Shown one piece after another: positions 1 through 64,000 of a stretch of 64,000 nucleotides of DNA (its first letter is position 1; every line of letters begins with the position of its first letter). The notes under the pieces were generated by a model that saw only the letters and a list, made by a program, of their open reading frames with translations, was not told the origin of the DNA and ran no database searches. The translations under genes and the position numbers were made by a program. This stretch comes from Bacteroidales bacterium (GTDB taxonomy: Bacteria > Bacteroidota > Bacteroidia > Bacteroidales > UBA932). The stretch covers positions 124,001 through 188,000 of the forward strand of contig JAGDBO010000001.1 of the NCBI GenBank assembly GCA_017959005.1, given 5' to 3'.

Positions 1-518
1 ACGGCACCTCCAAAGAAGAGTTGGTTGATGTTTCCGTTACCATACTTGTAGTAGGTGATATATCCGTATTTGTCTATAAGTTTGTCATCCGTCTCAACGC
101 TCTTGAACTTGTAACCTACACTGGAGAATGGCATAATTCCAAAGGCTAGAGAGGCTTTGTTCTTTATTGGGAAGGAGAAGGCAAAGTTATTGATATTGGC
201 AGTGTTATAGGCGGAGTGAGCGTTTCTGTCCTTAAGGTACATATTCCTGCTAACAACTCCCAGATCCAACATAAAGGAGAGGGTGTCTCTCTGGGTTAAA
301 GAGGCTATGTTCTTGTAGTTAATAAACCTGGTGTCTCTTATTCCCATTCCAATGCCGCCCATTCCTAAATTGATGGCAGAGGTGTTGTTGTAAAGATCTC
401 CTACTCCGTAGATGGAGTATGGAGTAAAGGTTCCAAGTGCATCAACATCCTGTGCCGCCAAACGGGTTACTCCCATCAAAAAGGCAGAAGCCAATAATAT
501 CAATCTCTTTGCTCTCAT
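1..518 (-). CDS. Outer-membrane protein, OMPP1/FadL-like (3' part outside window)
   Basis: The reading frame opens at the ATG at 518 and runs open to the window edge, so only about 172 N-terminal residues are visible. The first 22 residues are a signal peptide ending in a LAAQ-type cleavage site. The next part (VDALGTFTPYSIYGVGDL, then GMGGIGMGIRD) resembles the N-terminus of Bacteroidota outer-membrane transport-like barrels that sit next to coaX. It starts one base after the coaX stop codon, so the two are almost certainly co-transcribed and translationally coupled. Placement in the outer membrane and a transport role are inferred from the signal peptide, the Gly/aromatic-rich alternating sequence and the neighbourhood. 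No C-terminal barrel strand can be checked. Confidence 0.7.
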   Translation of the reverse strand, partial: MRAKRLILLASAFLMGVTRLAAQDVDALGTFTPYSIYGVGDLYNNTSAINLGMGGIGMGIRDTRFINYKNIASLTQRDTLSFMLDLGVVSRNMYLKDRNAHSAYNTANINNFAFSFPIKNKASLAFGIMPFSSVGYKFKSVETDDKLIDKYGYITYYKYGNGNINQLFFGGA

Positions 519-519
519 T

Positions 520-1251
520 TTACTTTGCATAAAAATCTGCTATAATTGCCAATCCCTGCAGTACCATATCCTGTGTTGCAAAAACAGTGTGCTTAATCCT
601 GTGTGCAAAATAGAAGGAATCACCTCCCGTAAAAATTATGGTATGCTGCGGATATCTCTTTATATATCCCTCTACTTCAAATATCAGACCGAATACAACC
701 CCTGCGCTCATTGCACCGGTGGTGGTAACTCCCACAGGAGGGAATTCCGCATCCGGAGTGATGTATGGAAGCAACCCCGTAAACTCGTTCAAAGCTCTGA
801 AACGGCTGCGCATTCCAAGGGAAATGTTGCCCCCTAGATAGTGCCCCTCTTTGTCTATGAAATCTACCGTTAAGGCTGTTCCAAAGTCAAACTTTATACA
901 GTCCTGGCCTTTAAACATATAGGCTACGGCCAGAGCCGCCGCAATACGGTCTGCACCCAGTTCCGTTGCATCAAACCCGTAACCCAGATCTACAGGCAGA
1001 GGAGTCTTGTAATCCAGCAGTATCAGCTTTTTACAGAGGGGCTCCAGTGCCGCCTTAACCGGCTCGTTGGAGGTTCTTACGTTGCTTACAACTATTGTAT
1101 TTACCTCATACTCCGTAGATTGTATAACACTCTTAATGAAAGCCACAGCATCCCTGTCTGAGGAACGGTGCAGACGCCCCATTGTGCCGTTGTAGTAAAA
1201 TACAACCTTGGCGTTGGTGTTACCTATATCTACTAAAAGGTTTGTTTCCAT
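520..1251 (-). CDS. coaX: Type III pantothenate kinase
   Basis: Cytoplasmic enzyme of coenzyme A synthesis that phosphorylates pantothenate with ATP. The 243-residue protein has the usual length. Family motifs are visible: the phosphate-binding DIGNTN at residues 8-13, GADR at 99-102, and the DFGTALTVD block at 122-130 followed by GG at 140-141. These mark the ASKHA-fold type III family, which is distinct from CoaA. A TATATTTG -7 box at 1260-1267 ends 8 nt before the ATG, so it has its own promoter even though mfd lies just upstream. The outer-membrane protein gene follows after one base. Confidence 0.95.
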   Translation of the reverse strand: METNLLVDIGNTNAKVVFYYNGTMGRLHRSSDRDAVAFIKSVIQSTEYEVNTIVVSNVRTSNEPVKAALEPLCKKLILLDYKTPLPVDLGYGFDATELGADRIAAALAVAYMFKGQDCIKFDFGTALTVDFIDKEGHYLGGNISLGMRSRFRALNEFTGLLPYITPDAEFPPVGVTTTGAMSAGVVFGLIFEVEGYIKRYPQHTIIFTGGDSFYFAHRIKHTVFATQDMVLQGLAIIADFYAK

Positions 1252-1259
1252 ATAAGGTC

Positions 1260-1267
1260 CAAATATA
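1260..1267 (-). promoter_or_regulatory. -7 promoter box of coaX
   Basis: Minus-strand TATATTTG, a full match to the Bacteroidota consensus TAnnTTTG. Only 8 nt separate it from the coaX ATG, so the transcript should begin at or within a few bases of the start codon. Confidence 0.7.
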
Positions 1268-1291
1268 GTGATATTTTGAATACAATCTTTA

Positions 1292-4200
1292 TCAAGCCCC
1301 TAAAGAGCATATTATGCCGTATGCAGCTGTTACGGATTTAACACCCGGAACTGTAAGTGTAAGCTTCTTCTCCTGAGGTTTGTAATTAAGTTTTGCTCCC
1401 TTTAAAGCAGCAATTCTGCCCATCACCATCTGATACAACTCCGTTCTGTAAAAGGCTGAGTTGGCGTCAGATACAAAGTAGAGACGCATAATGTCAGATT
1501 TGAGGATTATTCTCTCCACGCCAATCTTTACCGCAGCCAGACGGAGTCTTACAACATTTGCCAGCTCCAGAACCTCCTTTGGCGGAGCACCAAAGCGGTC
1601 TTTCAAAGACTCTATAAACGGCTCTATATCACCCTCTTCTTTAACCGCATCCAAATCTTTGTAGAGTTTTATCTTCTCCGTAGGCTGAGGAATGTACTCG
1701 TCCGGGATGAATATCTCAAGGTCTGTCTCAACCGTACAGTCAGAGACAAACTGAGTGGTTGTGCCAATAGGATTTACAAAGTTCGGCCGCTGAGCGTTAA
1801 TCTCTATAAAGGCCTCATTGAGAATCTTTTGGTAGGTTTCAAATCCCATATCTGCAATAAAGCCGCTCTGCTCTCCTCCCAACATATTGCCGGCACCTCT
1901 TATATCCAAATCCTGCATCGCGATGTTAAACCCGCTGCCGAGTTCTGAAAAGGCCTCAATTGCCTTTATCCTCCTCTTTGCATCCTCAGTAATGGAGGAC
2001 ATTGGCGGAACAATCAGATAGCAGTATGCTCTGCGATTGCTGCGTCCCACTCTTCCTCTCAATTGATGCAGATCACTCAGGCCGAACATTTGCGCTTGGT
2101 TGATAATCATAGTGTTGGCATTAGGTATATCTATACCGTTTTCTATGATTGTGGTGGAGATAAGCACATCATAATCTCCCCTTATGAAATCCAGAATTCT
2201 GTTCTCCAGCAGAGAAGGTTCCATCTTGCCGTGCCCCACAATTGTCTTGGCCATCGGACAGATGCGGTTTATCATCTGCTCTACCGCAAGAATATCCTCA
2301 ACTCTGTTGTGAACAAAGAAGACCTGCCCCCCTCTCTTTATCTCACTCTCTATAGCCTCCTTTATGTAATCCTCGTTAAAATCAATAACTTCCGTCTCTA
2401 CAGGCAGTCTGTTTGGCGGAGGAGTATTTATAATGGAGAGATCTCTTGCACCCAGCAGTGAGAACTGTAAAGTACGAGGAATAGGAGTGGCGGTAAGTGT
2501 CAATGTATCTACCTCAACTTTGAGTTGACGCAGCCTCTCTTTTGCAGCAACACCAAACTTCTGCTCCTCATCAATAATCAAAAGTCCGAGGTCTTTAAAG
2601 GTGATGTTTTTATTCAGAAGACGATGCGTTCCAATTATGATATCCGTCTTTCCCCTCTTTACATCTTCAGTTATTAAACGTATATCTTTAGCTGTACGCA
2701 AACGGCTGATATAATCTATTTTACAAGGAAACTCGGCAAGTCTTTCCGTAAAGGTTTTGTAGTGCTGAAGTGCAAGAATTGTGGTAGGCACCAAAACGCA
2801 AACCTGCTTTCCGTCACACACTGCTTTGAATGCCGCACGTATTGCAACCTCAGTCTTTCCGAATCCCACATCTCCGCATATCAGACGGTCCATAGGATTC
2901 TCACTCTCCATATCCGCCTTAACTGCCTTGGTTGCCTTTACCTGATCCGGAGTATCGTCAAAGATAAAGGAGGCCTCAAGTTCGTTCTGAAGATAGGAGT
3001 CTGCGGAGAAGGCAAAGCCCTTTGTTCCCTTACGTTTTGCATAGAGTTCAATAAGCTCTTTTGCAATATCTTTAATCTTGGCTTTAGTGGTGGTTTTCAA
3101 CTTGTTCCAGGCACCGCTGCCAAGTTTGTAAATCTTTGGAGGCTCACCGTCTTTACTCTTATATTTGGAGATTTTATGAAGACCTCCAACTGAGACGAAT
3201 ATCACATCTCCGTCTTTGTAAATTATTTTTATTGCCTCCTGATGTTTTCCGTTTACCTCCGTCTTTACCAACCCGCCGAATACTCCAACTCCGTGGTCTA
3301 TATGAACCACATAATCTCCAACGTGAAAGGCACTCAAATCTTCCAGTGTAAGACGCTCGCTTCTCTCTACCTCACGTCTTACTTTTACTCTGTGATAACG
3401 CTCAAAAATTTGATGGTCCGTATAGAGACACAACTTTACATCTGCACTTATAAATCCCTCGTTAATAGAATTTTCCAGCGCTTCAAATGTTGGAAGCTCT
3501 CCCTCTGAAATATGAGATGAGTCTTTGAAAATATTTCTTATTCTCTCAATCTGTTCTTTGGATGAGGAACTTATAAATACCTGATATCCCTGCTTTTTAC
3601 GCGCTCTTATATCATCTGCCAGAAGCTCAAAGTTACGGTTGAAACTAGGCTGCGGAGAACAGTTCATCTCAAGTATCTCTTCACCCTCCCTCTCTTTTAT
3701 ACTCCTGCCATTCAGAGATATACAAGGATTATCCTCATACATCCCATTTAACTCTTCATAAGTGTTGTTCCAAATTACAACGGAAGATTTTGAAGCATAA
3801 TTAAAGAGTGTATCTCCACCATAAGCCATAACCTTGTCCTCTCCGCAAACATTCGGAAAAATCTCAACGGATTTAACCTCCTCTTTGGAGCGCTGAGTAT
3901 CCAGAGAGAACTTTCTTATGCTCTCCACACTGTTTCCAAAGAAATCTATTCTATAAGGAACATTATCAGAATAGGAGAAGATATCAACTATACCTCCCCT
4001 TATTGCAAACTCTCCCGGCTCTGAGACAAAATCTACCTTTTCAAATCCCCCATCGGTGAGCTTCTCCTTTATTGATTCAAACTCAATCTCCTCACCCACA
4101 GAGATTTTCAGTATACTCTCCAATACAGCGCTGCGCGCCATTATCTTCTCTTTTACCGCATCTGGATAGGTAACTATCGCGATAGAATTACTCTCACCTG

Positions 4201-4561
4201 AGAAGTTGTTTAAAGCGCTGAGGGTGATACTTCTCTGCACCTTGTTAGATGAGTCTTTTATGGAGATTTTTCTGGCCTGTGAAGATGAAGAGAGGGGAAA
4301 GTAGTAGACCTCTCCTGTAAAGGTCTCATAAAGATCTGCGCACATATATTCCGCCGCCTCTTTGGTATCCTCCACCACTATATGAATCTTACCGCAGCCG
4401 CTCTTTTTGACGGCAGAGGACAAAAGAAAAGCTTTGGAAGATCCGAAAAGTCCCTTTATAACTACAGAGTCACCCTTTTTAGAGCCCTCTATAAAGGAGG
4501 ATAACCTTTTCACCACTTCCAAGGAGTCAAACTTGCCCGCTATCCCTTCTATCCTGCTCAT
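1292..4561 (-). CDS. mfd: Transcription-repair coupling factor
   Basis: A 1089-residue DNA translocase that removes stalled RNA polymerase and recruits UvrA to lesions. Domains can be followed in order: an N-terminal UvrB-like region, the RNA-polymerase-interacting CarD-type domain (HVGDYVVHIDHGVGVF), then the SF2 helicase core with Walker A GDVGFGKTEVA, a DEEQ box, and LTATPIPRTL, and finally the TRCF C-terminal domain. It is a little shorter than the roughly 1150 residues of E. coli Mfd. The start at 4561 is supported by a TACCTTTG -7 box 10 nt upstream. It diverges from ruvB across an AT-rich spacer; both neighbours act in DNA repair. Confidence 0.97.
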   Translation of the reverse strand: MSRIEGIAGKFDSLEVVKRLSSFIEGSKKGDSVVIKGLFGSSKAFLLSSAVKKSGCGKIHIVVEDTKEAAEYMCADLYETFTGEVYYFPLSSSSQARKISIKDSSNKVQRSITLSALNNFSGESNSIAIVTYPDAVKEKIMARSAVLESILKISVGEEIEFESIKEKLTDGGFEKVDFVSEPGEFAIRGGIVDIFSYSDNVPYRIDFFGNSVESIRKFSLDTQRSKEEVKSVEIFPNVCGEDKVMAYGGDTLFNYASKSSVVIWNNTYEELNGMYEDNPCISLNGRSIKEREGEEILEMNCSPQPSFNRNFELLADDIRARKKQGYQVFISSSSKEQIERIRNIFKDSSHISEGELPTFEALENSINEGFISADVKLCLYTDHQIFERYHRVKVRREVERSERLTLEDLSAFHVGDYVVHIDHGVGVFGGLVKTEVNGKHQEAIKIIYKDGDVIFVSVGGLHKISKYKSKDGEPPKIYKLGSGAWNKLKTTTKAKIKDIAKELIELYAKRKGTKGFAFSADSYLQNELEASFIFDDTPDQVKATKAVKADMESENPMDRLICGDVGFGKTEVAIRAAFKAVCDGKQVCVLVPTTILALQHYKTFTERLAEFPCKIDYISRLRTAKDIRLITEDVKRGKTDIIIGTHRLLNKNITFKDLGLLIIDEEQKFGVAAKERLRQLKVEVDTLTLTATPIPRTLQFSLLGARDLSIINTPPPNRLPVETEVIDFNEDYIKEAIESEIKRGGQVFFVHNRVEDILAVEQMINRICPMAKTIVGHGKMEPSLLENRILDFIRGDYDVLISTTIIENGIDIPNANTMIINQAQMFGLSDLHQLRGRVGRSNRRAYCYLIVPPMSSITEDAKRRIKAIEAFSELGSGFNIAMQDLDIRGAGNMLGGEQSGFIADMGFETYQKILNEAFIEINAQRPNFVNPIGTTTQFVSDCTVETDLEIFIPDEYIPQPTEKIKLYKDLDAVKEEGDIEPFIESLKDRFGAPPKEVLELANVVRLRLAAVKIGVERIILKSDIMRLYFVSDANSAFYRTELYQMVMGRIAALKGAKLNYKPQEKKLTLTVPGVKSVTAAYGIICSLGA

Positions 4562-4571
4562 ATATGTGGTG

Positions 4572-4579
4572 CAAAGGTA
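4572..4579 (-). promoter_or_regulatory. -7 promoter box of mfd
   Basis: Minus-strand TACCTTTG matches TAnnTTTG and ends 10 nt before the mfd start codon. Confidence 0.65.
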
Positions 4580-4636
4580 TAGAAATTGTTATTATCTATG
4601 TTAATAACTTTTAAAAAAAGAGGGGAAAAAAATTTC

Positions 4637-4757
4637 TGTGGAAAAAGAGCCTTTTTTTAAACAGGGTTATCTATATGTTTTCAACACTCCGTTTAAATAA
4701 AAATCCACTCTCAACCGCTTCTGAAAAGGATTTTTTAGGTTATCAACAATTTCCACA
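4637..4757. other. Cluster of DnaA-box-like 9-mers in the mfd/ruvB spacer
   Basis: The 280-bp spacer between mfd and ruvB is strongly AT-rich. It holds TTTTCCACA on the minus strand (4637-4645), TTTTCAACA (4678-4686), TTATCAACA (4740-4748) and, immediately adjoining, ATTTCCACA (4749-4757). Against the DnaA box TTATCCACA these have 1, 2, 1 and 2 mismatches. This is suggestive of DnaA binding, either as part of an origin or as a regulatory cluster, but short AT-rich 9-mers arise by chance and no strand-skew test was done. Confidence 0.3.
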
Positions 4758-4826
4758 GAGTATTACTACAACCATTTATTCTTATTTAAATTTATATAGT
4801 AATTATATTTTAAGCGGTTAAAAAAG

Positions 4827-4834
4827 TATCTTTG
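4827..4834 (+). promoter_or_regulatory. -7 promoter box of ruvB
   Basis: TATCTTTG, a match to TAnnTTTG, 7 nt before the ruvB ATG, implying a leaderless or nearly leaderless transcript. Confidence 0.7.
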
Positions 4835-4841
4835 TCTTGCT

Positions 4842-5879
4842 ATGATTTCAGAGGAGAATACAAACATAGAAAAATTTGATCCGAGAGAGATAGAATCCAC
4901 ATCGGACAGAGAGATGGAAAAGCTGGTCCGTCCCCAGGAATTCAGTGATTTTTCCGGTCAGGAGAAGGTTGTAGAGAACCTTAAGGTCTTTGTAAAGGCT
5001 GCAAAAATGAGAGGAGAGTCACTGGATCATACCCTGCTTTTTGGCCCTCCTGGTTTAGGAAAGACCACTTTAGCCAATATTATCTCCAATGAGCTGGGGG
5101 TGGATATGAAGGTAACCTCCGGCCCTATTTTGGACAAACCGGGAGATCTTGCAGGCCTTTTAACCTCACTTGAGGCGGGGGATGTGCTCTTTATAGATGA
5201 GATTCACCGCCTGCCAAAAATTGTGGAGGAATATCTTTATTCAGCGATGGAGGATTTCCGCATAGATATAATGATAGATAAAGGCCCTGGTGCCCGCTCT
5301 GTGCAGATAACCCTCAACCCTTTCACTCTTGTAGGAGCCACAACCCGCAGCGGACTTCTCTCCTCTCCTCTCCGTGCACGTTTTGGAATTAACTGTCACT
5401 TAGAGTATTATAATACGGAAACTCTGCAAAATATAGTAAAACGTTCTGCAAAGATTCTAGATATTGATATAGATGACCAGGCCTCCAAGGAGATTGCCTG
5501 CCGAAGCCGCGGAACCCCTAGAATTGCAAACTCGCTTTTAAGAAGAGTTAGAGATTTTGCGCAGGTAAAGGGCAACGGAGATATAAATCTGGAGATTACA
5601 AAATACTCTCTGGATGCGCTCAATATAGATAAGAGAGGATTGGATATGATGGATAATAAGATTCTCTCCACAATTATCCATAAATTCAAAGGGGGACCAG
5701 TTGGACTTACAACCATTGCAACTGCAGTTGGTGAAGATGCCGGAACTATAGAAGAGGTTTATGAACCGTTCCTTATTCAGGAGGGATTTTTAAGAAGAAC
5801 TCCAAGAGGAAGAGAGGTTACTGAGATATCATATAAACATCTTGGAATCTCTCCATATAAAGATTACTCCCTATTTTAA
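4842..5879 (+). CDS. ruvB: Holliday junction branch-migration ATPase RuvB
   Basis: AAA+ motor (345 residues, standard length) that drives branch migration of Holliday junctions with RuvA. The sequence shows Walker [13 protein letters not shown], Walker B/DEIH (FIDEIHRLP), the sensor region [18 protein letters not shown], and the C-terminal winged-helix end with RTPRGREVT. RuvA is in the same window (24255-24842) but in another operon. The start is fixed by the close -7 box. An Ntn hydrolase gene follows 20 bp downstream and probably shares the transcript. Confidence 0.98.
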
Positions 5880-5899
5880 AGACAAATAATTCAATTACC

Positions 5900-7123
5900 A
5901 TGAAAAAGATATTTACACTTTTTCTTATTACGTTACTATCTGTAGATATATTTGCTTGTACATCAGCAATTTTCACGGGTAAATGCACAAAAGACGGCAG
6001 ACCTCTGATGTGGAAAAACAGAGATACCGGAGAGCTTAACAACCGCCTGGAATTTTTCCAGGGAAGAATATATGGATTTGTTGCTCTGGTAAATTCTCCA
6101 AAGAGAGGCGGAGATGCCTGGGCTGGAAGTAATGAGGTAGGATTCTGCATTATGAATACCGCTTCATATAATCTTGCAATTCCGGAGGAGAAAGATCTTC
6201 AGGATTCTGAAGGAGAGGTTATGTACCTTGCGCTCTCAATTTGCAGAACCATCCAAGACTTTGAAAATCTGTTGGATACAATCAGAAAACCTCTGGCTGT
6301 TGAGGCAAACTTCGGAGTAATAGATGCAGAGGGAGGAGCAGCTTATTATGAGGTAAATACCAGAACCTGGAAAAAGTTTGACGCCAATGATCCTGCAATT
6401 GCACCAAACGGATATCTCATTACAACCAACTATTCCCGCAGCGGAGTGGAGGATAAAGGAATGGGATATGTAAGATTTGGTAACGCTACTGATATAATAG
6501 ATAAGGCATACGCAGAGGGAGTGAAATTTACTCCGGAATGGATAATGGATAAACTCTCCCGCTCCTTCTATCACTCTATCCTTAAGGCAGATCTGAGAGA
6601 GAGTGATATTGCTCAGCAGACAAACGGTTGGTTTATGGATCAGGATTTCATTCCAAGAAAATCCACCTCTGCAATCTCTATTTTCCAGGGAGTTAAAAAG
6701 GGAGAAAATGCATCCAATACAATCTTCTGGTGCGGTATGGGTTACGGTCCGTTAGCCCTTATGGTTCCGGTATTTATGGCCTATCCTTCTCAGATTCCTT
6801 TCTCACTTTTAAAGGGTAGCGGAGAGAAGAAAAATTACTGCTACGCCTGTGATCAGGTACTCTCTCTTAAGAAAGATATTTTTCCAATTAAGAGAGGAAA
6901 CGGAAATAAATACTTCCACTACTCACTTCTCTATAATCCTGAAGGAACGGGATATAGCCAGCAGTTATATCCTTATCAGGAGGATATATTAAAAGAGAGT
7001 GAGCCTGTAGTAAAAGCACTCCGTAAGGGTAAACTTACAGAGGAGAAGGTAAAGGAGTTTAACTCCAAACTGGATAAAATAATTGTTACCGCTTATACAA
7101 ATGTAAAAAGAGCGGAACAATAA
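5900..7123 (+). CDS. Exported Ntn-type hydrolase, C45/carcinine hydrolase-like
   Basis: A 407-residue protein with a signal peptide of 19 residues (ends DIFA) followed directly by Cys20. In N-terminal-nucleophile hydrolases of the penicillin acylase/choloylglycine/C45 superfamily, the mature chain begins with a catalytic cysteine. The pattern CTSAIFTGKCTKDGRPLMWKNRDT-like, with an Asn-Arg-Asp segment near residue 43, fits that superfamily, so signal peptidase cleavage would itself expose the nucleophile. The substrate is unknown; relatives cut amide bonds in peptides, acyl-penicillins or bile acids. The lipobox alternative is weak because Phe sits at -2. It is probably transcribed with ruvB but unrelated in function. 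Confidence 0.7.
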   Translation: MKKIFTLFLITLLSVDIFACTSAIFTGKCTKDGRPLMWKNRDTGELNNRLEFFQGRIYGFVALVNSPKRGGDAWAGSNEVGFCIMNTASYNLAIPEEKDLQDSEGEVMYLALSICRTIQDFENLLDTIRKPLAVEANFGVIDAEGGAAYYEVNTRTWKKFDANDPAIAPNGYLITTNYSRSGVEDKGMGYVRFGNATDIIDKAYAEGVKFTPEWIMDKLSRSFYHSILKADLRESDIAQQTNGWFMDQDFIPRKSTSAISIFQGVKKGENASNTIFWCGMGYGPLALMVPVFMAYPSQIPFSLLKGSGEKKNYCYACDQVLSLKKDIFPIKRGNGNKYFHYSLLYNPEGTGYSQQLYPYQEDILKESEPVVKALRKGKLTEEKVKEFNSKLDKIIVTAYTNVKRAEQ

Positions 7124-7139
7124 TATAAATTACAATATA

Positions 7140-9614
7140 TTAATATATTAGAAGCGGTGGCAGAATAAGGTTCTGACCATCGCTTTCTCCTGTTATAGAG
7201 ATCTTGACACTCTTAACTTTTGCATTTGGAGTAAGAACTATACGACTGTCTTCCACCTCTTTTTTTCCTGTATAGTTTTTACCGTCCAAAGAGTACTCCG
7301 CATAACCTTCAGTAATGCCGTAGAAATCTACGTTAGATCTTCCTGTAACTATGTCTATAACAGAACACTGCACAGGTTTGTCAAATATGAAGATAATATA
7401 GTCTCCAGCCTTTGCTCTGCCGTTGAAGCGGCAGTATGAACCTCTCTTATACTCCGTTAAAACTTTTAATGAACTCTCAGAAGCATTCATATTTGTCTCA
7501 ATCTTAAAGGCCGGTTTAAGTTCATTGTAAAGCGGAACATTGGAGACTGCAACTCCTATTGAATGCAGAGTGTCGGACACAAATGTTGCAAAGCGGTAAT
7601 TTGCTATATCTCTGGTAATTATAGGCTCAGTGTAAATATACTTATAGTTGGTTGTATCCTTCTGTCCTCTTATTCCGTCCGTTGCTGTCTGCGGTGCAAC
7701 TATAGCATATCTTATAACTGCATTTTCATAAGGTGCCTCTGCGGTAATCTTGTAAAGCTTTTTAGGTGAGCCGCTTCTAAGAACATCACTTCTTGTCTGA
7801 GCCTTCTCCTCCGCCGTAACAACAGGATAAGGAACACGGTATCTTATTCCCATATTGTTCATTCTTTGGAAATGATACTGCGTAAGACGGTTGTAAAAAT
7901 CTTTGAAATCTTCACTCCTGTTACCCCTTGTTTTAGATGTTCCCCAGGCAGTCTCAGCCACTGCGCATAACCTAGGAAATGTCTGATACTCAACAAAATT
8001 ATCTGGTCTGTTACCCAACTCTTCCCACAGTCCGGCCTGAATTCCTACAACGTGTTTGTTTGCAAGAATATTGTAGAACTTTTCTCTCTCCTTCTCGTTT
8101 TTATCTGCAAAAGCGGCCAGTGCAATAGGATCGTATGCGTATGTAGTATCCAAAGGAATTACTCTGCACCAGTTGTGTCCTCTCTCAATAGGAGACTGTT
8201 TCATATCCATATAGACATACTCGGCAGCCTGCATAACACAGTCAAATCTGTTCTGAACGGCCTTTGGTCCAAACTTATTGCTGTGCCAAACATAGATGAG
8301 AGAATTATCCTGAATTCCGTCTGCCATCATTATCTCCTCCCATCCTGCAATCTTTCTGTTATACTTCTTTGCAATCTCGTTAACTCTGGTTACAAAATAG
8401 GAGTGCAACTGACTCTCGTCCGTATATCCCATCTTCTTCATAAGTGCCTGACAATCCGGGCATCTCTTCCAGTTAAAGTGGTTAACTTCATCTCCTCCCA
8501 TATTGATGATTTTACCCGGGAAAAGTGAAGCAACTTCAGAGATAATCTTCTCTATAAATTCATAGTTGCTCTCCTTTGCAACGCACCAAATTTCTCTGCT
8601 GTAACCGGTGTTGTTAATGCTGGTATCTTCCGGAGCGTTGCAGAGAATTTCCGGATAACTTGCAGCAACTGCAAGTGAATGACCCGGGGTCTCTATCTCC
8701 GGAATAATCTCAATACCCAACCTCTCTGCATAACGTACAATATCTTTAATCTGCTCCTGAGTGTAAAAGCCTCCGTAACGCTTATTGCCTGAACCAAAGG
8801 AGGATGGAACTACCTCATCCGGTCCTCTCCAACCACCCTTCTCCGTTAAAAGCGGAAGAGATTTTATCTCAATTCTCCACCCCTGGTCATCCGTCAGATG
8901 CCAGTGGAACTTATTGAGTTTATGATGTGCCATCCAACCAAGAACTTTATAGATATCCTTTACCGGACGGAAGGTTCTTGAGACATCCAGCTCATAACCT
9001 CTGTATCGGAACTGAGGATAATCTTCCACCTTTCCTGCAGGAATCATATATTCACTTATAAACTCCTTATTATTAGAATTATAAACCTGAGGAGGAAATA
9101 GTTGCAGAAGTGTCTGAATCGCGTTTAATACACCCTCTTTATCTTTTGCATTTATTGTGATTTCATCCTCCAAAACAGAGAGAGAATACTTACCCTTCTC
9201 TTTCTCATTGTTAGTCAGATCTATATCAAAAGAGTTGATGAAAATCTGAACAGCGCCTCTCTCTTTTCTTACAAATTTTTGTTTATCGTTAGAAAGACTT
9301 CCCTTGGTGAACCTTCTGTAATCATCCAAAGACCAGATGTTTACACATTCCTCGGTCTTGGTTCCAAAAAGATTGTTCAACCTCTCTGCCAGATAATTTG
9401 CCGCAGAGATTTCCCACTCAGGGCAGATGATATAATACCCCTTTCCTATGAGCGCTCCCTCTTTACCTTCAAACATCTCCACTTTCTGAGGTTTGGGTAT
9501 CAGAGTGTTATAAGGATTTACCCCTTCTTTCTGACCATAAGAGACAAGGGAAACACTCATCAAGGAAGTCATTAAAATTGCACCCTTGATGAAAAGAGAA
9601 AATCTTCTAAACAT
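7140..9614 (-). CDS. Beta-N-acetylhexosaminidase, glycoside hydrolase family 20
   Basis: An exported glycosidase of 824 residues that removes terminal GlcNAc/GalNAc. It has an N-terminal signal peptide (about 27 residues, ending SYGQ), a GH20b-like domain, then the catalytic barrel starting near FRYRGYELDVSRTF (203-216). WHLTDDQGWRIE lies at 238-249, and the catalytic Asp375-Glu376 pair is in MGGDEVNH. The C-terminal 200 residues look like a chitobiase C-terminal/beta-sandwich carbohydrate-binding module. It is the last gene of a minus-strand operon behind two DUF4251 genes, 12 bp after the nearer one. Periplasmic or surface glycan scavenging is the likely role. Confidence 0.93.
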   Translation of the reverse strand: MFRRFSLFIKGAILMTSLMSVSLVSYGQKEGVNPYNTLIPKPQKVEMFEGKEGALIGKGYYIICPEWEISAANYLAERLNNLFGTKTEECVNIWSLDDYRRFTKGSLSNDKQKFVRKERGAVQIFINSFDIDLTNNEKEKGKYSLSVLEDEITINAKDKEGVLNAIQTLLQLFPPQVYNSNNKEFISEYMIPAGKVEDYPQFRYRGYELDVSRTFRPVKDIYKVLGWMAHHKLNKFHWHLTDDQGWRIEIKSLPLLTEKGGWRGPDEVVPSSFGSGNKRYGGFYTQEQIKDIVRYAERLGIEIIPEIETPGHSLAVAASYPEILCNAPEDTSINNTGYSREIWCVAKESNYEFIEKIISEVASLFPGKIINMGGDEVNHFNWKRCPDCQALMKKMGYTDESQLHSYFVTRVNEIAKKYNRKIAGWEEIMMADGIQDNSLIYVWHSNKFGPKAVQNRFDCVMQAAEYVYMDMKQSPIERGHNWCRVIPLDTTYAYDPIALAAFADKNEKEREKFYNILANKHVVGIQAGLWEELGNRPDNFVEYQTFPRLCAVAETAWGTSKTRGNRSEDFKDFYNRLTQYHFQRMNNMGIRYRVPYPVVTAEEKAQTRSDVLRSGSPKKLYKITAEAPYENAVIRYAIVAPQTATDGIRGQKDTTNYKYIYTEPIITRDIANYRFATFVSDTLHSIGVAVSNVPLYNELKPAFKIETNMNASESSLKVLTEYKRGSYCRFNGRAKAGDYIIFIFDKPVQCSVIDIVTGRSNVDFYGITEGYAEYSLDGKNYTGKKEVEDSRIVLTPNAKVKSVKISITGESDGQNLILPPLLIY

Positions 9615-9625
9615 AATAGGGTTTA

Positions 9626-10162
9626 CTATTTTTTCTTAATAATCTTCTTAATGGTAGGTCTGTTGGTTACCTGTCCGTGATACTGAATCATATCTCTGTA
9701 AGCAGAAGAGATTCTGATGTAAGCAAATCCGCTTTCATAAAGTTCAACGCTTACGTCAAAAGTTTCCGCACAGTAACGGTTGGTAAAACTGAAATCTACC
9801 TGATATCCCTTCTTCTTCTCGTTATAGTAAGCCTTAGGAGATATCTTATAATCATCCGCCTCTATTGATATGGCGTTTTCATCTGCAAATGAGAGGTTTG
9901 CCTTGCCAATATAAGGAAGTATACAGTTGAGGGTGTCTCCCTTAACGGAGAGATTATAACCATCCATAGTCTCCTTCTGAGGGAATCCCAGCGGAATGAT
10001 TCTGTCTACCTCAATGTAAAAATCAGAGGTGTTAACATTTACCTTCTGGGTTACGGTAACGTTATTGTTTCCGCTCTGAACAACAGTTCCGCAGGAAACC
10101 ATAAAGAAACCTACTGCAGTAACGACTGCAAGAATGCTGAAAAATCGTGAAATACTCTTCAT
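9626..10162 (-). CDS. DUF4251 family lipoprotein
   Basis: A 178-residue protein with a lipoprotein signal (FFMVSC, lipidated Cys24). The body has the DUF4251 pattern: FYIEVDRIIPL, then YNLSVKGDTLNCILPYIGKA, and near the end a Tyr-X-Gly strand (YHGQVT). It is paralogous to the next gene upstream and separated from it by 14 bp. The function of DUF4251 is not known; the proteins are small exported beta-rich proteins of Bacteroidota. It stands between another DUF4251 gene and a GH20 enzyme, so an envelope role is the only supportable inference. Confidence 0.8.
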   Translation of the reverse strand: MKSISRFFSILAVVTAVGFFMVSCGTVVQSGNNNVTVTQKVNVNTSDFYIEVDRIIPLGFPQKETMDGYNLSVKGDTLNCILPYIGKANLSFADENAISIEADDYKISPKAYYNEKKKGYQVDFSFTNRYCAETFDVSVELYESGFAYIRISSAYRDMIQYHGQVTNRPTIKKIIKKK

Positions 10163-10176
10163 AACCTATTGTTTTT

Positions 10177-10764
10177 TTATTCTGCTGTAAGAGGATTTGG
10201 CTCTTCAGGTGCCGGTCTCTCTGAAATCTCTCCTTCATATGAGACGTTCTCATAGCCCCGTATAGCTGCCATTGCATAAGCCTTGCCAGATTTATAAAGC
10301 TGAATAGTTAAAGTTACCTGTTTGGCATCTTTGTCATAATCAATATCTCCGTTCCAGAATACCACCTGGAAGAGGTAGCTCTTTGCCTTCTCCTGCCAAC
10401 CGCCAATGATAGTAACAACCTGGTTGTGGGCAGACAATCCCATACTTGAATTAACCTCGCTTCCGTATGCGGTTCTTGAGGCAACCTCTGCCTGTCCTAT
10501 GTAAGGAAGATTGCAGAAGAAACGGTCTTTTCTGCAATCTATATAGTACATTTTTGTGTCGTAGACAATGTTCTGAGCAACTCCGTTCTTAGGGAAAATT
10601 CTTCCAATCTCTACAAAAAAGTCCTTTTGGGCGGCTCCGTCCGCTACCATTTTCTCAATTCTGGCCTGTTTTTCTTTTCTGGTCTCTTTTTTCTGAGCAA
10701 AACAAGGGGAAATAAATGCTGCGGTAAGCATTGCAACCGTTAGGGCTATCAAAAACTTCTTCAT
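10177..10764 (-). CDS. DUF4251 family exported protein
   Basis: A 195-residue protein with a normal signal peptide (cleavage after ISPCFAQ, about residue 24) rather than a lipobox; the Cys lies too near the cleavage site to be decisive. The DUF4251 features are FFVEIGRIFP, YIDCRKDRFFCNLPYIGQAEV, and NVSYEGEIS near the C-terminus. It is the first gene of the operon; a TATATTTG box lies 37 nt upstream. The mature N-terminus is very basic (KKETRKEKQARIEK). Function unknown. Confidence 0.8.
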   Translation of the reverse strand: MKKFLIALTVAMLTAAFISPCFAQKKETRKEKQARIEKMVADGAAQKDFFVEIGRIFPKNGVAQNIVYDTKMYYIDCRKDRFFCNLPYIGQAEVASRTAYGSEVNSSMGLSAHNQVVTIIGGWQEKAKSYLFQVVFWNGDIDYDKDAKQVTLTIQLYKSGKAYAMAAIRGYENVSYEGEISERPAPEEPNPLTAE

Positions 10765-10801
10765 AACAGGGTTCTTTTTAGTTTTTTATTCTTGATGAGA
10801 A

Positions 10802-10809
10802 CAAATATA
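10802..10809 (-). promoter_or_regulatory. -7 promoter box of the DUF4251-GH20 operon
   Basis: Minus-strand TATATTTG, full consensus, 37 nt from the start codon at 10764. The opposite-strand frdA promoter must lie in the same short spacer; only a loose match (AACTTTTG near 10817-10824) is seen for it. Confidence 0.65.
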
Positions 10810-10889
10810 GCATTTAAACTTTTGAAATGATTGAAAAAGTGGTTAAAATTGTAGAGAAATTCACTTTTGAAATTTTTAATATAAACCAA

Positions 10890-12839
10890 ATGACAGATAC
10901 AAAACTTATATCCAACATTCCGGACGGCCCTCTGTCCGAAAAGTGGAAAAAGCGTAAAGCGGAAATCAAAGTAGTTAGCCCTGCCAACAAACGTAAACTT
11001 GAGATTATAGTTGTTGGAACCGGTCTTGCAGGCGCCTCTGCGGCAGCCTCACTTGGTGAGATGGGTTACAACGTTAAGATTTTCTGCATCAGCGATTCTC
11101 CAAGACGCGCGCACTCTATTGCAGCTCAGGGAGGTATAAATGCCGCTAAAAATTATCAGAACGATAACGACTCCATCTACCGCCTCTTTGTAGATACAGT
11201 GAAGGGTGGTGACTTCCGCAGCCGTGAGGCAAACGTTTATCGTCTGGCTGAGGTAAGTAACAACATTATAGACCAGTGCGTTGCACAGGGTGTTCCTTTT
11301 GCAAGAGAGTATGGTGGATTGCTTGCAAACCGTTCATTCGGAGGTGCTCAAGTAAGCCGTACATTCTACGCCAGAGGACAAACCGGACAGCAGCTGCTTC
11401 TTGGTGCATACGCTTCTCTGAATAAGGAGATTGCAGCAGGCACAGTTAAGAGCTATCCTCGTCATGAGATGCTGGATCTGGTTCTTATCAACGGACAGGC
11501 AAAGGGTATCATTGCACGTAATATTGCAACCGGTGAGATTGAAAGATTCGGTGCTCACGCAGTTGTCATTGCAACAGGTGGTTACGGAAACGTTTACTTC
11601 CTCTCAACCAACGCAATGAACAGCAACGGTTCTGCAGCTTGGCAGTGCTACAAGAAGGGAGCTTTCTTTGGCAACCCTTGCTTTGCACAGATTCACCCAA
11701 CCTGTATACCTGTTCACGGTACTCAGCAGTGCAAACTTACTCTTATGAGTGAGTCTCTGAGAAATGACGGAAGAATCTGGGTTCCAAAGTTTAAGGAAGA
11801 TGTAGAAAAACTCCGCAAGGGTGAGATCAAAGCTTCTCAGATACCTGAGGATAGAAGAGACTACTACCTTGAGAGACGTTATCCTGCTTTCGGAAACCTT
11901 GTTCCAAGAGATATCGCTTCCAGAGCAGCAAAGGAGAGATGTGATGCCGGATTCGGTGTAAATGAGACCGGTAGAGCAGTCTTCCTGGATTTCAAGAGCG
12001 CTATTGAAAGACTCGGAGAAGACAAGATCAGAGAGCGTTACGGCAACCTCTTCCAGATGTATGAAGAGATTACAGATGTAGATGCATACAAAGAGCCAAT
12101 GATGATTTACCCTGCTATCCACTACACAATGGGAGGTCTCTGGGTAGATTATGATTTGCAGACAACTATTCCTGGTCTTTATGCAATCGGTGAGGCTAAC
12201 TTCTCAGACCACGGTGGAAACCGCCTCGGAGCTTCCGCTCTGATGCAGGGTCTTGCAGACGGTTACTTCATTCTTCCTTACACCATTGGAAACTACCTTG
12301 CAAAGAAGATTCAAGAGCCTAAGACAGATATCAACGCCCCTGAATTTGATGAGGCAGAAAAGGCTGTCAAAGAGCGCATTGCAAAGATCTTCGCAATTAA
12401 GGGTAAAAAATCTCCGGACCAGATCCACAAGGAACTCGGTAACATTATGTGGGAGTATGTTGGAATGGGAAGAACGGAAGAGGGTCTTAAGAAGGCTATC
12501 GTAGAGATTAAAAAACTCAAAGAGGAGTTCTGGAAGAACGTTTATGTTGCCGGAGAAAACGGAGAGTTCAACCAGGAACTTGAGAAGGCTATGCGTCTTG
12601 CAGACTTCTTTGAGATTGGAGATCTTATGGCAAGAGATGCTCTCAACCGTCATGAGTCTTGCGGAGGTCACTTCCGTGAGGAGATGCAGACGGAAGAGGG
12701 TGAGGCAAAGAGAGATGATGAGAACTTTATGTATGTAGCCGCCTGGGAGTACAAAGGTGAAGACAAAGAGCCGGAACTCCACAAGGAACCTCTTGTATAT
12801 GAAGGAATTAAAGTAGCAACCAGAAATTATAAAGACTAG
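10890..12839 (+). CDS. frdA: Fumarate reductase/succinate dehydrogenase flavoprotein subunit
   Basis: FAD subunit that interconverts succinate and fumarate on the cytoplasmic face of the inner membrane. I place the start at 10890 (649 residues) because [15 protein letters not shown] is the family's normal N-terminus; a longer frame to 10827 adds 21 unlikely residues. Visible motifs are the Rossmann GTGLAG (43-48), the covalent FAD histidine in [11 protein letters not shown] (His75), the active-site IHPTCIP, and the C-terminal [13 protein letters not shown]. frdB follows 3 bp after the stop codon. The usual preceding cytochrome b gene is absent, which is unusual for this phylum. Confidence 0.96.
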
Positions 12840-12842
12840 TCT

Positions 12843-13673
12843 ATGAAATTCACTATAAAAGTTTGGAGACAGAAAAATGCCAAAACAAAAGGGCATTTTG
12901 AGACTTATAAAGTAGATAACATAAGTCCGGATTCCTCTTTCCTTGAGATGTTGGATATTCTTAATGATCAGCTGGTTTCACAGAATGCAGATCCGGTTGC
13001 TTTCAGCAAGGGTTGCAAAGAGGGCGAGACCTGTTCAGGCGAGCAACTCAAAAAGGCAAAAGAGCAGGGAATGGCACTTCCTATCAGCTTTGACCATGAC
13101 TGCCGTGAGGGTATCTGCGGAGCATGCTCCCTCTACATCAACGGTAGAGCACACGGTCCTGAGAATGAAGTAACTACCTGCCAGCTCTTTATGAGAAAAT
13201 TCAAGGACGGAAGCACCATCACCATTGAACCTTGGAGAAGTGCAGCCTTTCCTGTAATCAAAGACCTCGTTGTAGACCGCAGCGCTTTGGACAAGATTAT
13301 GCAGGCTGGCGGATTCGTTTCCATCAGAACCGGTTCCGTTCAGGATGCAAACAACATCCCTATTCCAAAAGAGAAGGCAGATGAGAGTATGGATGCAGCT
13401 TCTTGTATTGGTTGCGGTGCTTGCGTTGCAACCTGCAAGAACGGTTCCGCTATGCTCTTCATAGGTGCAAGAGTAAGTTCACTTGCACTCCTTCCTCAAG
13501 GTAAGGTAGAGAGCACCAGAAGAGCAATGAACATGATTGCCAAGATGGATGAACTGGGCTTTGGAACTTGCACCAACACAAGAGCTTGCGAGATGGAGTG
13601 CCCTAAGCACGTTTCCATCAGTCACATTGCAAGACTCAACCGTGAGTTCTTAAAAGGCTACCTGAAAAAGTAA
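12843..13673 (+). CDS. frdB: Fumarate reductase/succinate dehydrogenase iron-sulfur subunit
   Basis: Electron-transfer subunit pairing with FrdA. The [2Fe-2S] ligands are Cys87, Cys92, Cys95 and Cys113 (CREGICGAC...TTC). The C-terminal half has [11 protein letters not shown] and [13 protein letters not shown] for the [4Fe-4S] and [3Fe-4S] centres. At 276 residues it is about 25 longer than the Bacteroides form I know. The excess is one insertion at about residues 54-82 ([15 protein letters not shown] and following), placed just before the first cluster and carrying two extra cysteines, Cys58 and Cys64. A strong hairpin terminator closes the operon. Confidence 0.95.
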
Positions 13674-13715
13674 CCTTCAAAACTCACCGGTGCAACTCTG
13701 CACCCGCACAAATCA

Positions 13716-13750
13716 AAAGGGGTTAACCTGTTGGTTAACCCCTTTAATTT
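13716..13750. terminator. Bidirectional intrinsic terminator
   Basis: A perfect 13-bp stem (AAAGGGGTTAACC at 13716-13728, complement at 13733-13745) with a TGTT loop. It has U-rich tracts on both sides and lies between the convergent frdB and beta-barrel genes, so it can serve both. Confidence 0.9.
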
Positions 13751-14391
13751 TATTTGAAATAATAACCCACACCTAAACTTACTTGAACAGATTTATATTT
13801 CTTATAATCATATCCTCTATCCAATAAATCAGGATTTATACTTAGGTTTATGTTCAGTTTCTTATAGTTTAATCCCGCTCCAAACCTGAGACCAAGGTTG
13901 CCCTTCTTCAATTTATGATCAGGACATTTTTTAACCTTGCATTCTTTTGGGAAACTACTTGTTGTATATCTGAAATCCGGGCCGCCAAAAACACTAAGGC
14001 TTATATTGTTATTAAGGATAAAATCATGTCCAAAAACAACTTGAAGTCCAACCCCCGCTTCCTTTAAATGATAGACAATAGACCCGTTAAGAGGTTTTGT
14101 TGTATTCGTACCAGAAGCTAGAAGATGATCGCAATAAGGAAGAGAATTGTAAAAAAAATTAGGAACCTCTTCTATAAACCAACCGCTTTTTCTCACAATA
14201 AACTGTTTAGCGCCAAAATCAATAGAAAAGCCAGGTTTATAATTATAAACGTGACCATGACTCACGTTTTTCGTATTGAAGATGTTTGTATTATAGTTTG
14301 CCCGTATAATAAAATTATTAGTTCTATCCGCCTGAGCATAAGCCAATAAAGCACAAGAACACAAGATAATTAAGCAAAATAATCTTTTCAT
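13750..14391 (-). CDS. Outer-membrane beta-barrel protein (porin-family fold)
   Basis: I use the ATG at 14391 (213 residues) since MKRLFCLIILCSCALLAYAQ is a clear signal peptide; the frame is open 23 codons further, but that stretch overlaps a remnant gene. After cleavage the sequence alternates polar and aromatic residues with several Gly-X-Gly turns, and it ends in SLGVGYYFK, a typical terminal barrel strand with a near-terminal aromatic residue. No catalytic motifs. It resembles small PorT/OmpX-like barrels. It lies 13 bp behind a small lipoprotein remnant, so the two probably formed a lipoprotein-barrel operon. Confidence 0.7.
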   Translation of the reverse strand: MKRLFCLIILCSCALLAYAQADRTNNFIIRANYNTNIFNTKNVSHGHVYNYKPGFSIDFGAKQFIVRKSGWFIEEVPNFFYNSLPYCDHLLASGTNTTKPLNGSIVYHLKEAGVGLQVVFGHDFILNNNISLSVFGGPDFRYTTSSFPKECKVKKCPDHKLKKGNLGLRFGAGLNYKKLNINLSINPDLLDRGYDYKKYKSVQVSLGVGYYFK

Positions 14392-14404
14392 GATAAACAA
14401 TTTT

Positions 14405-14630
14405 TTAGTTCTTTCTAATAAAATGATGCGCCCAATGATATATGCCTCCAAAAGTTTCATTGTTCACAACCCAAGATAAAACAATATAATCACTAATAGT
14501 TGGTGATCCATCATAGTATGAATAAGTGCGACTCCTTTAACGTTGAATAGTCTTCTGTTATGGAATCAATGGAACAAGCTGTGATAAGAACACAGACAGA
14601 AATTGAAAAAAAGAATTTAACAGGACTCAT
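14405..14630 (-). pseudogene. Small lipoprotein gene broken by a frameshift
   Basis: Reading from the ATG at 14630, the first frame gives a lipoprotein signal (MSPVKFFFSISVCVLITAC, lipobox LITAC, Cys19) and 20 further residues, then stops at 14511-14513. A second frame picks up across the same bases with protein-like sequence (YSYYDGSPTISDY, later WVVNNETFGGIYHW) and stops at 14405-14407. The total is 226 nt, one base off a whole number of codons. The two frames overlap only in a short window near the AGGAGTCGC sequence. Joined, they would give a lipoprotein of about 74 residues. A sequencing indel is possible. No promoter or known family was recognised. Confidence 0.55.
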
Positions 14631-14745
14631 GTGGAATTATGTTTTTAATGGAAGTTGCTATTCTATATCATATCTGCGATTGATTAAATGTTTTACTTAT
14701 ACTTTTCTGTGTTTTGCGCTGTTTTTCTCCCCGATAGAGTCTTTC

Positions 14746-15909
14746 TTATTTAAGCCCCTTTTCCTTTTTAATCATTTTAACAACCTCTTCTACAGGGAGT
14801 TCTTTTACAACTCTTCCATTTACACCCTTGGTTGTAGTTGCCATAAAGAGAGAGTTCCATAGAGCCTCTGCTGTTGCCTCAACAGTTGCAGCAAATATTG
14901 GAGACATCTGATCATTGTCAACCACTGTTGTGGTGTGAGGTTCCTCCCCTTCAATCAGATTGCCGGGATAAACGGAGAATGCTATTACGTAATCACCGCT
15001 GCCGTTAGTTGCAAAACTTCCTGTTTTTGCAAGGGCCATAAAGGCTCTCTTTGAAACTCTTTCAAGCTGGCGGTTATCTAGCGGAGCGTCTGTTGCAACA
15101 ACTATCATACAAGAGCCGTCTCCCTTCTTTTCTTCCTCTTTATATGCCTTATCTTCAACGCTTTTGCGGTATGAGTAATCTTTCAGTTTTTTACCTACCT
15201 CTACTCCGCATATCTCCAAAACTCCACCATAGTTTGTCTGAACCAAGACACCTACCGTGTAACCACCCAAACTCTTTGGAAGAACTCTGGATGATGTTCC
15301 TATTCCACCCTTCCAACTGAAGCAGATAGTTCCTGTACCGGCGCCTACACAACCCTCTTCAACAGGACCGCCTTTAGCGTTCTCTATAGCCTGAAGAACA
15401 TGTTCCGGTTTAACGTATCTTGCTCTTATATTGTTCAATCCACCATCGTTAGTCTCTCCAACTATGCCATTGACAGAGCGCACGTTTTCATTACCCTTTT
15501 GATTGATTGTATGAGTAATAAGACCATCCAATCCGGCAGCAATGCTGAGCGTATTAGTGAGAATGATAGGGGTTTCAATATTACCCAACTCCTTAACCTG
15601 GCTGTAACCTGCAAGTTTTCCAAAACCGTTACCAAGATACATTGCTGCAGGAACTTTTTTACGGAAAATATTTCCCTGGTGAGGAAGTATGGCAGTTACT
15701 CCGGTGCGCATATCATCACCACTGTAAAGTGTTACATGGCCAACAGTTACACCCTCTACATCTGTAATGGCGTTATACTTTCCGGTGTTAAAAATTCCAT
15801 AAGAGATTCCATAATCTCTCATTCTCTTTTTTTGTGCGGTTGCATCGTTAAAGAGAAACATTACAACAACCAATGCTGTCAATAATGAAAATAGTCCCCT
15901 TTTATTCAT
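14746..15909 (-). CDS. P1 family peptidase (DmpA/BapA-type beta-peptidyl aminopeptidase)
   Basis: An exported protein of 387 residues with a signal peptide ending near DATAQ. P1 peptidases are made as one chain that self-cleaves at a Gly-Ser bond; the new N-terminal serine is the nucleophile. That site is visible as KKGDGSCMIVVATDAPL, with Gly265-Ser266 the expected scissile bond. Other family blocks are DVEGVTVGHVTL (50-61), GNGFGKLAG, and VGAGTGTICFSWKGGIG. Members act on N-terminal D-, beta- or small amino acids, so the substrate cannot be named. It is a monocistronic gene with its own -7 box. Bases 14631-14745 upstream of the remnant gene show nothing recognisable. Confidence 0.88.
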   Translation of the reverse strand: MNKRGLFSLLTALVVVMFLFNDATAQKKRMRDYGISYGIFNTGKYNAITDVEGVTVGHVTLYSGDDMRTGVTAILPHQGNIFRKKVPAAMYLGNGFGKLAGYSQVKELGNIETPIILTNTLSIAAGLDGLITHTINQKGNENVRSVNGIVGETNDGGLNNIRARYVKPEHVLQAIENAKGGPVEEGCVGAGTGTICFSWKGGIGTSSRVLPKSLGGYTVGVLVQTNYGGVLEICGVEVGKKLKDYSYRKSVEDKAYKEEEKKGDGSCMIVVATDAPLDNRQLERVSKRAFMALAKTGSFATNGSGDYVIAFSVYPGNLIEGEEPHTTTVVDNDQMSPIFAATVEATAEALWNSLFMATTTKGVNGRVVKELPVEEVVKMIKKEKGLK

Positions 15910-15928
15910 AAGAAAAAGATTTACTACA

Positions 15929-15936
15929 CAAATTTA
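15929..15936 (-). promoter_or_regulatory. -7 promoter box of the P1 peptidase
   Basis: Minus-strand TAAATTTG, full consensus, 19 nt upstream of the start codon. Confidence 0.65.
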
Positions 15937-15978
15937 ACTAACTTGCACGAGGAAAGAAATTGAAAACAGAGATTATTG

Positions 15979-17172
15979 ATGGAGAAAGCTGTTCTGATAA
16001 GTGTTATAACGCCGGATAGTAATGAGTTTCAGGCAAATGAATACCTGGACGAGTTGGAATTTCTTGCAATGACAGCCTCAATAGAGTCCGTTGCAAGGTT
16101 TTCCCAAAGGGTAGACCGTCCCAACTCGGCAACTTACGTGGGGAAGGGAAAGCTCCAGGAGATAAAGGAATATATTGCAAACAACGATATTCATCTTGCA
16201 ATTTTTGATGATGAACTTACAGGCGCTCAGGTAAGAAATCTGGAGAAAGAACTCAACTGTTCTATACTGGACAGAACAAGTTTGATTCTGGATATTTTTG
16301 CCTTGAGGGCACAGACCGCATACGCAAAGACGCAAGTGGAACTTGCTCGTTACCAATATATTCTGCCACGTCTGACCGGTATGTGGAGCCACCTGGAAAG
16401 GCAGCGCGGAGGAAGAGGAACCAGAGGCGGTTCCGGAGAGAAACAGCTGGAGACAGACCGCCGTATTGTAATGGACAAGATAAGCCAACTCAAAGAGCAA
16501 CTCAAAAAGATTGACCGTCAGATGGCTACCCAGAGAGGCAACCGCGGAGGTCTTGTAAGAGTCTCTCTTGTGGGCTATACCAACGTTGGTAAAAGCACAA
16601 TAATGAACCTGCTTTCAAAGAGCAATGTCTTTGCAGAGAATAAACTCTTTGCAACACTGGATACTACTGTAAGAAAGGTAGTTATAGAGAATATTCCATT
16701 CCTTTTGAGTGATACGGTAGGATTCATACGCAAACTTCCGCACCAACTTGTAGAATCTTTTAAGAGCACATTGGATGAGGTAAGAGAGGCGGATATTCTT
16801 CTACACGTTGTAGATGTTTCTCATCCAAACTTTGAAGACCAGATAAAAGTTGTTAAAAAAACTCTGGATGAAATAGGTGCCTCCAACAAGCCTGTCTTTA
16901 TGGTTTTCAACAAGATAGATGCTTACAAATACACCCCTAAAAGCGAGTTTGATTTCTCAGAAGACCGTCCCGGTAAAATCTCCTTAAGACAACTTGAAGA
17001 GTCTTGGGTAGCAAAGGAAAACTCTCCTGCAATCTTCATCTCCGCTCTCAAAAAGATTGGTATAGACAAACTGAGAAATGACCTCTACAAAATGGTAGGA
17101 GAGACCATAAGAGGCCGCTATCCGTTCACCGGCTTCCTTTGGCAAAACTTTGACGAACTGGAGCAGCAGTAG
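15979..17172 (+). CDS. hflX: Ribosome-associated GTPase HflX
   Basis: A GTPase that splits stalled ribosomes under stress. The ATG at 15979 (397 residues) is preferred over the TTG one codon earlier. The N-terminal nucleotide-binding-like domain ends in the Gly/Arg-rich linker RQRGGRGTRGGSGEKQLE, a hallmark of HflX, followed by the G domain with P-loop GYTNVGKST, switch DTVGFIRKLPHQLVESF, and NKID. Divergent from the P1 peptidase, separate from its other neighbours, and followed by a hairpin terminator. Confidence 0.95.
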   Translation: MEKAVLISVITPDSNEFQANEYLDELEFLAMTASIESVARFSQRVDRPNSATYVGKGKLQEIKEYIANNDIHLAIFDDELTGAQVRNLEKELNCSILDRTSLILDIFALRAQTAYAKTQVELARYQYILPRLTGMWSHLERQRGGRGTRGGSGEKQLETDRRIVMDKISQLKEQLKKIDRQMATQRGNRGGLVRVSLVGYTNVGKSTIMNLLSKSNVFAENKLFATLDTTVRKVVIENIPFLLSDTVGFIRKLPHQLVESFKSTLDEVREADILLHVVDVSHPNFEDQIKVVKKTLDEIGASNKPVFMVFNKIDAYKYTPKSEFDFSEDRPGKISLRQLEESWVAKENSPAIFISALKKIGIDKLRNDLYKMVGETIRGRYPFTGFLWQNFDELEQQ

Positions 17173-17192
17173 GCTGTAAGTCAGATAGAAAC

Positions 17193-17226
17193 AAAAAGCC
17201 CCGGGAGGTTTGCTCCTGGGGTTTTT
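17193..17226 (+). terminator. Intrinsic terminator of hflX
   Basis: A stem built from AAAAAGCCCCGGGAG and CTCCTGGGGTTTTT around a GTTTG loop, with one bulged G and one G-U pair. It is followed by a T run and also lies at the end of the convergent tonB gene. Confidence 0.8.
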
Positions 17227-17248
17227 AGATTGTTGGATGTAGTGTTTG

Positions 17249-17941
17249 TTATCTCAACTGGAAGATGATAGGGAAGGTGTATTTAACCTTTACAGCCTTT
17301 CCTCTCTGCTTACCAGGGCTCCATTTTGGAGACTTTCCGATAACTCTTACAGCCTCTTTATCCAAAGAAGAGTCAACGCCTCTAAGAACCTTGATATCCT
17401 TAACACTACCGTCTTTGTCAATAGTGAAGGCAACGGTTACACGGCCCTGAATACCATTCTCTTTTGCAATCTCAGGGTACTCAATGTTTGAATAAACCCA
17501 CTTAGTGAATTCATTTGCATCTTTACCCTGGAACATAGGTTTGTCCTCTACAATAGCAAAAGGAATCTCTTCTGTCTCATCTTCAGCCTCTTCAACAGGC
17601 TTAGCCTCAACGTAAGGTTTGATATCAATCTTAGTATTGCTATCATCAGCACTGATGAAGTCTGTTTCAACTTTAACGTCATTCTCCACAATCTCGAGCT
17701 CCTCTGTCATTACGGGCTCTTTGATCTGCTCTGGAGGAGGTGGTGGGGTCTCCTGTGTAATAGGAACCTGCTCCTCATCTGTGATAGTAGCCGGGCCTGA
17801 AACAAGAGTGTCTACGGTCTTGTCTGTAGTACTCCACTCAAAGCAGAGAAGTACCAAGCCGAGGGCTGCAATGAGGCCAATCTCTCTGAACAAGGTTTTC
17901 TTGTTCTCGAGGTTTGCTTTTTCAGTTTTTTTAATTTCCAT
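17249..17941 (-). CDS. tonB: Energy transducer TonB
   Basis: A 230-residue periplasm-spanning protein that passes proton-motive force to outer-membrane TonB-dependent receptors. It has a short cytoplasmic N-terminus, one membrane helix at about residues 22-37 (IGLIAALGLVLLCF), an acidic/proline linker with PPPPEQ, and a C-terminal TonB domain at about 140-230 containing VYSNIEYPEIAKENGIQGRV and the end FPIIFQLR. The genome may have several paralogs. It lies 15 bp behind mdh and is probably co-transcribed with it; exbBD are not in the window. Confidence 0.88.
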   Translation of the reverse strand: MEIKKTEKANLENKKTLFREIGLIAALGLVLLCFEWSTTDKTVDTLVSGPATITDEEQVPITQETPPPPPEQIKEPVMTEELEIVENDVKVETDFISADDSNTKIDIKPYVEAKPVEEAEDETEEIPFAIVEDKPMFQGKDANEFTKWVYSNIEYPEIAKENGIQGRVTVAFTIDKDGSVKDIKVLRGVDSSLDKEAVRVIGKSPKWSPGKQRGKAVKVKYTFPIIFQLR

Positions 17942-17956
17942 AGTATGTTGTATTAA

Positions 17957-18898
17957 TTAAATAATATTCTGTTCTTTAAGAACATTGGCGGTGTTGCGTG
18001 TAGCATCTGCACTTGCCTTGAAGAGAGCCTTTTCCTCATCATTGAGATCAAGCTCTACTATCTTCTCCCAACCGTTCTTTCCAACGATTGCAGGAACACC
18101 AATGCAGAGGTCATTCTCACCATACTCGCCCTCGCAGAGGCAGCAGCAAGGTATCATCTTCTTCTCGTTCATCACGATAGATTTTGCCATTGTTGCAGCG
18201 CTCATACCCGGAGCGTACCAGGCACTTGTGCCGAGGAGTTTTGTAAGGGTTGCACCACCAACCATTGTGTCTGCAACAACCTTGTCACACTGCTCTTTTG
18301 AAAGAAGCTTTGTAACAGGAATTCCCTTGTAGGTTGCAAAGCGGATAAGAGGAATCATAGTCTTGTCTCCGTGTCCGCCAATTACCATACACTCAATGTC
18401 ACTTACAGGAACGTCCAAAGCCTGAGCCAGATAGTAAGTGAAACGGCTTGAATCCAACTGACCGCCCATTCCAACTACCTGATGCTTAGGAAGGTTGTTC
18501 TTCTTAAGAGCAAGGTAAGTCATAGGATCCATAGGGTTGGCAATAATCATAAGCACAGCCTTAGGAGAATACTTAAGAACGCTCTCGGTAACACCTGCAA
18601 CAATCTTTGAGTTAACACCAATCAGTTCCTCTCTTGTCATACCAGGTTTTCTTGGAATACCGGAAGTGATGATGACAACATCAGAATCTGCAGTTTTGGA
18701 GTAATCATTTGTTACACCTGTTATCTTTGTGTTTGTGCCGTACTGCTTAGCAGCCTGCATCATATCCATTGCTTTTCCCTCTGAGATACCCTCTTTGATA
18801 TCCAGAAGAACTATTTCTGAACAGAAGTTTAGGTGAAGCATTGCTTCAACGCAAGATGCGCCTACGTTACCGGCGCCAATGACTGAAACTTTAGCCAT
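17957..18898 (-). CDS. mdh: Malate dehydrogenase (LDH-like)
   Basis: A 313-residue NAD-dependent enzyme interconverting malate and oxaloacetate. Visible: Rossmann GAGNVG (8-13), Asp33/34 in LLDIKEG for NAD preference, substrate arginines Arg83 and Arg89 in IPRKPGMTR, Arg152, and catalytic His176 in GGHGDKT. With frdAB, 7 kb to the left, it covers the reductive succinate branch used by fermenting Bacteroidales. A TATTTTTG box lies 27 nt upstream. Confidence 0.96.
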   Translation of the reverse strand: MAKVSVIGAGNVGASCVEAMLHLNFCSEIVLLDIKEGISEGKAMDMMQAAKQYGTNTKITGVTNDYSKTADSDVVIITSGIPRKPGMTREELIGVNSKIVAGVTESVLKYSPKAVLMIIANPMDPMTYLALKKNNLPKHQVVGMGGQLDSSRFTYYLAQALDVPVSDIECMVIGGHGDKTMIPLIRFATYKGIPVTKLLSKEQCDKVVADTMVGGATLTKLLGTSAWYAPGMSAATMAKSIVMNEKKMIPCCCLCEGEYGENDLCIGVPAIVGKNGWEKIVELDLNDEEKALFKASADATRNTANVLKEQNII

Positions 18899-18925
18899 AA
18901 TATCTTTTTTTTAAATTTGCTGATA

Positions 18926-18933
18926 CAAAAATA
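18926..18933 (-). promoter_or_regulatory. -7 promoter box of mdh-tonB
   Basis: Minus-strand TATTTTTG, consensus TAnnTTTG, 27 nt from the mdh start. Confidence 0.6.
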
Positions 18934-18980
18934 GGAGATAGTTGCTCCAAGCCAAAATAAATAACATCAATAAAATATCA

Positions 18981-19454
18981 ATGTTTAACATACTGGAACA
19001 GAATACCGGAGCCCGTTTAAAGGGGAAACGCATAATAAAGCAGTGGATAAATAACGTTCTGAAAGATAGGGGTTTAGCGCTTGGAGAGGTAAACGTGCTC
19101 TTCTGTACGGATCCTCAGATTCTAAAGCTCAACAATGAGAGTTTGGGCCACAATTACTACACGGATATCATAACGTTTGATTACAGAATAGAGAATATTG
19201 TAAGCGGGGATCTCTTCATCAGCCTGGATACAATTCTGGCAAATTCAAAGGAGTACAGACAGATGTATGCTCAGAAATTTGAGTGTGAACTCTGCCACGT
19301 AATTGTCCACGGAATTCTCCATATTTGCGGAGAGGATGATCATACCCCTACCCAGCAGAAAAAGATGAGAAGCGCAGAGAATAAGGCCCTTAAAATGCTG
19401 GAGGAAAACTTTTTAAACGGAGATATAAAAATCTCCTACAGACCTAAAAATTAA
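18981..19454 (+). CDS. ybeY: Endoribonuclease YbeY (rRNA maturation)
   Basis: A zinc-dependent RNase required for 16S rRNA 3'-end maturation and ribosome quality control. I start at the ATG at 18981 (157 residues); 13 codons upstream are open but not family-like. The zinc signature HGILHICGEDDH has ligands His110, His114 and His121. The segment SLGHNYYTDIITFDY is the conserved core before it. mnmG follows after 4 bp, so the two translation/RNA genes form an operon. Confidence 0.95.
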   Translation: MFNILEQNTGARLKGKRIIKQWINNVLKDRGLALGEVNVLFCTDPQILKLNNESLGHNYYTDIITFDYRIENIVSGDLFISLDTILANSKEYRQMYAQKFECELCHVIVHGILHICGEDDHTPTQQKKMRSAENKALKMLEENFLNGDIKISYRPKN

Positions 19455-19458
19455 GAGA

Positions 19459-21471
19459 ATGGCTAAAAGTTACGATATAATTGTGATAGGAGCCGGCCAT
19501 GCCGGATGTGAGGCTGCCGCAACCGCCGCCAAGATGGGATGCTCAACCCTTCTTATCACGATGGATATGAACAAGATAGCGCAGATGTCCTGCAACCCGG
19601 CCGTGGGCGGAATTGCTAAGGGGCAGATTGTCAAGGAGATAGATGCGTTAGGCGGTTCAATGGGGCTTGTTACAGACGCCTCCACCATTCAGTTCAGAAT
19701 GCTCAACAGTTCTAAAGGTCCTGCAGTCTGGAGTCCCCGCGCTCAGTGTGACCGTCAATTCTTCATTCTAAACTGGCGTTGGGTTCTGGAGCACACCCCA
19801 AATCTGCACATCTGGCAGGACACTGTTTCAGACTTTATCATTGAAAAATATAAGAAACCTACCAAAGGATTTTCTTACGTTATTAAGGGAGTTAAGACTT
19901 CACTTGGAGCGGAGTTTACAGCCTCAAAAGTGATACTCACAGCGGGAACTTTTTTGAGCGGAAAGATGTTCATTGGCCGCAACTCCACGGAGGGCGGCAG
20001 AGTTGGAGAGCCCGCCTCACTGGGACTGACTGAGTCTTTGGCAAAGGTGGGAATTGAGAGCGGAAGAATGAAAACCGGTACTCCGCCAAGGATAGATATC
20101 CGCTCGGTAAATTTAGGGGCCCTGGAGGTTCAAAAAGGGGATGAAAATCCAATGAGATTCTCCTTTCTGAATGTTCCCTCATCCGTGCAGATGAACGTGG
20201 CTCAAAAGTGCTGTTATTTGGTTCACACAAACAAGAGGGTTCACTCCATTTTGGAGAAGGGATTCAAAGACTCCCCGCTCTTTTCCGGAAAGATAAAGGG
20301 CATAGGTCCCCGTTACTGTCCTAGCATAGAAGATAAACTTAGAACCTTTGCCGGAAAGGATCAACATCTTCTCTTTTTGGAGCCTGAAGGATGGAATACA
20401 AACGAGTACTATCTGCAGGGATTTTCCTCCTCCCTGCCTATGGATATTCAGATGGTGGCGCTGAGGAAAATTGAGGGGTTTGAGAGCGTAGAAATCTACC
20501 GTCCTGCTTACGCCGTAGAGTACGATTATTTCCCGCCTACACAGCTTAACGCTTCACTGGAGTCAAAACAGGTAAGAGGACTCTATTTTGCCGGCCAGGT
20601 TAACGGAACTACAGGCTATGAAGAGGCGGCCGCACAGGGATTGATGGCCGGCCTCAATGCAGCACTCTCAGTGCAAAAACAGGAGCCGCTTGTCCTTAGC
20701 AGAAACAGCTCCTATATTGGCGTCCTCATAGATGATCTTATCACAAAGGGGGTAGACGAGCCGTACAGAATGTTTACCTCAAGAGCGGAGTTCAGAATCC
20801 TCCTCCGTCAGGATAACGCAGACCAGAGACTTACCCCTATTGGCCATAAACTGGGTCTTGCTACAGAGGAGCGTTACCGGCTGGTTAAGGAGAAATACAC
20901 CACTCTGGATAAGATTATAAAGATTCTGGATGAGGATAAGATAACTCCTGCAAAGGCAAACAAGGTGCTTAAAGCACTTGGTTCAGATAGCCTGGAAGAG
21001 GGCAAAAAAGCCTCCGCTCTGCTCAACAGGCCCGAGGTCTCCTTAAGGAAGCTTCTGCCCGTAGTTCCGCGTGGAACGGAAATTAAGCAACTGGCTCAAA
21101 ATCTGGAGAATAACTATCCAATATCTGCCGGAGAAGGGGGTATGAACCTGCCGTTCCGCCCAGCAGGGTTCTCCATAGGAAACAAGAAGTTCTTTAAGGA
21201 TACTCTCTCCACGGAACTTATTGATGCTGCAGAGATAGCCGTCAAATACAGAGGTTATATAGCCAGAGAGCAGGCCGTGGCTGAGAGAATTGCACGCCTG
21301 GAGAGGTTAAAAATACCGCAAAACTTTGATTTTACGCGCGTTACATCACTTTCTATGGAGGCCCGCCAGAAGTTAATGAGGTACAAACCGGCCACCATTG
21401 CACAGGCTTCAAGAATCTCCGGAGTTTCTCCTGCAGATATTTCCGTTTTATTGGTCTATTTTGGACGCTGA
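19459..21471 (+). CDS. mnmG: tRNA uridine-5-carboxymethylaminomethyl modification enzyme MnmG
   Basis: FAD protein that, with MnmE, modifies wobble uridine 34 of several tRNAs. The 670-residue chain has the dinucleotide site GAGHAGCEAA (11-20), the conserved MSCNPAVGGIAKGQ and the catalytic-region RMLNSSKGPAVWSPRAQ. Also visible are GTFLSGKMFIG, TGTPPRI, and the GYEEAAAQGLMAG block; the C-terminal helical domain binds MnmE and tRNA. It is the second gene of the ybeY-mnmG operon. Historically gidA, it sits beside origins in many bacteria; here a parS-like site lies 195 bp past its stop codon. Confidence 0.97.
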   Translation: MAKSYDIIVIGAGHAGCEAAATAAKMGCSTLLITMDMNKIAQMSCNPAVGGIAKGQIVKEIDALGGSMGLVTDASTIQFRMLNSSKGPAVWSPRAQCDRQFFILNWRWVLEHTPNLHIWQDTVSDFIIEKYKKPTKGFSYVIKGVKTSLGAEFTASKVILTAGTFLSGKMFIGRNSTEGGRVGEPASLGLTESLAKVGIESGRMKTGTPPRIDIRSVNLGALEVQKGDENPMRFSFLNVPSSVQMNVAQKCCYLVHTNKRVHSILEKGFKDSPLFSGKIKGIGPRYCPSIEDKLRTFAGKDQHLLFLEPEGWNTNEYYLQGFSSSLPMDIQMVALRKIEGFESVEIYRPAYAVEYDYFPPTQLNASLESKQVRGLYFAGQVNGTTGYEEAAAQGLMAGLNAALSVQKQEPLVLSRNSSYIGVLIDDLITKGVDEPYRMFTSRAEFRILLRQDNADQRLTPIGHKLGLATEERYRLVKEKYTTLDKIIKILDEDKITPAKANKVLKALGSDSLEEGKKASALLNRPEVSLRKLLPVVPRGTEIKQLAQNLENNYPISAGEGGMNLPFRPAGFSIGNKKFFKDTLSTELIDAAEIAVKYRGYIAREQAVAERIARLERLKIPQNFDFTRVTSLSMEARQKLMRYKPATIAQASRISGVSPADISVLLVYFGR

Positions 21472-21665
21472 AAATCCTGATTTTTTTCTTTAGGTTAATA
21501 TAACATAAATAATTGTTAATAAATTTATTATTTAGAGTTACCTAAAGTTTTAATTTATGCAAAAATTGAAGCCCGTTCACCACCACTCCAAAAATGGTGT
21601 TTATTTAAACCAATACTTTATCTCTCTAGAAATAACACTCTGAATAATACGTAGATAGGTGTTTA

Positions 21666-21681
21666 TGTTCCACGTGAAAAC
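21666..21681. other. Candidate parS centromere site
   Basis: TGTTCCACGTGAAAAC matches 14 of 16 positions of the ParB-binding consensus TGTTnCACGTGAAACA, including the whole CACGTG core; only the last two bases differ. It sits in the non-coding 21472-21768 spacer between mnmG and ltaE, apart from any promoter box. I saw no other CACGTG in the window flanked this way. Functional assignment is by sequence match only. Confidence 0.6.
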
Positions 21682-21691
21682 GTTAAAAAAG

Positions 21692-21717
21692 ATAGGCCAC
21701 AAAAAGGGGCCTATTTT
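21692..21717 (+). terminator. Likely terminator behind ybeY-mnmG
   Basis: A 7-bp stem, ATAGGCC (21692-21698) with GGCCTAT (21708-21714), followed by TTTT. It is modest and far from the mnmG stop. The remainder of 21472-21768 is AT-rich, with a separated inverted repeat CTTTAGGT/ACCTAAAG (21488-21495, 21540-21547) and no gene. Confidence 0.5.
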
Positions 21718-21759
21718 CAACGATTGACTATAAAACCGAAGGATGAGTCATAGAAAAAG

Positions 21760-21786
21760 AAAAAGGGGCTAAAACAGCCCCTTTTT
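21760..21786 (-). terminator. Terminator overlapping the ltaE stop codon
   Basis: A perfect 11-bp stem AAAAAGGGGCT/AGCCCCTTTTT with a 5-nt loop. On the minus strand the TAG stop of ltaE (21769-21771) lies inside the hairpin, and a T run follows. It closes the five-gene minus operon. Confidence 0.85.
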
Positions 21787-22824
21787 GCTTAAATCCTCAA
21801 TAAACTCATCTATAAACTCCTTTTGGGTGTTGAAGGAGCACATGAGTCTGACCTCCTTTGTTCTGTTGTCCCAGATGTAGAAAATGTACTTTTTCCGCAG
21901 GGCATCTATTGCCTCGTCTGAGAGCGGAAGCAGAGAGAGATAAACTCCGTTGGTCTGAACCGGACGGGTTATCTGAATCTTTCCGCCAAGTTTTTCTCTT
22001 AAGCAACTCTCCAGATACTTTGCCATCCGGTTTGAGTGAGAGGCCATCTGCAGGTAGAGATCATCCTTCAAATATGCCTCAAACTGTGCGGCAATAAAGC
22101 GGTTTTTAGAGTAGAGCTGGGTTGCCTGTTTTCTAACAAAGCAGAGGTTATCTGCAATTTTCCGGTTCTTCTTGAGGTTGAAAATCACCACGGCCTCCCC
22201 TATCAAAAGTCCGTTTTTGGTTCCTCCGAATGAGAGCACGTCACAGCCCAAATCGTATGTGATTTCCTTAACGGAGCATCCCATTGCGCTGGCTGCATTT
22301 GAGATTCTGGAACCATCTATGTGGAGGTATCCTCCAACAGAATGCATAAGCTCTGCAAGAGCTTTAATCTCCTCCTTGGTGTAGAGCGTTTCAAACTCCG
22401 TAGGAAGAGAAATGGAGAGAATTTTTGGCTGAACTTTATGCTGGTCTCCAAAGCAGAGAGCAGCCTTAACTTCATCAAAAACAACCTTGCCGTCTATGTG
22501 TGGAAGCGGGGTAATTTTGCAGGAGGAAAATCTCTCTACGGCGCCACATTCATCCTCCAGAATATGGGCACAAGAGGGTGCAAGAACGGTGCTGAAAGAG
22601 TCCAGGAAAGAGGCCAGTGAAACCACGTTTGCCCCGGTTCCGTTGAGCACAAAAAGAGCCTTGCAGTCATTACCCAGCAAGGCCTCAATTTGTCTTAAAA
22701 CTCCCTCGGTGTAACCGTCCTCTCCGTATCCGAAACAATAGCCCTCATTAACCCTTTCTATGGCTTTGAGGATTTGCGGATGAACACCGGAGTGGTTGTC
22801 ACTCCCAAAGGAACATTTGTTCAT
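21769..22824 (-). CDS. ltaE: Low-specificity L-threonine aldolase
   Basis: A PLP enzyme of 351 residues that splits threonine to glycine and acetaldehyde. Family features: the opening FGSDNHSGVHP, GTGANVVSL (62-70), the cofactor aspartate in LHIDGSRISNAA (about Asp170), and the Schiff-base Lys203 in SFGGTKNG. Its start codon overlaps the stop of gcvH by one base (TAATG), indicating translational coupling. The pairing makes sense: one gene makes glycine and the other belongs to the system that breaks it down, although gcvP and gcvT are not here. Confidence 0.92.
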   Translation of the reverse strand: MNKCSFGSDNHSGVHPQILKAIERVNEGYCFGYGEDGYTEGVLRQIEALLGNDCKALFVLNGTGANVVSLASFLDSFSTVLAPSCAHILEDECGAVERFSSCKITPLPHIDGKVVFDEVKAALCFGDQHKVQPKILSISLPTEFETLYTKEEIKALAELMHSVGGYLHIDGSRISNAASAMGCSVKEITYDLGCDVLSFGGTKNGLLIGEAVVIFNLKKNRKIADNLCFVRKQATQLYSKNRFIAAQFEAYLKDDLYLQMASHSNRMAKYLESCLREKLGGKIQITRPVQTNGVYLSLLPLSDEAIDALRKKYIFYIWDNRTKEVRLMCSFNTQKEFIDEFIEDLSKKGLF

Positions 22825-23201
22825 TACTTGCAGATTGCCTCGTAAGCTGCAGCGTCCAGCAGAGCGTCAACCTCAGCAGGGTTGCTCATCTCAACCTTAA
22901 TCAGCCAGCCGGCTCCGTAAGGATCCTTGTTAACACTCTCAGGAGCACCCTCCAGGTCCGGGTTAATCTCCACAACTTTTCCACTAACAGGCATAAGAGC
23001 CTCAGCAACTGTCTTAACAGCCTCAATGCTACCGAATTGCTCTCCGGCTGCAAGAGTCTCGCCCTCGCAGGTGATATCCAAAAATACGATATCTCCCAGC
23101 TCGCTCTGAGCAAAGTCTGTGATACCTACGGTTGCAATGTTACCTTCAACGCTCACCCACTCGTGATCGTTTGAATACTTGAGATTTGCAGGAATGTTCA
23201 T
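22824..23201 (-). CDS. gcvH: Glycine cleavage system H protein
   Basis: The lipoyl carrier that shuttles the aminomethyl group between the P, T and L proteins. Its 125 residues are the normal length. The lipoylation site is Lys63 in [12 protein letters not shown], and the C-terminal [12 protein letters not shown] is diagnostic. It lies 63 bp behind menA, the widest gap in the operon, so an internal promoter is possible; only a one-mismatch box (TACTTTCG) was seen there. ltaE overlaps its end. Confidence 0.96.
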
Positions 23202-23264
23202 ATCTAAAATCTTTTAAAATATTTGACTTAAAATTCTCTACGAAAGTAGTTATTAGCGCGGATA

Positions 23265-24242
23265 TTACAATAAATCTTCAAAAGAAAAAAAGAGCAGCGT
23301 TATGGAGGATACAAGAAATACGCTGAATATCAAAATATTGCGAGCCGCCCCTCCCAGTGAAAAATTCAGCGCTTTTCCGCTTTTTATCTTAACCATTCTG
23401 CAGTAGGAGGTGATAAGGAGCGGTAAAAAGAGAAGAACTAGCGCAATAGGCCAGAAATAGCCTCCGTAATTAACCGCCAGAAGAGCCTCCGCAGCAATTG
23501 CCAGCACAATACCCAAAATGCCGTTGAAGAGATAGAGCCTCTCTCCCGCTCTTGCCCCCAATCTCACGATTATTGTTTTTTTGCCATTTTGTGCATCCTG
23601 TTCCCTATCGCGATAGTTATTGACAACCAGAAGGTTATCCGTTACAAATCCCATTGCCGCTCCTGCCAAAATTACTGAGATTATGTAGGGGAGATTTCTG
23701 CTATTTGCAAGAGTTGTATTCAGTGTTACCCACTGCGTAAAAAAGACCGGTATAAGCCCAAAGAAAAAGAGTACCATAACATCACCCCACCCTCTGTATG
23801 AAAGATGGGTGGTATATAGGAAAGCCCCTATCACACAGGCAAGTCCAACAATGACTAACCACCACTCTTTTTGAATGATCAGAGGCACGCCAACCAAAAC
23901 AGCTAGCAGAGTTATCAGGAAAATACCCAGCCTCATTGCCTTAAGTGTTATCCACCCCTGTGCGCAGGCTCTTTCAGGGCCAAGGCGCTCTTTGGTATCA
24001 CTCCCCTTTTTGAAGTCAAAGTAATCGTTTATGAAGTTTGCATCTATCTGCATCAAAAGGGCAAAGAGCAAACAGATTATAGCATTAGTCCAATTTAAAA
24101 CTCCCTGGTCAGGTTCTATTCGGTTGAAGTAAAAAAGTGCCAGCGCCCAGCCCACAAAAACTGGAGCTGCGGCACCGGTTAGGGTCTTTGGTCTTGCGGC
24201 TAAAATCCAGGCTTTAAATGAATTCTGTTTTACCTCTCCCAT
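23265..24242 (-). CDS. menA: 1,4-dihydroxy-2-naphthoate polyprenyltransferase
   Basis: An integral membrane enzyme that attaches the isoprenoid tail in menaquinone synthesis. UbiA-superfamily metal/pyrophosphate motifs are NDYFDFKKGSD (Asn72-Asp73, Asp76) and DNLLVVNNYRDREQD. About eight hydrophobic helices span its 325 residues. The N-terminal AWILAARPKTLTGAAAPVFVG is typical for MenA. The menaquinol it supplies is the electron donor expected for FrdAB. It begins 12 bp after ruvA. A second UbiA-family protein is encoded at 52729-53628. Confidence 0.93.
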   Translation of the reverse strand: MGEVKQNSFKAWILAARPKTLTGAAAPVFVGWALALFYFNRIEPDQGVLNWTNAIICLLFALLMQIDANFINDYFDFKKGSDTKERLGPERACAQGWITLKAMRLGIFLITLLAVLVGVPLIIQKEWWLVIVGLACVIGAFLYTTHLSYRGWGDVMVLFFFGLIPVFFTQWVTLNTTLANSRNLPYIISVILAGAAMGFVTDNLLVVNNYRDREQDAQNGKKTIIVRLGARAGERLYLFNGILGIVLAIAAEALLAVNYGGYFWPIALVLLFLPLLITSYCRMVKIKSGKALNFSLGGAARNILIFSVFLVSSITLLFFSFEDLL

Positions 24243-24254
24243 AATATTCGGAGA

Positions 24255-24842
24255 TTACATTCTCTTGAGAGCCAGTTTAATAAGCTGCTCAACACCCAGA
24301 GAGGAGTTCTCTTTGTAGATATCTGAAACTGCTTTCTCTGAGGCCTGCTTTGCAAAGCCCAGCATAACCAGCGCTCCAATAGCCTCTTCTGCAACTGCAG
24401 GACGGGCAACCGTTCCAAGAGGAAGAGTGGAGGCGTCCGCACCCTTTTGAATCTTGTCTTTCAGCTCAATGATAACCTTTTGTGCGGTTTTAAGTCCTAT
24501 TCCCTTAACCGCCTTTATTCTGTTTACATCATCTGAAAGAATGGCTGTGCGGAGTTCATCCGTGGTCATTGAAGAGAGTATCATTCTGGCTGTATTCGGA
24601 CCAATGCTGTTTACGTTAATAAGCAGCAGAAACATTGTTCTCTCCTCCTTGGTGCTGAACCCGTACCACAGCGCAACATCCTCTTTTACATGGTAATAGA
24701 TATAGAGCTTAACCTCTTTTGCATTTTGGATCTGGGTAAAGGTCTGTAGAGAAATTTCCAGAGAGTACCCTATTCCGCCCGCTTCAACAACGGCGCGTGT
24801 TGGAGTGCTCTCCTCCAGAGTTCCTTTGATGTAATCGTACAT
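24255..24842 (-). CDS. ruvA: Holliday junction DNA helicase subunit RuvA
   Basis: A tetrameric junction-binding partner of RuvB. I start at the ATG at 24842 (195 residues), because MYDYIKGTLEE matches the family N-terminus. A longer frame to 24884 would overlap the SDR gene and add 14 residues. The OB-fold domain I is followed by two helix-hairpin-helix segments, NSIGPNTARMIL and VKGIGLKTAQKVI, then the flexible linker and the C-terminal domain III that contacts RuvB. The separation from ruvB by 19 kb is ordinary in this phylum. Confidence 0.95.
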   Translation of the reverse strand: MYDYIKGTLEESTPTRAVVEAGGIGYSLEISLQTFTQIQNAKEVKLYIYYHVKEDVALWYGFSTKEERTMFLLLINVNSIGPNTARMILSSMTTDELRTAILSDDVNRIKAVKGIGLKTAQKVIIELKDKIQKGADASTLPLGTVARPAVAEEAIGALVMLGFAKQASEKAVSDIYKENSSLGVEQLIKLALKRM

Positions 24843-24876
24843 AATAATGTCTGTTGTTATCCTTTCATTTACAGCG

Positions 24877-25641
24877 CTATTCATTGCGCCAAACTACCGT
24901 GGCACTTGCCTGATGCGTAGCAAGAATTAGAACCTCTGCAATCTGAACATGTGCAGGAGCAGATGCGGCAAAGTATGCAACATCCGCAATATCAGCACCT
25001 GTGAGAGGTTCAATTCCTTTGTACACATTTTTGGCTCTGGCCAGATCTCCGTGGAAACGCGTGTTACTGAAGTTGGTCTCCACCAATCCGGGCTTAAGAT
25101 TGGTAACGCGTAACGGAGTATGTGTCAACTCTATACGCAGTCCGTCACTTAGGGCTTTAACGGCGGACTTGGATGCACAGTAAACGTTTCCGTTTGCATA
25201 GGCTGCATCACCTGCAACGGAACCTATATTGATGATATGACCCCTACCGTTCTTTATCATTGCCGGCACTACGGCGCGGGTCATATAGAGCAGTCCTTTG
25301 ATGTTGGTATCTATCATTGTATCCCACTCATTGACGTCTCCATCATACTCAGGGTCAAGGCCTAACGCCAGTCCTGCATTGTTGATTAAAACATCAATGT
25401 TCTTCCACTCTTCAGGTAGTGACTCTATAGCAGCAACCACCTGAGCGTTATCTCTTACGTCAAACAAAAGAGAATAAATCTCCGCCCAGGCAGCGGCACT
25501 TTTAACCTCCTTCTCTGCATCTGCCAGCTTGTCTTTTCCTCTTCCGGTTAGGATTATACGGTAACCTCCTTCTGCAAACTTAACGGCGCAAGCTCTTCCA
25601 ATTCCGCTAGTTGCTCCGGTTATTAAAACAGTTTTGTTCAT
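24877..25641 (-). CDS. NAD(P)-dependent short-chain dehydrogenase, YdfG-like
   Basis: A 254-residue Rossmann-fold oxidoreductase. It has cofactor motif TGATSGIG (8-15), NNAG near residue 90, and the catalytic Ser/Tyr/Lys set in IGSVAGDAAYANGNVYCASK. The FDVRDN and FSNTRFHGDLARA regions resemble YdfG, the 3-hydroxy acid/serine dehydrogenase, so that is the best guess at substrate class. The ATG at 25641 is chosen because a TATTTTTG box ends 6 nt upstream. It is the first gene of the ruvA-menA-gcvH-ltaE operon. Confidence 0.85.
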   Translation of the reverse strand: MNKTVLITGATSGIGRACAVKFAEGGYRIILTGRGKDKLADAEKEVKSAAAWAEIYSLLFDVRDNAQVVAAIESLPEEWKNIDVLINNAGLALGLDPEYDGDVNEWDTMIDTNIKGLLYMTRAVVPAMIKNGRGHIINIGSVAGDAAYANGNVYCASKSAVKALSDGLRIELTHTPLRVTNLKPGLVETNFSNTRFHGDLARAKNVYKGIEPLTGADIADVAYFAASAPAHVQIAEVLILATHQASATVVWRNE

Positions 25642-25647
25642 ATAGAG

Positions 25648-25677
25648 CAAAAATAATCAAAAGATTGCATATTTTTG
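25648..25677. promoter_or_regulatory. Overlapping divergent promoters of the SDR and suf operons
   Basis: Minus-strand TATTTTTG at 25648-25655 ends 6 nt before the SDR start. Plus-strand TATTTTTG at 25670-25677 ends 11 nt before the sufS start. The two -7 boxes are only 14 bp apart, so polymerase binding at one should interfere with the other. Confidence 0.7.
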
Positions 25678-25688
25678 CGCTGATTTTT

Positions 25689-26939
25689 ATGGAAGGCGCT
25701 AAAAATATAATTTCTGAGGTTCGTTCACACTTCCCCGCATTGGAGACAAGTATGAACGGCCGCAGGCTTGTATATCTGGATAACGCAGCCACAACTCAAA
25801 AGAGCAGAGAGGTTTTGGAGTTTATCTCAGGTGCAATGGTAAATAAAAATGCCAATGTTCACCGTTCAATGTACGCACTCTCCGATCTTGCTACTGAGGC
25901 ATATGAGGCTGCGCGTGAAAAGGTGCGCTCATTTATCAACGCTCCGGAAAGAGAGAACATCATCTTTACAAGCGGAACAACGGCCTCCATAAACCTCGTT
26001 GCATCAAGCTTTTGCAGCACCTTCTTAAAAGAGGGAGATGCAATACTCATTGAGGCGGATTCTCACCACTCCAACATAGTTCCTTGGCAGATAGCCGCAC
26101 AAAAAGTTGGTGCAAGTATTAAAGTACTCCCGATAGATAGTTTAGGTAACCTTTGCACCAACCTGGCAGAGAGCCTTTTAACACCGGAGGTGAAGATAGT
26201 TGCGCTCACTCAGGTCTCCAACGTGTTGGGTGTAGAAAATCCCATCGCGGAGATTATAAAGATTGCTCATAAAAAAAATATTCCTGTACTGGTAGATGGT
26301 GCGCAGGGTGTTGTTCATTCTCCGGTAGATGTGCAGAAAATGGATTGTGATTTTTACGCTTTTTCTGCTCACAAAATTTATGGTGCAACAGGAGTTGGCG
26401 TGCTTTACGGAAAGAGAGAATTGTTGGAGAAAATGCCGCCTTACATGGGTGGTGGTGATATGGTGGAAACCGTTACATATCAGAAGACTACATACGCTCC
26501 GCTTCCACTTAAGTTTGAGGCCGGTACTCCAAACTTTACAGGTGCAGCATCACTGCTCCCCGCGCTTGAAACTGCAGAGTATTTAAGAGAGGGAATAGTG
26601 GGAGAAGAACTCAAAAAAGAGGAGAGAGCAATAGTCTCATTTATGATGGAAAAACTCTCGCAGATTCCGGATGTTGAGATATACGGAATGCCGGAGAATT
26701 TGGAGAAGAAACATCCAATTTTCTCCTTCAACGTTAAGGGAGTTAATGCAGGAGATACTGCTCAGATTTTAGATAAGATGGGAGTTGCGGTGCGCAGCGG
26801 ACTTATGTGTGCAGAGCCGCTAATTAACTCATTCGGAGCAACTTCTGCGCTACGAGCCTCCTTTGCTCCGTACAATACTTTAGAGGAGGCTGACTATTTT
26901 GTACAATGTTTGCAAAGAGCATTGCAGATGTTACGTTAA
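25689..26939 (+). CDS. sufS: Cysteine desulfurase SufS
   Basis: A PLP enzyme that takes sulfur from cysteine for Fe-S cluster assembly. The start at 25689 (416 residues) is fixed by its nearby -7 box; 26 further codons are open upstream but cross the promoter. The class II desulfurase pattern is visible: YLDNAATTQKSREVL, the Schiff-base Lys in FSAHKIYGATGVGVLYG, and the catalytic Cys in RSGLMCAEPL. sufE, its sulfur acceptor, starts 5 bp later. The scaffold genes sufB and sufC lie 34 kb to the right. Confidence 0.95.
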   Translation: MEGAKNIISEVRSHFPALETSMNGRRLVYLDNAATTQKSREVLEFISGAMVNKNANVHRSMYALSDLATEAYEAAREKVRSFINAPERENIIFTSGTTASINLVASSFCSTFLKEGDAILIEADSHHSNIVPWQIAAQKVGASIKVLPIDSLGNLCTNLAESLLTPEVKIVALTQVSNVLGVENPIAEIIKIAHKKNIPVLVDGAQGVVHSPVDVQKMDCDFYAFSAHKIYGATGVGVLYGKRELLEKMPPYMGGGDMVETVTYQKTTYAPLPLKFEAGTPNFTGAASLLPALETAEYLREGIVGEELKKEERAIVSFMMEKLSQIPDVEIYGMPENLEKKHPIFSFNVKGVNAGDTAQILDKMGVAVRSGLMCAEPLINSFGATSALRASFAPYNTLEEADYFVQCLQRALQMLR

Positions 26940-26943
26940 GAAA

Positions 26944-27369
26944 ATGGCAACAATTAAAGAGATAGAAAATCAGATAGTTGAGGAGTTCTCAATCTTTGAT
27001 GACTGGATGGATAAATACCAGTATATCATAGATTTGGGAAAGAACCTTCCTGTGATTGAGGAGTCTGAAAAAAAAGACGAGAACCTCATAAAGGGATGTC
27101 AGAGCAGAGTGTGGTTAAACTGTAAAGAAGAGGATGGGTTGCTCTACTTTTCAGCAGACAGTGACGCCATAATTACCAAAGGAATTATCTCCTTGCTAAT
27201 AAGAGTTTACAACGGTCAGTCTCCTAAAGATATTTTAGATTCTGATCTTAGTTTTATTGAGAGTATAGGACTTAAAGAGAACCTCTCACCAACCCGTGCA
27301 AACGGATTGCTCTCAATGATAAAACAGATAAAATATTACGCCTTGGCGTACGCAGAAAAAGAGAGTTAA
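26944..27369 (+). CDS. sufE: Sulfur acceptor protein SufE
   Basis: A small cytoplasmic protein (141 residues from the ATG at 26944) that stimulates SufS and carries persulfide on a conserved cysteine, here Cys52 in LIKGCQSRVW. The following LSPTRANGLLSM block is also conserved. An open frame extends to 26899 inside sufS but is not needed. It lies between sufS and a MIP18-family gene, so the unit delivers sulfur and assists cluster assembly. Confidence 0.94.
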   Translation: MATIKEIENQIVEEFSIFDDWMDKYQYIIDLGKNLPVIEESEKKDENLIKGCQSRVWLNCKEEDGLLYFSADSDAIITKGIISLLIRVYNGQSPKDILDSDLSFIESIGLKENLSPTRANGLLSMIKQIKYYALAYAEKES

Positions 27370-27371
27370 AA

Positions 27372-27698
27372 ATGGCAGAGAAAAAATATACGGTTGAGGA
27401 GTTACAGAAGAACGTCATACGTGCAATAAAGCAGGTGTATGATCCGGAAATCTCTGTAAATGTGTATGATCTGGGCTTGATATATGAGCTTAAGATAGGG
27501 GAGAAGGGAGACGTTTTCATTAAGATGACAATGACCTCTCCAACCTGTCCGCTGGCAGATGATTTGGTAAACGATGTAAACAACGCAGTATCAGACGTTC
27601 CGGGAGTTACCGGAGTTCAGATAGAACTTACCTTTGAGCCGGAGTGGGATCAGAGCCGTTTGAGTGATGAGGCCAAGCTGGAACTGGGATTAATGTAA
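27372..27698 (+). CDS. MIP18/DUF59 family Fe-S assembly factor (SufT-like)
   Basis: A 108-residue protein of the family that includes SufT, PaaD and eukaryotic CIA2. Motifs are VYDPEISVNVYDLGLIY (about 22-38) and MTMTSPTCPLADD with the conserved reactive cysteine. Family members help load Fe-S clusters onto client proteins. Starting 2 bp after sufE and overlapping folK by one base (TAATG), it is clearly in the suf transcript. SufT-like is an inference from that context. Confidence 0.88.
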   Translation: MAEKKYTVEELQKNVIRAIKQVYDPEISVNVYDLGLIYELKIGEKGDVFIKMTMTSPTCPLADDLVNDVNNAVSDVPGVTGVQIELTFEPEWDQSRLSDEAKLELGLM

Positions 27699-28249
27699 TG
27701 AGGAAGAATCTCTATAAGGTTTATCTGCTGCTTGGGAGCAACAAACCCTTTGGTAAACTCTCAAGCCGTGAAATTATAGAGGAGGCGGATAAACTTTTAT
27801 TGGAGGCTTTACTTCCTGATTACCTGGAGGTTGGCTCACTTGAAGAGGTTGCAGAAACCTCTGAGATTTTAGAAAATGAACCGGTGGGGGAGTTTGAGTG
27901 CGAATACGACAAGGAGAACAACCCTATCCCCGTAGGAAACTTCTTCAACCAGGTTCTGATGTGTCAAACCAACAAGGAACCTCTGGAGGTTTTGGATGAG
28001 TGTTTGAGAATTGAAAAGATTTTTGGAAGAGAGCGGCCTTATACAGTTAAAGGAGTTGTTTACCACTCCCGCACCCTGGATGTAGACGTTTTGAGGATTT
28101 TTAGGGCGGACAAAAAGGAGGACAAAATCTTGAATAAAGATTTGGGTTGGAGGGAGTTGAGTATAAATGAAGAAAGACTTCAGGTTCCGCACCCAAAAAT
28201 AGGTGAGAGACCTTTTATTAAGCAGTTGACAAAAGATATTAAGATATGA
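27698..28249 (+). CDS. folK: 2-amino-4-hydroxy-6-hydroxymethyldihydropteridine pyrophosphokinase
   Basis: HPPK of folate synthesis, transferring pyrophosphate from ATP to hydroxymethyl-dihydropterin. Seen: YLLLGSN (about 9-15), the NFFNQVLMCQT block, IEKIFGRERP, the metal-binding SRTLDVDVL, and the closing VPHPKIGERPFI. The 183 residues include a short acidic insertion near 63-78 (EFECEYDKENN). The gene overlaps its neighbours at both ends (TAATG with the MIP18 gene, ATGA with glyS), so translation is coupled through the operon. Confidence 0.9.
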   Translation: MRKNLYKVYLLLGSNKPFGKLSSREIIEEADKLLLEALLPDYLEVGSLEEVAETSEILENEPVGEFECEYDKENNPIPVGNFFNQVLMCQTNKEPLEVLDECLRIEKIFGRERPYTVKGVVYHSRTLDVDVLRIFRADKKEDKILNKDLGWRELSINEERLQVPHPKIGERPFIKQLTKDIKI

Positions 28250-29784
28250 CACAGGAAGAATTGTTTAAAAATTTGATTGCCCACACTAAGGAGTATGGTT
28301 TCATATTCCCTTCAAGTGAACTTTATGACGGACTCGGAGCTGTTTATGATTATGGGCAGATGGGAAGCGAACTTAAGGCTAACATTAAGAAATATTGGTG
28401 GGACTCTATGGTTAAACTCAACGAGAACATTGTTGGTATAGACTCCTGCATCTTTATGCACCCAAAGATTTGGAAGGCTTCCGGTCACGTAGATGCATTC
28501 AATGATCCGTTGATTGACAACAAAGATTCCAAAAAGAGATACCGTGCAGATGTTCTCCTTGAGGACTATATTGCAAAGATTGAGGCTAAGATAGAGAAAG
28601 AGGTTGCCAAGGGACAGAAGAGATTTGGAGAGGCCTTTGATGAGGCCCAGTTCCGCGCAACCAACCCTAACGTTTTAAGGGAAAAGGCCAAAGCAGACGA
28701 GGTTAGAGCACGTATGAGTAAAGCTTTAAATGACAACGATCTAGTTGCTCTGCGTCAGCTGATTATAGACTGTGAGATCGTAGACCCAATCTCCGGAACA
28801 AGAAACTGGACAGATGTACGTCAGTTCAACCTTATGTTCTCCACCCAGCTTGGTAACACATCTGATGAGACCGGTACTCTCTACCTCCGTCCGGAGACCG
28901 CACAGGGAATCTTTGTGAACTTCCTCAACGTTCAGAAGAGCGGCAGAATGAAGATTCCGTTTGGTATTGCCCAGATTGGCAAGGCTTTCAGAAACGAGAT
29001 AGTTGCCCGCCAGTTTATCTTCAGAATGAGAGAGTTTGAGCAGATGGAGATGCAGTTCTTTGTACGCCCTGGTGAGGAACTCAAGTGGTTTGAGCACTGG
29101 AAGGAGAAGAGGCTTAAGTGGCACCTTGCAATTGGCTTGGGCAGAGAGAATTACAGATATCATGACCATGAAAAACTGGCTCACTATGCTAACGCTGCAA
29201 CAGATATTGAGTTCAACTTCCCATTCGGATTTAAGGAGCTTGAGGGTATTCACTCAAGAACAGACTTTGATTTGCGCCGTCACCAGGAGTTTAGCGGTAA
29301 GAAGATTCAATACTTTGATCCTGAGCAGAATGCAAGTTACACTCCATATGATATTGAGACATCTATAGGTGTAGACAGAACCGTACTTGCCGTTCTTTCC
29401 GGTGCTTACTGCCAGGAGAAACTTGACAACGGTGAGGAGAGAGTTGTGATGAAGTTCCATCCTGCTCTTGCACCTGTTAAGGTTGCAGTTCTTCCGCTTG
29501 TTAAGAAGGATGAGTTAACTGCTGTGGCTCAGAAGATTATGGATGAACTCAAACTGGATTTCAACTGCCAGTATGAGGAGAAAGATACTCTTGGAAGAAG
29601 ATACCGCCGCCAGGATGCAATAGGTACTCCGTTCTGCGTAACCGTTGACTTTGATTCACTTACAGACGGTAAGGTAACATTAAGAGAGCGTGATACTATG
29701 AGCCAGGAGAGAGTTTCCATTGAGCAGCTCCCATCTATCGTGGAGAAAAAGGTCTCCATGAAGCGCCTTTTAGAGCAGATTTAA
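28246..29784 (+). CDS. glyS: Glycyl-tRNA synthetase, single-chain class II type
   Basis: An alpha2-type GlyRS (512 residues) that charges tRNA-Gly, as in Bacteroidota, archaea and eukaryotes, rather than the alpha2-beta2 type. The N-terminal EYGFIFPSSELYDGLGAVYDYG and FMHPKIWKASGHVDAFND are diagnostic. Class II motif 2 is in FRNEIVARQFIFRMREFEQME and motif 3 in SIGVDRTVLAVLSG. The anticodon-binding domain follows from about residue 400. Translationally coupled to folK; last gene of the suf-folK-glyS operon. Confidence 0.96.
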   Translation: MTQEELFKNLIAHTKEYGFIFPSSELYDGLGAVYDYGQMGSELKANIKKYWWDSMVKLNENIVGIDSCIFMHPKIWKASGHVDAFNDPLIDNKDSKKRYRADVLLEDYIAKIEAKIEKEVAKGQKRFGEAFDEAQFRATNPNVLREKAKADEVRARMSKALNDNDLVALRQLIIDCEIVDPISGTRNWTDVRQFNLMFSTQLGNTSDETGTLYLRPETAQGIFVNFLNVQKSGRMKIPFGIAQIGKAFRNEIVARQFIFRMREFEQMEMQFFVRPGEELKWFEHWKEKRLKWHLAIGLGRENYRYHDHEKLAHYANAATDIEFNFPFGFKELEGIHSRTDFDLRRHQEFSGKKIQYFDPEQNASYTPYDIETSIGVDRTVLAVLSGAYCQEKLDNGEERVVMKFHPALAPVKVAVLPLVKKDELTAVAQKIMDELKLDFNCQYEEKDTLGRRYRRQDAIGTPFCVTVDFDSLTDGKVTLRERDTMSQERVSIEQLPSIVEKKVSMKRLLEQI

Positions 29785-29825
29785 AGGTTATTTTTAAAAA
29801 GTTTTGGTATTTCAAAAATAACTTA

Positions 29826-29833
29826 TACATTTG
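29826..29833 (+). promoter_or_regulatory. -7 promoter box of tRNA-Pro
   Basis: TACATTTG, consensus TAnnTTTG, 17 nt upstream of the mature tRNA 5' end. Confidence 0.65.
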
Positions 29834-29850
29834 CAGCCCCAAAAGGGATT

Positions 29851-29928
29851 CGGGGTGTGGCGCAGTTGGCTTAGCGCACCTGCTTTGGGAGCAGGGGGTC
29901 CTCCGTTCGAGTCGGAGTACCCCGACCA
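29851..29928 (+). tRNA. tRNA-Pro(TGG)
   Basis: Folds as a full cloverleaf. The acceptor stem CGGGGTG pairs with TACCCCG (one G-U). The anticodon stem CCTGC/GCAGG encloses loop TTTGGGA with anticodon TGG at 29886-29888. The T arm contains GTTCGAGTC. The 3' CCA is encoded (29926-29928). Confidence 0.97.
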
Positions 29929-29958
29929 CAAAAGATCGTTTTCATACTATGTTTTTTT

Positions 29959-29992
29959 GAGCTATTGCGGGTTCCCGCAGTAGCTCTTTTTT
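29959..29992 (+). terminator. Terminator behind tRNA-Pro
   Basis: A long hairpin: GAGCTATTGCGGG (29959-29971) pairs with CCCGCAGTAGCTC (29974-29986), with one T-G pair, followed by seven Ts. Confidence 0.88.
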
Positions 29993-29994
29993 TC

Positions 29995-30002
29995 TATATT
30001 TG
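29995..30002 (+). promoter_or_regulatory. -7 promoter box of the TPR regulator operon
   Basis: TATATTTG, full consensus, right after the terminator T run and 61 nt before the start codon at 30064. Confidence 0.65.
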
Positions 30003-30063
30003 TTCCTACAATATGGGAGGACAAAACACCTCTTTCATATAACTAACTTAAACTTAGTAATTT

Positions 30064-31809
30064 ATGAAAACCGGCCCTCAAAATCTGAAAAATCATAATT
30101 TCCTGATATATACACTTTTATTTTTTCTGCTTTTTTCTTTGTCCGCCTGCACAAGCAGACATATGGATCAGGAGACTAGGGAGATCTTAAATAGCTGGAA
30201 AATAGCTGATTCTAAGCAAACAGAGAGGTGTGCGGCCATTTACCGTACCGGTTTGGAGGAAAGGTTTTGGACAGATTCCTCTGCAGAGAAATCCGAGTCT
30301 AAAAAGGAGTTTTTGGGAAGGCTTGCCGCACTCAGAGATTACGCCAAGAGAAGGGAGAATCCTAGGGTTGAAGCAAGAAACGCCCTCTATGAGGCTTACG
30401 GAAAAATGCTCTATAACTTTGATAATAAGGAGTATATAAACAACCTGTTGGATGCGGCCGGAAAGAAGGCTGCGGAACTTAATGACCAACAGCTTCTCTC
30501 TGAGGTGTTTAAACTGAAGGCAGATGTTAGTGAGGATGAGAACACTGCCCTCTATTATAACGCTCTTGCTCTGGATTTTCTTTCAGAGTTTGGAACAGAA
30601 GATATCTTCTTCTCACAGGAAGAACTCAGCAATGTAAGTAGAAAGTTCTATAACATAGGGGATTATAACAACGCAATTAAATACGGAGACCTCTTTGTTA
30701 ACAAATGGTACAAGTCAGACAGCAGAGACTCTCTTATTCTGATTCTGCAAAAGGATATCCTGGGTGCATCTTACAGAGAACTAAATCAATATGACAGCTG
30801 TGCCCAATGCTATCAGTTTATAGCAGAGAATGCAGAGCAGTTCCTTAAAAACCGTGAGCCTGAATTCAGAATTCCTATGTGGCAGGCTCTCTCCAAAGGT
30901 AGGATAGGGGCTATTCAAGCAAAGTGGAAGATGTGGGACGAGGCCTTAAGCAACCTTCAGGAGTACAAAGATGTTTCACTCCACTTTAAAGACACCGCTA
31001 ATATCATAACAGCCCTTACAGATCTTGGTGACTATTATATTCAAAAAGAGGATGTTAAATGCACACTCTCTAACCTCCGTCTGGCAAGGGTTTATGCTAC
31101 CGCAAGTTATCCGGCACTTCAGAAGAATCTTCTGAAGAGACTTTCAGAGGCGTATGAACTGGCGGAGCAGGAGGATAGTGCAAGGGTTAACAATGAAAAG
31201 TATCAGCAGATAGATGAGCAGCTGGTTGCAGATGGTGAAAAGTTGGAGCATGCCAGAATAAAGACGGAGTTGGATAACCAACAGATTCAAAACATCTTAA
31301 ATACCGTCCGCCATCAGAAGAGCTCAAAGAAAAGCAACACCAAGAATGTAATATGGAGCGTTGTTCTTATTGCAATCATTATCTATATCCTCTATAGATT
31401 CCTAATAATGAGGCGTGTCTCAAAGAACCACGTTACTGAGTTTAAGAGCGCCGTTAAGGAGAAGAGTGAACTTATAGAGAAGATGTATGACTCTATAGAC
31501 GTTAAAAAGGAGAACAAAGCAGTCTCTATTGCAGACCACAATATTGCAACAGAAAAACAGTGGGTCAAGTTCAGAACCACCTTTACCAAGGCCTATCCAA
31601 ATTTCTTCCCAAATCTGGAGAGAGCCCTTGGCAGAACGCCAACCATTGCATACCAGAAACTGGCAGCGCTTCTCTACCTCAACCTCAATAATCAGGAGAT
31701 TGCTAAAGCCTTGGGTATCAGCAAGGAGAGCGTTGGTCGCAGCAAGCGCCGCCTTCGCGCCTCCCTCAACTTAGATCAAGACCTGCAAGGTTTTATTTCA
31801 ACACTGTAA
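30064..31809 (+). CDS. Membrane-anchored TPR protein with cytoplasmic HTH domain
   Basis: A 581-residue protein. It has a hydrophobic N-terminus ending in a lipobox (LSAC, Cys29), then about 380 residues of helical repeats (TPR-like; for example YNIGDYNNAIKYGDLFVN), a coiled-coil stretch, and one membrane helix at about 428-449 (VVLIAIIIYILYRFLI). A C-terminal helix-turn-helix at about 535-575 (NQEIAKALGISKESVGRSKRRLR) resembles LuxR/sigma-70 region 4. This layout places TPRs in the periplasm and the DNA-binding end in the cytoplasm, a one-component transmembrane regulator common in Bacteroidales. The signal is unknown. xpt follows 3 bp later. Confidence 0.75.
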   Translation: MKTGPQNLKNHNFLIYTLLFFLLFSLSACTSRHMDQETREILNSWKIADSKQTERCAAIYRTGLEERFWTDSSAEKSESKKEFLGRLAALRDYAKRRENPRVEARNALYEAYGKMLYNFDNKEYINNLLDAAGKKAAELNDQQLLSEVFKLKADVSEDENTALYYNALALDFLSEFGTEDIFFSQEELSNVSRKFYNIGDYNNAIKYGDLFVNKWYKSDSRDSLILILQKDILGASYRELNQYDSCAQCYQFIAENAEQFLKNREPEFRIPMWQALSKGRIGAIQAKWKMWDEALSNLQEYKDVSLHFKDTANIITALTDLGDYYIQKEDVKCTLSNLRLARVYATASYPALQKNLLKRLSEAYELAEQEDSARVNNEKYQQIDEQLVADGEKLEHARIKTELDNQQIQNILNTVRHQKSSKKSNTKNVIWSVVLIAIIIYILYRFLIMRRVSKNHVTEFKSAVKEKSELIEKMYDSIDVKKENKAVSIADHNIATEKQWVKFRTTFTKAYPNFFPNLERALGRTPTIAYQKLAALLYLNLNNQEIAKALGISKESVGRSKRRLRASLNLDQDLQGFISTL

Positions 31810-31812
31810 ATT

Positions 31813-32394
31813 ATGAAGGAACTTAATGACAGGATAATGAAAGATGGCCGTAGCCTCGGCAACGGCATCATAAAAATGGACCGTTTTTTAAATCATCAGA
31901 TAGATCCAAAGCTTATGATGATGGCGGCGCAGGAACTTGTGAACCGTTTTGCAGAGAACAAAAGAATCAACAAGATTCTTACGGTTGAGGCTTCCGGTAT
32001 TGCTCCCGCCATTCTAATAGGATATCTGATGAAACTGCCGGTTGTCTTTTGCAAAAAGGCCCATCCGTCAACAATGAGTGACTTCTACAGTGCTAAGGTT
32101 CACTCGTTTACAAAGCAGAATGAGACTCATATAATTGTTGCTAAAGATTATCTCACCCCAAAAGATCACGTGCTCTTTATTGATGATGTGTTAGCATTTG
32201 GATGTTCGGGTACGGGGATTGTAGATTTATGTAATCAGGCGGGGGCAACCATTGAGGGAATGGGCTTCCTTGTTGAGAAATCTTTTGAAGGTGGCCGTCA
32301 TGCTCTTGAGCAAAAGGGTGTTACCCGCATTGAATCATTGGCAATAATTGAGTCTTTGGATAATAATAAAATAAAGATAAAAGCTACCAGTTAA
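31813..32394 (+). CDS. xpt: Xanthine phosphoribosyltransferase
   Basis: A salvage enzyme joining xanthine and PRPP to give XMP. Its 193 residues match the family length. The PRPP-binding loop is VLFIDDVLAFGCSG (about 114-127), and TVEASGIAPAILIGYLMKLPVVFCKK is the upstream conserved block seen in Xpt rather than Apt. It begins 3 bp after the TPR regulator and is followed 13 bp later by a GH3 gene, so all three likely share a transcript. I see no purine riboswitch. Confidence 0.92.
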   Translation: MKELNDRIMKDGRSLGNGIIKMDRFLNHQIDPKLMMMAAQELVNRFAENKRINKILTVEASGIAPAILIGYLMKLPVVFCKKAHPSTMSDFYSAKVHSFTKQNETHIIVAKDYLTPKDHVLFIDDVLAFGCSGTGIVDLCNQAGATIEGMGFLVEKSFEGGRHALEQKGVTRIESLAIIESLDNNKIKIKATS

Positions 32395-32407
32395 AAATTC
32401 AGAGATT

Positions 32408-33568
32408 ATGAACCGCTTATCTTTAAAAAATCTTTTCATCATTCTGGTGTGCCTCATTTTAACGGCATCCTGTTCCAAGCATAATCCATCAAAACACAAA
32501 GATGATATTGAGAAGCAGATTTCCTCAATGACCCTGAGGGAGAAAGTTGGACAGATGTTTTTTGTCCGCCCTGAGTCTCTGGCACCTTCCATTGTGTGGA
32601 CAAAGTACACAGACTTAGTGGATTACTCGCTTCAAGAGGTGACTTCTGAGATGAAGAGTGTCAACAAAAATTATCCTGTTGGCGGGGTGATTCTCTTTGC
32701 TCACAATATTAAAGATGAGACACAGCTCTCCCAATTCATAAAGCAGATAAGAGCTCTTAACGGACGTCCCGTTTTATGTTTGGATGAAGAGGGTGGACGT
32801 GTAGCCCGCATTGCCAACAATGGTAATTTCAACGTTGAAAAATTTGAATCTATGGCAGCCATAGGTGCAACAGGAAATCCTGCCAACGCTCTCTACTGCG
32901 GCAAGACCATTGGCACATATCTGAAAAAGTATGGCATTGACATTGACTTTGCTCCCGTTGCGGATGTGAATACAAACCCAGACAATATTGTAATTGGAAA
33001 CCGCGCGTTCAGTGATGATCCTGCCATTGCCGTCCCTATGGTTACCAACTACTTACAGGGATTGAGCGAGGCCGGTATTGTTGGATGTGTAAAGCACTTC
33101 CCTGGCCACGGAGATGTAAGTGCAGATACTCATTACGGTTATGCACAGAGTATGAAGAGTTGGAGTGAGATGCTCACCTGTGAGATGGTTACTTTTAAGG
33201 CGGGTATATCCTGGGGTTGCCGTCTGATTATGACAGCTCACATTGCTGCTCCTAATGTTACAGGCTCTGATATTCCCTCCACAATGTCCAGCATCATACT
33301 GCAGGATAAACTGCGCAACGAACTAGGTTACAAGAATTTAATTGTGACGGACGCTATGGATATGGGAGCAATTATGAACCAGTATACCAATGAAGAGGCT
33401 GCGGTTGGAAGTATCAAGGCCGGAGTGGATGCAGTACTCTGTCCAAAGGATTTTATGAAAGCTTTTGATGCAGTTGTTTCTGCGGTTGAAAGAGGAGAAA
33501 TAAGTGAAGAGCGTATTAACCAGAGCGTTCGCCGCATACTTGAACTGAAAAAGTCCATCCAACATTGA
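32408..33568 (+). CDS. Family 3 glycoside hydrolase, NagZ-type N-acetylhexosaminidase
   Basis: A 386-residue lipoprotein (signal ending LTASC, Cys22). The NagZ signature KHFPGHGDVSADTH lies at about residues 228-241; its Asp-His dyad is the acid/base in GH3 beta-N-acetylglucosaminidases. The nucleophile Asp is in VTDAMDMGA near 313. DEEGGRVAR at about 126 is also conserved. Family members remove GlcNAc from peptidoglycan fragments. Unlike cytosolic NagZ, this one would be envelope-bound, so it may work on muropeptides or glycans in the periplasm. Confidence 0.88.
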   Translation: MNRLSLKNLFIILVCLILTASCSKHNPSKHKDDIEKQISSMTLREKVGQMFFVRPESLAPSIVWTKYTDLVDYSLQEVTSEMKSVNKNYPVGGVILFAHNIKDETQLSQFIKQIRALNGRPVLCLDEEGGRVARIANNGNFNVEKFESMAAIGATGNPANALYCGKTIGTYLKKYGIDIDFAPVADVNTNPDNIVIGNRAFSDDPAIAVPMVTNYLQGLSEAGIVGCVKHFPGHGDVSADTHYGYAQSMKSWSEMLTCEMVTFKAGISWGCRLIMTAHIAAPNVTGSDIPSTMSSIILQDKLRNELGYKNLIVTDAMDMGAIMNQYTNEEAAVGSIKAGVDAVLCPKDFMKAFDAVVSAVERGEISEERINQSVRRILELKKSIQH

Positions 33569-33600
33569 GGCTCCAAACCTTTGATTATTCAAACTTTTAT

Positions 33601-33608
33601 TATATTTG
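33601..33608 (+). promoter_or_regulatory. -7 promoter box of tRNA-Ser
   Basis: TATATTTG, full consensus, 29 nt upstream of the mature tRNA. Confidence 0.65.
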
Positions 33609-33637
33609 CATCCCCGATTGAGCCAAGCTCATCTGAT

Positions 33638-33725
33638 GGTGAGGTGGGAGAGTGGCTGAATCCAGCAGTTTGCTAAACTGCCGAACCGGTTTTCGGTTCC
33701 GCGAGTTCGAATCTCGCCCTCACCG
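33638..33725 (+). tRNA. tRNA-Ser(GCT)
   Basis: A class II tRNA with a long variable arm (CCGAACCGGTTTTCGGTTCC region). Acceptor stem GGTGAGG pairs with CCTCACC. Anticodon stem GCAGT/ACTGC encloses loop TTGCTAA with anticodon GCT at 33672-33674. The T loop is GTTCGAATC. The 3' CCA is not encoded, unlike in tRNA-Pro. Confidence 0.96.
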
Positions 33726-33726
33726 C

Positions 33727-33760
33727 AAAAAGAGAGTTGTCTGCGTGACAACTCTTTTTT
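33727..33760 (+). terminator. Terminator behind tRNA-Ser
   Basis: A perfect 13-bp stem AAAAAGAGTTGTC/GACAACTCTTTTT with a TGCGT loop, continuing into more Ts. Confidence 0.9.
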
Positions 33761-33761
33761 T

Positions 33762-33769
33762 TGTATCTT
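33762..33769 (+). promoter_or_regulatory. -7 promoter box of the acyl-CoA ligase
   Basis: TATCTTTG directly after the terminator T run and 17 nt before the start codon at 33787. It confirms that the longer open frame reaching back into the tRNA is not translated. Confidence 0.65.
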
Positions 33770-33786
33770 TGTCTCAAACCGAACCT

Positions 33787-35406
33787 ATGAAAGATTACCT
33801 GCAGACGCTTGAAGGTACTGTCCGCAATAATTGGAACCTGGCGGCAGTAGCTGATTACGGCGGAGAATCCTTCACTTATGGAGAGCTTGCCACAAACATT
33901 GAGTCCATTTGGCTTTTCTTTGAGAAGGTAGGCATTAAAAAAGGAGATAAGATTGCGATATGCGCCAGAAATTCAGCGCGTTGGGCTATATCCTTTTGGG
34001 CCGTAAACACATACGAGGCTGTCGTAGTTCCGCTTCTTGCGGAATTCCATCCGGACAGCATAACTAATCTGGTTAATCACTCTGAAAGCGTTTTGCTTTT
34101 TACGGACAGTGATATTTGGAGTAAGTTGGATCCCCACTCAATGAATAGGCTCAAAGCAGCAATAAACGTTGGGGATCTTTCCGTTTTGTGGTCAGGGGAG
34201 GAGGCTGTTGCTCAAGCTTGGGAAGAGAAAGGAAAGTTTTTGAGGGAAAAATATCCGGATGGGTTCAAGCCGGAAAATGTAAACTACCCTTCTGACAATT
34301 TCTCAGAACCTGCAATAATTAACTATACATCAGGTACATCCGGAGACCCTAAGGGCGTAATGCTGACTTACGGGGCAATGAGTGATATTGACGAGTTTTC
34401 CAATGAGCACTTCCCGAATACTCCGGGCCAGACAATGGTATCTATGCTACCTCTGGCACACATGTATGGCCTTGCCATTGAGTTTTTGCATCCTAATGTG
34501 GATGGCGTAACCGTTTATTTCCTTGGCAAGACTCCATCTCCTACAACTCTTCTTGCCGCCATGAAGGAGGTTAAGCCTTATATGGTTATTACGGTTCCTC
34601 TGGTGATGGAGAAGGTCTATTCAGGTTCTATAAAGCCGGCGCTTGACAAGGTTAAGTTCCTATTGGCTATTCCTATAGTTAAAAATCTGATTTACAGAAA
34701 GGTATGCAATAAACTCATGGAAGCGTTCGGCGGAAATGTAGGCTGCTTCATTATGGGTGGAGCTCCTCTTAAACCGGAAGTGGAAAAGTGCCTGAAGAAA
34801 ATCCGCCTTCCATTTACCGTTGGTTACGGAATGACAGAGGCTTGTCCGCTGCTTGCATACGTGTGGTGGACTAAGTTTGTTCCGGGATCCTGCGGTGTAC
34901 CGGTTCACGAGCTTAGAATAGATTCAGATGATCCTCAGCATATTCCGGGAGAGATTCAAGCCAGAGGAGCCAATCTTACAATTGGCTACTATAAGAATCC
35001 TGAGGCCAATGCCCTGGCCTTTACTGATGACGGATGGTTCCGTACCGGAGATCTGGGAATCATAGATAAAAACAACAATGTTTTCATTCGCGGACGCATT
35101 AAGTCTATGATTCTTACCGCTTCCGGACAGAACATCTATCCGGAAGAGATAGAAGCCGTTCTCTCCTGCAATCCGTTTGTTGCAGAAAGCGTGGTTGTTG
35201 AAAGGGGTGGCAAACTGATAGCTCTGGTTTACCCTGAAATTCCGGAAGATACAGATCCTAAGGTTATTGAAAACCTTCCTAAGGATATTGCAGACCTTGC
35301 AAACGAGTCTCTGCCTAAATATAGTCAGATAGCAAAGGTGGAGATAGTGGACACTCCGTTTGAGAAGACTCCAAAGATGAGTATCAAGAGATACCTGTAC
35401 AAGTAG
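33787..35406 (+). CDS. Long-chain fatty acid--CoA ligase (AMP-binding)
   Basis: An ANL-superfamily adenylating enzyme of 539 residues, likely forming fatty acyl-CoA. Motifs: the P-loop-like YTSGTSGDPKG (about 180-190), GYGMTEACPLL (A5), TGDLG (A7), the hinge GRIKSMILTASGQNIYPEEIE (A8), and the catalytic lysine near the end in KTPKMSIKRYLYK. It lacks the long insertions of eukaryotic ACSLs. It stands alone between tRNA-Ser and a convergent esterase gene, whose stop lies 3 bp away. Chain-length specificity cannot be read from sequence. Confidence 0.88.
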   Translation: MKDYLQTLEGTVRNNWNLAAVADYGGESFTYGELATNIESIWLFFEKVGIKKGDKIAICARNSARWAISFWAVNTYEAVVVPLLAEFHPDSITNLVNHSESVLLFTDSDIWSKLDPHSMNRLKAAINVGDLSVLWSGEEAVAQAWEEKGKFLREKYPDGFKPENVNYPSDNFSEPAIINYTSGTSGDPKGVMLTYGAMSDIDEFSNEHFPNTPGQTMVSMLPLAHMYGLAIEFLHPNVDGVTVYFLGKTPSPTTLLAAMKEVKPYMVITVPLVMEKVYSGSIKPALDKVKFLLAIPIVKNLIYRKVCNKLMEAFGGNVGCFIMGGAPLKPEVEKCLKKIRLPFTVGYGMTEACPLLAYVWWTKFVPGSCGVPVHELRIDSDDPQHIPGEIQARGANLTIGYYKNPEANALAFTDDGWFRTGDLGIIDKNNNVFIRGRIKSMILTASGQNIYPEEIEAVLSCNPFVAESVVVERGGKLIALVYPEIPEDTDPKVIENLPKDIADLANESLPKYSQIAKVEIVDTPFEKTPKMSIKRYLYK

Positions 35407-35408
35407 AA

Positions 35409-36227
35409 CTACCTTATAGTCTTGATGTTAGCCTTTTTACTCCAACCCGTATAGGCGGTGTTCTGATCCTCTTTTGAGATATTTATCTCTGTGTTGACAG
35501 GGCGTTCGGCATCTTTGGTGGAGTGCATAAACAACCATTCATACACCTTTTCCATGTAGAAGTATCTTGCAAGATATGAGTGAGATGCACCAATTATCCA
35601 TTCATAACGCAAGCGGGAGTTAAGATGCTTTTCTTCCAGTTCCTTTACTACAACCTGAGAGGCTTTTACGCTAACACGCTTATCTGCAGTGCCGTGGATT
35701 ATCCACAGCGGAACCTCTCCCATACCTGTTATATCCTTCTTTGTAGTTCCGCCGCAAAGTGCAATGGCTGCAGCCACCCTGTCCGGACAATCTGCTACAA
35801 AATCAAGTGTTCCATATCCGCCTAAACTCATTCCCAGAACATAGACTCTGGTGGTATCATAAGGAGACTCTTCTTTCAAGTAATCCAGTATTGCGCAGAG
35901 TTTCTTGGGGTTCCACGTCTCTCCGGGGTTCTGAGGTGCCAGTACAATGGCCGGTATTTTTCTTCCTCTCTCCAACGCATCTATTGTTCCATAACGGCGA
36001 ACTTTCTCCAGGTCTTTTCCGCAAAGACTTCTTCCGTGAAGGAAGACCACCAGCGGAAACTCTTTTGCTGTAGTATCCTGTTTATCATAGCCATCCGGAG
36101 TATAAAGCCAAAAGTTGTAACTTCCTGCAACTTTATTTTTCATTGCTCTGAGCAGCGGCTCCGTTTGTGCTCCGGCAATACAAGGGAACGCACAGATTAT
36201 AAACAACAGCAATATCTTTCCTTTCAT
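35409..36227 (-). CDS. Exported alpha/beta-hydrolase (esterase/peptidase-like)
   Basis: A 272-residue protein with a signal peptide (cleavage after CIAGAQ, about residue 21) and a full alpha/beta-hydrolase triad: Ser134 in GMSLGGYG, Asp181 in HGTADKRV, and His215 in GASHSY. FLHGRSLCG forms the oxyanion-hole region. It resembles the phospholipase/carboxylesterase and prolyl-oligopeptidase-like S9 groups found in Bacteroidota, sometimes acting on acylated glycans. The end (about 240-272) is polar and variable. Third gene of a minus operon, 11 bp behind the PQQ-propeller gene. Confidence 0.8.
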   Translation of the reverse strand: MKGKILLLFIICAFPCIAGAQTEPLLRAMKNKVAGSYNFWLYTPDGYDKQDTTAKEFPLVVFLHGRSLCGKDLEKVRRYGTIDALERGRKIPAIVLAPQNPGETWNPKKLCAILDYLKEESPYDTTRVYVLGMSLGGYGTLDFVADCPDRVAAAIALCGGTTKKDITGMGEVPLWIIHGTADKRVSVKASQVVVKELEEKHLNSRLRYEWIIGASHSYLARYFYMEKVYEWLFMHSTKDAERPVNTEINISKEDQNTAYTGWSKKANIKTIR

Positions 36228-36238
36228 TCTCTTCTCTC

Positions 36239-37810
36239 CTATTTGATTACGAATTTGAAGATGCCGTTCACGCGGGAGCCCACAATGGCAGCGTTTCCAA
36301 CAACGGTTGGGGAAGACTCAAAGTTGTAAGCCACTTTCCTTGAATAAATTACAGTTCCCGTCTTGGCTTCTATAAGATAGATAACACCATCTCCGTCTCC
36401 GGTGAAAATATACATCTTGTTCTCTTTGTCATAAAAGGCAACAGGAGAAGACCAGCAGAACTGGCTCAGCGGAATCTGATAGATAACTGAACCGTCTTTG
36501 GTGGAAAGGGCAAACAATTCTCCATTTGTTTTGGCAGCCTTCTGACGGCAAACATTTGCAAAAATCATCTCTTGGCAATCACCATTTCCTAACAGCGGAG
36601 TAGAATACATTCCTCCGTCCATGATTTTTTCTCCATGCTTTAAGCGGCGGCAATGTATCTTCTGCTCCCAAATTAAAGAACCATCTAATCCATTGAGTTT
36701 TACAAAGTAACAGAGACCGTCCATTCCCTGGTGGTCTACCTCGCTTGCGGTATAAATGAACGGGGTGTCATTCTCTATGCGGCATACAACGGTTCCGTCT
36801 GAGTCATCATGGTTGCTGTAATGCCAAACGGGTTTCATGGTGTTCAGATTAATGCAGAGAATATTTCCATTGTTATCCTGAAACCATCCGTAGTTTCTCC
36901 AAATTGCTATGCTTGATTCCACTCCCGGAGCAGCACCGCCAACCTTGTAACGAAGTGTCTGAAGCAGGTTGAGTTTACCCTGCTCCCTGGAAAATTTGTA
37001 GATGCTTCCGTTTTCTCCGGGCCATATAAGATAACCGCCGGCAACAACCGGAGAGGAGTCAAACGCTCCCCACTTTCTCCACGCCTTATAATCTGAGAAT
37101 CTGTATGTTATCCTATGCTTAAGAAGATCTACACAGAGCAGATTCATTGGTGTTTCTCTAGAGACTCCGTGTCCAATATAGAGGTTCTTGAACTCCGGGT
37201 CTAAAGATGGTGAACCCTTAATGGTGTTTTGAACATCCAAGTCTGAACGGGTACGTTTTCCGGTGTTGAAATCTAAAAAGTATGCCTTTGCATTCAGAGA
37301 TGTGAATATGATTTCCTCTCCGCTTTCAAGGGCAGAGGGAAGAAGAACACCCGCCTTACGGAAATTCTCCACATCCTCTTTGCTCCAGTGAACATAAATA
37401 GGCTGGCCTGTCCAACCGGTGCCTCCGCCCCAGTTTCCAAACTTGGTTTCAAAGTTGTCCTCCGGAGTTTTAAACGTCCATGCAATCTCAACAGTATCTG
37501 GTCTTTTCTCCAGCTTTCCTCCAAACGAGGCGTTGCGCAGCAGATTCCTTCTGAAGGTGAAGGTGGAAAAATCTGATGCATACCTGTCATCCAAATCCTG
37601 CAGATAATAGGTAAGGGTATCTTTCTGTTCTACAACAAAATAGACCTTTTGCGCGGAAGTGTATGCGGTATCAGGTAGGAAAAGTTTTTCTATGGGTACC
37701 TGCTCAAGTGTGTCTGTAACAGGTAGTTCCTCCTGTACAGCATTTCTGTTAGTACACCCGACATAAATCAAACTCAAGGCCGAGAATAACAAAATAGAGT
37801 ACGCTCCCAT
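36239..37810 (-). CDS. PQQ-like beta-propeller protein, probable lipoprotein
   Basis: A 523-residue exported protein. The N-terminus MGAYSILLFSALSLIYVGC is a lipoprotein-like signal, although Tyr at -3 is not ideal. From about residue 130 it contains repeated propeller blades: SSPVVAGGYLIWPGENGSIY, STPLLGNGD, SPVAFYDKENKMYIFTGDGDGVIYLIEAKTGTVIYSRK, and SSPTVVGNAAIVGS. Such repeats occur in BamB-like scaffolds and PQQ dehydrogenases, but I see no quinone-binding or catalytic residues, so a scaffold or ligand-binding role is more likely. It lies 14 bp behind the PD40/SPOR gene. Confidence 0.75.
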   Translation of the reverse strand: MGAYSILLFSALSLIYVGCTNRNAVQEELPVTDTLEQVPIEKLFLPDTAYTSAQKVYFVVEQKDTLTYYLQDLDDRYASDFSTFTFRRNLLRNASFGGKLEKRPDTVEIAWTFKTPEDNFETKFGNWGGGTGWTGQPIYVHWSKEDVENFRKAGVLLPSALESGEEIIFTSLNAKAYFLDFNTGKRTRSDLDVQNTIKGSPSLDPEFKNLYIGHGVSRETPMNLLCVDLLKHRITYRFSDYKAWRKWGAFDSSPVVAGGYLIWPGENGSIYKFSREQGKLNLLQTLRYKVGGAAPGVESSIAIWRNYGWFQDNNGNILCINLNTMKPVWHYSNHDDSDGTVVCRIENDTPFIYTASEVDHQGMDGLCYFVKLNGLDGSLIWEQKIHCRRLKHGEKIMDGGMYSTPLLGNGDCQEMIFANVCRQKAAKTNGELFALSTKDGSVIYQIPLSQFCWSSPVAFYDKENKMYIFTGDGDGVIYLIEAKTGTVIYSRKVAYNFESSPTVVGNAAIVGSRVNGIFKFVIK

Positions 37811-37824
37811 CTCTCTGCTTCTAT

Positions 37825-39816
37825 CTATAAAACCTGTTCTACGGAGATTTTGCCGGATTTAGTCTCTTCCAGTTTCTTTGCAACGCCGTCTGCCTCTTCT
37901 TTGGATGAGAACGGGCCAACTATGTATTTGGTACCCTCTGCTGAGGTAACCTTGGCCATATCCTTGCCGGTGGCAGATTTAATAGTGTGCAGTAAAGCTT
38001 CAGGTAAGCGCTCCAATCCGCTGATTACTACGTTATATGCACCTGCTGGCTCTGCCTTGGATTTTTTGGCTGCCTGTGCCTCCTCCTTTCTGGCGGTTGC
38101 CAGAGGATAGGCCTTGCCCTCCTTAAGGGCTGTAATCTGTGCGGTTGAGAAGAGTTTTTTTACCTTGGAGAGTTGTTTCTGAGCCTCTGAATATTTGGTG
38201 AAAGCGCCTGCGCTATAGACGTAGCGGCCGTTCTGCTCCTTTTCAAATACAGGAGAGAGCCCCTTGAAACTTGCTACGTTGGCAGGCTTTACGGAACTCA
38301 TAAAGCGGATCTGATAGAGTATGCCGTCCGGAAGGTCTTCCCATTCTGCCAGCCACCCCTTCTTTAAAATCTTAAAGGTGAGGTCTTTCTTAGGGCGCTG
38401 CAGGTTGAAACTCTCTATGTCTGTAACTTTTGCCCTATCATTGAGCATGTTGGAAGGGTTGAAGTCTTCATCCTCATCATCATCTTCCTGCACATTGAAC
38501 TCTTCTCCAAGTTCAATATCTCTGCTTGAAGGAACAACCACACCGGAATTAAAGAACTCCTCCTCCATTTTTCTCAGTGCCGTTTCACTCTCTCTAATCT
38601 GCTGGCGCAGAGCAAGAAGTGCGTTCTCGTCATCTGTTATGATTTTGGTGATTTTAGCAACGGAGTCTTTTCTTATCTGAACCATAACGGAGTCTTCAGT
38701 TGCACGCAGTCTCTCTTCAACTTCCGTATAAAGATCACGGGTACTCTGCTGCCGAGCAACCATCTGCTTCTCCCTCTTTTTGAGGTTTCTGCAACGCACG
38801 CTCTCTCTGGTGTAATTCTGTGTCTTTACAACCGTTGCAGAATCCATAGGGGAGTTGACTTTTGTCTGATCTACCTCTTTGAGGGCTTTATTAATCTCTG
38901 CGTTGGTGATGGAATCTCTCTCCTTGTCTGTGGTGGTTCTTACGGCACCCCTTAAGCGTGCAATGTTGGCAGCCTCTTTTGCAGATAGAGCTTTGGTAAT
39001 AGGATCCGGCTGGTAATCAACAACGTATGTAACTATCATAGTTGTGCTGTAGAGCGGAGAGTTTGGGTTATCCAGAAGGCGGGTGGAGGAGAAAGCCGCA
39101 TAACGGCTATCCGGAGTTACGTAGAAAAAGAAATCATCTCCCGGAGAGGAGTAAGGGAAGCCCATATTCTGTGCCGGCCCCCAATCCTTCTTCTCTTCAT
39201 CCCAACTGCAGACATAGAGGTCATATCCGCCGGCACCGGAGTGGCCGTTGGAGGAGAAGTAGAACTTTTTACCGTCCGGAGAGACAAAAGGAAAAAGCTC
39301 GTTGCCCGCGGTGGATATATTGCCGGAGAGTTTTTGTGGGATACTCCAAACACCATCCGCACCCTTAACGGTTCTGTATATGTTCCAACTCCCATTAACT
39401 TCTTTTGCACTGTAATAGAGGGTGTTGGTGTTGTTTGCAAGGTAGAGGGTATCACTGGTGGTGTTGAGCCCTTCCGGAGAGTGAATGAATCCGCCGGCAA
39501 TGTTTATGTTGGGATAGTAGAGGAAAAAGTCCCTCTTATCCATAGTCTTACGGGTAACCACGTTTGGCTCGGAGACAAAACGGAGCATCTCTTCTCCGTT
39601 CTGGCAGCAGATAATCTTCATATCCAGAGTCCTCTTCTGTGCAGGCTCCGCCTTTGCGGCCAGCCTCTCATATATGGAACGGGCCTCCGCAAAGTTGTAA
39701 CTTCTGTAGAGAGAGTCTGCTACCCTCTCACTCTCCTGAGCGTTTTGCGCCTTTGCCGGTGCGGCAAACAGAAGTGCCACAAGGGGCAGAATCATCATCG
39801 CGATAGTTTTCTTCAT
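37825..39816 (-). CDS. PD40 beta-propeller/SPOR domain envelope protein
   Basis: I start at 39816 (663 residues): MKKTIAMMILPLVALLFAAPAKA is a signal peptide and a -7 box lies 38 nt upstream, whereas the open frame to 40002 crosses both promoters. Order: a TPR-like helix pair (about 25-65), WD40-like PD40 repeats (ELFPFVSPDGKKFYFSSNGHSGAGGYDLY at about 180-210), a charged coiled-coil (about 330-430), an acidic patch (EDDDEDED), and two SPOR-like domains at about 495-570 and 592-663. SPOR domains bind denuded peptidoglycan, so the protein probably sits at the division site or on the cell wall. First gene of the operon. Confidence 0.8.
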   Translation of the reverse strand: MKKTIAMMILPLVALLFAAPAKAQNAQESERVADSLYRSYNFAEARSIYERLAAKAEPAQKRTLDMKIICCQNGEEMLRFVSEPNVVTRKTMDKRDFFLYYPNINIAGGFIHSPEGLNTTSDTLYLANNTNTLYYSAKEVNGSWNIYRTVKGADGVWSIPQKLSGNISTAGNELFPFVSPDGKKFYFSSNGHSGAGGYDLYVCSWDEEKKDWGPAQNMGFPYSSPGDDFFFYVTPDSRYAAFSSTRLLDNPNSPLYSTTMIVTYVVDYQPDPITKALSAKEAANIARLRGAVRTTTDKERDSITNAEINKALKEVDQTKVNSPMDSATVVKTQNYTRESVRCRNLKKREKQMVARQQSTRDLYTEVEERLRATEDSVMVQIRKDSVAKITKIITDDENALLALRQQIRESETALRKMEEEFFNSGVVVPSSRDIELGEEFNVQEDDDEDEDFNPSNMLNDRAKVTDIESFNLQRPKKDLTFKILKKGWLAEWEDLPDGILYQIRFMSSVKPANVASFKGLSPVFEKEQNGRYVYSAGAFTKYSEAQKQLSKVKKLFSTAQITALKEGKAYPLATARKEEAQAAKKSKAEPAGAYNVVISGLERLPEALLHTIKSATGKDMAKVTSAEGTKYIVGPFSSKEEADGVAKKLEETKSGKISVEQVL

Positions 39817-39854
39817 CTCTTTGCTCTTTTCAAAAGGGAGCCAAATGGCTGTAA

Positions 39855-39900
39855 CAAAGGTATGAAATAGTTTATTTTTTACGAAAAAATTGTAAATTTG
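39855..39900. promoter_or_regulatory. Divergent -7 boxes: PD40/SPOR operon and secDF
   Basis: Minus-strand TACCTTTG at 39855-39862 serves the PD40/SPOR operon. Plus-strand TAAATTTG at 39893-39900 serves secDF, whose ATG is at 39929. Confidence 0.68.
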
Positions 39901-39928
39901 CGGCCTATTATCAAAACTGTAATTAAAA

Positions 39929-42900
39929 ATGCAAAACAAAGGACTCTTTAGAGCATTGGCAATCCTGATTGCGCTGGCGTGCTTGTACCAGTTGTCATTC
40001 ACGTTTGTAACAAGAAATCAGGAGAAGAAGGCGGAGGCGTTTGCAGCCAAAGCTGTTGAGATAGAGAAGAATAAGCCTGAGTTCGCACAGGTGTCAGACC
40101 TGAACAAGGCATTCTATCTAGACTCACTTCAGAAAGTTAAAAACAGATATTACCTAGATTCAATCACAGCAAAGAAGGTCTATCTCGGATACACTTATAA
40201 GGATGTAAAGGAGAAGGAGATCAAACTTGGTTTGGACCTGAAGGGAGGTATGAACGTAATGATGCAGGTTCAGCTCAGGGATTTGGTTAAGGCTCTTGCC
40301 AACAATAACCAGAGCGAGGAGTTTACAAAGGCCCTCAACCTTGCAACAGAGAGAGAAGTGACTAGCCGCCAAGACTTTATCACCCTCTTCAAGCAGGCTT
40401 GGGATGAGGTTGCTCCTACCCAGAGACTCTCTACCATCTTTGGAACATACGAGATGAGAGACAGAATCACTCCTGAGACCTCAAATGAGGAGGTTATCTC
40501 AATCATCCGCAAGGAGGCAGAGAGTGCAATCTCCAACTCATTCAACGTGCTCCGCAGCCGTATTGACCGCTTTGGTGTAACCTCTCCTAACATTCAGAAA
40601 CTCGGCAACTCCGGAAGAATTCTTGTGGAACTTCCGGGTGTTAAGGAGCCAGAGCGTGTTAGAAAGCTTCTCCAGGGAACTGCTTCATTGGAGTTCTGGC
40701 CTACATTTGAGGGCAGCGAGGTTTACGGTGCTCTTGCACAGGCAGACGCTTTGCTGAGAGATATGAACGCTGCCGAGGCTGCAGTTGAGGATAGCGTAGC
40801 GGTTACCAAAGACTCTACCAGCATAGCAGAGATGATTAAGCAGGAGATTAGCGCAACAGACTCACTCTCACAGGATGAGGTTGCTTTTGCAAAACAGCAT
40901 CCACTGCTCTATCTCCTCCGTCCTCAGGTATTCCAGGGACAGATTGCTCCGGGTCCTGAGATGGGACGCGCTCACTACAAGGATACTGCAATGATTAACA
41001 AGTATCTGAGTATGCCTCAGGTTAAGGCCGTTCTTCCTGCAGACCTGGTTCCTATGTGGACCGTTAAGCCTGTAGATGACGCAGATACTTATTATGCTTT
41101 GATTGGTATAAAGAACTCATCCAGAGACGGTAAAGCTCCTCTGGACGGAAGCTGCATTACAGATGCAAGCATCTCTTACCAGCAGAGCGGCGGACTCCCT
41201 GGCGTAAGCATGTCTATGAACCCTGAGGGTGCAAAGACCTGGGCAAGACTTACTGCAGACAACATTAAGAGAAGCATTGCTGTTGTATTGGACGGAATGG
41301 CATACTCTTATCCAACAGTAAAGAATGAGATTACCGGCGGTAACTCTTTGATTGACGGACGTTTCACTATTGATGAGGCAACAGACCTTGCAAACGTTCT
41401 CAAGTCCGGTAAACTTCCTGCACCGGCAACCATTCTTCAGGAGCAGGTTGTTGGTCCTTCACTCGGACAGGAGTCTATCAACTCAGGTATGATTTCATTC
41501 CTGATTGCCTTTATCCTGGTTCTCCTTTACATGCTCTTCTTCTATAGAGGCGCAGGAGTTGCTGCTTGTATTGCTCTGATTTGCAACGTGGTATTCCTTC
41601 TTGGATCTCTCGTTTCAATGGGTGCGGTACTTACACTCCCTGGTATTGCCGGTCTGGTACTTACCCTGGGTATGGCGGTAGACTCCAACGTCATCATCTA
41701 CGAGCGTATCAAAGAGGAACTTAGAAGCGGTAAGCAGCTCCGCCTTGCTATTAAAGACGGTTACAACAACGCTTACTCAGCAATCTTGGACGGTAACATT
41801 ACAACCATCATCGTAGGTATTGTACTGGCAGTATTCGGTACAGGTCCTATTCAGGGATTCGCAACCACCTTGATTCTTGGTATCATCACCTCACTCATCA
41901 CTTCAATCTTCATTACAAGATTGTACTTTGAGGGTCGTCTTTCCAGAAACAAGAACATTACATTTGAGGGCAAAGCAACTCGCAACTTCCTTACAAATAC
42001 AAAGATAGACTTCATTGGCTTGAGGAAGACCACTTATGTAATTGCTCTTGCTGTTATTATCACCTGCCTCGGTTTCATCTTTACAAAGGGCTTCACTTAC
42101 GGTGTAGATTTCACCGGAGGTCGTACCTATGTTTTGAGATTTGACAAGATGGTTTCCGCAGACGATGTTCGTAAGGCAGCAACCGCAGAATTCGGTGAGA
42201 GTGTTGAGGTTAAGCAGTTTGGTTCCGGCAGCCAGATGAAGGTTACCACCAAGTACAAGATTAACGACAACTCTCAGGAGGTTGATCAGGAGGTAGAGAG
42301 CAAACTCTACAATGCTTTGAAAGGCTTCTTTGAAACTCCTCTTACTCAGGAGCAGTTTACAACAACCGTAGACAACCCTAACGGTATTGTAAGTTCAGAT
42401 AAGGTTGGTCCTACCATTGCAAATGACATGAAGAGAAAGGGCACATATGCAGTTATCATTGCATTGATTGCCATCTTCCTCTACATTGCAGGACGTTTCT
42501 CCAACTGGTCTTGGGGTGCCGGTGGTATTGCCGCATTGGCACACGATGCAATCATTGTAATAGGCTTCTACTCAATCTTTACCGGAATCCTGCCATTCTC
42601 ATTGGATGTTGATCAGACATTCATTGCGGCTGTGCTTACCATCATCGGTTACTCCATCAACGATACGGTGGTTATCTTTGACCGTATCCGTGAGTACAAG
42701 AGGCTCTACCCTAAGAGAACTCTTAAGGAGAACATCAACGGTGCGGTAAACAGCACACTGGCAAGAACTTTCAACACTTCAGGTACAACTTTGGTTGTAT
42801 TGCTGGCAATTGCAATCTTTGGCGGTGACACCATCCGCGGCTTTGCAGTAGCTCTTGCAATAGGCGTTATTGTGGGTACATTCTCATCAGTATTCGTTGC

Positions 42901-42958
42901 AACTCCAATCATGTACGACATCAACAAGAAGAAGGTTGAGAAAGTTGTTAAAAAGTAA
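39929..42958 (+). CDS. secDF: Fused protein translocase subunit SecDF
   Basis: A 1009-residue inner-membrane protein that uses proton-motive force to help Sec-dependent export. The SecD half starts with a membrane helix and GLDLKGGMNVMMQV (about 98-111), then a large periplasmic domain and six helices with GLVLTLGMAVDSNVIIYERI. The SecF half begins near residue 690 with YGVDFTGGRTYVLRF and has the matching GYSINDTVVIFDRIREY. The fusion is common in this phylum. Its periplasmic loop (about 285-330) contains an acidic insertion rich in Ser/Glu. It has its own promoter and terminator. Confidence 0.97.
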   Translation: MQNKGLFRALAILIALACLYQLSFTFVTRNQEKKAEAFAAKAVEIEKNKPEFAQVSDLNKAFYLDSLQKVKNRYYLDSITAKKVYLGYTYKDVKEKEIKLGLDLKGGMNVMMQVQLRDLVKALANNNQSEEFTKALNLATEREVTSRQDFITLFKQAWDEVAPTQRLSTIFGTYEMRDRITPETSNEEVISIIRKEAESAISNSFNVLRSRIDRFGVTSPNIQKLGNSGRILVELPGVKEPERVRKLLQGTASLEFWPTFEGSEVYGALAQADALLRDMNAAEAAVEDSVAVTKDSTSIAEMIKQEISATDSLSQDEVAFAKQHPLLYLLRPQVFQGQIAPGPEMGRAHYKDTAMINKYLSMPQVKAVLPADLVPMWTVKPVDDADTYYALIGIKNSSRDGKAPLDGSCITDASISYQQSGGLPGVSMSMNPEGAKTWARLTADNIKRSIAVVLDGMAYSYPTVKNEITGGNSLIDGRFTIDEATDLANVLKSGKLPAPATILQEQVVGPSLGQESINSGMISFLIAFILVLLYMLFFYRGAGVAACIALICNVVFLLGSLVSMGAVLTLPGIAGLVLTLGMAVDSNVIIYERIKEELRSGKQLRLAIKDGYNNAYSAILDGNITTIIVGIVLAVFGTGPIQGFATTLILGIITSLITSIFITRLYFEGRLSRNKNITFEGKATRNFLTNTKIDFIGLRKTTYVIALAVIITCLGFIFTKGFTYGVDFTGGRTYVLRFDKMVSADDVRKAATAEFGESVEVKQFGSGSQMKVTTKYKINDNSQEVDQEVESKLYNALKGFFETPLTQEQFTTTVDNPNGIVSSDKVGPTIANDMKRKGTYAVIIALIAIFLYIAGRFSNWSWGAGGIAALAHDAIIVIGFYSIFTGILPFSLDVDQTFIAAVLTIIGYSINDTVVIFDRIREYKRLYPKRTLKENINGAVNSTLARTFNTSGTTLVVLLAIAIFGGDTIRGFAVALAIGVIVGTFSSVFVATPIMYDINKKKVEKVVKK

Positions 42959-42978
42959 GAGTTAAAATTGCGTTTGAA

Positions 42979-43013
42979 AGGGGGATGGCTTAACGGCCAC
43001 CCCCTCTTTTTTT
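42979..43013 (+). terminator. Terminator behind secDF
   Basis: Stem GGGGG-A-TGGC with GCCA-CCCCC (one bulged A), loop TTAACG, then a run of seven Ts. Confidence 0.8.
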
Positions 43014-43050
43014 ATTGGAGGTTTTACCCTTTAGTTACGGTGATTTTTTA

Positions 43051-43058
43051 TAAATTTG
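43051..43058 (+). promoter_or_regulatory. -7 promoter box of rnr-gpmI-dnaE
   Basis: TAAATTTG, full consensus, 21 nt before the rnr start codon. Confidence 0.65.
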
Positions 43059-43079
43059 TAGAGTTATACCAAAAATTTT

Positions 43080-45263
43080 ATGAGTAGAAAGAATTCAAAT
43101 AGGAATAGAAAAAAAACTAAGAAGGAGAGAGGTTTGACAATGGGGAGAAGGGCTGAAAGAAGGGGCGTTACGGGCGGAAGCCGCAGGGTTTTTGAAGAGG
43201 TTGAGGGACTTCTGGAGATTGCATCGGGAGGATACGGATTTGTAAGGTTGGCGCCAAAAGAGGGGAATGCTGCTGTTCCTAAGAAAGATGAGAGAGAGGA
43301 TGTGTTTATTCCTATCGGGAAACTGAGAGGGGCGCTAAATAATGATACCGTTAGAGTTGCCATTACAAAGCCGGATCAGGCTAAGGGCAAGGAGGGTGAG
43401 GTTGTTGCTATAGTTCAAAGAAGCACAAGGCCATACGTAGGTATACTTCAGATTTCAGGTAAGCATGCCTGGGTGATTATTGAAAGTAAGAGCATGCCTT
43501 ATGACATTGAAGTTCCGGTGGAGAGCGTAAAGAAAGAGTGGCAGGGATTGAAGGTTGCAGCACTTGTAACGGAATTTCCTAGAGGGTTCCAAACACCTGT
43601 GGGCAAGATAGTTGACGTGCTTGGAAAAGCCGGAGACAATGATACCGAGATGCACGCTATTCTCTCAGAATACGGCCTTCCTTACAGGTTCCCTTCTGAA
43701 GTTGAGGTTGAGGCTTCAAAGATTCCGGTTAAGATTACAAAGGCGGATTTGGAGGGAAGAAGAGATTTGCGCAAGGAGTGCATCTTTACAATTGACCCTG
43801 CAGACGCCAAGGATTTTGATGATGCCGTTTCATTCAAAGTTCTGGAAAACGGAAACTTTGAGATAGGTGTTCATATTGCGGACGTCTCTTACTACGTTAA
43901 GCCTAAAACGCTGTTGGACCGTGAGGCTTACGCCAGAGCCACCAGCGTCTATCTTGTAGACAGAACCATACCTATGCTTCCGGAAGCGCTCTCAAACAAC
44001 CTCTGTTCACTGCGCCCTAACGAGGATAAGTTATGCTTCTCTGCAATCTTTGAAATGGACTCATCTGCAAGGGTTTTGAAGCAGTGGTTCGGACGCACGG
44101 TAATTAACTCCTCTTTCCGTTTTGCATACGAAGAGGCGCAGCAGATTATAGACAGAGAGGGTGATATGAAAGATTACACTCCTGTGATGCCGGAAGGGGA
44201 AACTCCTTCTACTGAGGTTGTTACAGCAGTACTTGAGCTTCATAAGATTGCAACGGTGCTGAGGAAAAAGAGATTCAAAGCGGGTTCTATAAGCTTTGAA
44301 AGACCTGAGATGAAGGTGATTGTAGATGAGACCGGAAAACCTGTAGATGTTGTTCAGAAGGTTACTAAATCTGCCAACTGGCTCATTGAGGAGTTTATGC
44401 TTCTGGCAAACAAAGCGGTTGCTACTCACGTTACAAAGGAGATAAGAAAAGAGGCTCCTACATTTGTATACAGAGTTCACGATGAGCCTAATATGGAGAA
44501 AGTTGCGGAACTCAAGACCTTTGTAAAACACTTTGGTTACAAGATGGAGGCGGCTGATACTCCTAAGCAGCTTGCCAAATCTCTGAACAAACTTGTTGAG
44601 CAATTGAGAGGAAAACCTGAGTGTGATACCATAGAACTTCTGGCACTCAGATGCATGGCCCGCGCCCAGTATTCTACCAACAATATAGGCCACTACGGAC
44701 TTGGATTCCAGTATTATACACACTTCACTTCTCCAATCAGAAGATATCCGGATATGATGGTTCACCGTCTGCTCTCACGTTATCTGGAGGGTGGCAAAAA
44801 TGCAGACAAGCAGATGTATGAAGAGTACTGTCTGCACTCCTCTCAGCGGGAACAGGTTGCCACTGAGGCGGAAAGAGCCAGCATAAAGTATAAGATGGCG
44901 GAGTATATGAAGGAGAGAGTTGGGAAGATTTATGAGGGAACAATAAGCGGAGTTACTGAGTGGGGACTCTATGTTCAGATAGAACCGGAGAAGATTGAGG
45001 GTATGATTTCTCTCAGAGAGCTGGAGGATGATTACTACCAGTTTGATGAGAAAACATACAGCGTTAAGGGCAAATCTTCCGGCAAGAAATATACTCTTGG
45101 TGACCGCGTAAAAGTTAAGGTTGAGCGTGTTTCTCTGGAGCAGAAAACCATTGATTTCTCGCTGGTTGTAGAGGAGGATGTGGAGCCGGTAGAAAAATAC
45201 GGCTTAGCGGAAAGAGAGCAGGAAACGGGTGGTAAAAAAAGAAAAATTAAAAGAAACAGATAA
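43080..45263 (+). CDS. rnr: Ribonuclease R
   Basis: A processive 3'-5' exoribonuclease of 727 residues that degrades structured RNA. After a very basic leader ([15 protein letters not shown]) come cold-shock domains and the RNB catalytic domain with [15 protein letters not shown] at about 238-252, whose aspartates bind Mg2+. The conserved [21 protein letters not shown] follows near 540, then an S1 domain (about 620-705) and a basic tail. It is first in an operon with gpmI (10 bp gap) and dnaE (11 bp gap). Confidence 0.96.
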
Positions 45264-45273
45264 AGATTATAAG

Positions 45274-46806
45274 ATGGGAAAGAAAGTTTTATTAATGATT
45301 CTGGATGGATGGGGAATCGGAAAAGAGGATTCTTCAAATGCAATATTCACTCAAGGTCAGCCAAATATTGATGCACTGAGAGCAAAGTATCCGCACTCAC
45401 AGCTTATGGCTTGCGGAGAGGATGTTGGTCTTCCGGAGGGTCAGATGGGAAACTCTGAAGTTGGACACCTGAACATTGGTGCCGGCAGAGTGGTTTATCA
45501 GGATCTTGTAAAGATCAACAAGGTGTGCCGTGAGAAGAAAATGCTGGAGAACAAAGAGATAAAGGGTGTAATGGAGTATGCTCGTGGAAAGGGTGAAAAT
45601 CAGGCGCATGCACTGCATCTGCTGGGCCTTGTATCCAGAGGCGGAGTGCACAGTTCTCTGGAACATCTCTTTGGATTTTTGGATGCGGCAAAGGAGAGCG
45701 GACTTACAAAAGTTTACGTTCACTGCTTTATGGACGGAAGAGATACCGACCCAAGAAGCGGTAAGGGGTTTGTTGCGGAGTTGGAAGAGCATATGAAAAA
45801 GAGTTGTGGGTCTGTTGCATCTGTATGCGGAAGATTTTACGCTATGGACAGAGACAAGCGCTGGGAGAGAATAAAGGAGGCTTATGATCTTCTTGTAGAG
45901 GGCAAAGGTGCAAAGTTCGCCTCAGCAACCGAGGCTATACAAGCGTCTTATGCTGAGGGCGTTACAGATGAGTTTATAAAACCGGTTTCTATTAGAAAGG
46001 CAAGCGGAGAACCAGTTGCAGTCATTAAGGAGAATGATGCCGTTATCTTCTTCAACTTCCGCAATGACAGAGCACGCGAGATGACAGCCGTTCTTACTCA
46101 GAAAGATATGCCGGAAAATGGAATGCATACCATTCCGCTCTACTACTGCTGCCTTACCCCTTATGATGACGAGTTCAAAGGACTGCACATTCTCTTTGAC
46201 AAGGAGCACGTGCAAAATACTTTGGGTGAGGTTGTTGCAAATGCCGGTAAGAACCAGTTGAGAATTGCGGAGACGGAAAAATATGCACACGTTACCTTCT
46301 TCTTCAACGGCGGAAGAGAGGAGCCTTTCAAGAATGAGGATAGAATTTTGGTTGCCTCTCCAAAGGTTGCTACGTATGATTTGCAGCCGGAGATGAGCGC
46401 TCCGGAGGTAGCAGAGAAACTCATAAAAGCTATCGAGAGTAAAAAAGAGGATATGATTATTCTCAACTTTGCAAATGGTGATATGGTTGGCCATACCGGT
46501 GTGTATGAGGCAATTAAAAAGGCTGTTAGGTGTATAGACGGTTTGGTTGGAAAGGTTGTTGCGGCCGCAAAAGAGAACGGTTACTCTGTTCTTATTACCG
46601 CAGACCACGGCAACGCAGACTATGCTGTAAATCCGGACGGATCTCCTAATACCGCCCACTCTCTCAACCCTGTTCAGTTCATTGTTGTAGATGATGATGT
46701 TAAGAGGGTTGAGAATGGAAGATTGTGTGACATTGCTCCTACTATCCTCCGTCTGATGGATATTCCTCAGCCGGAAGAGATGACAGGAAAGTGTTTGATA
46801 AGTTAA
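45274..46806 (+). CDS. gpmI: 2,3-bisphosphoglycerate-independent phosphoglycerate mutase
   Basis: A Mn-dependent glycolytic enzyme interconverting 3- and 2-phosphoglycerate. The ATG at 45274 gives 510 residues and the family N-terminus [10 protein letters not shown] (Asp11 is a metal ligand); the open frame starting at 45229 only overlaps rnr. The phosphoserine nucleophile is Ser61 in [17 protein letters not shown]. Later motifs are [37 protein letters not shown], and the metal-binding ADHGNAD. Confidence 0.97.
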
Positions 46807-46817
46807 TGTAAGGGGTT

Positions 46818-49800
46818 ATGAGTCTGCCGTTTGTACACCTTCATCTTCACAGTCATTACTCCATTCTGGACGGAATGGGTAAGGTGGAAGAGTATGCAGC
46901 AAAAGCCATAGAGTATGGTATGCCTGCAATTGCTCTTACTGACCACGGAGTTATGTATGGTGTACCGGATTTTCTTGAGGCCGTTAAGAAGGCGGAGGAG
47001 AAGAGCGGCAAAACCCTTAAGCCAATAATTGGTTGTGAAGTTTATGTTGCTCCGGAGAGCCGTCACATAAAGAAAAAATATACGGACCGCCGCAGCGCAT
47101 ACCATTTGATTCTTATTGCAAAGAATATTGAGGGCTATCACAACCTTATGAAACTCACCTCAATAGGTTATGTGGAGGGTTTCTACAACCGTCCAAGAAT
47201 AGACCTTGAGGTATTGGAGAAATATCATCAAAATCTTATCTGCTGCTCCGCCTGTCTTGCGGGAGAGATTCCACAGGCTTTACTGAGAGGAAATATTGAG
47301 GAGGCGCGTAACACAGCAATGTGGTACAAGAATCTTTTTGGATATGATTTCTACTTTGAGATTCAGAACCACAAGTGTGAAATTCCGGGGAGAAGCAATG
47401 AGGTTTTTGAGGCGCAGCAGAGAATAAACCCTGTTCTGTATCAACTCTCTGAGGAGCTGGGTATCAAGTGTGTAGCCACCAATGACTGTCACTTTGTAAA
47501 CAAAGAAGACGGTCCGGTTCATGAGGTTTTAATTAGCGTCAACACCCGCCGTACAGCGGAGAATGCCGGTACTATGCTCTACACTCAGCAAGAGTATTTT
47601 AAGACTGGAGAGGAGATGGCGGCTCTCAATCCAGGCCATCCTGAGGTGATTGCCAATACTCTGGAGATTGCAGATAAGGTAGAGCGCTATGAGATAAACA
47701 TAAAGCCTATTCTTCCTCATTTTGAGATACCTAAAGAGTTTGCAGATTCCAATGACTATCTGCGTCATTTGGTTTACGAGGGGGCAAAAAAGAGATATGA
47801 CAACATACTTCCATCCATAAGAGAGAGAATAGATTTTGAGTTGGAGACAATTAGGAGAATGGGATTCCCGGATTACTTCCTAATTGTTCATGACTTTATA
47901 AATCACGCCCGTTCCGTAGGTATCTGGGTTGGTCCGGGAAGAGGTTCCGCTGCCGGAAGTGTTGTGGCTTACTGCCTTACTATCACCAATATAGACCCTA
48001 TCAAGTATGACCTCCTGTTTGAGCGTTTCCTCAATCCGGACAGAATCTCCATGCCGGATATTGATATAGATTTTGAGGAGGAGAGACGCCAGGAAGTTTA
48101 CGAGTATGTGGAACAGAAGTATGGAAAGGATCACGTATCTCACGTTGTAACTTTTGGTACAATGGCAACCAAGCAGTCCATTAAGGATGTGGCAAGAGTT
48201 GAGAACGTTCCTATTCCGGTTGCCAACCGTTTGGCTGCAATGATTCCTTCCAGAAGGTTCCAAGAGACTGTAAAAGTGAAAGATAAGGACGGCAAGGAGG
48301 TGGAAGAGGTTAAGGAGTATGATCCTAATTTTACCAACTGTCTGAAGTTTGTGCCGGACTTTAAGAAGGAGTTTGACTCTTCGGATCCTGTTATCAGAGA
48401 GACTCTTCATTATGCAAGAGATCTTGAGGGAACCATCCGCCAGTCCGGAGTTCACGCCTGTGCGGTCATCATTGGTCCTCACAACCTGATGGAGCATATA
48501 CCTATCTCAACCTCCAGAGTTATAGAGGGTTGGATTTCTCAGTTCGAGGGTAAGTACATAGAGGGAGTGGGTATGCTCAAGATGGATTTCCTGGGCCTGA
48601 GGACACTTTCAATACTTAAGGAGACAAAGAACAACATCAAAGCCCATCGCGGAATAGATATTGACGTAGATAAAATTCCTCTTAATGACAAGGCAACATT
48701 CCGCCTTTTCAGCAAGGGTGACACCATTGCAACGTTCCAGTTTGAAAGTCCGGGTATGCAGAAGTGGCTCAGAGAGTTGCGCCCATCCAGATTTGAAGAT
48801 CTGATTGCAATGAATGCGCTCTACCGTCCGGGTCCTATGCAGTACATTCCAAAGTTTGTAAACAGAAAGAACGGGCGTGAGAAGATAGAGTACGAGCTTC
48901 CGGAGATGGAGGAGATTCTGGCAGACACCTACGGCATTACGGTATATCAGGAGCAGGTGATGCTTCTCAGTCAGAAGCTTGCAAAGTTTACCAAAGGTGA
49001 AGCGGATACCCTGCGTAAAGCAATGGGTAAGAAGGATATATCCAAGATGCTCAAATTGGAGGAGAAGTTCCTTGGGGGCGGAAGTGACAACGGATTCAAT
49101 AAAGAACTTCTTCAGAAAATCTGGAACGATTGGAAGGAGTTTGCAAAGTATGCGTTCAATAAATCTCACTCTACCTGCTATGCGTGGATAGGTTATCAGA
49201 CCGCCTATATGAAGGCTCACTATCCGGCTGAATTTATGGCGGCTAACCTTACCAAGCAGTTTGCAGATACGAAGGAGATTACGGTACTTATGGATGAGTG
49301 CCGCAGAATGGGTTTGAGCGTTCTGGGTCCGGATGTAAACAGCGGTGGTGTAAACGCTACCGTTACCGGTGACCGTGAGATAAGGTTTGGTCTGGCTGCT
49401 ATCAAAGGTCTGGGAACCGGTGCTGCCGAGGAGATTGTAAAGAATGCTCCTTACAAGGATATCTTTGATTTTGTTGAGAGGGCAAGCCGCACCAATATGA
49501 ACCGCAAGACTCTGGAGTCTTTGATTTATGCCGGCGCCTTTGATTCCTCATTCCCACAAATCCGCAGAGATCAATATTTTGCAGCCAACTCCAAGGGTGA
49601 AATCTTCTTGGACTCTCTCCTCAAATATGCTCAGGATGTAAGTTCTATGGATAACAGCGTGGGCTCTCTCTTTGGTGAGGCAGATGAGGGATTCCAACTC
49701 AAAAAACCTGATATTCCTGCGGTTAGAGGAGAGATGGATATGATTGCATATCTCAAGCGCGAGCGTGAACTTGTGGGAATGTATATCTCATCCCATCCTC

Positions 49801-50486
49801 TGAGCAGTTACAAATTTGAACTTGAAAATTTCTGCACCATTACTCCGGGTGAACTTGACACTCTGCTTCAGGATTCCCAGCAAAACGCAGACGGTCAGGA
49901 GTTTTACGTTGGCGGTCTGGTAACCGGAGTAGAGGAGAGGCTCTCCAAGCAGAACAAACCTTTTGCAACTTTCACCCTGGAGGATTTCTCCTCCGGAACC
50001 AAGTTCACTCTCTTTGGGCAGACCTACGAGCAGTACATGAACTACATCAAGGATGGCAGCGCCATTATCCTTAAACTCAAGATTGAGCGCAGGCGTTCAG
50101 ACAACACTCTGACCTCCAAGATAGAGGCAGTGCGTTACCTCGCCAATGTTAAGGAGAAGGGACTCTTGTCTCTGGAACTTACCGTTCCATCTAAGTTGAT
50201 AACCAAAGAGTTCCGTGTTGAACTGGTGAACCTTCTTAAAGACAGCAAACGTTCTACAGATGCTATAACTGCACAAAGCTCAGCAGAGAACGCCACCAGC
50301 GCCGTTACCACTCATACCGTAATAGAGGGTCAGACTCCTGTCAAACTTAAAATCGTTGAAGAGGAAAAGGGCTTTACCCTGGATTATGATACCAAGTTCA
50401 AGGTCAATGTAGACAACACCCTACTTGCAGCACTGGACAAAATGGGTGTCTCCTACAAGGGCAACGTCAACCCTGCACTCTTCTAA
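46818..50486 (+). CDS. dnaE: DNA polymerase III alpha subunit
   Basis: Replicative C-family polymerase, 1222 residues. The N-terminal PHP domain begins VHLHLHSHYSILDGMGKVEEY and retains several metal-type histidines. The polymerase active site has GPGRGSAAGSVVAY (about 374-387) and PDIDIDF near 413-419; the finger region includes ALYRPGPMQYIP. Tandem helix-hairpin-helix and OB domains follow (FYVGGLVTGVEERLSKQNKPFATFTLED at about 1030). The C-terminal tail after about 1130 (DSKRSTDAITAQSSAENATSAV) is low complexity. Last gene of the rnr operon. Confidence 0.97.
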   Translation: MSLPFVHLHLHSHYSILDGMGKVEEYAAKAIEYGMPAIALTDHGVMYGVPDFLEAVKKAEEKSGKTLKPIIGCEVYVAPESRHIKKKYTDRRSAYHLILIAKNIEGYHNLMKLTSIGYVEGFYNRPRIDLEVLEKYHQNLICCSACLAGEIPQALLRGNIEEARNTAMWYKNLFGYDFYFEIQNHKCEIPGRSNEVFEAQQRINPVLYQLSEELGIKCVATNDCHFVNKEDGPVHEVLISVNTRRTAENAGTMLYTQQEYFKTGEEMAALNPGHPEVIANTLEIADKVERYEINIKPILPHFEIPKEFADSNDYLRHLVYEGAKKRYDNILPSIRERIDFELETIRRMGFPDYFLIVHDFINHARSVGIWVGPGRGSAAGSVVAYCLTITNIDPIKYDLLFERFLNPDRISMPDIDIDFEEERRQEVYEYVEQKYGKDHVSHVVTFGTMATKQSIKDVARVENVPIPVANRLAAMIPSRRFQETVKVKDKDGKEVEEVKEYDPNFTNCLKFVPDFKKEFDSSDPVIRETLHYARDLEGTIRQSGVHACAVIIGPHNLMEHIPISTSRVIEGWISQFEGKYIEGVGMLKMDFLGLRTLSILKETKNNIKAHRGIDIDVDKIPLNDKATFRLFSKGDTIATFQFESPGMQKWLRELRPSRFEDLIAMNALYRPGPMQYIPKFVNRKNGREKIEYELPEMEEILADTYGITVYQEQVMLLSQKLAKFTKGEADTLRKAMGKKDISKMLKLEEKFLGGGSDNGFNKELLQKIWNDWKEFAKYAFNKSHSTCYAWIGYQTAYMKAHYPAEFMAANLTKQFADTKEITVLMDECRRMGLSVLGPDVNSGGVNATVTGDREIRFGLAAIKGLGTGAAEEIVKNAPYKDIFDFVERASRTNMNRKTLESLIYAGAFDSSFPQIRRDQYFAANSKGEIFLDSLLKYAQDVSSMDNSVGSLFGEADEGFQLKKPDIPAVRGEMDMIAYLKRERELVGMYISSHPLSSYKFELENFCTITPGELDTLLQDSQQNADGQEFYVGGLVTGVEERLSKQNKPFATFTLEDFSSGTKFTLFGQTYEQYMNYIKDGSAIILKLKIERRRSDNTLTSKIEAVRYLANVKEKGLLSLELTVPSKLITKEFRVELVNLLKDSKRSTDAITAQSSAENATSAVTTHTVIEGQTPVKLKIVEEEKGFTLDYDTKFKVNVDNTLLAALDKMGVSYKGNVNPALF

Positions 50487-50520
50487 CCCAGCCCTCATAG
50501 CCCGCCATCCGGAATTTTGT

Positions 50521-50528
50521 TATATTTG
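50521..50528 (+). promoter_or_regulatory. -7 promoter box of the Big2 lipoprotein
   Basis: TATATTTG, full consensus, 21 nt before the start codon. Confidence 0.65.
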
Positions 50529-50549
50529 TAACAAACAAAACAATATAAT

Positions 50550-52493
50550 ATGAAACGTCTTTTATTCTTTTCCACGGCAGTTCTCTGCGCCGTGCTGTTT
50601 GTTTTATCTTGTGATAAAAGCTCCAGTGTAAAGGTTATTGGAGTCACTCTTTCTGAGACAAACATCTCCATTGTTAGGGGAACCAGCAAAACTCTTACAG
50701 CAAAGATTGTCCCTGAAAATGCAGACAACCAAAATGTAACTTGGAAATCTGCAAATACAGATATTGCAACTGTAGATGCCGGCACGGTAAAGGGTGTTGG
50801 TGTTGGAAAGACCAACATTACGGTTGCTACGATAGAGGGAGACTTCCGCGCAATATGTGAGGTTACAGTAACTTCTGATGTTGTAAACGTTACCAGCGTA
50901 ACCTTAGACAAACCTTCCTTGGATATGGTGGAAGAGGATGAAGTTCAGCTTACTGCAACAGTTACACCTGCCAACGCAACAGACAAGAGCGTTACTTGGG
51001 AGAGCAGCGCTCCTACAATCGCAACCGTTACCAACGGTTTGGTTAAGGCTGTTGCTGAGGGTAATGCAACCATCACCGTTAAGACAACTGACGGCGGCAA
51101 AACCGCAACCTGCGCAGTGACAGTTGCTCACAAAGTTATACACGTTGAGTCTGTCTCTTTGGATAAGACAGAGCTTAATATGTCTATAGATGACGAAGAG
51201 ACCTTGACCGCAACCGTGCTTCCTGCAACAGCAGATGATAAATCTGTTACCTGGGAGAGCAGCAATTCAAATGTTGTAACCGTTACAGACGGTGTGGTAA
51301 AGGCTGTTGATAATGGAGAGGCAACCATCACCGTCAAGACAAAAGACGGCGGCAAAACCGCAACCTGCAAAGTAACCGTTGCACCACCTACCATAAGCTT
51401 TACAAAGATGGCCATCACTCAGCTTCCGGATATGCTTGAGCCTAAGAGCGATCACTCTGTATTTGTTGCAAACGGAGAACTTGTAGTTGCGGGAGGTCAC
51501 ACAACCGGTTTTGTAATCTCCTCTGAGGCTGAGTATTATAGCGGTGGCTCTTGGCACACAATGACTATGAAGGCTCCTCACGATTTCCCATTCGGCCTTC
51601 TGCTTTCTAACGGTAAGTTTATGATTGGCGGCGGCGCCTCTAGTAATTACGGCGTTGGCGCAAGCACTGCCGTAGAGACTTATGACCCTACAACTCACGA
51701 GTTTACAACTTTTGCCAGCCTGGTTAACCCACGTTTGATGGGCCGCGCCATTGAACTTGCAAACGGAGAGGTTGTGGTTTCCGGAAACTGGTATACTACC
51801 AACAGCATAGAGGTTTACAAACCTTCAGACAACAAGTTCCATCATCTGGTATATACATCATCCAACATGTATCAGCCATATGTATTCCGCATTGCCGCCA
51901 ACCAGTCAATGGCATTTGGTCCTGCAAGCAACCAGGGTGAGGTTTACAACGGAGAAGACTTCTACACTGAAACTCTTGCAGCCTACTCTTCCTACACTCC
52001 TATAATCTCTGCAGGCAACCAGTTGATGGACCAGTACCTTATAGGCAACTATGCAACAGATGATTACAGGTATCTCATATTGGGAAAGAGCTCTGCCGGC
52101 AAATTCGGTCTTATCCTTATAAACGGCAAGACCGCCACTGTTGTTCCTACAGACGTTGAGATTCCAACCACATACAACAACGAGCCTCTTTACTATGCCG
52201 GTCCTATTGTAGACAGGAGCAAGAACATTGCCTACCTGGTTGGTTCCAACTCCGGCACAACAGTTACCTTTATAGTTGTCGCGATAGATTACTCTAAGAT
52301 AGCCACAACGGGCGGAAAGGCCGAGCTTAAAGGCTATTACAGTGACCCTGTTACAAACGCCGCTCCTGCCTCCGGCTCTTCAATGACCCTTATGCCAGAC
52401 GGTCAGATTGTGCTTACCGGTGGTATCTATAACAGCAACTACACACCGTTCAAGACTGTCTACACCCTGGCACCTTGGGCCATAACCCCATAA
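50550..52493 (+). CDS. Surface lipoprotein with three Big2 domains and a kelch-like C-terminus
   Basis: A 647-residue lipoprotein (signal ending FVLSC, Cys21). Three bacterial Ig-like group 2 domains follow, about 85 residues each, from about 28 to 280. Each opens with V-x-x-V-x-L-x-x, has the VTWESS core, and ends with T-x-x-CxVTV. The rest (about 285-645) has kelch/galactose-oxidase-like strand repeats: VANGELVVAGGHT, LSNGKFMIGGGAS, ELANGEVVVSGNW, MPDGQIVLTGGIY. Big2 domains usually act as spacers or adhesion modules; no enzyme site is visible in the propeller. Monocistronic. Confidence 0.8.
   Translation: MKRLLFFSTAVLCAVLFVLSCDKSSSVKVIGVTLSETNISIVRGTSKTLTAKIVPENADNQNVTWKSANTDIATVDAGTVKGVGVGKTNITVATIEGDFRAICEVTVTSDVVNVTSVTLDKPSLDMVEEDEVQLTATVTPANATDKSVTWESSAPTIATVTNGLVKAVAEGNATITVKTTDGGKTATCAVTVAHKVIHVESVSLDKTELNMSIDDEETLTATVLPATADDKSVTWESSNSNVVTVTDGVVKAVDNGEATITVKTKDGGKTATCKVTVAPPTISFTKMAITQLPDMLEPKSDHSVFVANGELVVAGGHTTGFVISSEAEYYSGGSWHTMTMKAPHDFPFGLLLSNGKFMIGGGASSNYGVGASTAVETYDPTTHEFTTFASLVNPRLMGRAIELANGEVVVSGNWYTTNSIEVYKPSDNKFHHLVYTSSNMYQPYVFRIAANQSMAFGPASNQGEVYNGEDFYTETLAAYSSYTPIISAGNQLMDQYLIGNYATDDYRYLILGKSSAGKFGLILINGKTATVVPTDVEIPTTYNNEPLYYAGPIVDRSKNIAYLVGSNSGTTVTFIVVAIDYSKIATTGGKAELKGYYSDPVTNAAPASGSSMTLMPDGQIVLTGGIYNSNYTPFKTVYTLAPWAITP
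51066..51368 (+). repeat. Near-identical 48-bp repeats within the Big2 domains
   Basis: The segments 51066-51113 and 51321-51368 are almost identical (the sequence coding ATITVKT-DGGKTATC) and 255 bp apart, exactly one 85-codon Big2 unit. This indicates a recent internal duplication or conversion. The unit before 51066 is more diverged. Confidence 0.8.
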
Positions 52494-52524
52494 CCCACGC
52501 CCGCTCAAATACTTTGAGGAGTAT

Positions 52525-52692
52525 ATGAAGAAAGGCTGCTATCCATTCTCTTTAGAGCCTGAGTTTGAGACCCGTTTGCGTCAGATCATTAACACAACAG
52601 TGGAGATGGACAAACTCTACCTACACAATCCTAACATGGCATACGCTTTTGATAACCAGATTCCGCTTTGGATGTTCGGGTTCCTGTATTAG
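52525..52692 (+). CDS. Small ORF of 55 residues, possible gene fragment
   Basis: The frame MKKGCYPFSLEPEFETRLRQ... ending IPLWMFGFLY has codon use like the surrounding genes and fills most of the 235-bp spacer between the Big2 gene and the prenyltransferase gene. A GAGGAG lies just upstream, but only 3 bp from the ATG, and the frame is open further upstream (PLKYFEEY), which suggests a decayed remnant of a larger gene rather than a start. The middle part (INTTVEMDKLYLHNPNM) faintly recalls the linker before the HTH of AraC-type regulators, but I cannot assign it. Confidence 0.35.
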   Translation: MKKGCYPFSLEPEFETRLRQIINTTVEMDKLYLHNPNMAYAFDNQIPLWMFGFLY

Positions 52693-52699
52693 AAATTTG

Positions 52700-52707
52700 T
52701 ATCTTTG
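52700..52707 (+). promoter_or_regulatory. -7 promoter box of the prenyltransferase-nitroreductase operon
   Basis: TATCTTTG, consensus, 5 nt before a seven-codon mini-ORF (52713-52736) and 21 nt before the prenyltransferase ATG at 52729. The mini-ORF (MAESCNV) ends across that start codon. Confidence 0.6.
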
Positions 52708-52728
52708 TGACAATGGCAGAAAGTTGCA

Positions 52729-53628
52729 ATGTATAAGCTGAAACTCAAAGATGTTATAAATATTGCTGCGCCTCATACCTGGCCCGGATCTGTTGCACCG
52801 GCAACTGTGGGGTTGGCTATAAGTTACACAATACAAGGCACTTTAGATCTTGTAATGGCATTGTGTCTCTATGCCATTGTTATATTGATGCAATCTGCCG
52901 TTAACACCTTTGATGACTATTCAGATTTTGCAAAGGGCACGGATACTTTGGAGAACTCCCCGGATGCATACGATGCGGTGATTGTTTACGGAATGAGTCC
53001 TAAGTGGGCTCTGGCTCTGGGCTTTATCTTTCTCTTTATAGCGCTATTTCCTGCCATTTATGTTGTAAAAGTCTGCGGCTGTACTCCTTTGATTATAGGC
53101 GCAGTAGGAACCGTTGTTCTCTTCTGGTATGCGTTTGGAAAATGGTCTATCTCTTACCTGCCGTTAGGAGAACTCTTTTGCGGATTTGTGATGGGAGGAC
53201 TGATTCCTCTGGCCGCTGTCTATCTCCAGACAAAACAACTCTATTGGTTTGTTCTGGTACAAGCCATTCCTCCAATTTTGGGTATGGCTGTAAATATGTT
53301 CTCCAACAACGGCTGTGATATTGCAAGGGATATTCCCGCCGGACGTAAAACCCTGGCCTGTCTTCTTGGGGCGGAACGCAGTGCCAGACTCTACCGCATA
53401 ATGCTTGTAATATGGGTATTATCTCCGGTGGTGCTTTTTATTGTGCAGTCTATGTGGACCTCTGTTTTGGTATATATCTGCGCATGCCTGGCCTTTACCC
53501 ACCTGATTAAGCGCCAGCTTTCATTGGACCTGGGCCCGGAGACCAGAGAGTCTATAATGACCGGAGCCACTACCCTGGTTTCCCTAATAGGCTTCTCCTA
53601 CTCCATAGCAATGGTTTTAGGTTGTTAA
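52729..53628 (+). CDS. UbiA-family prenyltransferase (MenA-like)
   Basis: A 299-residue integral membrane protein with about eight helices. UbiA motifs are NTFDDYSDFAKG (about 64-75, the NDxxD-type metal site) and, in the second half, NMFSNNGCDIARDIPAGRKTLA. It resembles MenA in the N-terminal PHTWPGSVAPATVGLA. The window also holds a more typical menA at 23265-24242, so this one may use another aromatic or quinone substrate, or another chain length. The nitroreductase gene follows 21 bp later, probably in the same operon. Confidence 0.82.
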   Translation: MYKLKLKDVINIAAPHTWPGSVAPATVGLAISYTIQGTLDLVMALCLYAIVILMQSAVNTFDDYSDFAKGTDTLENSPDAYDAVIVYGMSPKWALALGFIFLFIALFPAIYVVKVCGCTPLIIGAVGTVVLFWYAFGKWSISYLPLGELFCGFVMGGLIPLAAVYLQTKQLYWFVLVQAIPPILGMAVNMFSNNGCDIARDIPAGRKTLACLLGAERSARLYRIMLVIWVLSPVVLFIVQSMWTSVLVYICACLAFTHLIKRQLSLDLGPETRESIMTGATTLVSLIGFSYSIAMVLGC

Positions 53629-53649
53629 TAAATCATAAGAAAAAACGAT

Positions 53650-54279
53650 ATGAAAAAGATTATTGTATTGGTTGCCGTTATGGCAATGGTTTTGGTGAGC
53701 GGTGGTAATGCTTTTGCTCAGACAAAAAACTCTGCTGCACTGGATGTTATAATGTCCAGAGCCAGCGTACGTAACTTTACCGGTGAGGCGGTAACAAAGG
53801 AGCAGTTGGAGATTATTCTTAAGGCAGGAATGGCGGCTCCTACTGCAATGAACATTCAGCCTTGGCGTTTTGTTGTGGTAACTGATAAGGATAAGATTGC
53901 AGAGGTGTTCGGTGCCGGACCTAGAAGCGGAATGTTCAAGACCGCGGGTGCTGTGATTGTTGTTTGCGGAGAGACAACTGTTAAGAGAAAACCGTTCGGG
54001 CAGCCGGATGCTCCTGAGCAGGAGATGCCAAATATGTTCTGGTATGAAGACTGCTGCGCTGCGGCAGAGAATATCTTGCTGGCAGTTCACGCTTTGGGGC
54101 TTGGTGCTGTATGGACAGCGGGTTATCCTGCAGAGGAGAGAGTTGCACCTATCGCGGAGAAGTTAGGTATACCAACTGGTGTTGTTCCGCTCTGCATAAT
54201 CCCAATTGGAGTTCCAAAGGAGAAACCTACTCCAAAAGACAAGTGGAAACCGGAAAACATCCACTGGGAAAAGTGGTAA
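53650..54279 (+). CDS. Nitroreductase-family protein with signal peptide
   Basis: A 209-residue FMN-type nitroreductase fold protein. SRASVRNFTGEAVTKEQLE (about 36-54) holds the FMN-phosphate Arg/Ser site. AAPTAMNIQPWRFVVV and the C-terminal LGLGAVWTAGYPAEE are also diagnostic. Unusually it begins with a clear signal peptide (VAVMAMVLVSGGNAFAQ, cleavage near residue 24), so it should act outside the cytoplasm, where reduced nicotinamides are absent. An electron source such as membrane quinol or another donor must be assumed. Same operon as the prenyltransferase; convergent with the YhcG gene. Confidence 0.85.
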   Translation: MKKIIVLVAVMAMVLVSGGNAFAQTKNSAALDVIMSRASVRNFTGEAVTKEQLEIILKAGMAAPTAMNIQPWRFVVVTDKDKIAEVFGAGPRSGMFKTAGAVIVVCGETTVKRKPFGQPDAPEQEMPNMFWYEDCCAAAENILLAVHALGLGAVWTAGYPAEERVAPIAEKLGIPTGVVPLCIIPIGVPKEKPTPKDKWKPENIHWEKW

Positions 54280-54291
54280 TAACAAAAATGC

Positions 54292-55740
54292 CTACAAAGG
54301 GTTAGATCCTTGCACCTCCTTCATCTTCTTGAAGTCCTCTTCCGTAATATTCTCCAATAGATATTTGCGGATATCTTCTTCTGTTGGCAATTGCAAGCGG
54401 TATTTGCTAACGAAGAGATTTGGAGAAAGTCCCTCTATGGCGTAACGCACTGTTGTTTCGCCAAAGTCTGTGCAAAGCAACAGGCCAATTGGCGGATTGT
54501 CATCCTCCTGCATAATCTCGTGTTTGTAGTAATTCACATAGAGGTTAAGTTGAGATGCATATTCCGGCCTAAAGCGGTCAATCTTTAAGTCAATGATAAT
54601 GTGACACTTCAGTATGCGGTGGTAAAAGATAAGATCTGCCTTATAGTAGTCTTGATCTATAAGGATACGCTTCTGCCGGTATTCAAAACAAAAACCTCTA
54701 CCCATTTCTTGGAGGAATCTCTGAAGATTATTTAAAATTGAAGTCTCCAACTTTGATTCAGTATAGATATCCTGCTGCTCCAACCCCAGAAATTCCAATG
54801 TGACAGGGTTGTGGAGAATATCACGAGGTGTAACTTGTTGCGCTTTCTTAGATGTCAATCTTTGTAATGACTTCTTATCTTTCGATAGGCCCATGCGTTC
54901 GTAATATTGTGAAGACACTTGACGGTCTAATTCTCTACTTGTCCAACATCCCCGTATAGCTTCTTGCTCATAAAAAGCTCGCTTCAAGGGGTCTTCAATA
55001 CTTGTCAAATAAGCTATACAAGTATAATTCAGTCTATAGAAGAGTTTATCTGCTGGCGTTGCCCATTTTTTCGATTGAGCTAGTGCAAATTGATGACTTA
55101 TTAGCTCTTGATTATTAGCTCTTTGCAATTTGGCAATCAGTGATTGCCAAATTGAGGAGACTCCTATATCCGATATTGGTAAACTGTTTCTTTGAAGATA
55201 AGACCCTACCTCATAAATCAACTGCGAATAGACCTTATATATGCGGCGATAAATACGTAAACTACGCGGTTCAAATCCCTTGCGATTAATTTTTTTCGAC
55301 AAACGGTCGATAAGTTTCTCGCCATACTTGGCGCGGTCCTTACCACTCTGCTCATACTCTACGATATAGTACCCTACCAGCCAATTGCGAGCGGTTAACG
55401 AAAGGTTGATGGCGTGGGCGGCCTGTTCTTGTAGTATGTCATGAACAAGGTTAATCCGTCCCACTAATGACTCAAATGTCATATTGTCCTCTAGGCTAGA
55501 TTCTTCATAGGGAACTATCGGAAACTCATTAAGATCCGGCTCTTCTACATATCCAATCAACATAAGAAACGGCACTCCTAGTACCGCCGAAGCTTTTTTG
55601 ATGGTCTCAAAATTCTTGGTCTTAAACAACGCCTTTACATTTTGCTTTCGGATACCCATCCTCCTGGCAAATTCGCTTTTGCTCATCCCTATCTGCTCTA
55701 ATAGGGCTTCTCCTTTTGCTTCAAAATAGATTTGATTCAT
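54292..55740 (-). CDS. HTH-fused YhcG/DUF1016 PD-(D/E)XK nuclease-family protein
   Basis: A 482-residue protein made of two parts. Residues about 12-60 form a Cro/XRE-like helix-turn-helix (GMSKSEFARRMGIRKQNVKAL) followed by FLMLIGYVEEP. From about residue 85 onward it is the YhcG family: the N-terminal helical DUF1016 domain (NWLVGYYIVEYEQSGKDRAKYGE), then a nuclease-like domain with Asp369 and Asp384-X-Lys386 (KADLIFYHRILKCHIIIDLKID). Typical YhcG proteins start at the second part. The family is accessory and patchy, often near mobile or restriction loci. Codon use looks more relaxed than in the neighbours (not computed). DNA or RNA target unknown. Confidence 0.85.
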   Translation of the reverse strand: MNQIYFEAKGEALLEQIGMSKSEFARRMGIRKQNVKALFKTKNFETIKKASAVLGVPFLMLIGYVEEPDLNEFPIVPYEESSLEDNMTFESLVGRINLVHDILQEQAAHAINLSLTARNWLVGYYIVEYEQSGKDRAKYGEKLIDRLSKKINRKGFEPRSLRIYRRIYKVYSQLIYEVGSYLQRNSLPISDIGVSSIWQSLIAKLQRANNQELISHQFALAQSKKWATPADKLFYRLNYTCIAYLTSIEDPLKRAFYEQEAIRGCWTSRELDRQVSSQYYERMGLSKDKKSLQRLTSKKAQQVTPRDILHNPVTLEFLGLEQQDIYTESKLETSILNNLQRFLQEMGRGFCFEYRQKRILIDQDYYKADLIFYHRILKCHIIIDLKIDRFRPEYASQLNLYVNYYKHEIMQEDDNPPIGLLLCTDFGETTVRYAIEGLSPNLFVSKYRLQLPTEEDIRKYLLENITEEDFKKMKEVQGSNPL

Positions 55741-55754
55741 TTTTTCTGTTTTTG

Positions 55755-55778
55755 CAAAAGTAATAAAAAATAATTACT
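55755..55778 (-). promoter_or_regulatory. Promoter and overlapping palindrome of the HTH-YhcG gene
   Basis: Minus-strand -7 box TACTTTTG at 55755-55762, 14 nt before the start codon. An inverted repeat AGTAAT (55759-55764)/ATTACT (55773-55778) overlaps the box. A site of this size at this place is what an autorepressor with an XRE domain would use. Confidence 0.5.
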
Positions 55779-55848
55779 GCAATTGAAATTTGACGGTAGA
55801 TAAAGGCCTAATTCAGAATTATTAAACAGAAGTGGTAACAACAAAGAG

Positions 55849-56970
55849 TTAAGACTTATTCATACGGTTAAGTACCGCATAATAAGACTGGCGGGAGTTA
55901 AAGCCGGAGGCTTCCAAAGATTCCTGCATTGTTGATGTTGGGTGGTCTTTGTGATAACTCTCTACATGTTTCAATCTCAATGTGTTAACGTAAGAGAAAA
56001 ATCCACCGTATTCAGATTTTATCAGCCCGGCAACATATGAACGGTTGTAACCGCTGCGGTCTGCAACATCTTGAAGTGTAAGATGCGGATCAAGATAGGC
56101 CTCTTGTTTTTCCACAACAATCTTTATTGCAGAGAGAATCTCTTTGCGTTTATTTTGGGAGATAGAACGTTGGTAAAGAAGCTCTTTAACCTCTTCTTTA
56201 TCTTCTTTTTTTCCATCCTCCGCGATAGTTTCAATCTCCTTATCTTTTTTACAAGGGCGGTTGCGGTGCGGGTGCAGAGCGGTAATGAGGAAGATTATCA
56301 TTGATACGGCAAGGAATAATATCAACAGTTCCATTGCAAGGCGACTGCCGGAAAGGGCTGCACTCCAGCATAATACAATATTCACCAGCACCATAGTCAG
56401 CCACTTTCTTGCTGCAACTACCGGAAAATCAGCGGGGTTGGAGAAGACGTCCTCATCAAATCGCTTTGCCCAATTGTAAACTATAACAATGGCATAAATG
56501 CAACCAACCGTCATAATAACCCCAAAAGCATATATTACACAAGAGGCTGTATATGAGCTAATAATGTTTTCAATAGGTTTATTCAGCCACACCGTCAGGA
56601 CAAAAAATGCAACAAGTGCAAGAGCCACCGGAAGTCCGGTGATTATCATAATCACTCTCCATTTTTTCCAATGCATCACATTCCCAAAATATGAGAAGAG
56701 CAAAATGGTAAAATGGAACAGCGTAACCGGTAAAAAGTAGAACCTTACCAAGTAATGGGTATTATGGTTTTCCGGGCAGATGGCGTAGGGTATCAAAAAC
56801 AAGGCATTCAAGCCGAGTGCTGTTACAAACGGCCTTCCGGGAAAGTAATAACAGGGGTCCTTTTCGTATGGCCTGCACATGTGAAACCAACGTATGGCAG
56901 CCATTATCACACAAGTGGTGATGTAGATTGTTGCGGCCAAATCTCCGGTATATGAAAAGGTGTTTGTCAT
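55849..56970 (-). CDS. AraC-family regulator with N-terminal membrane domain
   Basis: A 373-residue protein. About the first 235 residues contain roughly seven hydrophobic helices (for example LPVTLFHFTILLFSYFG, VIMTVGCIYAIVIVYNW and LAMELLILFLAVSMIIFLITAL). A charged linker (KKDKEIETIAEDGKKEDKEEVKE) leads to a C-terminal AraC DNA-binding domain at about 285-373 with two HTHs: LTLQDVADRSGYNRSYVAGLI and TMQESLEASGFNSRQSYYAVL. It would sense a signal at the membrane and bind DNA directly. A TAAATTTG box ends 8 nt before its ATG. It diverges from the peptide/repeat-lipoprotein operon across a TTGAC array, its likely operator. Confidence 0.85.
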   Translation of the reverse strand: MTNTFSYTGDLAATIYITTCVIMAAIRWFHMCRPYEKDPCYYFPGRPFVTALGLNALFLIPYAICPENHNTHYLVRFYFLPVTLFHFTILLFSYFGNVMHWKKWRVIMIITGLPVALALVAFFVLTVWLNKPIENIISSYTASCVIYAFGVIMTVGCIYAIVIVYNWAKRFDEDVFSNPADFPVVAARKWLTMVLVNIVLCWSAALSGSRLAMELLILFLAVSMIIFLITALHPHRNRPCKKDKEIETIAEDGKKEDKEEVKELLYQRSISQNKRKEILSAIKIVVEKQEAYLDPHLTLQDVADRSGYNRSYVAGLIKSEYGGFFSYVNTLRLKHVESYHKDHPTSTMQESLEASGFNSRQSYYAVLNRMNKS

Positions 56971-56978
56971 TTGAGAAA

Positions 56979-56986
56979 CAAATTTA
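56979..56986 (-). promoter_or_regulatory. -7 promoter box of the AraC-type regulator
   Basis: Minus-strand TAAATTTG, full consensus, 8 nt before the regulator's start codon. Confidence 0.65.
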
Positions 56987-57002
56987 ACAAAAAAGCCGGT
57001 TT

Positions 57003-57069
57003 TTGACTCTGCATTGACATTGTTAACTCAGGGTTGACTCCCTCTTGACGGATTCTTGACACCGTTGAC
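57003..57069 (+). promoter_or_regulatory. Array of seven TTGAC-type direct repeats (putative operator)
   Basis: TTGAC starts at 57003, 57014, 57034, 57045, 57056 and 57065, and the variant TTAAC starts at 57023. Steps are 11, 9, 11, 11, 11 and 9 bp, close to one helical turn, so all copies face the same side of the DNA. The array lies between the two divergent -7 boxes, and its last copies occupy the -33 region of the peptide-lipoprotein promoter. An activator binding cooperatively there is the simplest reading; the adjacent AraC-type protein is the obvious candidate. Confidence 0.65.
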
Positions 57070-57081
57070 GCACGCACTAAT

Positions 57082-57089
57082 CATATTTG
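57082..57089 (+). promoter_or_regulatory. -7 promoter box of the peptide/repeat-lipoprotein operon
   Basis: CATATTTG, one mismatch from TAnnTTTG, 12 nt after the last TTGAC and 38 nt before the small peptide's ATG. A weakened box fits a promoter that needs an activator. Confidence 0.5.
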
Positions 57090-57127
57090 TGCATTAAAAA
57101 AACGATCAACAATTAAAACACAACATT

Positions 57128-57262
57128 ATGAGAAAAAAACAGGTTTATCAGCAACCCCAAATCAAGGTTCTGACAATTCACACAGAAAGTCTTCTGGTTG
57201 GCTTTAGTGGCGGAGGCTATGGCGGGCAACAAAGTTTAGATTGGCCATCTGGTGACGAATAA
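57128..57262 (+). CDS. 44-residue Gly-rich small protein
   Basis: A frame of 45 codons: a basic start MRKKQVYQQPQIKVLTIHTE, a short hydrophobic turn SLLVGF, then SGGGYGGQQSLDWPSGDE. There is no signal peptide or membrane helix. It lies directly behind the TTGAC-array promoter and 21 bp before the repeat-lipoprotein gene, so it is the first gene of that operon. From memory, short proteins beginning [KR]KK-x-Y-x-x-P-x-[IT]-x-V and ending in a Gly/Asp-rich tail recur in Bacteroidales next to surface-protein genes; I could not check this. Function unknown. Confidence 0.6.
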   Translation: MRKKQVYQQPQIKVLTIHTESLLVGFSGGGYGGQQSLDWPSGDE

Positions 57263-57283
57263 CAATTAAAGGAGAAACACATT

Positions 57284-60190
57284 ATGAAAAAGATTTTTAG
57301 ACTTTTTGCATCAGCGATGCTTCTTTCAGGACTTTTTATAGTATCCTGCACCAAGGAAGATATAGCGAACCTTTCTCCAGATGAAGAGGATGGTATTCAA
57401 GCTTACACTTTGACAATTAAAGCTACCAAAGAAAAGACTCCGGGCACAAAGGTACTGGAACTTGGTGGGGCCGACAATAAAACGCTTTTTAAAAAATGGG
57501 CTGTAAATGACGAAGTTTCAGTTTATAAGGGAGATGTTTTTGCTGGAACTTTGACGGCAACAACCGTATCTGCAGATGGTTCAGACGCCACCCTTACCGG
57601 CCAACTTACACATACGACTATCAATCCGGGAGATGCTCTTTTAATGAAATACAGCAGCCCTAATTATAGTACTCAGAACGGTACCCTGGAAGGTATTTCT
57701 GCAACATGTGATTATGCCGAGGCCAACGTAACTGTAGCAACAATAGATGGTAGCGGAAACATTACTACCACTTCTGACGCCATCTTCAGCAGTCAACAGG
57801 CCATTGTAAAGTTTACGCTGAAAGATGAAGCGGGAAATCTTGTTCCTGTAACCAAACTCACAATTAAAATAGAGGAGACATCCAACAAGGTAGAGGTAAC
57901 TCCAGCCTCAGGAACGAGCGAGCTGTATGTAGCTCTTGCAGGTGTCTCCTCAAAAGGTCTCATTCTTGAGGCTACAGGCTCGGACGGTTATAACTATTCT
58001 TTCCGTAAAGCAGATGTTACCTTTGAAACATCCAAATACTATGGTGTAAATGTGAATCTTTTCTGTGCCAATACAACCCCACTTACCCTTATGGCAAAGG
58101 GGAATGGTACGATAACATTCAAACTTAGAGACGTTTCCAGTATAAATCCGATAACTTACCGCAAAAATAATGGAGCTCCGGTAGAAATACCCAAGGGAAC
58201 CACCGTTATTTCCGTAGAAACAGGAGATAAGGTCTCATTTTATGGCAATAACGCCGCTTACGGTGATTATTCTTCTGGCAATAAGTCTAATATTACAAGT
58301 TCTGTGGACTGTTCTATATATGGCAACATAATGAGTCTTATAGACGAGAACAACTTTGCAACACTGACAACCCTTACTGATGCAAGTACTTTTGTTTATC
58401 TCTTCCAGAATAATACACACTTATGTAATCATGCCTGGAAGGAACTTGTACTTCCGGCAACAACTGTTAATAAGTACAGTTATTATCTAATGTTTGGAGG
58501 TTGCACTAAGCTTACTTCTGCTCCGTCACTTCCTGCAACAACCTTGGATGACCACTGTTATAAGGAAATGTTCCTGAATTGCACCGGCCTTACCGAAATA
58601 CCAACCACCTTACCTGCAACAAGCTTAGCAATATACTGTTACAATAACATGTTTAAGGGTTGTACTAACATTACCAGTGCTCCGACACTTCCTGCTACAT
58701 CTTTGGCACACTCTTGTTACCTGGGAATGTTTAGCGGATGTACTAACCTTGCGGCTACTCCGGCTCTTTCTGCAACGACCTTAGCACCTTATTGTTATAA
58801 TGACATGTTCAACGGCTGTACAACAATTACCACCGCTCCAACTCTTCCGGCTTTAACAATGGAAACCTTCTGCTATAAGGGGATGTTCCAGGGATGTACA
58901 AATCTTACAACAGTTCCGGCTCTTCCGGCCATGGCATTAGCAAATTATTGTTATCAAAATATGTTCTTTGGTTGTACCAAAATAACCACCCCTCCGTCAC
59001 TTCCGGCCACCACATTAGTACAGAGTTGTTATGCGGAGATGTTTTATAACTGTACTAATCTTGCTACGGCTCCAACCCTTCCAGCAACAACTCTGGCACC
59101 AGCTTGTTATATAGGAATGTTTGAAAACTGTACCAAGCTTACGGCAACACCCGCTCTTCCCGCTACCGCCACAGAAACAAACTGCTACTTTGGAATGTTT
59201 TCCGGTTGTACTAACCTTACCTCAATTCCTTCAACTCTTCCGGGGGGCGATTTGGCCTTTTGCTGCTATAAGGAGATGTTCAAGGATTGCAAAAAGATTA
59301 CCACAGCACCATCCTTTACGGCAACATCTACGCAGCTTCAGTGTTGTTATGGAATGTTTTCCGGTTGTACGAAACTCTCTACTGCCAACATAAGTTTTGA
59401 CTGCGGAAGTGGAAAAATTGCCATGGGTGCATGTTACGAAATGTTCTATAATTGTACATCTCTTACCACCGGACCAACTACCATCACAGCATCCGAGGTT
59501 GAGAGTTCTGGCTGCTATAGAATGTTTGCGGGCTGTGAAATACTTACCACATTTCCAACAACACTTCCGGCTATGACCATTGGCGGATCTGGTTATTGCT
59601 TTATGTTTTACAATTGCAAAAAGATGGAAACGGCTCCAACTCTACCTGCAACAACACTGGCGGGTTCTGCTTATGAAGGAATGTTTATGAATTGTACTAA
59701 ACTTGAGAACGTTCAAAACAGCCTCCCTGGACAAACACTAAAAAGATACACTTACGCGTCCATGTTTAATGGATGTACAAGCTTAGAGACAGCCCCGGCT
59801 ATTGCCGCTACCAGTATGGAGGAGAATTATAACTGCTGGAGTATGTTTTCCAACTGTACAAAACTTAGGAACGTTCCGGCTCTCCCAAATATAGCCTTAA
59901 CCACACGCTGCTATCAATTTATGTTTAGCGGCTGCACCAGTCTTGAAACGGCACCCGTTCTTCCATCTGAAACGTTGGTAGAGGCTTGTTACCGCAGTAT
60001 GTTTAAAGGTTGTACGAATTTGAATTATGTTAAATGTCTGGCAACCAGCATTTCTGCCGAAGATTGTACTGAAGAATGGTTGTCCGGTGTTGCGGCAACT
60101 GGAACGTTTGTAAAGGATCCGTCAACAACCACATGGGGTAGCGGAATAAACGGAATTCCATCCGGCTGGACGGTTGAAGATAACTCATAA
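57284..60190 (+). CDS. Cys-rich BspA/DUF285-like repeat lipoprotein with fimbrillin-like N-terminus
   Basis: A 968-residue surface lipoprotein (signal ending FIVSC, Cys22). Residues about 30-260 look like the fimbrillin-like domains of Bacteroidales lipoproteins (TKVLELGGADNKTLFKKWAVNDEVSVY, SSQQAIVKFTLKD). From about 395 to 930 there are 20 copies of a 26-27-residue unit with consensus MFxGCTxLtxaPtLPATtLaxxCYxx. Most units carry two cysteines spaced C-Y-x-x-M-F-x-x-C. The unit is related to BspA/DUF285-type leucine-rich repeats, which bind host or microbial proteins. The end returns to non-repeat sequence (WGSGINGIPSGWTVE). Co-transcribed with the 44-residue protein. Confidence 0.82.
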   Translation: MKKIFRLFASAMLLSGLFIVSCTKEDIANLSPDEEDGIQAYTLTIKATKEKTPGTKVLELGGADNKTLFKKWAVNDEVSVYKGDVFAGTLTATTVSADGSDATLTGQLTHTTINPGDALLMKYSSPNYSTQNGTLEGISATCDYAEANVTVATIDGSGNITTTSDAIFSSQQAIVKFTLKDEAGNLVPVTKLTIKIEETSNKVEVTPASGTSELYVALAGVSSKGLILEATGSDGYNYSFRKADVTFETSKYYGVNVNLFCANTTPLTLMAKGNGTITFKLRDVSSINPITYRKNNGAPVEIPKGTTVISVETGDKVSFYGNNAAYGDYSSGNKSNITSSVDCSIYGNIMSLIDENNFATLTTLTDASTFVYLFQNNTHLCNHAWKELVLPATTVNKYSYYLMFGGCTKLTSAPSLPATTLDDHCYKEMFLNCTGLTEIPTTLPATSLAIYCYNNMFKGCTNITSAPTLPATSLAHSCYLGMFSGCTNLAATPALSATTLAPYCYNDMFNGCTTITTAPTLPALTMETFCYKGMFQGCTNLTTVPALPAMALANYCYQNMFFGCTKITTPPSLPATTLVQSCYAEMFYNCTNLATAPTLPATTLAPACYIGMFENCTKLTATPALPATATETNCYFGMFSGCTNLTSIPSTLPGGDLAFCCYKEMFKDCKKITTAPSFTATSTQLQCCYGMFSGCTKLSTANISFDCGSGKIAMGACYEMFYNCTSLTTGPTTITASEVESSGCYRMFAGCEILTTFPTTLPAMTIGGSGYCFMFYNCKKMETAPTLPATTLAGSAYEGMFMNCTKLENVQNSLPGQTLKRYTYASMFNGCTSLETAPAIAATSMEENYNCWSMFSNCTKLRNVPALPNIALTTRCYQFMFSGCTSLETAPVLPSETLVEACYRSMFKGCTNLNYVKCLATSISAEDCTEEWLSGVAATGTFVKDPSTTTWGSGINGIPSGWTVEDNS
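58480..60020 (+). repeat. Twenty tandem 78-81-bp coding repeats
   Basis: Each unit encodes about 26-27 residues around ATGTTn-n-TGT/TGC (Met-Phe-x-x-Cys). The units are diverged at the DNA level but constant in frame, indicating an old tandem expansion under selection. Copies 1, 16 and 17 lack the Cys of the CY pair. Confidence 0.85.
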
Positions 60191-60225
60191 CGTTGTTTAA
60201 ATAGAATCCGGGAGAAACCCGGGAG

Positions 60226-60254
60226 AACGGGAGGCCTTAAAACCTCCCGTTTTT
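60226..60254 (+). terminator. Terminator behind the repeat lipoprotein
   Basis: A 9-bp stem AACGGGAGG/CCTCCCGTT with an 8-nt loop, then a T run. Confidence 0.85.
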
Positions 60255-60274
60255 AGTTTTTTAGGTATCTTTTG

Positions 60275-60282
60275 TATCTTTG
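60275..60282 (+). promoter_or_regulatory. -7 promoter box of the ThiL-like/sufBC operon
   Basis: TATCTTTG, full consensus, 6 nt before the ATG at 60289, so the mRNA is probably leaderless. Confidence 0.7.
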
Positions 60283-60288
60283 CGGCCT

Positions 60289-61299
60289 ATGGCAGAAAAG
60301 AAGAAAATTACACGTACGGAGATTAAAGAGTTGGGAAGGGTGAAGGCACTGGAGCAACTCTTTAAGGAGAGCGGTTTGGAGAACGGTGAGGTTGTCACTC
60401 TTTCTGGAAAGGAGGAGAAGAAAAACTACAACTTTGTTAGTTGTAACAAGATGATGCTGGAGGGAGTAGATTTTGACCTTACCTACGTTCCACTCAAGTA
60501 CCTGGGATACAAGGCCGCCCTGCTGGGGATAGGAACAGTCTATTCCAAGGGTTATGCGCCTTATTCTCTGAGCTTTACAATTGGAGTCTCCTCAAAGTTC
60601 AGCTTTGAGCACATCTCTGATCTGTGGGCCGGGATTCGCTCTGCCGCTAAGATTCACTCAGTGGAGAAGATAACCTTTGACCTTACCCCGTCAATGAGCG
60701 GTCTTATGATAAGTTGCACGGCAACCGGAAGGGAGTTGGCCTCCGTTACTGAGAAGTTCCCAAAGGTGAGCGCAAACTCACTTATCTGCATAAACGGAAA
60801 TCTTGGAAGCGCCTGCATGGGCTTCTATGTTCTGGAGAGGGAGAAACAAGCCTTTACCGGAAAACAGCCGGATTTGGCCAAGTATAAATATCCTCTGAGC
60901 CAGTATCTTACACCGGAGATAGAGCCGGGTATCATCTCCTCTTTTGCCGAGGCGGGAGTATGGCCTTCTGCCGGCTACTTTATGACACGCGGCCTGGGAG
61001 ATGCCGTTAAGCAGCTCTCAAAGGATCTGGGCTGCGGCGCAGACATCTACCTGGACAAGATTCCGGTGGCACCTGAGGCCAGAACGGTATCTGAAGAGAT
61101 TGGAATAGATATAGTTACCGCTATTGTAAACGGCGGGGATGACTATCGTCTGCTCTATATCTTCCCTCTTGAGGCTCACGATAAGATTCGCAAGGAACTT
61201 CCATTTTTGGAGGTTGTAGGACATACCACAAAGGAGGGGTGCTATCTGGTGTCTCCGGATGGCAACCGCCTGGAAATTAAAGCACAAGGCTGGCAATAA
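60289..61299 (+). CDS. ThiL/AIR-synthase-fold protein lacking catalytic residues
   Basis: A 336-residue protein that follows the Bacteroidota thiamine-monophosphate kinase along its length: EGVDFDLTYVPLKYLGYKAALLG (58-80), SLICINGNLGSACMGFYVLEREK (164-186), and GCGADIYLDKIPVAPEAR near 248-265. The ATP/Mg motifs are gone: there is no GDDA near residues 36-45, the STD position reads SCN (51-53), the SD of NxSD reads GT (82-83), GGDT reads TFDL (129-132), and SDGL reads TRGL (233-236). Only GGDDY (282-286) remains. I infer a pseudoenzyme, perhaps binding a nucleotide or partner. The sufB ATG follows its stop codon immediately. Confidence 0.75.
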   Translation: MAEKKKITRTEIKELGRVKALEQLFKESGLENGEVVTLSGKEEKKNYNFVSCNKMMLEGVDFDLTYVPLKYLGYKAALLGIGTVYSKGYAPYSLSFTIGVSSKFSFEHISDLWAGIRSAAKIHSVEKITFDLTPSMSGLMISCTATGRELASVTEKFPKVSANSLICINGNLGSACMGFYVLEREKQAFTGKQPDLAKYKYPLSQYLTPEIEPGIISSFAEAGVWPSAGYFMTRGLGDAVKQLSKDLGCGADIYLDKIPVAPEARTVSEEIGIDIVTAIVNGGDDYRLLYIFPLEAHDKIRKELPFLEVVGHTTKEGCYLVSPDGNRLEIKAQGWQ

Positions 61300-62733
61300 A
61301 TGACAGATCAGAAGGATATACTGGGCGGAATAGCCTCCAAAGAGTACAAGGAGGGATTCGTTACCGAGGTGGAGCAGGAGTTTGCACCTAAGGGGCTTAA
61401 CGAAGATATTATCCGTCATATATCCGCAAAGAAGGGCGAGCCTGAGTGGCTGCTGGAGTTCCGCCTTAAAGCCTTCCGCAAGTGGCAGACCATGAAGGTA
61501 CCAAAGTGGGGCCACATTAATCTTCCCGATATTGATTACCAGGATATAATCTACTTTGCCGCACCAAAAAAACAGAGTGCGGACAAGTTGGACCCGGAGC
61601 TGGAGGCAACCTTTGAGAAACTGGGAATTCCACTTAAAGAGAGGAATGTTCTTGGAGGTGTTGCGGTAGATGCAGTCTTTGACTCCGTCTCTGTAAAAAC
61701 CACATTCAGAGAGACTTTGGCAGAGAAGGGAATAATCTTCTGCTCCTTCTCCGAGGCGGTAAGAGATTACCCGGATCTTGTTAAAAAATACCTTGCAAGC
61801 GTAGTTCCCGTTGGAGACAACTACTTCTCCGCACTCAACTCCGCAGTCTTTACTGACGGCTCCTTCTGCTACATTCCAAAGAACACCCGCTGCCCTATGG
61901 AACTCTCCAGTTACTTCAGAATCAACGCACAGGGAACAGGGCAGTTTGAAAGAACACTTATAGTTGCAGATGAGGGAGCATATGTAAGTTATCTTGAAGG
62001 ATGTACCGCACCAAAAAGAGATAGCGTTCAACTGCACGCAGCAGTTGTGGAGATAGTGGTGAAGGCGGATGCTGAGGTTAAATACTCCACAGTTCAGAAC
62101 TGGTACCCGGGAGATAAAGAGGGTAAGGGCGGTATCTATAACCTTGTGACTAAGAGGGGAATATGTGAGGGCGCCAATTCCAAATTGTTCTGGGCGCAGG
62201 TAGAGACCGGCTCTGCAATCACATGGAAATATCCGAGTACCATACTCAAGGGAGACAACTCCGTTTCTGAATTTTATAGCGTTGCCGTAACCAACAATTA
62301 TCAACAGGCGGATACGGGAACCAAGATGATACACATAGGCAAGAATACCCGCAGTAGAATTGTAAGTAAGGGTATATCTGCAGGTTACAGCGAGAATAGT
62401 TACCGCGGAATGGTGAAGGTGATGCCGGGAGCAACCGGAGCGCGCAACCATTCTCAGTGTGACTCTCTGCTTTTGGGAAGCAAGTGCGGAGCACACACTT
62501 TCCCGCATATTGAAAGTGCAAATCCTACGGCAATTGTAGAGCACGAGGCCACAACTTCAAAGATAGGAGAGGACCAGCTCTTCTACTGCACCCAGAGAGG
62601 CATAACCCCGGAAGATGCTGTAGGACTGATTGTTAACGGCTATGCCAGAGATGTTTTAAATAAACTCCCGATGGAGTTTGCAGTAGAGGCGCAAAAACTT
62701 CTGCAGGTTTCATTGGAGGGCAGTATTGGTTAA
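61300..62733 (+). CDS. sufB: Fe-S cluster assembly scaffold protein SufB
   Basis: A 477-residue scaffold on which SufBCD builds Fe-S clusters. Conserved blocks: [20 protein letters not shown]-like text at 64-85, [18 protein letters not shown], and [25 protein letters not shown] with the conserved Cys. The C-terminal [29 protein letters not shown] and [21 protein letters not shown] are SufB-specific. It starts right after the ThiL-like stop codon. SufC follows after one intervening gene, and SufD is expected beyond the window. Confidence 0.97.
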
Positions 62734-62740
62734 ATGATTT

Positions 62741-63484
62741 ATGATGAGCGAGATTTTGACGGAACAGTTTAACGAGATTTTTTTCAATCTCTTCAGCCTC
62801 AAACACGAGTTGTTTGAGTTTATGGGACAGAGCGTAAGCACGCTGGAGGTGATTTCCACAGTTACCGGTTTACTCTGTATCTTTTTGGCTGTAAAGGGTA
62901 AGGTAGCCAACTTCTGGATAGGGTATCTTTACAACATTTTCCTCTTCCTTCTCTTTTTGCAGGCAAGAGCCTATTCAAGTATGATACTCCAGCCAATCTC
63001 TCTGATTATCAACTTTTACGGGCACTATAGATGGACGCATCCAAAGGAGAATGAGAAGGATGCCAAACAGGAACTCAAGGTTACAATCTTCAACAACGGA
63101 CAGAGAGCAGTTGTGTTGGGGGTTGTGCTTATCTTCACCTTTGTGTGGGGCTATATTCAAAGCAGAATAGATACCTGGTTCCCTGCAATATTTTCACAAC
63201 CAGCAAAGGTGCCTTACTTTGACGCCTTTGTGCTTGGCATGGTACTTATGGCACAGTATCTCTCAGCTCAGAAGAAGTTGGATTGCTGGGGTTGCTGGAT
63301 GGTTGCAAACGTCTCAAACATAATACTTTGCCTGAGAGTTGGACTGGGAATTATGCCAATAGTTTACGGCATTTACATAATACTTGCAATTGGAGGATTC
63401 TTCACTTGGAAGAGGATGTATGAAAAACAGCATTATCTGGATCTGAGAGAAGAGGTTTTGGAAAGACAGCGTTCTAAAAAATGA
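62741..63484 (+). CDS. pnuC: PnuC-family vitamin transporter
   Basis: A 247-residue membrane protein with seven hydrophobic helices. The PnuC pattern is visible: NFWIGYLYNIFLFLLFLQA (about 55-73), the GHYRWTHP segment near 95, and a repeat-like LDCWGCWMVANVSNIILCL in the second half. PnuC imports nicotinamide riboside by facilitated diffusion; relatives (PnuT, PnuX) carry thiamine or riboflavin. The unusual position between sufB and sufC, with a ThiL-like gene upstream, makes a thiamine substrate worth considering. The start may be either of two adjacent ATGs (62741 or 62744). Confidence 0.85.
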   Translation: MMSEILTEQFNEIFFNLFSLKHELFEFMGQSVSTLEVISTVTGLLCIFLAVKGKVANFWIGYLYNIFLFLLFLQARAYSSMILQPISLIINFYGHYRWTHPKENEKDAKQELKVTIFNNGQRAVVLGVVLIFTFVWGYIQSRIDTWFPAIFSQPAKVPYFDAFVLGMVLMAQYLSAQKKLDCWGCWMVANVSNIILCLRVGLGIMPIVYGIYIILAIGGFFTWKRMYEKQHYLDLREEVLERQRSKK

Positions 63485-63490
63485 GGCCTT

Positions 63491-64000
63491 ATGGAAAATT
63501 TACTGGAAATAAAGAACTTACACGCCAAGATAGGTGAGAAGGAGATTCTTAAGGGAATAAACCTTACCATTAAACCCGGAGAGGTTCATGCAATAATGGG
63601 ACGCAATGGAAGCGGCAAAAGTACCCTCTCTGCAGTATTGGCGGGCAACCAAAATTACACCGTAACAGAGGGAAGCATAACCTATCTAGGTAAGGATCTT
63701 CTGAAGATGTCTCCGGAGGAGAGAAGTTGGGCGGGCATTTTCCTTGGCTTCCAGTATCCGGTTGAGATTCCGGGAGTTACAAACGTCAACTTTATGAAGA
63801 CAGCGGTTAACGAACACCGCAAACAGAATAATCTTCCACCACTCTCCGCAGCGGAATATCTGAAGATGATGAGAGAGAAGATGGCATACGTGGAGATGGA
63901 TCCTTCATTCTCATCCAGAGGCGTGAACGTTGGTTTTTCCGGAGGAGAAAAGAAGAGAAATGAGATATTCCAGATGGCAATGCTTTCACCTCGTCTGGCA
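63491..64000 (+). CDS. sufC: Fe-S cluster assembly ATPase SufC (3' end outside window)
   Basis: An ABC-type ATPase that drives SufBD rearrangement. The 170 residues visible from the ATG at 63491 include Walker A GRNGSGKST (about 38-46), the Q-loop FQYPVEIPGVTNVNFM, and the ABC signature FSGGEKKR near the window end. Walker B is not yet reached. It lies 6 bp after pnuC in the ThiL-like/sufB/pnuC operon. Confidence 0.95.
   Translation, partial: MENLLEIKNLHAKIGEKEILKGINLTIKPGEVHAIMGRNGSGKSTLSAVLAGNQNYTVTEGSITYLGKDLLKMSPEERSWAGIFLGFQYPVEIPGVTNVNFMKTAVNEHRKQNNLPPLSAAEYLKMMREKMAYVEMDPSFSSRGVNVGFSGGEKKRNEIFQMAMLSPRLA

Follow-up and report, generated by a model that had tools for sequence, protein, structure and literature searches.

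AraC binds beside the -35 element to direct repeats spaced by about two turns (araI1-araI2). To our knowledge, AraC and MarA use two half-sites or one site, and no long array. XylS is a soluble protein. At the promoter Pm of the TOL plasmid XylS recognizes direct repeats, each composed of a box A and a box B with 6 bp between them (a start-to-start distance of 10 bp); a monomer bound first, to the proximal site, assists a second one at the distal site, and XylS contacts RNA polymerase (PMC5481539). In the MarA-DNA complex the two recognition helices of one monomer fit adjacent major grooves (PMC6882843). Predicted operators of Bacteroides HTCS are direct repeats with an average of 21 bp between tandem sites, which are located on the same DNA face (PMC3878776). 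Transmembrane transcription regulators are one-component proteins that act from the membrane and have been reported to be enriched in Bacteroidota (PMC10269533).

Here we analyze an array of repeated words within 64,000 nucleotides of a Bacteroidales genome, the whole of which is referred to as the window. The words most likely represent three two-part landing sites and a half site for a membrane AraC-type activator. Like Bacteroides HTCS, the regulator has an AraC-type domain and a predicted operator of 21-bp direct repeats; it would work like an HTCS without being a member (PMC3878776), as neither a kinase nor a receiver domain was found in Pfam. Unlike the HTCS motifs described there, which comprise two sites, the array reaches up to four units, in some cases with an additional half-site (PMC3878776). 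Furthermore, the HTCSs analyzed in that study were chosen for susC/susD neighbors, whereas the regulator described here adjoins a peptide/lipoprotein operon (PMC3878776). Direct repeats of box A plus box B are shared with XylS/Pm, although XylS has two repeats only (PMC5481539), and the spacing of A-box and B-box is as for two HTHs in adjacent major grooves in MarA-DNA (PMC6882843). The regulator resembles the transmembrane transcription regulators in being one-component and membrane-borne; the main text of that paper does not name AraC, and we noticed no operator arrays in it (PMC10269533). As far as sequence comparison can tell, the geometry of the array is already known and represents an extended form of an operator design described before. 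Differences lie in how many units are present, in a membrane regulator that has neither kinase nor receiver, in the peptide/lipoprotein targets and in the half-site. In the open-licence literature we found no publication on this regulator family or its arrays, which is weak evidence of absence.

The array in the window and its repeat unit

The array (57003..57069, + strand) is located in the spacer between the regulator gene (55849-56970, - strand) and a peptide gene (57128-57262, + strand). An earlier note on this DNA had described six TTGAC and one TTAAC in one orientation at steps of 11, 9, 11, 11, 11 and 9 bp and had considered them far beyond chance. Word positions confirmed the description: TTGAC starts at 57003, 57014, 57034, 57045, 57056 and 57065 and TTAAC at 57023, all on the + strand, so that the six steps (start to start) add up to 62 bp with a mean of 10.3 bp. 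The statement on chance held as well, since 150 dinucleotide-shuffled versions of the 64-kb window gave at most 3 exact copies in 67 bp on either strand, against the six observed. The second-best TTGAC cluster of the real window has 2 copies. TTGAC is also its sole non-self-overlapping pentamer with at least 5 copies per 67 bp, a density that no such pentamer attained in any of 30 shuffles. When the genome was searched for similar TTGAC arrays, as the same note had proposed, the triple TTGAC-N4-6-TTGAC-N4-6-TTGAC occurred at a single place in the 1.8-Mb assembly (86% complete), which is this array. Likewise the family array model matched this place only in the own genome (E<=1), its second row (E 0.9) being the distal part of the same array. 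The spacer contains no palindromic operator: its inverted repeats amount to two pairs only, with arms 120 and 295 nt apart. A scan of the spacer for sigma-70-type promoters gave 2 matches against 1.2 expected; this model is of no use for this phylum.

Related regulators were searched for at several levels. In the order (393 genomes, evenly drawn) the regulator was found only in the own genome, together with one distant match. The comparison therefore rests on the family, where 31 of 398 genomes carry the regulator (6 of 39 in the genus), and on 19 regulator loci from a scan of genome contigs, several of which are by title from ruminants (water buffalo, goat, red deer, yak). The relatives are known from assemblies, mostly metagenomic by title. 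As “main clade” we refer to 27 regulators with a score over 500, identical copies removed and three near-copies still included. They are 45–57% identical to the regulator of the window, except for one at locus L035 (94%), and 21 of the 27 have an adjacent spacer with an array that can be anchored on a -7 box. The near-copies (L035, L086, L046) were excluded from the counts. The resulting 26 arrays comprise 18 adjacent, 3 displaced (L037, L038, L040) and 5 distant ones, the last eight found with the model R1. The -7 anchors of the distant arrays were picked by eye (GATCTTTG, GTATATTCG, TATATTTG, GAAATTTG, TAAATTTA), one being a perfect TAnnTTTG. The model A2/R1 is made up of 15 arrays. L063, L065 and L067 are outside of it because their cores are not at -23; they were retained in the set of 18 spacers used for periodicity and in all counts on 26 arrays.

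In the 18 non-redundant spacers, matches between 4-mers were concentrated at lags of 20 (z 16), 21 (z 17), 22 (z 12) and 42 (z 21), with weaker half-unit lags at 11 and 31 (z about 6). The unit is therefore about two turns or 21 bp long and holds two related boxes, an A-box (e.g. TTGACTC, TAGACTC, TGAACGC, TTTACTC) and a B-box (e.g. TTGACA, ATGACA, TGGACA, GGGACA). Because A- and B-boxes of the window share the core TTGAC, its copy resembles seven equal words. Unit 1 (57003..57019, + strand) consists of the A-box TTGACTC (57003-57009) and, at a step of 11, the B-box TTGACA (57014-57019), in a register common to L096, L097, L066 and L087. Unit 2 (57023..57039, +) combines TTAACTC (57023-57029) with TTGACT (57034-57039). 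Here the odd TTAAC is an A-box variant with counterparts in L096 (TTAACGC) and L097 (TTAACTC), and the B-box is off-consensus. Unit 3 (57045..57061, +) consists of TTGACGG (57045-57051) and TTGACA (57056-57061), the latter starting 26 bp before the -7 box and thus at about the -33 position. Between -33 and -7 a lone A half-site follows (TTGACGC, 57065..57071, +), with no B-box after it.

Target operon, promoter boxes and register

The first gene of the operon below the array encodes a 44-aa peptide of the YxxPxxxV... family (57128..57262, + strand) and the second a 968-aa lipoprotein with PARCEL repeats (57284..60190, + strand; NCBIfam TIGR02167, E 4e-14). The peptide has no match in Pfam or NCBIfam; similar short ORFs are located below the array in many relatives. 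The family can be approximated as MxxK..YxxPxxxVxxxxxEGxxCxS; its members are short, no signal peptide is evident by eye, and the one in the window has no Cys. At eight loci (L041, L043, L062, L063, L096, L097, L037, L040) the first gene under the array is a small ORF with one hydrophobic stretch (about 43–90 aa, starts uncertain), located ahead of the peptide or of other genes; the window does not have it. In L039, L047 and L085 no peptide ORF was seen past the spacer. By eye a short stretch ending in a GC-rich hairpin is found there instead, perhaps a small RNA or a very short ORF. A sub-branch of the regulators (L043, L065, L067) faces other genes, by eye a conserved membrane-protein-like ORF, which is preceded by a small transmembrane ORF in L043 and L065; L043 also has a glycosyltransferase-like ORF.

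The primary sigma factor of Bacteroidetes recognizes TTTG at about -33 and TAnnTTTG at -7 (PMC7366714). The -7 box of the peptide/lipoprotein operon, assigned from the homologous place in the anchored spacers, is CATATTTG (57082..57089, + strand). The earlier note had called this box degenerate, and indeed the first T of TAnnTTTG is missing. On the target side 19 of the 21 anchored spacers have a perfect TAnnTTTG, the exceptions being the window and its 94%-identical relative L035, both with CATATTTG. Counted from the first base of the -7 box (position 0), the cores of the window are located at -76, -65, -56, -45, -34, -23 and -14. Comparison with the same spacer in relatives, also suggested in the earlier note, showed that the array is conserved: exactly these seven positions are kept in L066, L087, L096 and L097, whose regulators are 53–57% identical to that of the window. 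All seven boxes are thus in identical register in 5 of the 26 arrays, and in L044 each of seven cores lies within 1 bp of it. Of the 26 arrays, 18 have an AC core at -23, a further 3 have it at -24, and 17 have one at -34; these counts, like the spacing statistics below, include the sequences from which the pattern was originally recognized. At the remaining offsets from 15 to 39 the AC core occurs in 5 (-21), 4 (-33) and 3 (-24) of the 26 arrays and otherwise in at most 1. L063, L065 and L067 have an array outside the -23 register.

Since the proximal B-box starts 26 bp before -7, it lies roughly at the -33 element, and by position the proximal site is predicted to be placed where a class-II activator would sit. 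We consider it very probable that the peptide/lipoprotein operon has its operator in this array, with three tandem AraC/XylS-type sites and an A half-site, and that it is bound by the adjacent membrane regulator as a class-II-type activator. Each site holds an A-box and a B-box 11 bp apart, successive units follow at 20–22 bp, and the half-site represents a fourth A-box. Molecules of the regulator, embedded in the inner membrane, would bind in a row, one monomer per A+B unit and all on one DNA face, with HTH1 in each A-box and HTH2 in each B-box. The promoter-proximal monomer at -33 would then recruit the Bacteroidetes RNA polymerase and compensate for the weak -7 box. For a membrane AraC-type regulator family of uncultured gut Bacteroidales, this provides testable predictions of the operator, the class of promoter and the operon that is targeted.

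The regulator gene has its own -7 box, TAAATTTG on the minus strand (56979..56986), 8 nt before its ATG. Of the 27 main-clade regulator genes, 24 have a perfect TAnnTTTG on the minus strand no more than 60 nt from the start, in all of these 3–13 nt upstream of the start codon; as background, 6 of 309 stretches with a length of 60 nt contain one. With -7 boxes so near to the start codons the regulator mRNAs seem to have no leader or hardly any. The distal unit of the seven-box layout starts 17 bp from the -7 box of the regulator gene in the window. The distal end of the array would thus lie over the -33 region of the regulator promoter, so that occupancy may lower regulator synthesis and negative feedback on the regulator gene is plausible for this layout. 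The overlap of array and promoter is not conserved, because it is missing in L041 and in the displaced arrays.

Binding over -33 and the -33/-7 spacer might also block the peptide operon, which would make the array the operator of a repressor. A lone A half-site inside the core promoter would suit this: AC[TG]C at -14 occurs in 8 of the 26 arrays (window, L096, L097, L045, L044, L066, L087, L038). A row of tandem units that stops at a constant distance from -7 suits activation, however, and the -7 box of the window is weak. AraC-type regulators with a site abutting -35 are usually activators. XylS, whose site at Pm abuts -35, is an activator too (PMC5481539). Altogether we regard repression as rather unlikely. 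For the activator the half-site at -14 could be a brake or a handover site. Arrays with this half-site are spread over several branches of the regulator tree.

Somewhat speculatively, and with the odds well against it, the membrane AraC-type protein may be a receptor that reads a signal linked to the peptide of its own operon. The array would then serve as a docking strip by which a few tethered molecules capture the promoter and keep it at the membrane, and the half-site inside the core promoter would be a built-in brake. If this were true, the peptide and small transmembrane ORF families under the arrays would be part of a signalling circuit.

The membrane regulator and its co-occurrence with arrays

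The regulator (373 aa, 55849..56970, - strand) was characterized by hydropathy, Pfam and profile search. Its N-terminal part is hydrophobic: the hydropathy profile has 7 peaks between residues 11 and 229 of the window protein, and there are 7 in L097 and 5 in L041. The C-terminal part is an AraC/XylS-like double HTH, of which HTH2 is short in the window protein. In Pfam the latter matches HTH_18 only (residues 303-370), with a score of 17.5 bits, which is below the cut-off of 33.6; among 26 aligned members HTH_18 was found in 25 and HTH_AraC in 17 (E<=0.01). None of the 12 Pfam families matched by any of the 26 members is a kinase or receiver family. Positions 265-356 of the family profile match 6swi, MarA (1xs9/1bl0) and SoxS in the PDB (7 sequences at E<=0.01), the AraC-type chains with E-values from 1.7e-5 to 2.7e-3. 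By its two predicted HTH motifs the regulator is of the AraC/XylS type. Judged by hydropathy it is a one-component transmembrane transcription regulator, with transmembrane segments and a DNA-binding domain in one protein. Downstream of the regulator gene the window contains a YhcG/DUF1016-type nuclease gene (54292-55740, - strand). Further away (50550-52493) we noticed a lipoprotein-like ORF, in which three stretches are of the bacterial Ig-like type (Big_2) and Kelch is matched weakly.

Arrays are not always adjacent to the regulator gene. L037, L038 and L040, which had been held out of R1, have no array in their own upstream spacer, and R1 matched elsewhere in each locus. In L038 and L040 the array is 1.6 kb (E 4e-5) and 3.6 kb (E 6e-5) away from the regulator; intervening ORFs are, by eye, a toxin-antitoxin pair and a YhcG-type gene. 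In L040 a frame similar to the YhcG-type gene of the window apparently lies between regulator and array (by eye). The array of L037 is located just after the regulator gene and gave two weak matches (E 0.86–0.87) with plainly readable boxes. All three displaced arrays sit at a -7 box; each precedes a small peptide ORF, and those of L037 and L040 a small transmembrane ORF as well. Their hexamers 26 bp before -7 are GATACA, ATGACA and TTGTCA. Since displaced arrays precede peptide ORFs, the array belongs to the target operon. L068 has a weak displaced match only (E 4e-4). For 2 of the 27 main-clade regulators (L064, L085) no array was detectable within the DNA examined.

Five arrays are located away from any regulator gene. 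Three of them (L117, L118, L125) stand before peptide ORFs of this kind and two (L123, L124) before lipoprotein-like ORFs; the L125 array is about 7 kb from the regulator, and L117, L118 and L124 are on other contigs. The R1 matches in L119 and L121 look like chance.

Family-wide, R1 detected arrays in 16 of 398 genomes (E<=0.01). The regulator is present in 14 of these 16 and in 17 of the 382 array-less genomes (Fisher p 1.3e-15). The p-value is 7e-6 without the 9 genomes that were sources of the model and 1.1e-3 if two near-copies are removed as well. In the two array genomes without regulator (G444, G704) the matches look like chance. In 17 of the 31 regulator genomes the family-wide search gave no array match; as its filters were stricter, this absence is weak evidence.

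The array might be the operator of a different regulator, such as another AraC-type or a hybrid two-component protein, with the membrane regulator a mere neighbor. Arrays 1.6–3.6 kb off (L038, L040) or on another contig (L117, L118, L124) fit such an arrangement. Against it stand the co-occurrence at genome level and an A-to-B spacing that tends to follow the regulator tree (see below), and we consider it distinctly unlikely.

We also compared a residue in HTH2 with a base in the B-box. They were concordant in 20 of 23 cases, the residue having been chosen after looking, and the covariation was not significant once ancestry was counted (3 independent pairs, p 0.5 or more).

Spacing within and between units

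We determined all distances from A- to B-boxes in the range of 6–15 bp in the 26 arrays. 11 bp was found in 40 pairs, 10 bp in 11 and any other distance in 6, against about 0.5 pairs per distance (maximum 4) in mononucleotide shuffles. Within an array the A-to-B distance is steadier than that from B-box to the next A-box, counted over equal distance ranges: considering arrays with two or more pairs in the range of 9–12 bp, A-to-B was constant in 17 of 19 and B-to-A in 4 of 13; over 8–13 bp the fractions were 15 of 20 and 2 of 15. This pattern fits rigid sites of one two-headed protein with flexible packing between proteins.

A DNA-coating protein with one recognition element per turn would require a true one-turn array with steps of 10–11 bp. 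The window by itself might suggest this, its seven boxes sharing the TTGAC core (one TTAAC) at steps of 9–11 bp. In relatives, however, A- and B-boxes differ (TGAACGC/TGGACA in L048, TTGACGC/GGGACA in L066). The strong lags at 20–22 and 42 and the steadier A-B spacing also contradict a one-turn array, which makes it highly improbable. The earlier note had regarded one-turn steps as an unusual operator geometry, which did not hold: the unit of the relatives is about 21 bp with two boxes 10–11 bp apart. The contrast between “two-turn” and “one-turn” spacing dissolves because one repeat of AraC-type sites contains both steps. Both AraC/XylS features, an A-box and a B-box one turn apart and direct repeats of about 21 bp, were recognizable in the predicted sites. 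Thus the part of that reading which stands is a conserved array on one face, predicted to bind protein and tied to the adjacent regulator, and the part to be given up is its unusual geometry: a layout that seems strange in a single genome turns out to be ordinary when relatives are taken into account.

Slippage could likewise, as a neutral tandem duplication, give rise to direct repeats that resemble each other in length in a spacer without coding function. It was rejected as practically negligible, since the units differ outside the boxes and yet the box positions relative to -7 are conserved at 45–57% regulator identity.

The number of units varies from 2 to 4 across relatives. Together with the half-site and the 10- or 11-bp steps this provides a natural series on how many sites a membrane-tethered activator needs. 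Arrays with the same A-to-B spacing (10 or 11 bp) tend to group together on the regulator tree. With labels assigned by script, 20 labelled rows required 2 changes on the tree, compared to a mean of 5.9 after shuffling and none of 300 shuffles at 2 or less; labels assigned by eye likewise gave 2 changes. L037 is a tie: labelled as 11 it leads to 3 changes, a value reached by 10 of 300 shuffles, and if it is omitted 2 changes remain (0 of 300). Mixed 10- and 11-bp A-B steps within one array are found in L037 and L123.
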